Shown here: positions 1 to 29,905 of the stretch, piece after piece
How the letters are laid out: every line of letters begins with the position of its first letter
Numbering within the stretch: position 1 is the stretch's first letter
Source: a virus
Length of the DNA stretch: 29,905 bases
Strand: one strand, 5' to 3'
IMG/VR virus record: IMGVR_UViG_3300008450_000303
Coordinates: 1-29,905 of that record
The notes under the pieces: model-generated
What the model was told of the DNA's origin: nothing
Database searches by the model: none
The model's input: only the letters and a program-made list of their open reading frames with translations
Made by a program: the position numbers and the translations under genes

Positions 1-1
1 T

Positions 2-670
2 TTAGATGCATTACTTCTTTCTAAAATGCAAACAGTATATGCAGAAGAGAAAGAAAGATATGGAGAGCATTTTTCTAGTTCTAACGAGTTATCTGAGTTT
101 CATAATGATGGTATTGAAATTCTAAAGTACATTAAGAAGAAACGCTCTATCTTCTTTGGAACCAAGTATATTAAGCTGGTAGGGGTAGAAATTCCTTTAG
201 TACATCAAATATCTGAGAATATTTTCTTTAAAGGGTATATTGATTTACTTCTATACGATGAGCAGGATGACAAGTACACTATAATCGATATTAAAACATC
301 AACATCAGGATGGAATCAATATGCTAAAAAGGATGATAAGAAATTAGCACAGCTTCTTCTTTACAAAGAATTTCTAGCAAAACAATTTCAAATCGATGTA
401 GAAAAAGTAGATGTAAAATACTTCATTGTAAAAAGAAAAGTACCCTTAGATCCAGAATATCCAGCAATGGGGAAGAGAGTTCAAGAGTTTGTTCCACCAT
501 CAGGAAAGATAAAAAGAGGTCAAGCAAATACAGCTCTTGCAAAATTTATTCAAGATGCTTTCGATGATAAGGGTCAGTACATAGATAAGGAATACGAAAA
601 GGTACCATCAAAAAGTAATTGTAATTTCTGTCCTTATAGAGGAACAGAGCATTGTACTGCTAGTTTTTAA
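2..670 (+). CDS. PD-(D/E)XK (RecB/Cas4-like) nuclease, 5' end outside window
   Basis: Probable DNA exonuclease/endonuclease of the PD-(D/E)XK superfamily, as found in many phage replication or recombination modules. Counting from the internal ATG at 26, a GYID motif (D73) is followed by IIDIKTS (D88, K90) and QLLLYK (109-114), the usual order of acidic residue, D-x-K and Q-x3-Y in RecB/Cas4-like enzymes. The C-terminus has CNFC and a further Cys (C199, C202, C210), which could ligate a metal or Fe-S cluster together with an upstream Cys not seen here. The reading frame stays open to the window edge (position 2), so the gene very likely begins upstream and the ATG at 26 is internal. The superfamily call is solid; the exact role is inferred. 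Confidence 0.8.
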   Translation, partial: LDALLLSKMQTVYAEEKERYGEHFSSSNELSEFHNDGIEILKYIKKKRSIFFGTKYIKLVGVEIPLVHQISENIFFKGYIDLLLYDEQDDKYTIIDIKTSTSGWNQYAKKDDKKLAQLLLYKEFLAKQFQIDVEKVDVKYFIVKRKVPLDPEYPAMGKRVQEFVPPSGKIKRGQANTALAKFIQDAFDDKGQYIDKEYEKVPSKSNCNFCPYRGTEHCTASF

Positions 671-709
671 TTTCTGTATATATTTATATATAACTAAACA
701 AATATAAAT

Positions 710-892
710 ATGGACAACAAAAAACTAACATCGGTTAAAGTGGAACAGGAATTGTTCCAAGAATTCAAAGAAGAATGTATAAGATACAAATTTTCTCTAC
801 AAAAGCTTGTAGACAGAGCAATTTATTTATATCTTACAGAAGAAGACTTTAAACAAAAGCTTCACAATCAAACAAATATTAAATTAAAGTAG
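710..892 (+). CDS. small ribbon-helix-helix-like protein
   Basis: Sixty-residue protein. A short beta-prone segment (KLTSVKVEQELFQEF) is followed by two amphipathic helices (about 14-30 and 31-50), the layout of Arc/MetJ/CopG-type ribbon-helix-helix DNA-binding proteins. No extra domain is present. It sits between the nuclease gene and the first glycosyltransferase, ending 4 nt before the latter starts, so the two are probably co-transcribed and it could regulate the cluster. The 40-nt gap upstream holds an AT-rich TATTTATA element. Fold assignment is by pattern only; DNA binding is inferred. Confidence 0.6.
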   Translation: MDNKKLTSVKVEQELFQEFKEECIRYKFSLQKLVDRAIYLYLTEEDFKQKLHNQTNIKLK

Positions 893-896
893 TTAC

Positions 897-2339
897 ATGA
901 AACAAAATTTTCGTTATGTTAAAAAAGAAGATCGTAAAAAGATTCTTCTGTTATGTGATGATATTAGGATGCATTCCGGTATCGCAACTATGGCAAGAGA
1001 GATTGTTATAGGAACAGCACATCATTTTAATTGGCTCAATGTAGGAGCAGCAATCAATCATCCTGAGGTAGGAAAAGGAATTGATATCTCACCTGAGGTA
1101 AATAAAGTAGCTGAATTAGAAGATGCTTGGGTAAGAGTACTACCAAATAATGGTTATGGAGATGCAATGCTTATTAGAACATTAATTCAACAAGAAAAGC
1201 CAGATGCAATCTTTATCTTTACAGATCCAAGATATTGGACTTGGTTATTTGAAATTGAAAGAGAAATTAGAAATCAAATTCCAATTCACTACCTAAATAT
1301 TTGGGATGACCTTCCAGCACCTCTATACAATAAAGCATATTATGAATCATGTGACTTATTAATGGCTATCTCAAAACAGACTAAAAATATAAATGAGATT
1401 GTTTTAGGAGAATCAGCTAAAGATAAAATTATCAAATATGTACCTCACGGAATAAACGATAAACATTTCTTTCCTATTAGAGAAGGTCATGAGAATTTTG
1501 GATTATTACAAGAGTTTAAAAAGAAAATGTTTGGAGAAAAAGAAATTGACTTTGTAGTTCTTTTTAATTCAAGAAACATTAGAAGAAAATCTCCAGGAGA
1601 TGTAATACTTTCTTACAAACTTTTCTGTGATATGATTGGAGAAGAGAAGGCAAAGAGGTGTGCTCTTGTAATGCATACACAAGCTGTAGATGAAAATGGT
1701 ACAGATCTTTATGCAGTAAGGGAAGCTCTTTGTGATGAAAACGTAAATGTATTCTTCTCACAAGATAAATTGGAAACTCCGCAAATGAACCTACTATATA
1801 ACATAGCAGATGTTGGATTACTTATTACTTCAAACGAAGGATGGGGATTATCATTAACTGAAACTATGATGGCAGGTAGAATGATTATTGCAAATGTAAC
1901 CGGAGGTATGCAAGATCAAATGAGATTTGAATATAATGACGGTAAGTGGATTGATTTTACTCCTGATTTTCCTTCTAACCATAGAGGAACTTTTAAGAAA
2001 TGTGGTAAATGGGCTATTCCGGTCTACCCTTCAAACATATCATTAGTAGGTTCGGTACCAACTCCTTACATCTTTGATGATAGATGTGCTCCTGAAGATG
2101 TAGCAACAGCTATCTTAAAAGCATATGAGATGCCTAAAGAAGAAAGAGATGAGAAAGGATTATTAGCCAGAGAATGGGTAACATCAGATGAATCAGGAAT
2201 GTCTTCAAGACAAATGTGTGAAAATGTAATTGATGCAATGGAAGAATCATTCGAAAAGTTTGTACCGAGAACTAGATTTGATTTACATAAAATCACAGAC
2301 AGACCTAAAAAACGTATAACACATAAATTAATATACTAG
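897..2339 (+). CDS. glycosyltransferase, GT-B fold (GT4-like)
   Basis: Transfers a sugar from a nucleotide-sugar donor; acceptor unknown. The 480-residue product has a Rossmann-like N-terminus (KKILLLCDDIRMHSGIATMA) and a C-terminal half with the E-x7-E signature of retaining GT-B enzymes (E314-GWGLSLT-E322, followed by a GGMQDQ segment). Length is typical of a complete GT-B enzyme, with about 60 extra residues at the C-terminus. It is the first gene of a 13 kb run of sugar-related genes and is followed 2 nt later by a second GT-B gene. A cytoplasmic location is expected, with no signal peptide or membrane segment. The donor sugar cannot be inferred. Confidence 0.8.
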   Translation: MKQNFRYVKKEDRKKILLLCDDIRMHSGIATMAREIVIGTAHHFNWLNVGAAINHPEVGKGIDISPEVNKVAELEDAWVRVLPNNGYGDAMLIRTLIQQEKPDAIFIFTDPRYWTWLFEIEREIRNQIPIHYLNIWDDLPAPLYNKAYYESCDLLMAISKQTKNINEIVLGESAKDKIIKYVPHGINDKHFFPIREGHENFGLLQEFKKKMFGEKEIDFVVLFNSRNIRRKSPGDVILSYKLFCDMIGEEKAKRCALVMHTQAVDENGTDLYAVREALCDENVNVFFSQDKLETPQMNLLYNIADVGLLITSNEGWGLSLTETMMAGRMIIANVTGGMQDQMRFEYNDGKWIDFTPDFPSNHRGTFKKCGKWAIPVYPSNISLVGSVPTPYIFDDRCAPEDVATAILKAYEMPKEERDEKGLLAREWVTSDESGMSSRQMCENVIDAMEESFEKFVPRTRFDLHKITDRPKKRITHKLIY

Positions 2340-2341
2340 TT

Positions 2342-3628
2342 ATGAGTAAACCTACATTAGTAGTAAGCTGCCCTATCGATACTTATTCAGGATATGGAGC
2401 AAGAGCAAGAGATTTTGTACAATCAATTATCGATTTGGACAAATATGACGTAAAAATACTTCCACAAAGATGGGGTAATACAAGATTTGGATACTTACAA
2501 GATCATGGAAATACTTCTTTAAGTTCTAGAATTACAACACAATTAACAGCACAACCTGATATCTGGATACAAATTACAGTACCTAATGAATTTCAAAAGG
2601 TAGGTAAATATAATATCGGATTGACAGCTGGTATTGAAACTACACTTTGTGATGCTTCTTGGATACAGGGATGTAATAATATGGATTTAGTTTTAGTTTC
2701 ATCTGAACATGCTAAGAAAGTATTTACTGAAAGTAAATTTAACATGCAAGATAATAGAACTGGACAAGTAACAGGACATATTGAACTGCAAACTAAAATG
2801 GAAGTTCTATTTGAAGGAGGAGATACTACAAAATACTTTCCTACAGTATCTAAATTAGATTTAAGTAACGTAGAAGAGAATTGGTGTTACCTAGTTGTAG
2901 GTCACTGGCTTCCAGGAGAAGTTGGAGAGGATAGGAAGAATATTGGATACACAATTAAAGCATTCTTAGAAACATTTAAAAACAAACCAGCTAAGAAACG
3001 TCCTGCACTTGTCCTAAAAGTACAAGCAGGCTCAGGAACTTCTATCATGGATAGAGAAGCTGTATTGGATAAGATTGATGCAATAAGACAAACTGTAAAA
3101 GGAGATTTACCTAACATTTATTTGTTACATGGAGAGATGACTGATGCAGAAGTAAATGAATTATATAATCATCCGAAAGTAAAAGCAATGGTTTCTCTTA
3201 CAAAAGGAGAAGGATTTGGAAGACCACTACTTGAATTCAGTTTAGTGAATAAGCCAATCATTGCAAGTGCTTGGTCAGGTCATGTTGACTTCTTAGATAA
3301 AGATTTTGTAACTTATGTAGGAGGAACATTAACACCGGTACATCCTTCTGCAGCAATAGACAGAATGATTTTAAGAGAGAGTGCTTGGTTTTCTGCAGAT
3401 CCTATTGAAGTAGGAAGAGCTTTTAAATCAGTTTACGATGATTACGACAAGTGTATGACTGCAGCAAAAAGACAAGGACATAAGTCAAGAACACAATTCT
3501 CTTACGAGAATATGAGAGACACGCTAGATAACCTTCTAACACAGTATATACCTGAGTTCCCAAAGCAGGTTCAACTAAAATTACCTCAATTGAAAAAAAT
3601 TGAATTACCAAAATTACAAAAAGCATAA
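2342..3628 (+). CDS. glycosyltransferase, GT-B fold (GT4-like)
   Basis: Second GT-B glycosyltransferase, 428 residues. The N-terminus (VVSCPIDTYSGYGARARDFV) is the usual first strand with a Gly-rich turn, and the C-terminal domain carries E290-GFGRPLL-E298, the E-x7-E motif that contacts the donor nucleotide-sugar. The C-terminal 25 residues are a Lys/Leu/Pro-rich tail (KLPQLKKIELPKL). It is tightly coupled to its neighbours: 2 nt after the previous gene, and its TAA overlaps the next ATG (TAATG). Probably acts with the preceding enzyme on the same glycan; substrate unknown. Confidence 0.8.
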   Translation: MSKPTLVVSCPIDTYSGYGARARDFVQSIIDLDKYDVKILPQRWGNTRFGYLQDHGNTSLSSRITTQLTAQPDIWIQITVPNEFQKVGKYNIGLTAGIETTLCDASWIQGCNNMDLVLVSSEHAKKVFTESKFNMQDNRTGQVTGHIELQTKMEVLFEGGDTTKYFPTVSKLDLSNVEENWCYLVVGHWLPGEVGEDRKNIGYTIKAFLETFKNKPAKKRPALVLKVQAGSGTSIMDREAVLDKIDAIRQTVKGDLPNIYLLHGEMTDAEVNELYNHPKVKAMVSLTKGEGFGRPLLEFSLVNKPIIASAWSGHVDFLDKDFVTYVGGTLTPVHPSAAIDRMILRESAWFSADPIEVGRAFKSVYDDYDKCMTAAKRQGHKSRTQFSYENMRDTLDNLLTQYIPEFPKQVQLKLPQLKKIELPKLQKA

Positions 3629-4086
3629 TGGAAGAAAAATTAATTGATTGCCCACATTGTGGAGGAAATGCTTGCTATGAACAGCAAGTAAGCGAAGAAG
3701 TGAAAACTAATTTCTGTTTTGGATGTGGATTTACAAGTTCAACAGTAATGGTTGAAGGATCAAAGCCAGTAGCAGATACTCTAGAAACATCTCCGGAATT
3801 GTATAAGGATCTTATGTTTGTTGACGAAAATAAACAAGTATGGTTTCCTGCTACAGTTACTCTTCCTGAGAAAGGAATGGTATTCTTAGATGGAACCTCT
3901 AAAGATAATTGGCAATGGGCAGCAGTAAATGCTATTGAAATTACTGAAGAAGAAAAATCTAAATATCCAGAGGGTCAAACTCATAAAATGGATATGAAGA
4001 ATGCTAAGAAGTTCGATAAGAGAGACTTCATGGATGCATTAGACGCTATTAACTTCTTTGATGTATTAGTTGCAGAACAAGAATAG
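3628..4086 (+). CDS. zinc-ribbon protein of unknown function
   Basis: A 152-residue protein with an N-terminal zinc ribbon: C8-x2-C11 and C30-x2-C33, with an extra C16. The rest is acidic with no recognised domain. Its start overlaps the stop of the preceding glycosyltransferase (TAATG), so the two are translationally coupled. Zinc-ribbon proteins of this size are frequent in large phages, often uncharacterised. It is the only evident non-sugar gene inside the first part of the sugar cluster, so it may be an older core gene around which the cluster expanded. That is inference. Confidence 0.65.
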   Translation: MEEKLIDCPHCGGNACYEQQVSEEVKTNFCFGCGFTSSTVMVEGSKPVADTLETSPELYKDLMFVDENKQVWFPATVTLPEKGMVFLDGTSKDNWQWAAVNAIEITEEEKSKYPEGQTHKMDMKNAKKFDKRDFMDALDAINFFDVLVAEQE

Positions 4087-4104
4087 TTTTCATATATTAA
4101 TAAA

Positions 4105-5562
4105 ATGAAGATAAGTTATGCAATAACAGTTTGTAATGAATTGGAGGAAGTGAAAAGACTAGTCAACTTCCTCCTTTCTAACAAACGAAAGGAAGATGAG
4201 ATAGTAATCTTATTTGATGAGAAGAATGGAACCGATGAAGTATTTGATTACATAGAATCACAAGTTCATGATTGTGAAGTATTCTGTGAAAAGTTTCAAG
4301 GACATTTTGCTGATTGGAAAAACCTTCTTACCTCATACTGCACAGGAGATTTTATCTTTCAGATAGATGCTGATGAAGTTCCTTGCACACCTCTTATAGA
4401 ATCCCTACCGTTTATTTTAGAATCAAATCCTGAACTAGATGTACTTTTAGTTCCTAGAGTTAATACTGTACAAGGACTAACACAAGAGCATATTCACAAA
4501 TGGGGATGGAATGTAAATTCAGAAGGATGGGTTAATTGGCCGGACTACCAATGGAGAATTTATAGAAACACTCCTGACATAAAATGGATAAATAAAGTTC
4601 ATGAAAGGTTGGAAGGATTTAAAACCTATACAACTTTACCTATGGAGGAAGATTATTCTCTATACCACCCAAAGACAATCGAAAGACAAGAGAAACAGAA
4701 TAATTATTATACTGATCTTGAAAAAAATAAACTAACAATCTATAACACGTGCTGGGGTGATTATGCATTGCATACATATGCTTCCGACTTGGAAAAGAGT
4801 TTACAACAGCTAACCGACACTAAGCTACTAACAGGAGATTATCAAATGTTTAAAGGGATGTATGTAAGTAATTTAGAAGGAAGTGCATTAGTTGTAGAAC
4901 GGGGAGATGGTAAATTCATAATACTAGACTGGGGAGATAGTTACGAAGTTAATCAGGGGATAATCAAATTAGAAAAGCATCCAGACTGCCTAGGATACTA
5001 TAGTAGTCAACCCTCAGACTTTATAAATGAAAATAAAACCTACATACCTCATTTAGAATTTAAGTATGAAGGATTTAATAAAAGGTATAATAACCATTAT
5101 AGTAAGTCTTTTGATCAACTAGAAGACAAAATATATTTCAGCGGAGAAATAACAGATATTAGAATAGCTAATAATAAGTTTCTACGTACAGGACAATACA
5201 AAGATCATCCAGAATTTACGGTACTACCTAAGATAGATTTTAACCAGTACCTTCAGGATATATTCAAATACAAAGCAATATACTCACCAGCCGGAGGAGG
5301 AGACTTCGCTCACAGAGATTTTGAAACATTCGCACTAGGTATACCAGTCGTTCGTCAAAAATACAGATCAACAACAACAACCTTGCAAGCAGGGGTACAT
5401 TATATCGATGTTGACAGTGTTGAAGATTTTAAAGAACTCCTAAGCAATAGAGAACTCTTATGCACCATAGGAGCAAACGGCAGATTGTGGTATGAAGAGA
5501 ATTGTTTATATCCTGGAAATGTAAGAGAAATAAAACAGATAGTAAAAGACTTATTAATATGA
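4105..5562 (+). CDS. two-domain glycosyltransferase (GT2-like N-terminus plus second GT-like domain)
   Basis: A 485-residue protein with two apparent domains. Residues 1-210 look like a GT2/GT-A enzyme: a first strand ISYAITVCNELEEV, then a metal-binding D-x-D motif (FQIDADEV, D88/D90) and a typical post-DxD region with paired Trp and His. Residues about 230-485 look like a second transferase, with a segment YSPAGGGDFAHRDFETFALG near 393 and GIPVV after it, like the donor-binding end of GT-B or exostosin/GT90-like proteins. A two-headed enzyme adding two successive sugars is plausible. The last 4 nt overlap the next start (ATGA). The N-terminal call is firm; the C-terminal call is tentative. 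Confidence 0.7.
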   Translation: MKISYAITVCNELEEVKRLVNFLLSNKRKEDEIVILFDEKNGTDEVFDYIESQVHDCEVFCEKFQGHFADWKNLLTSYCTGDFIFQIDADEVPCTPLIESLPFILESNPELDVLLVPRVNTVQGLTQEHIHKWGWNVNSEGWVNWPDYQWRIYRNTPDIKWINKVHERLEGFKTYTTLPMEEDYSLYHPKTIERQEKQNNYYTDLEKNKLTIYNTCWGDYALHTYASDLEKSLQQLTDTKLLTGDYQMFKGMYVSNLEGSALVVERGDGKFIILDWGDSYEVNQGIIKLEKHPDCLGYYSSQPSDFINENKTYIPHLEFKYEGFNKRYNNHYSKSFDQLEDKIYFSGEITDIRIANNKFLRTGQYKDHPEFTVLPKIDFNQYLQDIFKYKAIYSPAGGGDFAHRDFETFALGIPVVRQKYRSTTTTLQAGVHYIDVDSVEDFKELLSNRELLCTIGANGRLWYEENCLYPGNVREIKQIVKDLLI

Positions 5563-6323
5563 AACCAAATTTACTGATAGGAGCTATAAGTGGTAACTAC
5601 TCTATTAACGATATAAGACTCTGGGTAGAGACCTCTGATTTTGAAAACGTAGAAAGGGTATTAATATTATATAACAATAAGGAGAATCCACAACTCCAGG
5701 AATACTTAAAACAAAATAACATAGGAGTAGTATTCCCTACCTTCGATTTTTTTGGACAAGAGAAGGAAGTGTTTGAAACTAATACAGGAAAAGTTACTTT
5801 AGATAATTCTTATGAGCTAATTCACAATATAAGATTCTTACATATAGCAACGTACGCAAGTGATACAGATCATGAGAAGATCTTTATTACAGATGTTAAA
5901 GATGTATATTTCAATTCAAATCCATTTGACAGAACACCGGGGGATAAGATAATTGCAACAGGGGAAGTAATTAGGTACAGCGAAGATGCTTGGAACACAG
6001 AGCATTTACAGGTAAACTTAGGAGTAGCAGGAATGTCAATATTAGATAAGGAAGTATATAATGTAGGAGTTTTCGGAGGAAATGCTAAATTGGTTATAGC
6101 TCTCTGTAAGGATATATACCTAATGTCCGTAGGGAAACTAAAAGTTGCAGATCAAACTTCTTTTAATTATTTGATAAATAACTCCTACAAGGATGTGGTA
6201 GTTTATACATCTATCGACGATTTATTTGCAGTACACTTACATGTAGTAGCAGCAGGCAAGGTACAGTTTGATCTAAACAGTATTAACAAGTATACAATAG
6301 TGCACCAATATGATAGACTATAG
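5559..6323 (+). CDS. glycosyltransferase-like protein with DxxD motif
   Basis: A 254-residue protein. The ATG at 5559 was chosen because it overlaps the upstream stop as ATGA; a longer start at 5502 would lie deep inside the previous gene. The sequence KIFITDVKDVYFNSNPF (D112, D115) matches the D-x-x-D-V-x-F pattern of GT-A-like transferases in which a strand ends in an acidic metal-binding cluster followed by N-P-F. The N-terminal LLIGAISGNY and VERVLILYNN are consistent with alternating strands. Family number not assigned. It overlaps the next gene by 14 nt. Confidence 0.6.
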   Translation: MKPNLLIGAISGNYSINDIRLWVETSDFENVERVLILYNNKENPQLQEYLKQNNIGVVFPTFDFFGQEKEVFETNTGKVTLDNSYELIHNIRFLHIATYASDTDHEKIFITDVKDVYFNSNPFDRTPGDKIIATGEVIRYSEDAWNTEHLQVNLGVAGMSILDKEVYNVGVFGGNAKLVIALCKDIYLMSVGKLKVADQTSFNYLINNSYKDVVVYTSIDDLFAVHLHVVAAGKVQFDLNSINKYTIVHQYDRL

Positions 6324-7026
6324 TTTTATTATCTCGTATAGAGACAGAGAAGATCATTTATCAAAACTACTTCCTAGATTGAAAACTATCATGGAAGGTA
6401 AGTCCTATGAGATTGTAATAGTGGAGCAAGATGATAGAGATAAATTCCAAAAAAACTCACTATACAACATAGCAGTGCAACATACCAGAGGGAGGTTATT
6501 AATCTTTCATGATGTGGATTACTATCCAGGAGAAAATATAAGCTACGATACTAAGGTAGATATTCCTTTTTACCCTGTAGGTAAGGTCTACTTCTTAGAT
6601 GAAAATGATCAACCTAGAGACCTACACGACATCCCAGGAGGTTACCAAAACTTTCATAACAATGTAGGGGATCATTCAGGAGGAGTATTTGTTTTGAGTA
6701 GAGAACTTTTTGACAAAACTAATGGACTTAACCCATACTATAAAGGATGGGGGAAAGAAGATGATGATACTAGAGATAGGTTAAGACTTTTAGGATATAA
6801 CTGGAGTAGAAATCAGGAAGGTATCTTCTATGCTCTTCATCACGAAGATAATAAGCCTGCAGATAATGACCAGGACTTCATAAACAACCATATACTGTTG
6901 AATAATTTAAGACAAAATCTAGAGTTGGGTAAAGATGATGTAACAGCAGATGTAGATGTTTATACATTTGATAAAGATGTAAAATGGTTAAAGGTAAAGA
7001 ATTTTAAATATAATAAAAATAACTAG
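6310..7026 (+). CDS. beta-1,4-galactosyltransferase-like (GT7-type) glycosyltransferase
   Basis: A 238-residue GT-A protein resembling the catalytic domain of GT7 enzymes. It has an N-terminal FIISYRDREDHL segment, a D-x-D (FHDVDYYP, D68/D70), a Gly-rich acceptor loop (DHSGGVFVLSRELF), and the hallmark GWGKEDDD (146-153), close to the WGWGGEDDD signature of metazoan beta-1,4-galactosyltransferases. A His pair at 177-178 follows where GT7 enzymes place a metal-binding His. It lacks any signal or membrane anchor, so it acts in the cytoplasm. UDP-Gal or UDP-GalNAc is a plausible donor from family knowledge but is not shown by the sequence. Confidence 0.75.
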   Translation: MIDYSFIISYRDREDHLSKLLPRLKTIMEGKSYEIVIVEQDDRDKFQKNSLYNIAVQHTRGRLLIFHDVDYYPGENISYDTKVDIPFYPVGKVYFLDENDQPRDLHDIPGGYQNFHNNVGDHSGGVFVLSRELFDKTNGLNPYYKGWGKEDDDTRDRLRLLGYNWSRNQEGIFYALHHEDNKPADNDQDFINNHILLNNLRQNLELGKDDVTADVDVYTFDKDVKWLKVKNFKYNKNN

Positions 7027-7027
7027 T

Positions 7028-7660
7028 ATGTTAAATAATTACGAAGTTACACAGGACGGTGTAATAAAACAAGTAGAATCGAATCCGTACAATTATGACC
7101 TATTGTACTCAGATAGTCGTTATTCAAATTTTGATGATAGAGGTAACATTCTAAATTTAAGGTTAGGTTATATTATTGGATCAATAGGAGAGGTTCCAAA
7201 CTCTATATTAGATGTAGGGTACGGTAATGGAGATTTTTTAGATTCATGTAATGGATTTATCAAGACACTTTACGGCAATGATATACAGCCAGCATACCCA
7301 CTAAAGTCAGGTATTACATTTGTAGAGGATATAACAAAACAGTACGCAGACGTTTTTACTTTTTTTGACAGTTTAGAACACTTTAACGATATAGAGTTTG
7401 TAAAAGATTTACAATGTAAATATGTAGTAATAAGTTTACCCTGGTGTACAAATGGACTAGACGATACTTGGTTTGAGAACTGGAAGCATAGAAAGCCGGA
7501 TGAACATTTATATCATTTTACAGAAAAAAGTTTAACAAATTTTATGACTAGACAAGGGTATACGATAATGAACTACTGCAACTTAGAAGACAAAGTTCGT
7601 ATAGATAAAGCTCTATCTCCAAATATATTAACAGCATGTTTTAAGAAAAACAACGTATAG
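7028..7660 (+). CDS. SAM-dependent methyltransferase, class I
   Basis: A 210-residue protein with motif I SILDVGYGNGDFLD (62-68 form the SAM-binding Gly loop), a following ...YGNDIQP acidic strand end, and TFFDSLEHFNDI as the motif IV region. This layout is seen in sugar- or nucleotide-modifying methyltransferases of glycan gene clusters. No target-recognition domain of DNA methyltransferases and no NPPY motif is visible, so DNA methylation is unlikely. It starts 1 nt after the upstream stop and is followed 3 nt later by the GT9-like gene. Probably methylates a sugar of the cluster's product; that is inference from context. Confidence 0.7.
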   Translation: MLNNYEVTQDGVIKQVESNPYNYDLLYSDSRYSNFDDRGNILNLRLGYIIGSIGEVPNSILDVGYGNGDFLDSCNGFIKTLYGNDIQPAYPLKSGITFVEDITKQYADVFTFFDSLEHFNDIEFVKDLQCKYVVISLPWCTNGLDDTWFENWKHRKPDEHLYHFTEKSLTNFMTRQGYTIMNYCNLEDKVRIDKALSPNILTACFKKNNV

Positions 7661-7663
7661 TTA

Positions 7664-8560
7664 ATGGAAAATAAAAAATGCTTAGTGGTTACTTGTGGAT
7701 TTTTTGGAGATATTATATTTGCAACTTCGTTAGCAGAGAAGCTCAAGGATGAGAAAGGATTTGAACAGGTTGACTATCTTATAGGATTTCCACAAGTATT
7801 GCGGTTAGTCCAAAATAATCCACATATAGATAACGTATACGTCTCCGACAATCCTTCTGCCTTTCCTACAAAGATAGGTATTGACAGTGAGCAATACTCA
7901 GACATCATAAGATTGCAGCAGTTGAACTACAACATACCTCCCGCATGTGAATACCAGCAACTCTCAGGAATACAGAGACTATCATCAGAGTATAGAGTAT
8001 ATACGGAGCCTGAGTATGATAAATTTGCCCAAGAGTATGTGGATAGTAGTAGAGAGGATGGTAAAAAAGTTATAGCAGTGATGTCCAATTGGGAACCTAA
8101 GACCTACCTATTTACACCAGAGCAGTACAAAGCAGGAATAGACGTACCTAATCTAGGGTACGGAGGTAGTCACAGAGATATTGTAAAAGTTGTATCAGGC
8201 CTTTCAAAGCACTTTACGCTTATAGAAGTAGGAGTACCTGTAGAATATAACCAAGCTATGACGTCCACAATTACAGATGATAATCAAAAATCTATATTAT
8301 TTGAAGCATCTATAATGAAGTACTGTGATGCGTTTGTTGGAACAGATGGCGGGTTAGCAACCATTGCTGCAGGAGTAGGTACGAAGACAATTATAACGGG
8401 AGACTTTAACCTACAACTATATGGATGGAATGGTGTTATTAAAAAGATTGAACAACCAAGACTAGGTCCGTACGAGTATTTTGGGGAACCACATATAGTT
8501 CTAGATCCTTATCTTTCAGATGAAGAAGTTACACAGGCAATCATAAATAACCTCCTATAA
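7664..8560 (+). CDS. GT9-like (heptosyltransferase-fold) protein
   Basis: A 298-residue protein resembling ADP-heptose:LPS heptosyltransferases. The N-terminus CLVVTCGFFGDIIFATSLAE matches the G-x-x-G-D-x-x-x-x-x-P region, with Ala-Thr in place of Thr-Pro. The C-terminus VGTDGGLATIAAGVGTKTI matches the D-[ST]G-x-x-H-x-A-A region, but the usual His is replaced (Leu-Ala). The fold match is good; the changed position means the donor or activity may differ. Its TAA overlaps the next start (TAATG). Confidence 0.6.
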   Translation: MENKKCLVVTCGFFGDIIFATSLAEKLKDEKGFEQVDYLIGFPQVLRLVQNNPHIDNVYVSDNPSAFPTKIGIDSEQYSDIIRLQQLNYNIPPACEYQQLSGIQRLSSEYRVYTEPEYDKFAQEYVDSSREDGKKVIAVMSNWEPKTYLFTPEQYKAGIDVPNLGYGGSHRDIVKVVSGLSKHFTLIEVGVPVEYNQAMTSTITDDNQKSILFEASIMKYCDAFVGTDGGLATIAAGVGTKTIITGDFNLQLYGWNGVIKKIEQPRLGPYEYFGEPHIVLDPYLSDEEVTQAIINNLL

Positions 8561-9273
8561 TGAGAGTAGCACTTTGTTTTTTTGGACAACCGAGATTGTT
8601 GGAAAATCCCTATACATATAATTCACATCTTAAACATATAATTGATAAGTACCCAACAGATGTATATGTACATAATTGGATAGGTAGTGAAAATACTCCC
8701 TTTACTTATTCAGATTGGGCTTTAGATAAAATGCAAGAAGATTGGAAGCAAGTACAGTCTCAAAATGTAAAAGGTAAGGTAGAGGAAATGTATTCACCAA
8801 TAGCTGCTAAGTTTGATACTGCAAGAACATTTAGACTAAGTAATGAGAGTAGGGAGATAGTAAAGACTTTACCTTTTTATAGTACTAATAACGAAAACAA
8901 TACATTATCACAACTATACTCCATCTCAGAATGTCTTAAATTGGTAAAGTGTATTGATTATGATTTTATCATTCTATCTAGATATGATAATTATATATAC
9001 AGCTTACCTGACTTAACTGAGCTTAGTACAGACAATTTCTACGTAACAAACAGATATCAGCATTTTGCAGATGTATTGTTTATTGGAGGAGTCGATGCAG
9101 TTAGGTCTTTAATATGTTTTGATAAGATAGAACAGATGTGCAATAAGATACCAATGTTTATACCGGAGGAATTTAAAAGGATAGCTCTATATGAGAACCA
9201 GTATAAAGAAACTAGAGTGGGAATAGATGTAGGTATTGCAAGAACATTGACAACAGATCACATACAAAAATAA
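8560..9273 (+). CDS. MRVALC-type putative glycosyltransferase, copy 1
   Basis: A 237-residue protein beginning MRVALCFFGQPRLLE, closely resembling the start of the protein at 11342 (MRVALCLSGQARSVE). Both continue with a V(Y/F)(V/I)H(N/T)W segment and a mid-protein YD(F/W)(I/V)(I/L)(L/R)SR(Y/F)D strand whose terminal Asp could be a metal ligand, as in GT-A enzymes. I recognise this as a putative transferase type found in phage and marine bacterial sugar clusters, but the exact family is not certain. Translation is coupled to the GT9-like gene through TAATG. Confidence 0.5.
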   Translation: MRVALCFFGQPRLLENPYTYNSHLKHIIDKYPTDVYVHNWIGSENTPFTYSDWALDKMQEDWKQVQSQNVKGKVEEMYSPIAAKFDTARTFRLSNESREIVKTLPFYSTNNENNTLSQLYSISECLKLVKCIDYDFIILSRYDNYIYSLPDLTELSTDNFYVTNRYQHFADVLFIGGVDAVRSLICFDKIEQMCNKIPMFIPEEFKRIALYENQYKETRVGIDVGIARTLTTDHIQK

Positions 9274-9274
9274 G

Positions 9275-10633
9275 ATGAAAAAGTTAATAATTTTTGATTT
9301 AGACGGAGTTTTAGTAGAAGCTAAAATAATACATTACGATGCACTAAACGAAGCATTAGGGGAAGAGTATGCAATAGACTGGAATGAGCATTTAAGTAAG
9401 TATGATGGTTTGAAAACAAATCAAAAGTTAGAAATGCTAACAAAAGAGAAAGGACTACCAGTCGAGATGTATAAGAAGGTTTGGGATAAAAAACAAGAAC
9501 TTACACTAAATAAACTAAACAACCTACAACAATCTTCTCAGTTAATTGAATGTATGGATTCTTTAACTAAGTTAGGATATAGATTAGCTGTATGTTCTAA
9601 TTCAATTAGAAGAACAGTACTAACCGTATTAGCTAAGTTAGGTATCATTCAATACTTTGATTTAATATTATCAAACGAAGATGTAAAGAATTCTAAACCA
9701 CATCCAGAAATATATTGGAAAGCTATTTCTCAAATGGAATGTCTTCCTGAAGAAACTTTAATCATAGAAGATTCTCCTTTCGGACTTTTAGCTGCTTCAA
9801 GAAGTAGAGCTTCTGTTATGAGAGTTGCATCTCCGAAAGAAATTACTTATATTAATATAAATAAATACTTAAACAATACTAAAATGAATTTTACTCCTAA
9901 ATGGAAAGACAAAAAGCTTAATGTATTAATTCCTATGGCAGGAGCTGGTTCAAGATTTGAACAGGCAGGGTATACATTTCCAAAACCTCTTATTGAAGTA
10001 AAAGGTAAACCAATGATACAGGTTGTTGTAGAAAATCTAAACTTAGATGCAAACTATATCTACGTAGTACAGAAAGCACATAGAGAGAAATACAACCTAG
10101 ACACTTTATTAAATTTAATCACACCAGGATGTAGGATTGTAGAGACAGAAGGGCTAACAGAAGGAGCAGCATGTACTGCTTTACTTGCAAAAGAGTTTAT
10201 CAATACAGATGCACCTTTATTTTTTGCAAATTCAGATCAATTCGTAGAATGGGATTCAAATGAGTTTATGTATAAAATGCAAGAGACAGATGCTGATGGC
10301 GGTATTGTTACCTTTACAGCAACACACCCTAAATGGTCTTTTGCTAAAATAGATGATAATGGATTAGTAACAGAAGTAGCAGAAAAGAATCCAATCTCAG
10401 ATATTGCAACAGTAGGGTATTATTACTGGAAAAATGGTTCTGATTTTGTAAAGTATGCAGAACAGATGATTGAAAAGAATATTAGAGTGAACAATGAATT
10501 CTATGTATGCCCTGTTTTTAACGAAGCAATAAAGGATTGCAGGCAAATAAGGACATTTAATACAAAAGCAATGTGGGGATTAGGAACTCCAGAAGATTTA
10601 GATAACTACTTAAAAAACTACATACATGAATAA
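9275..10633 (+). CDS. HAD phosphatase/phosphomutase fused to sugar-phosphate nucleotidyltransferase
   Basis: A 452-residue bifunctional protein. Residues 1-195 form a HAD domain of the beta-phosphoglucomutase type: motif I IFDLDGVLVEA (D8, D10), motif II CSNS (about 107-110), motif III Lys in NSKPHPE (K141) and motif IV EDSPFG (E165, D166). Residues 213-452 form a nucleotidyltransferase of the glucose-1-phosphate thymidylyl/uridylyl type: VLIPMAGAGSRF (217-228), FPKPLIEV (K237) and a later NSDQF acidic site. Together they could isomerise or dephosphorylate a sugar phosphate and activate it as an NDP-sugar, supplying the surrounding transferases. The next gene overlaps its 3' end by 8 nt. Domain calls are firm; the sugar and nucleotide are unknown. 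Confidence 0.8.
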   Translation: MKKLIIFDLDGVLVEAKIIHYDALNEALGEEYAIDWNEHLSKYDGLKTNQKLEMLTKEKGLPVEMYKKVWDKKQELTLNKLNNLQQSSQLIECMDSLTKLGYRLAVCSNSIRRTVLTVLAKLGIIQYFDLILSNEDVKNSKPHPEIYWKAISQMECLPEETLIIEDSPFGLLAASRSRASVMRVASPKEITYININKYLNNTKMNFTPKWKDKKLNVLIPMAGAGSRFEQAGYTFPKPLIEVKGKPMIQVVVENLNLDANYIYVVQKAHREKYNLDTLLNLITPGCRIVETEGLTEGAACTALLAKEFINTDAPLFFANSDQFVEWDSNEFMYKMQETDADGGIVTFTATHPKWSFAKIDDNGLVTEVAEKNPISDIATVGYYYWKNGSDFVKYAEQMIEKNIRVNNEFYVCPVFNEAIKDCRQIRTFNTKAMWGLGTPEDLDNYLKNYIHE

Positions 10634-11333
10634 GTATACAGATATGCAAAAAAATCAATACGAAGACGATGCATCACGTTGGAGTATTGAAAATAGAGAT
10701 CCAGTAGTAGGGGGTTTTGACCTGCATAACAACTGGGCTGATTATAGCGAGTTTTTATTTAAAGATATAACTAACTTAGAAGCAAAAGTAGGACTAGACT
10801 TTGGATGCGGTCCAGGAAGAAATTTAGTAAAGTTTGGAAATACATTTAAAGAACTACATGGAGTTGATATAGCTCAAAAGAATTTAGATAATGCAAAAAT
10901 TTGGATAGAGTATAATGAACGTAGTCAGGAGAAGCATAAATTAATTTTAACTAATGGAATAGATTTATCTAATATTGAGAAAAACACTTACGATGTTATT
11001 ATGAGTACAATATGCTTTCAACACATCTGCGTATACGATATCAGATTTGGACTATTAAAAGAGTTTGCTAGAGTATTAAAGAAAGGTGGTCATTTGACAA
11101 TGCAAATGGGATTTGGACCACAAGTACCTTCTAAAAACTCTGTAGGGTATTTTGATAACTACTACGATGCAGAAGGAACTAATGGACAATTTGACACACG
11201 GGTAGAGAATGTATCTGAGTTAGAGTCTGATTTAGTTAAAACAGGCTTTACACAGATTAACACATACATTAGACCGGTAGGTCCTGGTGATGGTCATCCA
11301 AATTGGATATTTTTTAATGCGATAAAACAATAA
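10626..11333 (+). CDS. SAM-dependent methyltransferase, class I (Methyltransf_11-like)
   Basis: A 235-residue class I methyltransferase with motif I VGLDFGCGPGRNLVKF (57-64 form the SAM loop), a motif II acidic end (HGVDIA), motif IV TYDVIMSTICFQHI and a post-motif region LLKEFARVLKKGGHL, the standard small-molecule methyltransferase order. Its start lies inside the end of the HAD-nucleotidyltransferase gene. The substrate is probably a sugar or glycan of this cluster, judged only from context. Confidence 0.8.
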   Translation: MNKYTDMQKNQYEDDASRWSIENRDPVVGGFDLHNNWADYSEFLFKDITNLEAKVGLDFGCGPGRNLVKFGNTFKELHGVDIAQKNLDNAKIWIEYNERSQEKHKLILTNGIDLSNIEKNTYDVIMSTICFQHICVYDIRFGLLKEFARVLKKGGHLTMQMGFGPQVPSKNSVGYFDNYYDAEGTNGQFDTRVENVSELESDLVKTGFTQINTYIRPVGPGDGHPNWIFFNAIKQ

Positions 11334-11341
11334 GGTAGTAT

Positions 11342-12040
11342 ATGAGAGTAGCCTTATGTTTATCTGGACAAGCTAGATCTGTTGAACAGACTTACTGGGC
11401 TTCTATTAAACCTAATATATTAGATTTAGGAAATGTAGATGTGTTTATACATACCTGGGCATTAGATGAATCGCAGATAGGTAAACAGTTTCTAGCTGCT
11501 GGTGTTCATCCTGTAGGTGAACCTCTTGAAGCTAACTTAATTGAAAAGACTTTAACACTGTACAACCCGGTTAGGTCGTTTGTTGAACCTCAACGAGAAT
11601 TTCCTGCTATACCTTATGAACCAAGACACATGCCTGGTTTTAGAAGTGAAATTGTATATAGTATGTTTTATTCAATCTATCAATCTAACCTATTAAAAGT
11701 AAAATATGAGCAGGAAATGGGTATAACTTACGATTGGGTTATTCGAAGCAGGTTTGATATATCAACACCATCAGGGCCACTACCCTTAAGTAGCTTAGAC
11801 AATATCAATTTGTATGTACCTACCGGTGGGTTTGATACGATAAATGGTTACTTAGATTCACTAGCTTACTCAAACTCCCATAACATGAATATATATTCAG
11901 ATACTTTTAATTATTTAGATACCATATTAAATATACCGGATATAAGGCTATGTGGGGAGTATATATTACGACATCATCTTGACACAAATAGTAGTAAAAT
12001 AAATGTGCAGGAAATAGGTACACATAAACTAATGCGATGA
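11342..12040 (+). CDS. MRVALC-type putative glycosyltransferase, copy 2
   Basis: A 232-residue paralogue of the protein at 8560: the starts MRVALCLSGQARSVE and MRVALCFFGQPRLLE align, as do VFIHTWA and VYVHNWI, and YDWVIRSRFD and YDFIILSRYD. The shared (L/S)R(F/Y)D acidic end probably marks the donor/metal site. The two genes are separated by three others and are clearly diverged, so the duplication is old or they were acquired separately. The last 4 nt overlap the next gene (ATGA). Confidence 0.5.
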   Translation: MRVALCLSGQARSVEQTYWASIKPNILDLGNVDVFIHTWALDESQIGKQFLAAGVHPVGEPLEANLIEKTLTLYNPVRSFVEPQREFPAIPYEPRHMPGFRSEIVYSMFYSIYQSNLLKVKYEQEMGITYDWVIRSRFDISTPSGPLPLSSLDNINLYVPTGGFDTINGYLDSLAYSNSHNMNIYSDTFNYLDTILNIPDIRLCGEYILRHHLDTNSSKINVQEIGTHKLMR

Positions 12041-12489
12041 TATTAATTGCTCATAGAGGGAATATAAACGGTAAGTTTGAATCATATGAAAATGAACCAA
12101 ACTATATTGACTTGGCAATCAAAAAAGGATATGATGTTGAAGTTGATATTTGGTATGTAGGTAAGATACTATACCTAGGGCACGATAAGCCGCAATACGG
12201 AATAGACTTTAGGTGGATACGAGATAGAGTTGACCGACTATGGGTTCACTGTAAAAATGTTGAAGCTATACTTTATTTTAAAGAATGCGGATATAGCATT
12301 AATTATTTTTGGCATCAAGAAGACACAATAACATTAACAAGCCAACAATACATATGGGCATACCCAGGAAAGCAACCTATTAAAGGTAGTATAGCTGTAA
12401 TGCCAGAAATAAATAACGATAACTTATCTGAGTGTATAGGTATATGCTCAGATTATATTGAAAGATATAATAATGAAAATAATTTATAG
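12037..12489 (+). CDS. short glycerophosphodiester phosphodiesterase-like (PLC-fold) protein
   Basis: A 150-residue protein with GDPD-family signatures: an N-terminal strand ending in H-R-G (ILIAHRG, 6-8), a Glu-Asn (EN) at 18-19, E-x-D (VEVDIWY, E35/D37) and a downstream H-D (LGHD, H49). GDPD enzymes are usually about 230-300 residues, so this is a shortened TIM-barrel or a divergent form; the catalytic residues are nevertheless kept. It could cleave or transfer a phosphodiester within a glycan. It overlaps the neighbour on each side (4 nt and 17 nt). Confidence 0.6.
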   Translation: MILIAHRGNINGKFESYENEPNYIDLAIKKGYDVEVDIWYVGKILYLGHDKPQYGIDFRWIRDRVDRLWVHCKNVEAILYFKECGYSINYFWHQEDTITLTSQQYIWAYPGKQPIKGSIAVMPEINNDNLSECIGICSDYIERYNNENNL

Positions 12490-13171
12490 AATCTCAGATG
12501 CAGGATATAGTAAAGTTAAACCTGCCTACATACATAACAGTGCTTGTTTAAAGAACTTCTGTAACGTATTTTTCGACCACATATCAGATATAATCATACT
12601 AGCAGATAATTGTAGTGAACAGACACTTACAATGATAGGTAGGTATATAGACCCGATTAACATACATAAAGTATCAGTTGGTCATGGAGCGGGAACATTT
12701 AACCTAGCATTAGATATGGCACTTAAGTGGAAGGATGATGAGATTGTTTATTTTGTAGAGAATGATTACTTACATAAGCAGCAATCACCAAAAGTTATTA
12801 AAGAGGGTTTGAGTTTAGGAGCTTCTTTCGTATCTTTATATGATCATCCTGATAAGTATTTAGATCCTTCTAAAGGAGGAAATCCATATTGTGAAGGAGG
12901 AGCAGAAGATACTAGAGTCTATTTAACTGATTCATGTCACTGGAAAATAACAAACTCAACAACTATGACATTTGCCTCTACAGTATCAACTTTAAAGAGA
13001 ACTGAAACTATCTTAAGAAAGTATACCAATCAAGGACACTATCCTGATGACTTTAAGATGTTTTTAGACTTGAGAGAGCAGAACGAATTGCTAGTAACAC
13101 CCTTACCGGGATATGCAACTCACGGAGAAACAGCTTGGCTATCACCTTTAACAGATTGGAATAACATATGA
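12473..13171 (+). CDS. putative GT-A glycosyltransferase
   Basis: A 232-residue protein. The ATG at 12473 (MKIIYRISDAGYSKVKP) is preferred over an in-frame TTG at 12458. The alternating strands IIYRISD, DIIILADNCS and IVYFVENDYLHK, the last with an acidic E-N-D where a GT-A enzyme carries D-x-D, suggest a glycosyltransferase. The GHGAGTFNLAL segment fits the position of the helix before the D-x-D. It is embedded between the GDPD-like gene and a GT2 gene with ATGA coupling to the latter. Family not assigned. Confidence 0.5.
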   Translation: MKIIYRISDAGYSKVKPAYIHNSACLKNFCNVFFDHISDIIILADNCSEQTLTMIGRYIDPINIHKVSVGHGAGTFNLALDMALKWKDDEIVYFVENDYLHKQQSPKVIKEGLSLGASFVSLYDHPDKYLDPSKGGNPYCEGGAEDTRVYLTDSCHWKITNSTTMTFASTVSTLKRTETILRKYTNQGHYPDDFKMFLDLREQNELLVTPLPGYATHGETAWLSPLTDWNNI

Positions 13172-13944
13172 TATCAGTAATTATACCTACATATAAATCA
13201 CCTCAAACATTAGACCTTTGCCTAAGATCAGCTATAGAAGGTCAAGTGAATAAGAATCAGATCATAGTAGTTGTAGATGGTTTTTATGACTTAAATAAAG
13301 AAGTACTTGAGAAGTGGAAAGACAGTATTGAGATTTTAAATCTGGAAGAGAATGTAGGACTTTGTAGAGGAACTAATCTAGGAGTATCAAACGCATCTAA
13401 TAGAAAGATTCTAATAGTAAATGACGATAATGTATTCCCTTCCGGATGGGATGAGACTCTAGAACTGGAATGGGAAGAGGGATGTGTATTTGCTCCAAAT
13501 CAAATAGAACCTTTCCCAAGTATGTTCAAACAGATTCATATTAAAGATTTAGGAAGAGATCCTTCTACGTTTAGCTTAGAAGAGTTTTGGAGATATGATA
13601 AAACAAATGTCTCAGAACAGAAGAAGGATTTGACAGGTTCAACACTACCTATCTTTATGGACAAGTATGATTATTTAAGAGTTGGAGGTTGGGATGAAAA
13701 TTACGATCTTGGAGTAGTAGCTGATTGGGACTTCTTTATGAAATGTCAAATGTCAGGATTGAAGATGGTTAGGTTATATGGATTACATTTCTACCACTTT
13801 GTATCACTCTCGACAAATAATACATTAGAGAATGCAACGAAGAGACAACAGTCAGAGGTAGATGGACATAACTACGCTAAATACAAATGGGGACACTATA
13901 TCCAACATAATCCTGAGACAAACCTAAAATATGTAAATTTTTAA
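13168..13944 (+). CDS. glycosyltransferase family 2
   Basis: A 258-residue GT2 enzyme: first strand ISVIIPTYKSPQTLDLCLRS, then IIVVVDGFYD, the NVGLCRGTNLGVSNA helix, and LIVNDDNVFPSGW with the acidic D-x-D equivalent (N85-D86-D87). The acceptor-side GGWDENYDLGVVADWDFFMK (ED-like acidic pair) is also present. It is a complete single-domain enzyme with no membrane segments. It is the last gene of the sugar cluster; a 21-nt gap with an AT-rich element separates it from the next block. Confidence 0.85.
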   Translation: MISVIIPTYKSPQTLDLCLRSAIEGQVNKNQIIVVVDGFYDLNKEVLEKWKDSIEILNLEENVGLCRGTNLGVSNASNRKILIVNDDNVFPSGWDETLELEWEEGCVFAPNQIEPFPSMFKQIHIKDLGRDPSTFSLEEFWRYDKTNVSEQKKDLTGSTLPIFMDKYDYLRVGGWDENYDLGVVADWDFFMKCQMSGLKMVRLYGLHFYHFVSLSTNNTLENATKRQQSEVDGHNYAKYKWGHYIQHNPETNLKYVNF

Positions 13945-13965
13945 CTATTTATAACTAAAAACAAT

Positions 13966-14316
13966 ATGTCATTAATAAACGAAATTAAACAAGTACTTTC
14001 AGAAGTAACTACAGTAAACTTTCAAGGACAAAAATTTGTACTTAAGGTAGATGTAAATGAAGATCCAAATAAAAAAGGAATCAAAGTTCAATTCATGCCA
14101 ACACAATTTAATGGAATGTCTAAACAAAAGCAAGATGAACTTGCAATGGCTTTAGAGAGTAAATTAGATCAAGGACTTCAGTCAATGGGAATGAAAGTTG
14201 AAAGAGATAGGCAATTAAAAGATAAAACTATTATCGGATTCTTTATCTATATTGAATATGTAGATAAGATCATCAGACAAGCATTAGCACAAACAAATCA
14301 AGAACCACAAAATTAA
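13966..14316 (+). CDS. conserved phage-type small protein, function unknown
   Basis: A 116-residue protein beginning MSLINEIKQVLSEV, with a beta-rich middle (FVLKVDVNEDPNKKGIKVQF) and a Lys/Gln-rich helix. No signal peptide, membrane segment or catalytic motif. I have the impression that similar short proteins occur in marine T4-like phages, but I cannot verify this. It follows a TATTTATAACTAAA-type AT-rich element and probably starts a new transcript with the next two genes. Confidence 0.6.
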   Translation: MSLINEIKQVLSEVTTVNFQGQKFVLKVDVNEDPNKKGIKVQFMPTQFNGMSKQKQDELAMALESKLDQGLQSMGMKVERDRQLKDKTIIGFFIYIEYVDKIIRQALAQTNQEPQN

Positions 14317-14322
14317 AATATT

Positions 14323-14526
14323 ATGAAGTTTTGTTTTTACAGTAAGCAAGATCCTACACAAGAAGCAATCGGTGCCTGCGAGGCACTATCGCTACAGGAA
14401 GCAGTGAAGTTTTTTTCACTAACAAAGATGTTACCTATTGACCAATTCCAAATTCTATTTGGAGTAAAACAATTTACGTATGAAGAAGGTAATAAGGGAA
14501 GCAATAAGCAATTACTTACAGACTAG
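14323..14526 (+). CDS. small protein of unknown function
   Basis: A 67-residue protein with an N-terminal strand MKFCFYSKQDPT followed by a helix (EALSLQEAVKFFSLTKML). The spacing from the previous gene is 6 nt. The last 47 nt overlap the following gene in another frame, an unusually long overlap for this genome. No function can be assigned. Confidence 0.55.
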   Translation: MKFCFYSKQDPTQEAIGACEALSLQEAVKFFSLTKMLPIDQFQILFGVKQFTYEEGNKGSNKQLLTD

Positions 14527-14902
14527 TGTAAGGATTTCTGAGAAGAAGATACCTAAAGATATCATGGATAAGAAACTCTTTATAGAATCTATTCTTCTAC
14601 TTAAAGAGATAGAAGATAGAAAGGACTTTATGGAGTCCGAGCTTGGAGTTGATTTGTCCGTATACGAAGAAAAGTTTCTACAAGTAATAGAGAACCTTTT
14701 TAGAATGACATACAACAAAGAGCAGATGGACCTAATCCAATACTATCTGTATCAGATACCTTTGGTAGATGATTATGACGGTAAGATAGATCTATCAGAT
14801 GGTAAGAATATATTAACAGTCAACTTCGAAACACCAGAGGATGTTTATAATGTTGTAAATTCTTTAAAAAAACCTGATAAAAAGTTTGGAAGAAAGAATT
14901 AA
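14480..14902 (+). CDS. helical protein of unknown function
   Basis: A 140-residue, Lys/Glu/Asp-rich, mostly helical protein beginning MKKVIREAISNYLQ, with no recognised domain. The ATG at 14480 gives a 47-nt overlap with the preceding gene; a later in-frame ATG (MDKKLF, about 14561) would remove the overlap but drop the conserved-looking N-terminal helix. The promoter of the next gene lies within its last 17 nt (TTG at 14886). Confidence 0.6.
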   Translation: MKKVIREAISNYLQTSVRISEKKIPKDIMDKKLFIESILLLKEIEDRKDFMESELGVDLSVYEEKFLQVIENLFRMTYNKEQMDLIQYYLYQIPLVDDYDGKIDLSDGKNILTVNFETPEDVYNVVNSLKKPDKKFGRKN

Positions 14903-14916
14903 AGTTCTTATATTTA
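14886..14916 (+). promoter_or_regulatory. Bacteroidota-type promoter (20-nt spacer)
   Basis: TTG at 14886-14888, a 20-nt spacer, then TATATTTA at 14909-14916, followed by GATATAATTAATAAGATAAA and an AGTTATG start at 14943. The -33 box lies inside the 3' end of the upstream gene. Confidence 0.75.
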
Positions 14917-14942
14917 GATATAATTAATAAGATAAATAAGTT

Positions 14943-15350
14943 ATGGAATTAGAAAAAATTAAATGTTCAAGATGTCATGGCGATATGCCTAAGTTAAGAT
15001 TGGATAACTACGGATATGATTTCTGTGTTAGTTGTTCTGATGTTAAGCCAAAGGTAGGTCGTATTAGAGTAGTAGGAGAAGGAGATTATACAGTCACTGA
15101 GATGGATGTATTAGATCAAGATACTGCAAGAAGACTTCAAGAATTAGAAAATATCTCAAGAGGGGTTAAGAATGTTCCTTTAGAAATTCTAAACTACGAT
15201 GAAGATGAAACCTCAGACAATGCAAGTGCATTAGAGGCTGTAGTAGAGCAAGTAATCGAAGATGACCTAGAGGTTATGATTGAAGATGAAGATCTAGAAG
15301 AAGAAGTAGTCGACATTGAAGAAGTTGAGTTAGAAGACGAAGACGAATAA
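14943..15350 (+). CDS. DksA/TraR-like zinc-finger protein with acidic tail
   Basis: A 135-residue protein. The N-terminus carries C8-x2-C11-x16-C28-x2-C31 with the intervening PKLRLDNYGYDFC, very close to the C4 zinc finger of DksA/TraR proteins (C-x2-C-G-x-I-P-x-x-R-L). It lacks the long DksA coiled coil. The C-terminal half is strongly acidic (runs of Glu/Asp to the end), which could mimic nucleic acid or bind basic proteins. It has its own promoter and is coupled to the HNH-like gene by TAATG. A role on host RNA polymerase is possible but inferred. Confidence 0.6.
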   Translation: MELEKIKCSRCHGDMPKLRLDNYGYDFCVSCSDVKPKVGRIRVVGEGDYTVTEMDVLDQDTARRLQELENISRGVKNVPLEILNYDEDETSDNASALEAVVEQVIEDDLEVMIEDEDLEEEVVDIEEVELEDEDE

Positions 15351-16006
15351 TGCCACAAGCAAAGTTTATATCAAAGGACGATTGCCTAAGAGCAATGGAA
15401 AATACTAGAAGTAACCGAGGAGCCGCTCGGTTTCTTCGTTGTAGCTTTGTTCATTATAAAAAGTATGCAAAGACTTATGTGAATGACGAAGGAGTATCTC
15501 TATGGGAGGTTCATAAGAATCCAGCCGGAAGAGGTATTCCAAAGTATCTTCCTAACAAAGGTAAGCAAGCACCTCTCAAGGAATTAATAGAAGGGAAGAT
15601 ATCAGTTGCTTCTTTTGAGCCTGCTAAAATCAAACAGAGATTAATCTTTGAAGGGTACTTGAAAGAGGAATGTAGTCGATGTGGCTTTCACGAAGAGAGA
15701 TTATCTGACCATAAAATACCTTTAATACTTCAGTTCAAGGATAAGAATAAAGTAAACTATGAGCTTTCTAATATAGAGCTTATGTGTTATAATTGCTCTT
15801 TCCTATACTCAGTATCTCCTATCTCAGATAAGCAAGTCATTGCAATGGAAGATTCTGTCGACAAACAAGTAGTTGACTTTGATTGGGAGGTAGATGATGC
15901 AATGAAAGAACATCTACAATCTCTTGGCTTATGGAAAGAAGAGATAAAGCCTGGTTCTGAGTATATATCAGAAGACTATAAACAGAATGTACAAGAAAAG
16001 GAATAA
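15350..16006 (+). CDS. HNH-fold zinc protein with N-terminal HTH; catalytic His apparently lost
   Basis: A 218-residue protein. Residues about 17-41 (SNRGAARFLRCSFVHYKKYA) look like a helix-turn-helix. Residues 105-150 look like an HNH domain framed by Cys: C108-x2-C111, then DHKIPLILQFKDKNKVN and IELMCYNCS (C146-x2-C149). HNH endonucleases of this type normally read L-x-L-H-H-x-D-G-x-x-x-N and C-x-N-C-H; here the catalytic His pair is Gln-Phe and the final His is Ser. The fold and zinc site appear kept while catalysis is doubtful, suggesting a DNA-binding regulator derived from a homing-type nuclease. Coupled to the upstream DksA-like gene. Confidence 0.65.
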   Translation: MPQAKFISKDDCLRAMENTRSNRGAARFLRCSFVHYKKYAKTYVNDEGVSLWEVHKNPAGRGIPKYLPNKGKQAPLKELIEGKISVASFEPAKIKQRLIFEGYLKEECSRCGFHEERLSDHKIPLILQFKDKNKVNYELSNIELMCYNCSFLYSVSPISDKQVIAMEDSVDKQVVDFDWEVDDAMKEHLQSLGLWKEEIKPGSEYISEDYKQNVQEKE

Positions 16007-16115
16007 AACTAGAGAGAGACAAGTTGCTGATAAGTTAGTAAAGCAGCACGAAACAAATGAGAAGCTAAAAGAGAAAACTATTTCAAATAATTTTTGGAAA
16101 TTATTTAAAAAATAG
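15987..16115 (+). CDS. small basic protein (42 aa)
   Basis: Short ORF beginning MYKKRNKTRERQVADKL and ending NNFWKLFKK. It starts 20 nt before the end of the HNH-like gene and fills the gap before the next gene. It is Lys/Arg-rich and helical with an aromatic C-terminus. It is supported by position and by the absence of any other gene in the gap; no family is recognised. Confidence 0.45.
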   Translation: MYKKRNKTRERQVADKLVKQHETNEKLKEKTISNNFWKLFKK

Positions 16116-16125
16116 TTTATATTTA
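16094..16125 (+). promoter_or_regulatory. possible promoter (21-nt spacer)
   Basis: TTG at 16094-16096 and TATATTTA at 16118-16125 with a 21-nt spacer, 15 nt before the ATG at 16140. It is close to the window's promoter consensus but has one extra spacer base and no conserved leader. The same sequence contains TATTTATA. Confidence 0.4.
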
Positions 16126-16139
16126 TAGAAAAGTATAAA

Positions 16140-16418
16140 ATGGAAAATTTTAATATAGCAGAATGGAAGAAAAACTTCCTAACTGAAAATACACAAGAAA
16201 AGTACCAAGTAGTATTTCACGATTACAGTGGACAAGATGAACCATACACTGAGCAGTTTTTCGATAGTGAAAGTGATGCTGAGGATTTTGCAATAGCCAA
16301 TGAATGGGAAGAGGATGTACAGGATTGGGAAGGTAATTATAGTATAAGAACTCGATATTATAATCCTCAAGAAAATGATAGTGCTTTCGGATATCACGTG
16401 GAAAAAGTAGTGGTTTAG
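16140..16418 (+). CDS. small acidic protein of unknown function
   Basis: A 92-residue, strongly acidic protein rich in aromatics (MENFNIAEWKKNFL; ...EWEEDVQDWEGNYSIRTRYY). No signal peptide or membrane segment. The pattern YQVVFHDYSGQDEPYTEQFF followed by DAEDFA looks like a small alpha/beta fold. Its transcript probably ends at the structured terminator 60 nt downstream. Function unknown. Confidence 0.6.
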   Translation: MENFNIAEWKKNFLTENTQEKYQVVFHDYSGQDEPYTEQFFDSESDAEDFAIANEWEEDVQDWEGNYSIRTRYYNPQENDSAFGYHVEKVVV

Positions 16419-16445
16419 GAAAAAAGTTACTATTTATATTAAATA

Positions 16446-16534
16446 AGAGTACTGCAACCACTCTATAAAAACATTACGGAGATTTTAAAATAATACCCTG
16501 TTGCAGAGGGTCTATTTTAATTTCTCCTTTTTTT
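16446..16534 (+). ncRNA. candidate kissing-loop RNA ending in an intrinsic terminator
   Basis: Hairpin 1 pairs AGAGT (16446-16450) with ACTCT (16460-16464) around the loop ACTGCAACC. Hairpin 2 pairs ACCCT (16495-16499) with AGGGT (16507-16511) around the 7-nt loop GTTGCAG. The two loops are perfectly complementary over 7 nt (CTGCAAC 16452-16458 with GTTGCAG 16500-16506). Hairpin 2 sits on a long lower stem (16478-16492 with 16513-16527, one two-base mismatch) followed by seven T, so it is also a terminator. It lies between a small acidic gene and the GIY-YIG gene. Could be a 3' UTR structure, an attenuator or a small RNA. Confidence 0.55.
16478..16534 (+). terminator. long-stem intrinsic terminator
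   Basis: GGAGA (16478-16482) pairs with TCTCC (16523-16527); the next eight pairs are TTAAAATA with TATTTTAA; the apex is ACCCT/AGGGT. The T-run is at 16528-16534. It ends the transcript of the gene at 16140 and shields the following homing endonuclease gene. Confidence 0.7.
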
Positions 16535-16541
16535 ATTTAAT

Positions 16542-17078
16542 ATGATAGGAATTTATAAAATAACAAGTCCAAGCGGAAGAGTTTACGTAGGGCAAAGTAC
16601 AGATGTAGAAAAGAGGTGGGAGAATTATAATAAGCTTCAAGGTAAAGGACAAACAAGACTTTATAGATCGTTTATAAAACATAGCGTTAGTTCACATACT
16701 TTTGAAGTAGTAGAAGAATGTACTTTTGAGGAGTTAAACGTAAAGGAAAGGTACTGGCAGGAGTATTATAAGGTATTAGGAATTATGGGACTAAACTGCA
16801 GATTAGTACATACAGAAGAAAAATCAGCAATATTCTCAGAAGAGACAAGAAAGAGGTTATCTGAAGCAGCTAAAGGAAAAAAGAAAGCAGAGAAAACAAA
16901 AGAGCTAATGTCTAACTTTGCAAGGAATAGACCTAAGGAAACAAGAGAAAAGATAACTGCAAATAACTTGAAAAACGGTAATAGACCACCTAGCAGGAAA
17001 GGTACGACTTGGACTCCTGAAAGAAGAGAAAAAAATAAAGCTACTTGGGAGAAAAAACGTATTAAAAAAGTTGCATAG
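16542..17078 (+). CDS. free-standing GIY-YIG homing endonuclease with NUMOD3
   Basis: A 178-residue GIY-YIG nuclease, a site-specific DNA-cutting mobile gene common in phages. The N-terminal catalytic domain shows the IYKITSPSGRVYVGQS motif (the GIY...YVG pair), an Arg in KRWENY, and a Glu-containing segment before NVKERYWQEYY. The C-terminal part has NUMOD3-like DNA-binding repeats (FSEETRKRLSEAAKG) and a basic tail. No catalytic residue is obviously missing. It starts 7 nt after a T-run terminator, and the -33 box of the downstream promoter is formed by its last codon and stop, so it is inserted cleanly between two transcription units. Confidence 0.85.
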   Translation: MIGIYKITSPSGRVYVGQSTDVEKRWENYNKLQGKGQTRLYRSFIKHSVSSHTFEVVEECTFEELNVKERYWQEYYKVLGIMGLNCRLVHTEEKSAIFSEETRKRLSEAAKGKKKAEKTKELMSNFARNRPKETREKITANNLKNGNRPPSRKGTTWTPERREKNKATWEKKRIKKVA

Positions 17079-17101
17079 TACTGAATTACTTCGTATATTT
17101 A
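17071..17101 (+). promoter_or_regulatory. Bacteroidota-type promoter (20-nt spacer)
   Basis: TTG at 17071-17073 overlaps the last codons of the GIY-YIG gene; a 20-nt spacer follows, then TATATTTA at 17094-17101 and GGTATAGAATTAATAG. The start at 17125 has a GTTATG context. Confidence 0.8.
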
Positions 17102-17124
17102 GGTATAGAATTAATAGAAGCGTT

Positions 17125-17451
17125 ATGGAAAAAACAGGGCATACAGCAAAAAAACTTTACGACTTTAATACATCAGGAGTATTAGAAGTTTGTATCAAAG
17201 GTAATTGGTATAGGGTAACTTCAAACGAATTCAGATCATTTGACGGAGAAAGAAGAATAACTGAGCCAATCAAGCAGCCAGGTATTGGGGATAGTATGTT
17301 TGATGTTCCTATGAAAACTTATGAATATAGCGGTCCTGTTTATGTTTTATTAACGAATCAGGAAGTAATTAAGATGAATACGGAGACTATCGTAACTAAT
17401 CCATTCATGCCAAAAGTAGAAAAACCATTACCAAATAGTAGTAGAATATGA
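17125..17451 (+). CDS. hypothetical protein (108 aa)
   Basis: The start at 17125 (GTTATG, 23 nt after the -7 box) is chosen; the longer in-frame TTG start at 17071 would lie inside the promoter. The product begins MEKTGHTAKKLYDF and is beta-rich (VLEVCIKGNWYRVTSNEF; GPVYVLLTNQEVIKM), with no signal peptide or known motif. It ends in ATGA coupling with the next gene. Function unknown. Confidence 0.6.
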   Translation: MEKTGHTAKKLYDFNTSGVLEVCIKGNWYRVTSNEFRSFDGERRITEPIKQPGIGDSMFDVPMKTYEYSGPVYVLLTNQEVIKMNTETIVTNPFMPKVEKPLPNSSRI

Positions 17452-17753
17452 AACGATTAGAGATTGATTCCCTAGAGGAATTAGAAGCAATGTTTAGAGA
17501 GAAGTCTGTTGAAATGACAGATGCAATTAAAGAAAGCATTCAAGAGGCTTATGATGGAAATAAGAAGACAGCCTTACTTTTTGAGATTCAAATTGAAGGA
17601 GTAGAGAGTGCCTTTGAAATATCAATAACGAAAAAGGAATGGATCATAGCATTGGAGAATTGTTTACGTCACTACGAAGAGTGGGAACATGGAGATGATG
17701 CTTTAGATACGTATTTATTAATTAAAAACTTAAAAGATGAACAAATTAGTTAG
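17448..17753 (+). CDS. hypothetical protein (101 aa)
   Basis: Acidic, mostly helical protein starting MKRLEIDSLEELEAMFREK, with one central strand pair (KTALLFEIQIEGVESAFEIS). Coupled to the upstream gene (ATGA) and overlapping the next by 17 nt. No recognised family. Confidence 0.55.
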   Translation: MKRLEIDSLEELEAMFREKSVEMTDAIKESIQEAYDGNKKTALLFEIQIEGVESAFEISITKKEWIIALENCLRHYEEWEHGDDALDTYLLIKNLKDEQIS

Positions 17754-17988
17754 TGTATTTACATGTGATGTTACTGGAATTAAAACAACTTACACTTACA
17801 GAGGTACTAGTATTACATCAGGAATTGAAAAAGCAGAGTTTGATTATCCAAAAGAGTATCTAGATCAATTTGCTAAGGAAGAAAAACATTCTAAAAATCT
17901 TCCTAAAACAAAACAAATGTATTTTAATCCAGCAACTGGGAGAGAAGTTAGTTACTTCCGTGCAAAGACTCTAGGATTAATAAAATAA
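17737..17988 (+). CDS. hypothetical protein (83 aa)
   Basis: Starts MNKLVSVFTCDVTGIKTTYT and carries a basic central part (KEEKHSKNLPKTKQ) and MYFNPATGREVSYFRAKTLG at the end. Only one Cys, so no zinc site. It ends the three-gene unit that begins at 17125. Confidence 0.55.
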   Translation: MNKLVSVFTCDVTGIKTTYTYRGTSITSGIEKAEFDYPKEYLDQFAKEEKHSKNLPKTKQMYFNPATGREVSYFRAKTLGLIK

Positions 17989-18011
17989 TTTAAAAAAAGT
18001 TATTAAAAAAG

Positions 18012-18042
18012 TTGCCTAACTAAGATATAGTTCTTATATTTA
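18012..18042 (+). promoter_or_regulatory. Bacteroidota-type promoter (20-nt spacer)
   Basis: TTG at 18012-18014 after AAAAAAG, a 20-nt spacer, TATATTTA at 18035-18042, then GGTATAGAAATC and an AGTTATG start at 18073. It drives the DUF932 gene. Confidence 0.85.
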
Positions 18043-18072
18043 GGTATAGAAATCAATTAAAAACAATTAGTT

Positions 18073-18897
18073 ATGTTATCAAGTTTCAACACAGGTTTAG
18101 ATTCTTACCTTTCAAAAGATCAAGTTAGAGCTTTAGCACCAGTAGCATTCGCTACAGAGCCAACAAGTAACAAAGTAAGTGATAAATACTTACATGTTAA
18201 CACCGAAACAATCATCGACGACTTAGCACAGTTAGGATGGTTACCAGTAACTGCCTCTCAAAGAAAGGCTAGAAAGTCTGACAGGACTACAATCTTCTCC
18301 AAGCACATGGTATCATTTCAAAACCCTGACATTATGATCAAAGGTAAGAATGGTGATGATGCATATCCTAGAATCATCTTAACTAACTCTCATGATGGAT
18401 TTAATTCATTTCAGTTTAGAGTTGGTATCTATAGATTAGTTTGCTCTAATGGATTAGTAGTAGCAGATGAGGAATTCTCAGCTTTTAAAATTAGACACAA
18501 AGGTTATACTTTTGCTGAATTACAAGAGGTAGTAGCTCAAGCTGTTAAGGACCTTCCAAGTAAAGTAGAAGTTCTTAACAAGATGCAGATGAGAGAATTA
18601 ACTGCTGATGAGCAAAGACAATTAGCAATCGATGCTATGCAGTTAAGAACTAATCGAATCGATGCTGAATGGGATGAAGAAACTATTCAAGATGTATTAA
18701 CTCCTACAAGAGATGCTGATAAAGGAAATGATCTTTGGACAGTGTTTAATGTAATCCAAGAGAAGATTACTCAAGGAGGTTATTCAGCTGCATTGAATGG
18801 AGCTAAAGTTAGAAAGGTTCGTAAAATTAAATCTTTTGAGAAAGACTTAGAAGTTAATCAAAAGCTTTTCAAATTAGCAACAGCATTGGTTAACTAA
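18073..18897 (+). CDS. DUF932 family protein
   Basis: A 274-residue member of the DUF932 family of phage- and plasmid-encoded proteins, whose biochemical role is not known. Recognisable parts: TINDLAQLGW-like early segment (TIIDDLAQLGWLPV), IILTNSHDGFNSFQFRVGIY with the hallmark N-S-H-D-G, and FRVGIYRLVCSNGLVVADEE, the hallmark R-x-V-C-S-N-G-L. The C-terminal third is helical and basic. Complete length. It has its own promoter and is coupled to the next gene (TAATG). DUF932 genes often sit in early or accessory phage regions. Confidence 0.85.
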   Translation: MLSSFNTGLDSYLSKDQVRALAPVAFATEPTSNKVSDKYLHVNTETIIDDLAQLGWLPVTASQRKARKSDRTTIFSKHMVSFQNPDIMIKGKNGDDAYPRIILTNSHDGFNSFQFRVGIYRLVCSNGLVVADEEFSAFKIRHKGYTFAELQEVVAQAVKDLPSKVEVLNKMQMRELTADEQRQLAIDAMQLRTNRIDAEWDEETIQDVLTPTRDADKGNDLWTVFNVIQEKITQGGYSAALNGAKVRKVRKIKSFEKDLEVNQKLFKLATALVN

Positions 18898-19133
18898 TGA
18901 AAGAGCAATATCTACAAATGAGAAAAACCGGCCAATATGATTTTGGCTGGTTCTACTCTTACTACCTACAAAATAAGTTAGAAGAGAAAGACACATTATC
19001 TTTTGAAATATTTATGCAAGCATTTAGAATGTACTTCCAATTCGGCAGTAGAGACATTTTAAATTATTTGGATGGTAAATTTGAATTACAAAAAATAGAA
19101 GACAATAACGGAAACTTATTATACATAAATTAA
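18897..19133 (+). CDS. hypothetical protein (78 aa)
   Basis: Starts MKEQYLQMRKTGQYDFGWFY and is rich in Tyr/Phe, with no membrane segment. Its start codon overlaps the stop of the DUF932 gene, so the two are co-translated. No family recognised. Confidence 0.6.
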   Translation: MKEQYLQMRKTGQYDFGWFYSYYLQNKLEEKDTLSFEIFMQAFRMYFQFGSRDILNYLDGKFELQKIEDNNGNLLYIN

Positions 19134-19135
19134 AC

Positions 19136-19375
19136 ATGGAAGGAAATATTCAAACAGCAAAAGAATTAGCAGCAAAGCTAAATGGAAATTACGTTCAAGT
19201 AGTCAAAAAGAACGGAAAGACTCACGATAAATTATTCAAAGATCCTCAGAGAGCAATACGAGCAGTAGGTGGAATTGAGAATGTAAAACACTTAGTAGAG
19301 ATCCGTAAAGAATTAGTTCATGCAAAGTATACTGATGTGGATTCTCTTACAGGAACTCCTGAAAATGAATTGTAA
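19136..19375 (+). CDS. hypothetical protein (79 aa)
   Basis: Basic small protein starting MEGNIQTAKELAAKLNGNYV, with alternating helix and strand (YVQVVKKNGKTHDKLFKDPQ). It begins 2 nt after the upstream stop. Its stop is immediately followed by the A-run of the next promoter. Confidence 0.55.
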   Translation: MEGNIQTAKELAAKLNGNYVQVVKKNGKTHDKLFKDPQRAIRAVGGIENVKHLVEIRKELVHAKYTDVDSLTGTPENEL

Positions 19376-19381
19376 AAAAAG

Positions 19382-19412
19382 TTGCTAGATAGAAATAAAG
19401 TTCGTATATTTA
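19382..19412 (+). promoter_or_regulatory. Bacteroidota-type promoter (20-nt spacer)
   Basis: TTG at 19382-19384 after a run of A, a 20-nt spacer, TATATTTA at 19405-19412, then GATATAATTAAAAAGATAAA and ATG at 19437. Confidence 0.85.
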
Positions 19413-19436
19413 GATATAATTAAAAAGATAAAATAA

Positions 19437-19733
19437 ATGAAAAAATTAGTTTTGATTTTACTATTAGGTTTAGGAATGGCTTCATGCTCAAATACTCCTA
19501 CCGAGGTAAAGAATCCCAAAGAAGTAACAACAGTGGAGCTTCAGCAATTGGCAAGCATTGATTCAACTACTTATAAGGTAGTTGAAAAAGATGATACAGT
19601 GTACGTAATGTCTACTAAAGATAATACGGTGGTAAAGAAAATAAATAATGATAGTGGAACTCGAGGTACAATGGCTATAATAGTATTAGTACTGTCTGTA
19701 TTGGTATGGGGAATTATGCTATTTAAAGACTAA
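19437..19733 (+). CDS. small predicted lipoprotein with C-terminal membrane segment
   Basis: A 98-residue protein with a lipoprotein signal (MKKLVLILLLGLGMASC, lipobox at residues 14-17), a Thr/Val-rich outside domain and a C-terminal hydrophobic stretch (MAIIVLVLSVLVWGIMLF). Expected to be exported, lipidated and tethered at both ends. Phage lipoproteins of this kind often act in superinfection exclusion, but nothing in this sequence proves it. First gene of a run of envelope proteins. Confidence 0.7.
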   Translation: MKKLVLILLLGLGMASCSNTPTEVKNPKEVTTVELQQLASIDSTTYKVVEKDDTVYVMSTKDNTVVKKINNDSGTRGTMAIIVLVLSVLVWGIMLFKD

Positions 19734-19737
19734 TAAG

Positions 19738-19932
19738 ATGGAAAGATTAGGAGTATTTTTAGGTGCAATAGCACTACTATTTGTAGCATGTATATTACTT
19801 GCTTGGCCAGTTCAATTATTGTGGAATTATTCACTTGTAGGAGCAGTAGATGGAGTTCATCCAATTACATTCTGGCAAGCATTAGGAATTAGTTTCTTAT
19901 TTAGTATTTTATTTAAAAATTCAAGTAAGTAA
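19738..19932 (+). CDS. small membrane protein (64 aa)
   Basis: Two hydrophobic segments (about 5-27 and 44-59), starting MERLGVFLGAIALLFVACIL. It follows the lipoprotein gene by 4 nt. Likely inserted in the inner membrane; function unknown. Confidence 0.6.
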   Translation: MERLGVFLGAIALLFVACILLAWPVQLLWNYSLVGAVDGVHPITFWQALGISFLFSILFKNSSK

Positions 19933-19934
19933 TT

Positions 19935-20006
19935 ATGAAAGAGTTTCTTAGGATTTTTTTAAATCTTAGATTTTTTGGATTAGGAAATAGGCTACTAAAG
20001 AAATAA
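19935..20006 (+). CDS. microprotein (23 aa)
   Basis: Tiny ORF with an ATTATG start, 2 nt after the upstream stop and 3 nt before the next start. The product begins MKEFLRIFLNLRFFGLGN and is amphipathic and basic, alternating hydrophobic and Arg/Lys positions. The tight spacing to both neighbours supports it being translated. Could be a membrane-active peptide; that is inference. Confidence 0.45.
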   Translation: MKEFLRIFLNLRFFGLGNRLLKK

Positions 20007-20009
20007 ATT

Positions 20010-20243
20010 ATGAAAATATCAACAGGATGGAAAGCAGTGCTATATGCATTTGCAGTAGTACTTTTAGTACAGGGTTTAGATTTATCATACTATTTGATGA
20101 ATCAGAAAGATAGTTACTTAGCTAACTTAGGAATAGTAACAGTTATCGCAGTGATAGCATTGATAGGATATTGCTTAGTGCAAATGGGAACAAATACTGT
20201 ACAATTTGTAAAGGAACAAACTAAAGAACAAAAACAATTATGA
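20010..20243 (+). CDS. small membrane protein (77 aa)
   Basis: Two predicted membrane helices (AVLYAFAVVLLVQGLDL at about 9-25 and IVTVIAVIALIGYCLVQM at about 42-59) with a short basic/Gln-rich cytoplasmic tail. It shares its last bases with the next start (ATGA). Unknown function. Confidence 0.65.
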   Translation: MKISTGWKAVLYAFAVVLLVQGLDLSYYLMNQKDSYLANLGIVTVIAVIALIGYCLVQMGTNTVQFVKEQTKEQKQL

Positions 20244-20614
20244 TTATAGTACTTATTTTATTAATAGCAGCAATATTATTTTGGATAATTGTAGAGAGTT
20301 TTGTATTATGTGAAGAAGGAACACCGGCTAAAGATTCAGACATTTTAGAGATGTTAGAAAAGCATGGAGTAGATTTCACTGTAGACAAAAAGTGGAATGA
20401 TAAATTTAAACTTTATCCACATTGGAAAATATCAGCACCTGACATACACCAAACACAGTATACTATTATATTTCCATACTATATAAGCGGGGTAGGTGTT
20501 GTTCCAATTTGGTATAAGTCAGCAGGTAAAATTAAAAGTATGTTTGAAGAAAAGATCTCTACTTCAAAGTACAAAACAACAAAAAGAGATAAATTAGGAT
20601 TAGGTAAAAATTAA
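20240..20614 (+). CDS. membrane-anchored hypothetical protein (124 aa)
   Basis: N-terminal membrane anchor (MIIVLILLIAAILFWIIVES) followed by a soluble domain of about 100 residues with several aromatic strands (YTIIFPYYISGVGVVPIWY) and a basic tail. Coupled to the upstream membrane gene by ATGA. No family recognised. Confidence 0.6.
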   Translation: MIIVLILLIAAILFWIIVESFVLCEEGTPAKDSDILEMLEKHGVDFTVDKKWNDKFKLYPHWKISAPDIHQTQYTIIFPYYISGVGVVPIWYKSAGKIKSMFEEKISTSKYKTTKRDKLGLGKN

Positions 20615-20617
20615 GTT

Positions 20618-21055
20618 ATGGCAGCACAAAAATTTAATTACGGAGAAATTGCATATGTAAATGCAAAGCACACTCAATATGATGCAAAAAGCTATGGAGT
20701 GTATGAAGGAATGGAAGTAGTAACTAGGGGTACTGCTTACAATGGATATTATAATGTTCAACTACCAAGTGGCCAGAGTATCTCTATGGCATCTGCAGCA
20801 TTAGATAAATCTTTAGCAAGAACTAAAAAAGAGCAGATTGAAGAGCAAATTGTAAAAGCTCAAGAAAAAATCAAAGCTACTGAAGCATTTATTGCAGAAG
20901 CTAAGTTAAAAATTGCATTCATGGAGGAAACTAACTCTGAAGAGTTTAATGAAAATGAATTCAAAGCATACCAAACTTTGACCTTAATTGAAAATACTTC
21001 AATGTCTAAGTTAGAAAAAGCAAAAGCAATCGCATCATTAATTGATAAAAAGTAA
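20618..21055 (+). CDS. hypothetical protein: SH3/KOW-like barrel plus coiled coil
   Basis: A 145-residue protein. Residues about 1-60 look like a small beta-barrel (GEIAYVNAKH; GMEVVTRGTA; YYNVQLPSGQSI). Residues about 66-145 form a charged coiled coil (KKEQIEEQIVKAQEKIKATE) ending in a helical motif with SMSKLEKAKAIASLID. No signal peptide. AAGTTATG start. A nucleic-acid or protein-bridging role is possible but not shown. Confidence 0.6.
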   Translation: MAAQKFNYGEIAYVNAKHTQYDAKSYGVYEGMEVVTRGTAYNGYYNVQLPSGQSISMASAALDKSLARTKKEQIEEQIVKAQEKIKATEAFIAEAKLKIAFMEETNSEEFNENEFKAYQTLTLIENTSMSKLEKAKAIASLIDKK

Positions 21056-21059
21056 AATT

Positions 21060-21311
21060 ATGACAACGTACAAACACATGCGCACAGGTAGAGTAATCAC
21101 TGAATCAGAGTACAGAAGATTACTTTCATATGAACAAAGAGAGTATTCTTACAACGGAAGCTCATCAACATCAAACAGCTCAGGAGACTTTTTAACATCA
21201 GCTGCTATTGGAGCTGCAACTGACAATGCTTTGTTAGGAGGAATACTTGGTGGAGATATGGCTGGTGGTATTGTAGGAGATCTTTTAAGTGGTGATGGTT
21301 TATTTGACTAA
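21060..21311 (+). CDS. Gly-rich small protein (83 aa)
   Basis: The start at 21060 (AATTATG) is preferred over 21042, which lies in the previous gene. The N-terminal half is basic with an MTTYKHMRTGRVITESEYRR pattern; the middle is Ser/Asn-rich; the end is a Gly/Ala-rich hydrophobic stretch (LLGGILGGDMAGGIVGDLL) that could insert in a membrane. No family assigned. Confidence 0.6.
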   Translation: MTTYKHMRTGRVITESEYRRLLSYEQREYSYNGSSSTSNSSGDFLTSAAIGAATDNALLGGILGGDMAGGIVGDLLSGDGLFD

Positions 21312-21312
21312 T

Positions 21313-21597
21313 ATGAAAAAGTTAGCCTTGGCATTACTATTAACTACAATCATAGTTAGTTGTAACAAAGTACAAGAACAACCTGATACAAACACTTATC
21401 AGCAACAAGTTGAGTGGGACCATGACACAACATCTTACGATGCTGTTGATGTAAATGAAACTCAAGAAGATGAAGTATCAAATGGTCCAACAGAATGGAT
21501 TTGGGATGGTAGTCCATATGATACAATTCATATTGGTGATAATTTGAGAATTACAAATATTGATGGAGATAAAGTTTATATTACTTTATCAAAATAA
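21313..21597 (+). CDS. small predicted lipoprotein (94 aa)
   Basis: The start at 21313 gives a clean lipoprotein signal, MKKLALALLLTTIIVSC, with the acylated Cys at 17. The mature part is acidic, Asp/Thr/Glu-rich, with no known domain. The longer start at 21289 would place non-signal residues first. It ends shortly before the SPFH promoter. A surface-exclusion role is possible, unproven. Confidence 0.65.
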   Translation: MKKLALALLLTTIIVSCNKVQEQPDTNTYQQQVEWDHDTTSYDAVDVNETQEDEVSNGPTEWIWDGSPYDTIHIGDNLRITNIDGDKVYITLSK

Positions 21598-21609
21598 TTA
21601 GTAAAAAAG

Positions 21610-21640
21610 TTGGTAGATTAAAATAAAGTTCGTATATTTA
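21610..21640 (+). promoter_or_regulatory. Bacteroidota-type promoter (20-nt spacer)
   Basis: TTG at 21610-21612, a 20-nt spacer, TATATTTA at 21633-21640, then AGTATTATTAAAAAC. The leader contains AAGTTATA, one base different from the usual AAGTTATG start context; the actual ATG is at 21687. Confidence 0.8.
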
Positions 21641-21686
21641 AGTATTATTAAAAACAAAAATAAGTTATAAATTAAATTAAAAAAAA

Positions 21687-22514
21687 ATGAAGAAAATTTT
21701 AGGTATTTTAGGAGCAATTGTATTAGTATTTGCTGTATTCGGTTCATGTGAAAACATTGACGCAGGTAACATTGGTATCAAGGTAAACAAGTTTGGTACT
21801 GGTAGAGGGGTAAGTGGGGTAACAGAGTGTACCGGAACTGTATTTTACAATCCATTCACAACTACAATTTATGAATTTCCGATTAACATTAGACACAAAG
21901 AGTATGTAGGTGATGATTCATTTGTAGTAAATTCAAAGGATGGTTCAGAGTTTCATGTTAGTCCAATTGTTAACTACAGAATTAATCCGGACAAAGCTAC
22001 ACAGATCTTTGCTAAATATCGAAAAGACTTAGATGGTATTGAAAGTGGATTCTTAAAAACAGCTGTAACAGAAGCATTTAGAATTGTAACAAATAGTTAT
22101 ACTGCCGATCAGTTAATTTCAAGTCGAGAAGCATTTGATACAAAAGTAAAAGCTGTATTGAGAAAACAATTACAACCGGAAGGATTCGAATTAGATCAGT
22201 TTACAACTAATTTAGAATATCCACAATCATTTAAGAATGCTATCAATGCTAAGAATAATGCAGTACAGAAAGCATTAATGGCTGAGAATAAAGTTAAGCA
22301 AGCAGAGGCTGAAGCTAAGATTAAAGTAGCACAAGCACAGGGTGATGCTGAGTCAACACTTACAAGAGCAAGAGCTGAAGCTGAAGCTAATAAATTAAAG
22401 CAAGCTACATTAACACCAATGTTAATTCAACAACAATGGATTGAAGCTTGGAAAGGTGATGTACCTACTACAGTATTAGGTTCAGGTACAAATGTGATGT
22501 ACGGTTTAAAGTAA
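21687..22514 (+). CDS. SPFH/prohibitin-domain lipoprotein
   Basis: A 275-residue SPFH (band 7) protein. The N-terminus is a lipoprotein-like signal (MKKILGILGAIVLVFAVFGSC, Cys 21), followed by an SPFH domain (IDAGNIGIKVNKFGTGRGVS; YEFPINIRHKEY; DGSEFHVSPIVNYRI) and an Ala/Glu/Lys-rich helical region (about 195-245) typical of the oligomerising stalk of prohibitins. Expected to sit on a membrane and form rings. Length is normal for the bacterial family. It is transcribed alone from its own promoter and ends at a TTCG-loop terminator. Its role in a phage is unknown; remodelling of the host membrane is a guess. Confidence 0.85.
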   Translation: MKKILGILGAIVLVFAVFGSCENIDAGNIGIKVNKFGTGRGVSGVTECTGTVFYNPFTTTIYEFPINIRHKEYVGDDSFVVNSKDGSEFHVSPIVNYRINPDKATQIFAKYRKDLDGIESGFLKTAVTEAFRIVTNSYTADQLISSREAFDTKVKAVLRKQLQPEGFELDQFTTNLEYPQSFKNAINAKNNAVQKALMAENKVKQAEAEAKIKVAQAQGDAESTLTRARAEAEANKLKQATLTPMLIQQQWIEAWKGDVPTTVLGSGTNVMYGLK

Positions 22515-22533
22515 TCTAATCACACCAAAGTAT

Positions 22534-22557
22534 AAAGGTCCTTCGGGACCTTTTACT
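22534..22557 (+). terminator. intrinsic terminator with TTCG loop
   Basis: AAAGGTCC (22534-22541), loop TTCG, GGACCTTT (22546-22553), followed by a weak T-rich tail. It ends the SPFH transcript 20 nt after the stop. Confidence 0.85.
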
Positions 22558-22567
22558 ATTTATATGT

Positions 22568-23779
22568 ATGAAGGTAAATAAAGATCAAGCAAAACAAATA
22601 CTACAGAAGTTATCTCCTGACGAGTTAGCTCTTTACAAAAAGCTCAATGCTGAGCTTGGAGGAGTAAATGAAGCAGGTACAAGATCTGTTTTAAGAACAA
22701 TCCTAAGTAACTGGAAGAATTATTCAACAGCAATGCTTATGGCCATTATGATGAATTCAAATATGGCTAATGCAATCAATAAATACTCTCCGGATACATA
22801 CAATGCAATCAGGATTGAGATATCAAAAGACACAATCAAAGCAACTCCAGGACAAAGAATAGCTACTTCAACTAACATACAACAAACATTTGGTAGTGGT
22901 AAAGCAGACGTGGATGTTAAAAATCTACAAGATGAAGTTGCTAAGATTCAACAATGGATAAAGGATAACAATGGACGTAAGTTTAAGATAGTTATTACAG
23001 CAGGAGAGTCTCAAGTAACTAATCAAAGCGGATATGGAAAGAAAGGTTCACTAGCTAAGTTTAGAGCAGAGGAAGTGAAAAGGGTCTTATCAAGAAGTGT
23101 ACAAGCTCCTATTGAAATACAAACTAAGGTAGGTGACACTCCATATCAAAAAGGTAAAGACAATCCTCAAGATGCAAAGTATCAAGCAGATCAATTCATT
23201 AGAGTGGATATTATAGTGGATGCTGATAGTGTTTGTAACTTTAGTCCAAATCAACCTGGTGCTCAAGGAACAGCAGCAAATGGATATGTAACATTCAGTG
23301 ACTTTATTTCCGGAGAAGGGACAGTTGAGATTACTCCAGGACAAATTCCTGACAGACTTACAATAGTGGATGCAAATGGAAATGTAAAAGCAGATACAGG
23401 TTACATAACAACTGAGAAGAGTAAATACTCTACCAATTGGAAATATGTTCCTGCTTATGTATTAGAGCTTACAAAAGTACATTTAACAAAAGCTAAAGCA
23501 GTATCAGGAAGTAAGATCAAAACAATCCGTGTTAAAGATTATGAAGATCTAAAAGCACAACTACAAGCAAGACCAGATGCTTCTATGATTGGAGATGAAA
23601 TTGGACCAGCACTTGCTCAGTTAAAGAAGATGGTTGAGAGTGGAGTAAAGGAGTTTGTTATCTACGATAATATGGCAAGTGGTACAGTCAACTTCAATGA
23701 GAGTTCAGGAGATCTTAAAGCTATAGTATATTCTCCAGTAGGTAGTACAGGTTATCAATTAAAAGGAAACTGTAACTAA
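22568..23779 (+). CDS. protein with OmpA-like domain, possible envelope or virion protein
   Basis: A 403-residue protein. The region about 140-218 resembles the OmpA C-terminal peptidoglycan-binding fold: an early strand FKIVITAGESQV, a loop GKKGSLAKFRAEEVKRVL that matches the N-x-x-L-S-x-x-R-A-x-x-V-x-x-x-L helix, then a VGDTPY loop and a final FIRVDIIVD strand. The N-terminal part has a helical SPDELALYKKLNAELG segment and a Met/Ala-rich hydrophobic stretch (about 55-72). The C-terminal half is unassigned. No clear N-terminal signal peptide. It may bind peptidoglycan during infection or be a structural protein. The start lies only 3 nt after a TATTTATA element, an oddity if that element is a promoter. 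Confidence 0.55.
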   Translation: MKVNKDQAKQILQKLSPDELALYKKLNAELGGVNEAGTRSVLRTILSNWKNYSTAMLMAIMMNSNMANAINKYSPDTYNAIRIEISKDTIKATPGQRIATSTNIQQTFGSGKADVDVKNLQDEVAKIQQWIKDNNGRKFKIVITAGESQVTNQSGYGKKGSLAKFRAEEVKRVLSRSVQAPIEIQTKVGDTPYQKGKDNPQDAKYQADQFIRVDIIVDADSVCNFSPNQPGAQGTAANGYVTFSDFISGEGTVEITPGQIPDRLTIVDANGNVKADTGYITTEKSKYSTNWKYVPAYVLELTKVHLTKAKAVSGSKIKTIRVKDYEDLKAQLQARPDASMIGDEIGPALAQLKKMVESGVKEFVIYDNMASGTVNFNESSGDLKAIVYSPVGSTGYQLKGNCN

Positions 23780-23805
23780 CATAAAAAAGTTTAAAAATAA
23801 TTAAC

Positions 23806-23833
23806 AAAAAGCTTGCTTCGGCAGGCTTTTTTT
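23806..23833 (+). terminator. intrinsic terminator with TTCG loop, overlapping the next promoter
   Basis: AAAAAGCTTGC (23806-23816), loop TTCG (23817-23820), GCAGGCTTTTT (23821-23831) and further T. One G-T pair. Its ascending arm contains the TTG used as the -33 box of the following promoter. Confidence 0.85.
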
Positions 23834-23843
23834 CTTATCTTTA
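23813..23843 (+). promoter_or_regulatory. Bacteroidota-type promoter embedded in a terminator
   Basis: TTG at 23813-23815, a 20-nt spacer made of the hairpin loop, descending arm and T-run, then TATCTTTA at 23836-23843, AGTATAATTAAAAAGATAAA and an AGTTATG start at 23868. Confidence 0.8.
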
Positions 23844-23867
23844 AGTATAATTAAAAAGATAAAAGTT

Positions 23868-24221
23868 ATGTCAGAAAATAATTGGAAACCAGGAGACATT
23901 GCAATATGCATTAAAGTCGGAAACATTACAAATAGAGGTGGAAATACTCCTCCACTAAGGTTGAAAGCCGAGTATATGGTACAAAGTGTAAAGACATGTG
24001 AATGTGGAAGTGTATCTCTAGATGTTGGACTATATAGTGGAAATGGTGTTAACTGTGTATGTGGTGCTGTATCATCTCCTACTACAGGTATATGGTGGTG
24101 CAATGCAGGAAGGTTCACTAAGAAACTATCAAATAAAGAAGTTAAAGAGCAAATTGAGCAAGCTGTATTAGCTGAGGATTATGAATTAGCTCAAGAGCTT
24201 ACAAATAAATTAAATAAATAA
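23868..24221 (+). CDS. hypothetical protein with C-terminal UVR-like motif
   Basis: A 117-residue protein. The first 80 residues are Gly/Cys-rich with a beta-type pattern (MSENNWKPGDIAICIKVGNI) and four Cys (CECGS and CVCGA), possibly a small zinc or disulfide fold. The last 30 residues, KEVKEQIEQAVLAEDYELAQ followed by ELTNKL, match the UvrB/UvrC (UVR) helical hairpin motif that mediates protein-protein contact. Starts its own transcript together with the CCA-like gene. Confidence 0.6.
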   Translation: MSENNWKPGDIAICIKVGNITNRGGNTPPLRLKAEYMVQSVKTCECGSVSLDVGLYSGNGVNCVCGAVSSPTTGIWWCNAGRFTKKLSNKEVKEQIEQAVLAEDYELAQELTNKLNK

Positions 24222-24225
24222 AGTT

Positions 24226-24963
24226 ATGCCAAAATTATTTAAAGTAGGAGGATGTGTTAGGGATAAATTGCTTGGAGTAAAGACAAAAGATATTGACTTT
24301 GTCTTTGTTCTAGATAATCTAGACAAGACAGTAGAAGAAGGATTTCAAGAGATGAAAGCTTGGATGGAGAATGAAGGCTTCACAATCTTCTTATCAGTTC
24401 CAGAGATGTTTACAATTAGAGCAAAATTTCCAAGTGATCATAAGTTTGCTAAATTAGATGCTGACTTTGTAATGGCTCGTAAAGAGATTGGATACGAAGA
24501 AGGAACAAGACGTCCTATTCTGGAATTAGGTGATTTAACAGATGATCTTATTCGTCGTGACTTTACGATTAATGCTTTAGCAGAAACTGAGGATGGGCTT
24601 ATTGTAGATTTATTTAATGGAAGAGGAGATCTTGAAAAAGGTATTTTAAGAACTCCACTTGACCCTATGGTTACATTTATGGATGACCCTCTTCGACTTT
24701 TAAGAGCATTAAGATTTACGGTAACTAAAGATTTTACAATGCATATAGATGTTTGGGAGGCAATGAAACAACCTAACATCTTAGCTAAGTTAACTCAAAC
24801 TGTAAGCAGTGAGAGAATAAGAGAAGAGGTATTAAAGATGATGGCTGTAGATACTCCAAGAACAATTCGATTGTTACTTGATGTGGATAATGAAGTGCCT
24901 GGATTCTTGGAAATAGTATTTAAAGAAGGATTATGGTTAAAACCAACATTTGAAAAAAGATAG
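24226..24963 (+). CDS. tRNA nucleotidyltransferase/poly(A) polymerase-like protein, short form
   Basis: A 245-residue class II CCA-adding/poly(A) polymerase head domain. Motifs: G8-G9-x-V-R-D (KVGGCVRDKLLG), the catalytic D-x-D (KDIDFVFV, D22/D24), RRDFTINAL near 110 (ATP/CTP selection region), LVDLFNGRGDLEKGILRTP-like segment, and DPLRLLRALRF near 154. The catalytic and neck domains look intact, but the usual body and tail domains (full length about 400) are absent. It could add or repair CCA ends on host or phage tRNAs, or polyadenylate RNA. No tRNA gene is seen in the window. AAGTTATG start; coupled to the upstream UVR-motif gene by 4 nt. Confidence 0.8.
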   Translation: MPKLFKVGGCVRDKLLGVKTKDIDFVFVLDNLDKTVEEGFQEMKAWMENEGFTIFLSVPEMFTIRAKFPSDHKFAKLDADFVMARKEIGYEEGTRRPILELGDLTDDLIRRDFTINALAETEDGLIVDLFNGRGDLEKGILRTPLDPMVTFMDDPLRLLRALRFTVTKDFTMHIDVWEAMKQPNILAKLTQTVSSERIREEVLKMMAVDTPRTIRLLLDVDNEVPGFLEIVFKEGLWLKPTFEKR

Positions 24964-24965
24964 TT

Positions 24966-25199
24966 ATGGATAAAAAAACAAGTTTAGAATTTATTAAGTA
25001 CATAATACTAGTATACATCTCAGCAATGTTTGGATGGTTTATATACAGTGATGGGCATTCCTTATTTAGTTGCATACATCACACACAATTTAATGATTGG
25101 TGGGAATGTACTATGGGACATATTTTTTCTGTAACAATATTACCAATGGTATTTGCAGGAATAATAGTACATTTATTTACTAAATCTGATAAAAATTAA
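24966..25199 (+). CDS. small membrane protein (77 aa)
   Basis: Two hydrophobic segments (about 8-27, FIKYIILVYISAMFGWFIYS; about 50-69, HIFSVTILPMVFAGIIVHLF) separated by a loop with two Cys and two Trp. AGTTATG start overlapping the upstream TAG region. Unknown function. Confidence 0.6.
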   Translation: MDKKTSLEFIKYIILVYISAMFGWFIYSDGHSLFSCIHHTQFNDWWECTMGHIFSVTILPMVFAGIIVHLFTKSDKN

Positions 25200-25213
25200 C
25201 CTAATTTAAAGCT

Positions 25214-25837
25214 ATGATAAATAACATAGAACAAATAAAAGGATTGCTTCATTTTGAAGCACCAGGTGATTTTTACATGCTGTACGTTTTCAAACGTAAG
25301 AAAGATCAGCCTGAAGGTGAAAGAGACAATCATCAATCAGTACGTACAATTAAGACATACTGTATCGAGAGTATTGACCATTTGGAAAGACGTTACGAAG
25401 AAATCAAACAAATGTGTGAGATGTTTAAAGCAAGAGCTTACATTCATGTACAGAAACAAAACCACACAGATGTATCACTGGAGATGATGATGCAATTGGC
25501 TCAACGTATTAAAAATGGACAGCCAAATCAAAAAGGTTTGTTTGATTCTGTTGTAGGTCAAATTAAGACTCAAGAAAAGAGATGGATTGTTGATATAGAT
25601 ACAAAAGATGAACGTGCATTAGAGAAGATTATTAAGTTAGTTAATGCTTTACGTCCGGAAGGAGACAAAGTAGTAGCTACCATTCCTACAAAGAGTGGAT
25701 ATCACCTAATCACAAATAGATTTGATGTATTAGGATTTCAGCAAATGATGCACCTTCAAGGAGACGTTCCTGACATTCAGAAAAAGAATCCAACACTACT
25801 ATACTATCCAAATAGTTTGGATGAAATAAATCAATAA
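25214..25837 (+). CDS. putative AEP (archaeo-eukaryotic primase)-like protein
   Basis: A 207-residue protein. The C-terminal half contains RWIVDIDTKDE (D127-x-D129) followed about 32 residues later by TIPTKSGYHLITN (S161-G-Y-H164), the order and spacing of the D-x-D and S/G-x-H motifs of AEP/PrimPol nucleotidyltransferases. The N-terminal half, with FKARAYIHVQKQNHTDVSLE, would be the small subdomain. The third acidic residue expected in the strand after the His is not evident. It could be a primase-type enzyme or a derived, inactive one. A confident family is not assigned. Confidence 0.45.
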   Translation: MINNIEQIKGLLHFEAPGDFYMLYVFKRKKDQPEGERDNHQSVRTIKTYCIESIDHLERRYEEIKQMCEMFKARAYIHVQKQNHTDVSLEMMMQLAQRIKNGQPNQKGLFDSVVGQIKTQEKRWIVDIDTKDERALEKIIKLVNALRPEGDKVVATIPTKSGYHLITNRFDVLGFQQMMHLQGDVPDIQKKNPTLLYYPNSLDEINQ

Positions 25838-25841
25838 AAAG

Positions 25842-25872
25842 TTGCTAGTACGAATTAATATCCTTATCTTTA
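25842..25872 (+). promoter_or_regulatory. Bacteroidota-type promoter (20-nt spacer)
   Basis: TTG at 25842-25844 after AAAAAG, a 20-nt spacer, TATCTTTA at 25865-25872, AGTATAATTAAAAAGATAAA and a GGTTATG start at 25897. Identical to the promoter at 23813 from the -7 box through the leader. Confidence 0.85.
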
Positions 25873-25896
25873 AGTATAATTAAAAAGATAAAGGTT

Positions 25897-26274
25897 ATGA
25901 AAAAATTCTTACTAGCAGCTTTACTTTTAGGAAGTATAAGCTGTACAGCACAACGACGACCGGCATTAGATCATAGATACTTTCATCATTGGGAGTCTAC
26001 TGCTCCCCTAAAGTTTAACATGGAAATTATTATCCATAAGGATAGTAAGCAGGTTAGGGTAACAGAGATTGAGTTTGAGAAGGATGGTAAGCTAGGACAA
26101 GCCATTGTATACTCCACAGTGTATGTCTGTAAGAATAAGAAAGGTAGGCTGGTTGTTGAAACAATTAATCCTTCCACACTACAGATTCATGATAGTGAAT
26201 ATATTCTCACTAAGGATAAAAAATTACTAAGAGTTACTAATAACGATACAATTGTATTCCAAAGACGATACTAA
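25897..26274 (+). CDS. predicted lipoprotein (125 aa)
   Basis: Lipoprotein signal MKKFLLAALLLGSISC (Cys 16) then a basic-start mature domain of about 108 residues with many short strands (MEIIIHKDSKQVRVTEIEF; LLRVTNNDTIVF). No catalytic motif. Bacteroidota lipoproteins carrying a Lys/Asp/Glu-rich N-terminus can be surface-exposed, but this mature end (TAQRRP) is basic, so location is uncertain. First gene of a run of tiny genes. Confidence 0.65.
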   Translation: MKKFLLAALLLGSISCTAQRRPALDHRYFHHWESTAPLKFNMEIIIHKDSKQVRVTEIEFEKDGKLGQAIVYSTVYVCKNKKGRLVVETINPSTLQIHDSEYILTKDKKLLRVTNNDTIVFQRRY

Positions 26275-26275
26275 G

Positions 26276-26374
26276 ATGACAGAAGAAGAATTACAAGCAT
26301 TACTTGACGAAGAAGATCAATACATCCAGCAATGGAGAGATGGTTTAACACAGGAACAAATAAACAGTATATAA
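26276..26374 (+). CDS. small acidic protein (32 aa)
   Basis: ORF starting MTEEELQALLDEEDQYIQQW, 1 nt after the lipoprotein stop and 3 nt before the next start. Acidic and helical with a Trp. The tight packing and clean AAGATG start support translation. Function unknown. Confidence 0.5.
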   Translation: MTEEELQALLDEEDQYIQQWRDGLTQEQINSI

Positions 26375-26377
26375 GTT

Positions 26378-26482
26378 ATGACAATATTTCACTTAGCAGC
26401 ACTTATCATTATTATTGCACCATTGTGGATAATAGTTGATGTATTAAAAGACATTTTAAAAGAACTTAAAAACAGAAGATGA
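26378..26482 (+). CDS. small single-pass membrane protein (34 aa)
   Basis: AAGTTATG start; the product begins MTIFHLAALIIIIAPLWIIV, a single membrane helix, then a Lys/Glu/Arg tail ending in KNRR. Its stop overlaps the next start (ATGA). Function unknown. Confidence 0.55.
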   Translation: MTIFHLAALIIIIAPLWIIVDVLKDILKELKNRR

Positions 26483-26715
26483 AAGGTAAATTAGAATTTA
26501 AACAGGAATTTCAAGGAGATGGACTAGTATTCGGAGTCTATTACCAAGGAGTTAGTTGTGGTGTTATTAGACCGGAACCAGATCGTGGTGCTTGGTACAA
26601 ATGGGGTAAAATTAGAGATTACAGTACAACCATTGATGGAGCTAAAGCAGCTGTTATTGAAATTTTTGACCAATTAGATGTATTCGTTGAGCGAATAATT
26701 AATGTAAAAGAGTAA
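26479..26715 (+). CDS. hypothetical protein (78 aa)
   Basis: Beta-rich small protein (MKGKLEFKQEFQGDGLVFGV; GVSCGVIRPEPDRGAWYKWG) ending in a helix (AAVIEIFDQLDVFVERI). Coupled to both neighbours (ATGA upstream, TAATG downstream). No family recognised. Confidence 0.6.
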   Translation: MKGKLEFKQEFQGDGLVFGVYYQGVSCGVIRPEPDRGAWYKWGKIRDYSTTIDGAKAAVIEIFDQLDVFVERIINVKE

Positions 26716-27098
26716 TGGATAAAGAATTTGTGCCTTATGAACTAGCATTAGCTCTAAAGGAGATTGGATACCAAAGTCCTAACCCAATTGGAGGATATAG
26801 AGGAGGAGCAATATTTTATTATGATAAAGGAAGTGAGTTATTCTACGATGGCTTACCAATGTATAGTTCATCATATCACGAAGGTCAGATAATAGCACCT
26901 TTATATTCTCAAGCATTTAGATGGTTTAGAGAGAAACATGGAATATTTTCTTCTATATGGTGTTTTGAAACAGAACAAAAATTCTTTATAGAATTTGGTT
27001 TTGGTATTCACAAATTTGAAGTAGTAAATAAAGAAGAGGCAGAACTTGAATGTCTTAAAAAATTAATAGAAATAGTTAAAAACAGTAAATTATGCTAA
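26715..27098 (+). CDS. hypothetical protein (127 aa)
   Basis: Starts MDKEFVPYELALALKEIGYQ, with aromatic-rich strands and an SQAFRWFREKHGIFSSIWCF segment. This pattern (a position-sensing 'LALKEIGF...PLYQQAFRWFREK' layout) is familiar from small phage and Bacteroidetes proteins of unknown role. TAATG coupling upstream, 7-nt overlap downstream. Function unknown. Confidence 0.6.
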   Translation: MDKEFVPYELALALKEIGYQSPNPIGGYRGGAIFYYDKGSELFYDGLPMYSSSYHEGQIIAPLYSQAFRWFREKHGIFSSIWCFETEQKFFIEFGFGIHKFEVVNKEEAELECLKKLIEIVKNSKLC

Positions 27099-27280
27099 AA
27101 ATATTTGTATTTATATTATTGCAGTTAATTCTTTTTATTCCATTTTATCTTATTTGGAGAAATGATTGTAAAACGATAGGTAAGGAAAACTTAGCAGTAA
27201 GTTTACAAGAACGTTTTTTATATTGGATAATGTTTTGTCCGATTTGGCTTATGGGTATTTTAGACGCAATTAACAATTAA
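27092..27280 (+). CDS. small membrane protein (62 aa)
   Basis: N-terminal membrane helix (MLKIFVFILLQLILFIPFYL) and a second near the C-terminus (FLYWIMFCPIWLMGIL). Overlaps the upstream gene by 7 nt. Unknown function. Confidence 0.6.
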   Translation: MLKIFVFILLQLILFIPFYLIWRNDCKTIGKENLAVSLQERFLYWIMFCPIWLMGILDAINN

Positions 27281-27290
27281 ACAATATATT

Positions 27291-27470
27291 ATGAGAAAAA
27301 CATTTGAACAATGGGTTAAAGGTAAGTACGAAGACAGAGGTTCGTATTGGATAAGTGTAAAAGAAAAAGTTGAATGGGGCTTTGCTGAAAGTGATTTATC
27401 ACACTACACTGATAAGGATGTCAGAGGACAGTATAGCAGATACTTTAACGCTAAACCTAAAAATAAGTAA
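27291..27470 (+). CDS. small hypothetical protein (59 aa)
   Basis: Starts MRKTFEQWVKGKYEDRGSYW; basic and aromatic, ending NAKPKNK. Lies 10 nt after the upstream stop and 3 nt before the next start. Reads as a real gene because it fills the space exactly and has a balanced composition. Function unknown. Confidence 0.55.
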   Translation: MRKTFEQWVKGKYEDRGSYWISVKEKVEWGFAESDLSHYTDKDVRGQYSRYFNAKPKNK

Positions 27471-27473
27471 GTT

Positions 27474-27641
27474 ATGAATGAATACAAAGTAATCATTACA
27501 AAAGATGAAGAAAAAATCAACCAAATGATACAAGAAGGTTGGTTCATTGATTCCATTACTGCACAACATGTAGCAACAGGAAGAATTAAAACCTCCATAG
27601 GTAACTTTCTAATCGTATTTAAAAGATCAAAATCAAAGTAA
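27474..27641 (+). CDS. DUF4177/DUF1737-like small protein (55 aa)
   Basis: AAGTTATG start. The pattern NEYKVIITKDEEKINQMIQE then GWFIDSI and NFLIVFKR resembles DUF4177/DUF1737 proteins (Y-K-V-V, L-N-x-x-x-x-x-G-W-E, and a closing F-K-R strand). Such proteins are widespread single small domains with unknown function. The match is by pattern only. Confidence 0.5.
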   Translation: MNEYKVIITKDEEKINQMIQEGWFIDSITAQHVATGRIKTSIGNFLIVFKRSKSK

Positions 27642-27643
27642 GT

Positions 27644-27841
27644 ATGTTTTATAGAGTAAAAGAAGTAAACGGAAAATTCATTCCACAAAAGTTTAGCTTT
27701 TTCGGTTGGAGTGGTATAGACCTAAATGGTATGTACTTATGGAATGATGAAGACCATCAATGGCAATATTGTCAATGGGACACATTGGAACAAGCCAAAG
27801 AAGTCATTGCAAAGTACAAACCTAAATACCACAAAGTATGA
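27644..27841 (+). CDS. small hypothetical protein (65 aa)
   Basis: Starts MFYRVKEVNGKFIPQKFSFF and is rich in Trp (FGWSGIDL; YLWNDEDHQWQYCQW), ending in a helix (LEQAKEVIAKYKPKYH). Begins 2 nt after the upstream stop and ends in ATGA coupling. A phage-type WGL/DUF-like single domain; no firm family. Confidence 0.55.
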   Translation: MFYRVKEVNGKFIPQKFSFFGWSGIDLNGMYLWNDEDHQWQYCQWDTLEQAKEVIAKYKPKYHKV

Positions 27842-27999
27842 AAGTAATCTACATGGAGGATACAATCCTACAGCTATCACAAATGGATGCTCAAGCCACG
27901 CAAGAGTTAATTGCATCAGGACAAATCAAACACACAGAACAAGGTAAACCTTATTTAGTTATACAAGATGGAGATACAGTTGTACAAGAAGAGGTATAG
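27838..27999 (+). CDS. small acidic protein (53 aa)
   Basis: ORF starting MKVIYMEDTILQLSQMDAQA and ending DTVVQEEV, with ATGA coupling to the upstream gene. It competes with an out-of-frame ORF at 27726 that lies inside the upstream gene and is rejected. Acidic helix followed by two strands. Confidence 0.5.
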   Translation: MKVIYMEDTILQLSQMDAQATQELIASGQIKHTEQGKPYLVIQDGDTVVQEEV

Positions 28000-28153
28000 A
28001 GGAACTAAAGTAACGTTTAACTCTAGAAAAGGAGCAGGAAAAATTGTAGAAGGTATTGCAGTTGATACAGATGAGAAACTTAATATAGTAATCCTCAGAG
28101 ATGCAGATAACTTTCCACATTGTGTATCTATATTAACATTAGAAGAAATTTAA
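27968..28153 (+). CDS. small SH3-like hypothetical protein (61 aa)
   Basis: Starts MEIQLYKKRYRGTKVTFNSR; strands KVTFNSRKGAGKIVEGIAVD and LNIVILRDADN suggest a small beta-barrel. The first 32 nt overlap the previous gene in another frame; an alternative later start is not apparent. Function unknown. Confidence 0.5.
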   Translation: MEIQLYKKRYRGTKVTFNSRKGAGKIVEGIAVDTDEKLNIVILRDADNFPHCVSILTLEEI

Positions 28154-28166
28154 AAAATAAAAAGAG

Positions 28167-28364
28167 ATGACAGTAGAAGTACCATTAATAGGAATAGTAA
28201 TATTAATATTCATACTACATACAATACTAACACATTTAATAAATTGGGGTATGAGAAAGGCATGGGAAGAAACAGCAGGAGAATCTCTAATATTCTTACT
28301 ATGTTTACTAACCATAGTAGAGATAGTAGTAGGTATATCATTATTACACTATTATATAAAGTAA
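28167..28364 (+). CDS. small membrane protein (65 aa)
   Basis: Two membrane helices (LIGIVILIFILHTILTHLI, about 7-25; IFLLCLLTIVEIVVGISLL, about 42-60) with a basic/acidic loop. AGATG start 13 nt after the upstream stop. Unknown function. Confidence 0.6.
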   Translation: MTVEVPLIGIVILIFILHTILTHLINWGMRKAWEETAGESLIFLLCLLTIVEIVVGISLLHYYIK

Positions 28365-28376
28365 AAAGAAGTACAT

Positions 28377-28436
28377 ATGAATACATTATTAATAGTATTG
28401 GTTGTTATACTTCTACTAGGAGGGACAAGAGACTAG
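28377..28436 (+). CDS. possible hydrophobic microprotein (19 aa), DUF3309-like start
   Basis: Tiny ORF, MNTLLIVLVVILLLGGTRD, resembling the first half of DUF3309 proteins (M-x-x-L-L-x-x-L-x-x-L-L-L-G-G), which are usually about 50 residues. It stops exactly where the ACCC-repeat region begins, so it may be a complete membrane peptide or a gene truncated by that region. Confidence 0.35.
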   Translation: MNTLLIVLVVILLLGGTRD

Positions 28437-28438
28437 AG

Positions 28439-28492
28439 ACCCGTCTAATAACCCGTTAGCTACCCGTCTCTATCCCCAATCGATACCCGTTT
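28439..28492 (+). repeat. ACCCGTCT/ACCCGTTT units, left cluster
   Basis: Units start at 28439, 28451, 28462, about 28472 (ATCCCC, degenerate) and 28485, spaced 10-13 nt. The direct arrangement matches the right cluster. Confidence 0.7.
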
Positions 28493-28746
28493 ATACATTG
28501 ATATAGAAAGGGGAAGATCATAGGAGAGACATAGAGAGACCCATTGAGATACGGTGTAAGACGGTAGAGGTAAAAGGGTAGTAGAAAAAAGTAAAGAGTA
28601 GAAAACGGTATAGTACTAGGTATGAAAAGGTACTGTAAAGGATATAGGATGTGTAGAAGAAAGGAAAAGGCAAGGTAAAATAAGGTTAAGAAAAATGAGG
28701 CGTATGCACCTACCTTAAAACTTTTTCGTATATAGGGGAAGGAGAA

Positions 28747-28950
28747 ACCTGTTCTAGATACCCATTTGGAAGTTGTACCTATAGGGGACAGGGAGAGAGT
28801 GTAAGGAGATACCCGATTTAGATACCTGTTTGTAACCCGTTCTAGTGACCCTTTTAGGAACCCAATAGAAACCCGTTTGGAAACCTGTTAGAGACCCGGT
28901 TGAGACCCGTTCTAGATACCCATTTGTAACCCGTTTAAGAGAACCCCTAC
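28747..28950 (+). repeat. ACCCGTTT-type degenerate tandem array, right cluster
   Basis: Units start at 28747, 28760, 28777, 28811, 28824, 28835, 28848, 28860, 28871, 28883, 28894, 28905, 28918, 28929 and 28943. From 28811 on, the 11 intervals average 12 nt (11-14). Consensus ACCCGTTYNRRA with ACCTGTT and ACCCATTT variants. Variable unit length rules out a coding repeat. Confidence 0.75.
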
Positions 28951-28990
28951 CAAAAGGGAAGAAAAAAATTAAAAAAAGTTAAAGAAAAAG

Positions 28991-29021
28991 TTGCCTATAT
29001 GGCCTATAGTTCTTATATTTA
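28991..29021 (+). promoter_or_regulatory. Bacteroidota-type promoter (20-nt spacer)
   Basis: TTG at 28991-28993 after GAAAAAG, a 20-nt spacer, TATATTTA at 29014-29021, GGTATAATTAAAAAGAT and ATG at 29039. Confidence 0.85.
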
Positions 29022-29038
29022 GGTATAATTAAAAAGAT

Positions 29039-29248
29039 ATGATAGAAGAATTAAATAAGGTAATAGGAAAGGATTGTTCTTGTAATCAGTCTCCTACTCT
29101 GAGGGCTAAGCTAATCTCAGTAGACTCTCTTTGGTGCCTACTTGAGGTAACTCCTACTATGTATAATAGTAACCTAGAAACTAATTCTTCAGTAGGTAAG
29201 TTATTCTACCTCAGAACAGAAGTAGTTCACAATATGTACTTTTTTTAA
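29039..29248 (+). CDS. hypothetical protein (69 aa)
   Basis: Starts MIEELNKVIGKDCSCNQSPT with a C-S-C pair, continues as strands (LRAKLISVDSLWCLLEVTPT) and ends VVHNMYFF. ATG 17 nt after the -7 box. Unknown family; likely co-transcribed with the next small gene. Confidence 0.55.
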   Translation: MIEELNKVIGKDCSCNQSPTLRAKLISVDSLWCLLEVTPTMYNSNLETNSSVGKLFYLRTEVVHNMYFF

Positions 29249-29250
29249 TC

Positions 29251-29385
29251 ATGAAAACAATTCAAATAACTCTCCAGGAGAGATGGGCAGCCTCCCAGCA
29301 CAAGGTGCATAAGAGCAAAAAGCAATACGACAGAAAAGAAAAACATAAGAACAAAGGACCTCAGAAGGGTCCTTCTTTTTTTTAG
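29251..29385 (+). CDS. small basic protein (44 aa) whose end is encoded in a terminator
   Basis: ORF starting MKTIQITLQERWAASQHKVH and continuing SKKQYDRKEKHKNKGPQKG, ending PSFF. The LQERWAxSQHKxHKSKKxYxRK pattern is familiar from short conserved proteins of many phages, function unknown. The last codons (KGPQKGPSFF) are specified by the terminator hairpin and its T-run, and the stop TAG follows the T-run. It begins 2 nt after the upstream stop. Confidence 0.65.
   Translation: MKTIQITLQERWAASQHKVHKSKKQYDRKEKHKNKGPQKGPSFF
29354..29382 (+). terminator. intrinsic terminator inside the end of a gene
   Basis: AAGGACC pairs with GGTCCTT around a TCAGAAG loop, followed by CTTTTTTTT. It lies within the last 11 codons of the gene at 29251. 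It has no comparable T-run on the minus strand. Confidence 0.85.
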
Positions 29386-29433
29386 TACCAGGTACCTTGT
29401 AATACCTACTACAGAATAAGGCGTACCGGCCCG

Positions 29434-29482
29434 TCTACTCTTCCGACAGTATCTCAGTGCCAGGCCCCCTATCTCTTTGATA
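29434..29482 (-). ncRNA. candidate small RNA A (ends approximate)
   Basis: Expected transcript of the minus-strand promoter at 29488-29518. No ORF. Near its start CTATC and GATAG can pair (29469-29483), and GGCCTG pairs with CGGGCC around a segment holding the conserved GGAAGAGTAGA. The 3' end is not defined; it may run into the antisense strand of the gene at 29251. Confidence 0.45.
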
Positions 29483-29487
29483 GTACC

Positions 29488-29518
29488 TAAAGATACGAAC
29501 AATTGCTCTATTATACAA
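29488..29518 (-). promoter_or_regulatory. minus-strand promoter A (20-nt spacer)
   Basis: On the minus strand TTG (29518-29516), a 20-nt spacer, then TATCTTTA (29495-29488) and GG. Same rule as the plus-strand promoters, preceded by A-tracts. Confidence 0.75.
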
Positions 29519-29596
29519 CTTTTTTGTAAACTTTTTTTATATTTTTTTATTATGGTAGGGTAGGTAGTGATAGGTAAAATCTATTACTAGAGTGTA

Positions 29597-29656
29597 AGGT
29601 ACCCTTCCATCTACTCTTCCACCAAGTAACATTTTGACAGGCCCAGTACTTCCGAC
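29597..29656 (-). ncRNA. candidate small RNA B (ends approximate)
   Basis: Expected transcript of the minus-strand promoter at 29663-29693. No ORF. It contains GGGCCTGTC and the conserved GGAAGAGTAGA of RNA A, with otherwise diverged sequence. The 3' end is not defined; A-rich DNA near 29540-29550 separates it from the promoter of copy A. Confidence 0.45.
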
Positions 29657-29662
29657 TCACCC

Positions 29663-29693
29663 TAAAGATACGAACAAAGATTCAATTCAGCAA
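29663..29693 (-). promoter_or_regulatory. minus-strand promoter B (20-nt spacer)
   Basis: On the minus strand TTG (29693-29691), a 20-nt spacer, TATCTTTA (29670-29663) and GGG. It is divergent from the plus-strand promoter at 29736, with about 43 nt between the two -33 boxes. Confidence 0.75.
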
Positions 29694-29735
29694 CTAATTC
29701 ACAAACTTTTTTTGAAAATTTTTTTATTAAAAAAG

Positions 29736-29766
29736 TTGGAGCCTATTATTAAAGTTACTATATTTA
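29736..29766 (+). promoter_or_regulatory. Bacteroidota-type promoter (20-nt spacer)
   Basis: TTG at 29736-29738 after AAAAAAG, a 20-nt spacer, TATATTTA at 29759-29766, then GGTATC and an ATTATG start at 29795. Confidence 0.8.
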
Positions 29767-29794
29767 GGTATCAATAATTAAAACATATAATATT

Positions 29795-29905
29795 ATGACA
29801 CAATTTGAACAAGCTCTTCAAGCAGCACAGCAAGGAACCTTAAACACTCCTACAGTATCAACTCCTAATGGTAATGTTAATTACTTTGGTTATCAATTAG
29901 CAGTT
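29795..29905 (+). CDS. hypothetical protein, 3' end outside window
   Basis: The first 37 codons only: MTQFEQALQAAQQGTLNTPT, then a Thr/Asn-rich stretch ending YFGYQLAV. ATTATG start 28 nt after the -7 box. The frame is open to the window end, so the gene continues. No function can be given from this fragment. Confidence 0.6.
   Translation, partial: MTQFEQALQAAQQGTLNTPTVSTPNGNVNYFGYQLAV

Follow-up and report, generated by a model that had tools for sequence, protein, structure and literature searches.

What could two minus-strand promoters serve in a stretch of phage DNA in which, as already noted in a preliminary description, no minus-strand gene is evident? The question is raised by the end of the window, that is, the whole stretch of 29,905 nucleotides analysed here, which is part of a T4-like phage genome related to Flavobacterium phage vB_FspM_immuto (hereafter immuto). 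Window and immuto share ∼78% nucleotide identity across matching stretches and an identical gene order. The preliminary description had reported a duplicated element with an offset of about 176 nt and proposed paired regulatory small RNAs, antisense to the gene at 29251 or acting in trans. The two copies are indeed present, 175 nt apart from promoter to promoter and 176 nt from word to word, and each unit has the same layout: TTG-N20-TATCTTTA, 18-20 nt, GGGCCUG, a hairpin (P2) and the word region GGAAGAGUAGAYGG.

29385-29518, minus strand: unit copy A, promoter and RNA core
29488..29518, minus strand: promoter of copy A, TTG at 29518-29516 and TATCTTTA at 29495-29488
29385..29474, minus strand: RNA core of copy A, match to model R1 with 80.1 bits, GGGCC from 29467
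29443..29463, minus strand: covarying hairpin P2 of copy A, with the invariant word directly 3′
29444-29431, minus strand: word of copy A, GGAAGAGTAGACGG
29560-29693, minus strand: unit copy B, promoter and RNA core
29663..29693, minus strand: promoter of copy B, TTG at 29693-29691 and TATCTTTA at 29670-29663
29560..29651, minus strand: RNA core of copy B, match to model R1 with 55.7 bits, GGGCC from 29644
29619..29640, minus strand: hairpin P2 of copy B, unlike that of copy A in sequence, with the same pairing
29620-29607, minus strand: word of copy B, GGAAGAGTAGATGG

Promoter, P2 and word are retained in both copies, and the word common to them, GGAAGAGTAGA, has a longer form, GGAAGAGTAGAYGG, that occurs just twice in the whole record. 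Copy A is nearest to locus L026 and to the first copy of L016, copy B to L017. A recent tandem duplication was rejected as the source of the pair because the nearest relatives of A and B differ; since their hairpins diverge as much as those of different phages, the copies resemble paralogues that separated long ago, not a fresh duplication. The two elements are best explained as paralogous copies of one phage small-RNA gene.

The promoter rule is sharp. The strict form TTG-N20-TATCTTTA occurs four times in the window (two sites per strand), where 0.095 are expected over both strands at the same composition. With a looser TAYHTTTA box, a spacing of 20 gives nine plus-strand and two minus-strand sites, whereas no other spacing between 14 and 26 yields more than one per strand. 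The claims that both strands obey one TTG-N20 rule, and that copies A and B carry the only minus-strand promoters of this type in the window, are thus borne out. Transcription in Flavobacterium johnsoniae starts 4-5 nt past the −7 element (PMC6847099), which predicts starts at about 29483/29482 for copy A and 29658/29657 for copy B, within 1-2 nt of the positions proposed earlier (29482 and 29656). Bacteroidetes sigma-ABfr promoters (TTTG / TANNTTTG) have the same −7 box, TANNTTT, and the same start spacing; the RNA promoter differs from them in that the final G is replaced by A, and it holds to TTG with exactly 20 nt far more strictly than the host consensus does. Across the family, the promoter is kept upstream of all 43 genuine unique members having enough upstream sequence, a tally that leaves out two further pattern matches judged to be chance, and the spacing is exactly 20 nt in 39 of the 43. 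Between promoter and core lie 11 to 30 nt, depending on the member, so that the two are conserved separately.

The family comprises ∼45 IMG/VR contigs, found by IMG/VR scans, together with the cultured immuto. Pattern matches at L048-L052 and L163 were set aside as chance and are not members. In immuto, which is available in culture along with its host, Flavobacterium sp. LMO8, nearly all annotated genes of the 160-kb genome lie on the plus strand. Its single RNA copy, at record positions 67421-67510, has a core that hardly differs from those of the window and is preceded by the same promoter. Only one minus-strand promoter in this genome follows the strict TTG-N20-TAYHTTTA form; it is the one ahead of the RNA, and its consensus is that of the adjoining early cluster. 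An annotated plus-strand hypothetical gene, immuto26A_125 (L003 4525-4623, equal to immuto 67454-67552), overlies the RNA and is probably spurious. Eighteen large positive phage records were compared for copy number: 17 contain one copy and one contains two. Over all loci, two copies occur in the window, L016, L011 and L036. The idea of paired small RNAs therefore holds as regards minus-strand small-RNA genes with their own promoters, and fails as regards the pairing, which is not general.

Conservation of the core in related phages, with a covarying stem, had been proposed as a check, and both are found. Across 31 aligned members, 91.4% of P2 cells are paired and both sides have changed in five of the seven pairs. 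Double-changed cells number 31, where shuffles give 7.3 ± 2.3 and sliding the helix yields no more than 11, and the two pairs of highest mutual information in the alignment both fall in P2. The hairpin also indicates the strand, with 91% of its cells paired as minus-strand RNA versus 66% as plus strand; when the two invariant outer pairs are left aside, 18 sequences favour the minus strand, 12 are equal and one favours the plus strand. Because many pairs are G-U, P2 forms well only in minus-strand RNA. The word GGAAGAGUAGA is nearly invariant, whereas P2 and the 3′ part vary; the only variants observed among members are GAGUGGAC and GUAAGAG, and two independent routes, a relaxed-word search and a search by homologous neighbour genes, brought in just a few variants (GGAAGAGUGGAC and GUAAGAGUAGAC).

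Covariation supports P2 only, and no further universal helix, outer helices included, was found among the aligned members. A candidate second helix, GAGU/RYUC, with its 3′ side ∼20 nt downstream, consists of pairs between invariant letters, and about one-fifth of the sequences break it. In three members (L016, L074 and L011) it stops just before a U-run, with which it could form a terminator. Individual sequences also hint at outer helices AAGG/CCUU and GGCC/GGCC and at a pseudoknot with GAGUA/UACUC, all of which were discarded for want of covariation support. Whole-unit fold energy was likewise rejected as a sign of an RNA gene, being unreliable: copy A folds better than its shuffles (z = −3.1) and copy B no better (z = +1.06).

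Three sequence marks of a phage small noncoding RNA are found here, namely its own promoter, a conserved RNA structure and the absence of a conserved ORF, and the comparative evidence makes it very likely that the locus holds a real structured noncoding RNA gene. The family is previously undescribed and has no Rfam match, although its general kind, that of phage small RNAs, is already known. Covariance models of the 4227 families of Rfam 15, run at the gathering score on the window and four relatives, gave no match to the core; at E values up to 5 and 1, the few weak matches were far under the cut-off and none involved the core. Among 84,980 prokaryotic species genomes scanned, the single match was on a phage-like contig of 3.3 kb that had been binned in a MAG. 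A model search of 49 ‘host-like’ genomes (a MAG family with which a phage contig had been binned, used in place of true hosts) gave two: the first is on the contig just named, the second on a 61-kb contig that has the phage-type neighbour gene. With no further matches in bacterial genomes, mimicry of a host RNA with the same core (6S RNA, a type III antitoxin or a CRISPR repeat) was rejected; a mimic by structure alone is conceivable. Microcystis phage Mel-JY01, the L096 contig and seven others, which are divergent and carry the 44-aa gene described below or a related capsid, gave no significant RNA match.

The surroundings of the RNA bear on its function.

29736..29766, plus strand: divergent promoter for the gene lying next past the RNA; in relatives, a promoter-dense early cluster starts here
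29251..29385, plus strand: convergent gene encoding a basic protein of 44 aa (MKTIQITLQERWAAS... / MKTIQITLQERWAASQHKVHKSKK...), a frequent, non-obligatory neighbour of the RNA
29345..29374, minus strand: predicted terminator for the minus transcript, of sequence AAGGACC-CTTCTGA-GGTCCTT-TGTTCTTAT; the plus-strand gene 29251-29385 uses this hairpin too
28808..28945 (also 28451-28491), plus strand: iteron-like array of ACCCGTTT, repeating about every 11-12 nt and located 3′ of the RNA

The RNA lies at the edge of a group of small early genes, most of which have the N20 promoter. The cluster of L055 (immuto 67608-76200) contains ∼20 small genes in ∼8 kb, most with TTG-N20-TAYHTTTA, and its GC skew is elevated. 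RNA and TerL lie on opposite strands in all 12 records having both, ∼36-51 kb apart as read from coordinates, with TerL identity to immuto down to 75%. The 44-aa protein has a weak Pfam match to DUF7230, below the cut-off, and homologues in many other phage contigs. The hairpin at 29354-29385 lies within the 3′ coding end of its own gene (GPQKGPSFF*) and looks usable from both strands; an equivalent bidirectional hairpin is found in immuto and in most loci carrying the gene. Repeats of 18 nt, AGTTAAAGCATCACTTTA, lie between the RNA core and the convergent gene at L003 4461-4517, in L031 (G006) at about −113 to −34 from the word, and in L147 (G008) at about −459 to −421; they would belong to the 3′ region of the transcript.

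In the explanation favoured here, the host RNA polymerase would make the RNA early in infection, as suggested by promoter type and position. The transcript of copy A would be about 130 nt long and end at the hairpin that also serves the convergent gene as terminator; copy B, which lacks a terminator of its own, may therefore be co-transcribed with A. Within the core, GGGCCUG-P2 hairpin-GGAAGAGUAGACNGG, P2 would act as a scaffold displaying the invariant purine-rich word. Action in trans through this word, as suggested in the preliminary description, is possible. The word would be a binding site for which a protein, of host or phage, is a likelier partner than a conserved RNA target, since pairing searches gave no conserved target. 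The explanation as a whole, an early trans-acting structured RNA that presents an invariant word to a protein, has about an even chance of being right, and its functional part, action in trans as a protein-binding RNA, is put forward somewhat more tentatively.

Several other readings of the minus transcript have to be weighed against this protein-binding RNA. That it is a short coding transcript for a tiny peptide ending GAA-GAG-TAG (MLEGNTGPGFERESEE in immuto, for example) has in its favour that such a frame is present in immuto-like and L033-type members; it is barely credible, given that most members lack the frame or have it out of register, neither window copy has a conserved form, hairpin lengths vary by 1-2 nt, and substitutions track base pairing rather than codons. 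An 85-aa open frame on the minus strand (29502-29245) does cross copy A, and its sole start codon before 29346 is the TTG inside the promoter, upstream of the transcription start. No ORF is conserved in any frame among the RNA homologues. Homologues with the promoter ahead of a minus-strand protein gene had been named beforehand as the pattern that would speak against small RNAs, and no such conserved gene was found. The same lack of a downstream minus-strand gene to read, in the window and in relatives, together with the terminator that follows in many loci, makes cis antitermination of the HK022 put type, in which the nascent RNA would modify RNA polymerase, extremely improbable, even though a structured RNA does lie 11-30 nt past the promoter box. 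Control of the 44-aa gene (29251-29385), by cis-antisense pairing or convergent transcription, would suit its convergent, adjacent position in most immuto-like loci and the terminator hairpin common to both transcripts. However, the core lies outside the gene, with which only the shared terminator overlaps, and the same core and promoter are kept in the L033/L037, L018 and L044 groups, in which a search of the neighbourhood gave no homologue of the gene; conversely, the RNA is missing beside remote homologues of the gene found elsewhere. The antisense role first proposed is thus unsupported, and control of this gene in either form is very unlikely.

Two readings give the RNA a wider reach. As a base-pairing small RNA, it would use unpaired GGAAGAGUAGAC as a seed for host or phage mRNAs, like PreS or OOP RNA. 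It is short, has its own promoter and terminator, and carries a conserved purine-rich stretch beside a hairpin that resembles a seed, and target-pairing phage small RNAs are well documented (PMC12197685). The target searches, which covered exact or near-exact pairing, nevertheless speak against it: the exact complement of the 11-nt word occurs in 11 of 40 host-like genomes, approximately the level of the backward-read control; complement sites in immuto show no clear excess, the one perfect plus-strand site being the RNA's own complement; and complementarity of rRNA to the word is no better than in shuffles, with several of the best sites in low-complexity T-rich stretches. A seed of 11 nt kept across phages whose TerL differs by 25% would, moreover, require an equally conserved target, and this reading is considered unlikely. 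The other would make the RNA part of a replication origin, the minus transcript priming or opening the DNA and the adjoining array binding an initiator. Of 25 loci, 23 have a strand-biased array of 11-14 nt repeats at a distance of 0.5-1.2 kb from the RNA, and the other two have an array of a different motif; the motif shifts by group (ACCCGTTT, AACCGT or CTCACGGCATC, with equivalents at L003 3387-3960, L033 and L031), and the array looks like iterons or another protein-binding array. The AT-rich locus, the divergent promoters and the conserved genome position relative to TerL point the same way, as does the fact that T4-type origins employ promoters and R-loops. Against it, the cumulative GC skew of immuto has no minimum at the RNA and its detrended maximum is ∼7 kb off, a primer needs no conserved structured core, and the distance from array to RNA varies, with the array lying beyond the terminator wherever one is predicted. 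Because of the iteron-like array beside the RNA, such a role keeps a small probability.

To return to the RNA itself, a near letter-perfect core amid turnover of the surrounding early genes points to an important function for its carriers, aquatic Bacteroidetes phages that form a widespread group. Few regulatory RNAs are known in such phages, and annotation pipelines overlook the RNA or overlay it with a probably spurious plus-strand gene. It might act early on one particular protein of host or phage, as inhibitor, decoy or activator, with GGAAGAGUAGAC as its binding element, or be, with the array, the RNA part of an undescribed RNA-dependent replication origin in T4-like phages, a pair of prospects to which we give slightly less than even weight.

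Similar small RNAs are known from other phages. T4 stable RNAs 1 and 2 (C and D) are small, stable and sited in the T4 tRNA cluster. The RNA described here is likened to them by description, as a small RNA of a T4-like phage, and differs in lying at the edge of an early cluster, antisense to the coding direction. PreS of lambda, VpdS and 24B_1 are phage-encoded small RNAs reported to be Hfq-linked and to act in trans on target RNAs (PMC12197685). The new RNA is likewise phage-encoded and probably trans-acting; in contrast to them, no conserved target was found for it, and its invariant element is far more conserved than a typical seed. Lambda OOP RNA is also small, with its own promoter, a terminator and an orientation opposite to the neighbouring genes. 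OOP is antisense to cII, while the core of the new RNA overlaps no gene in the window and, unlike OOP, combines a covarying hairpin with an invariant word in T4-like phages of Bacteroidetes.
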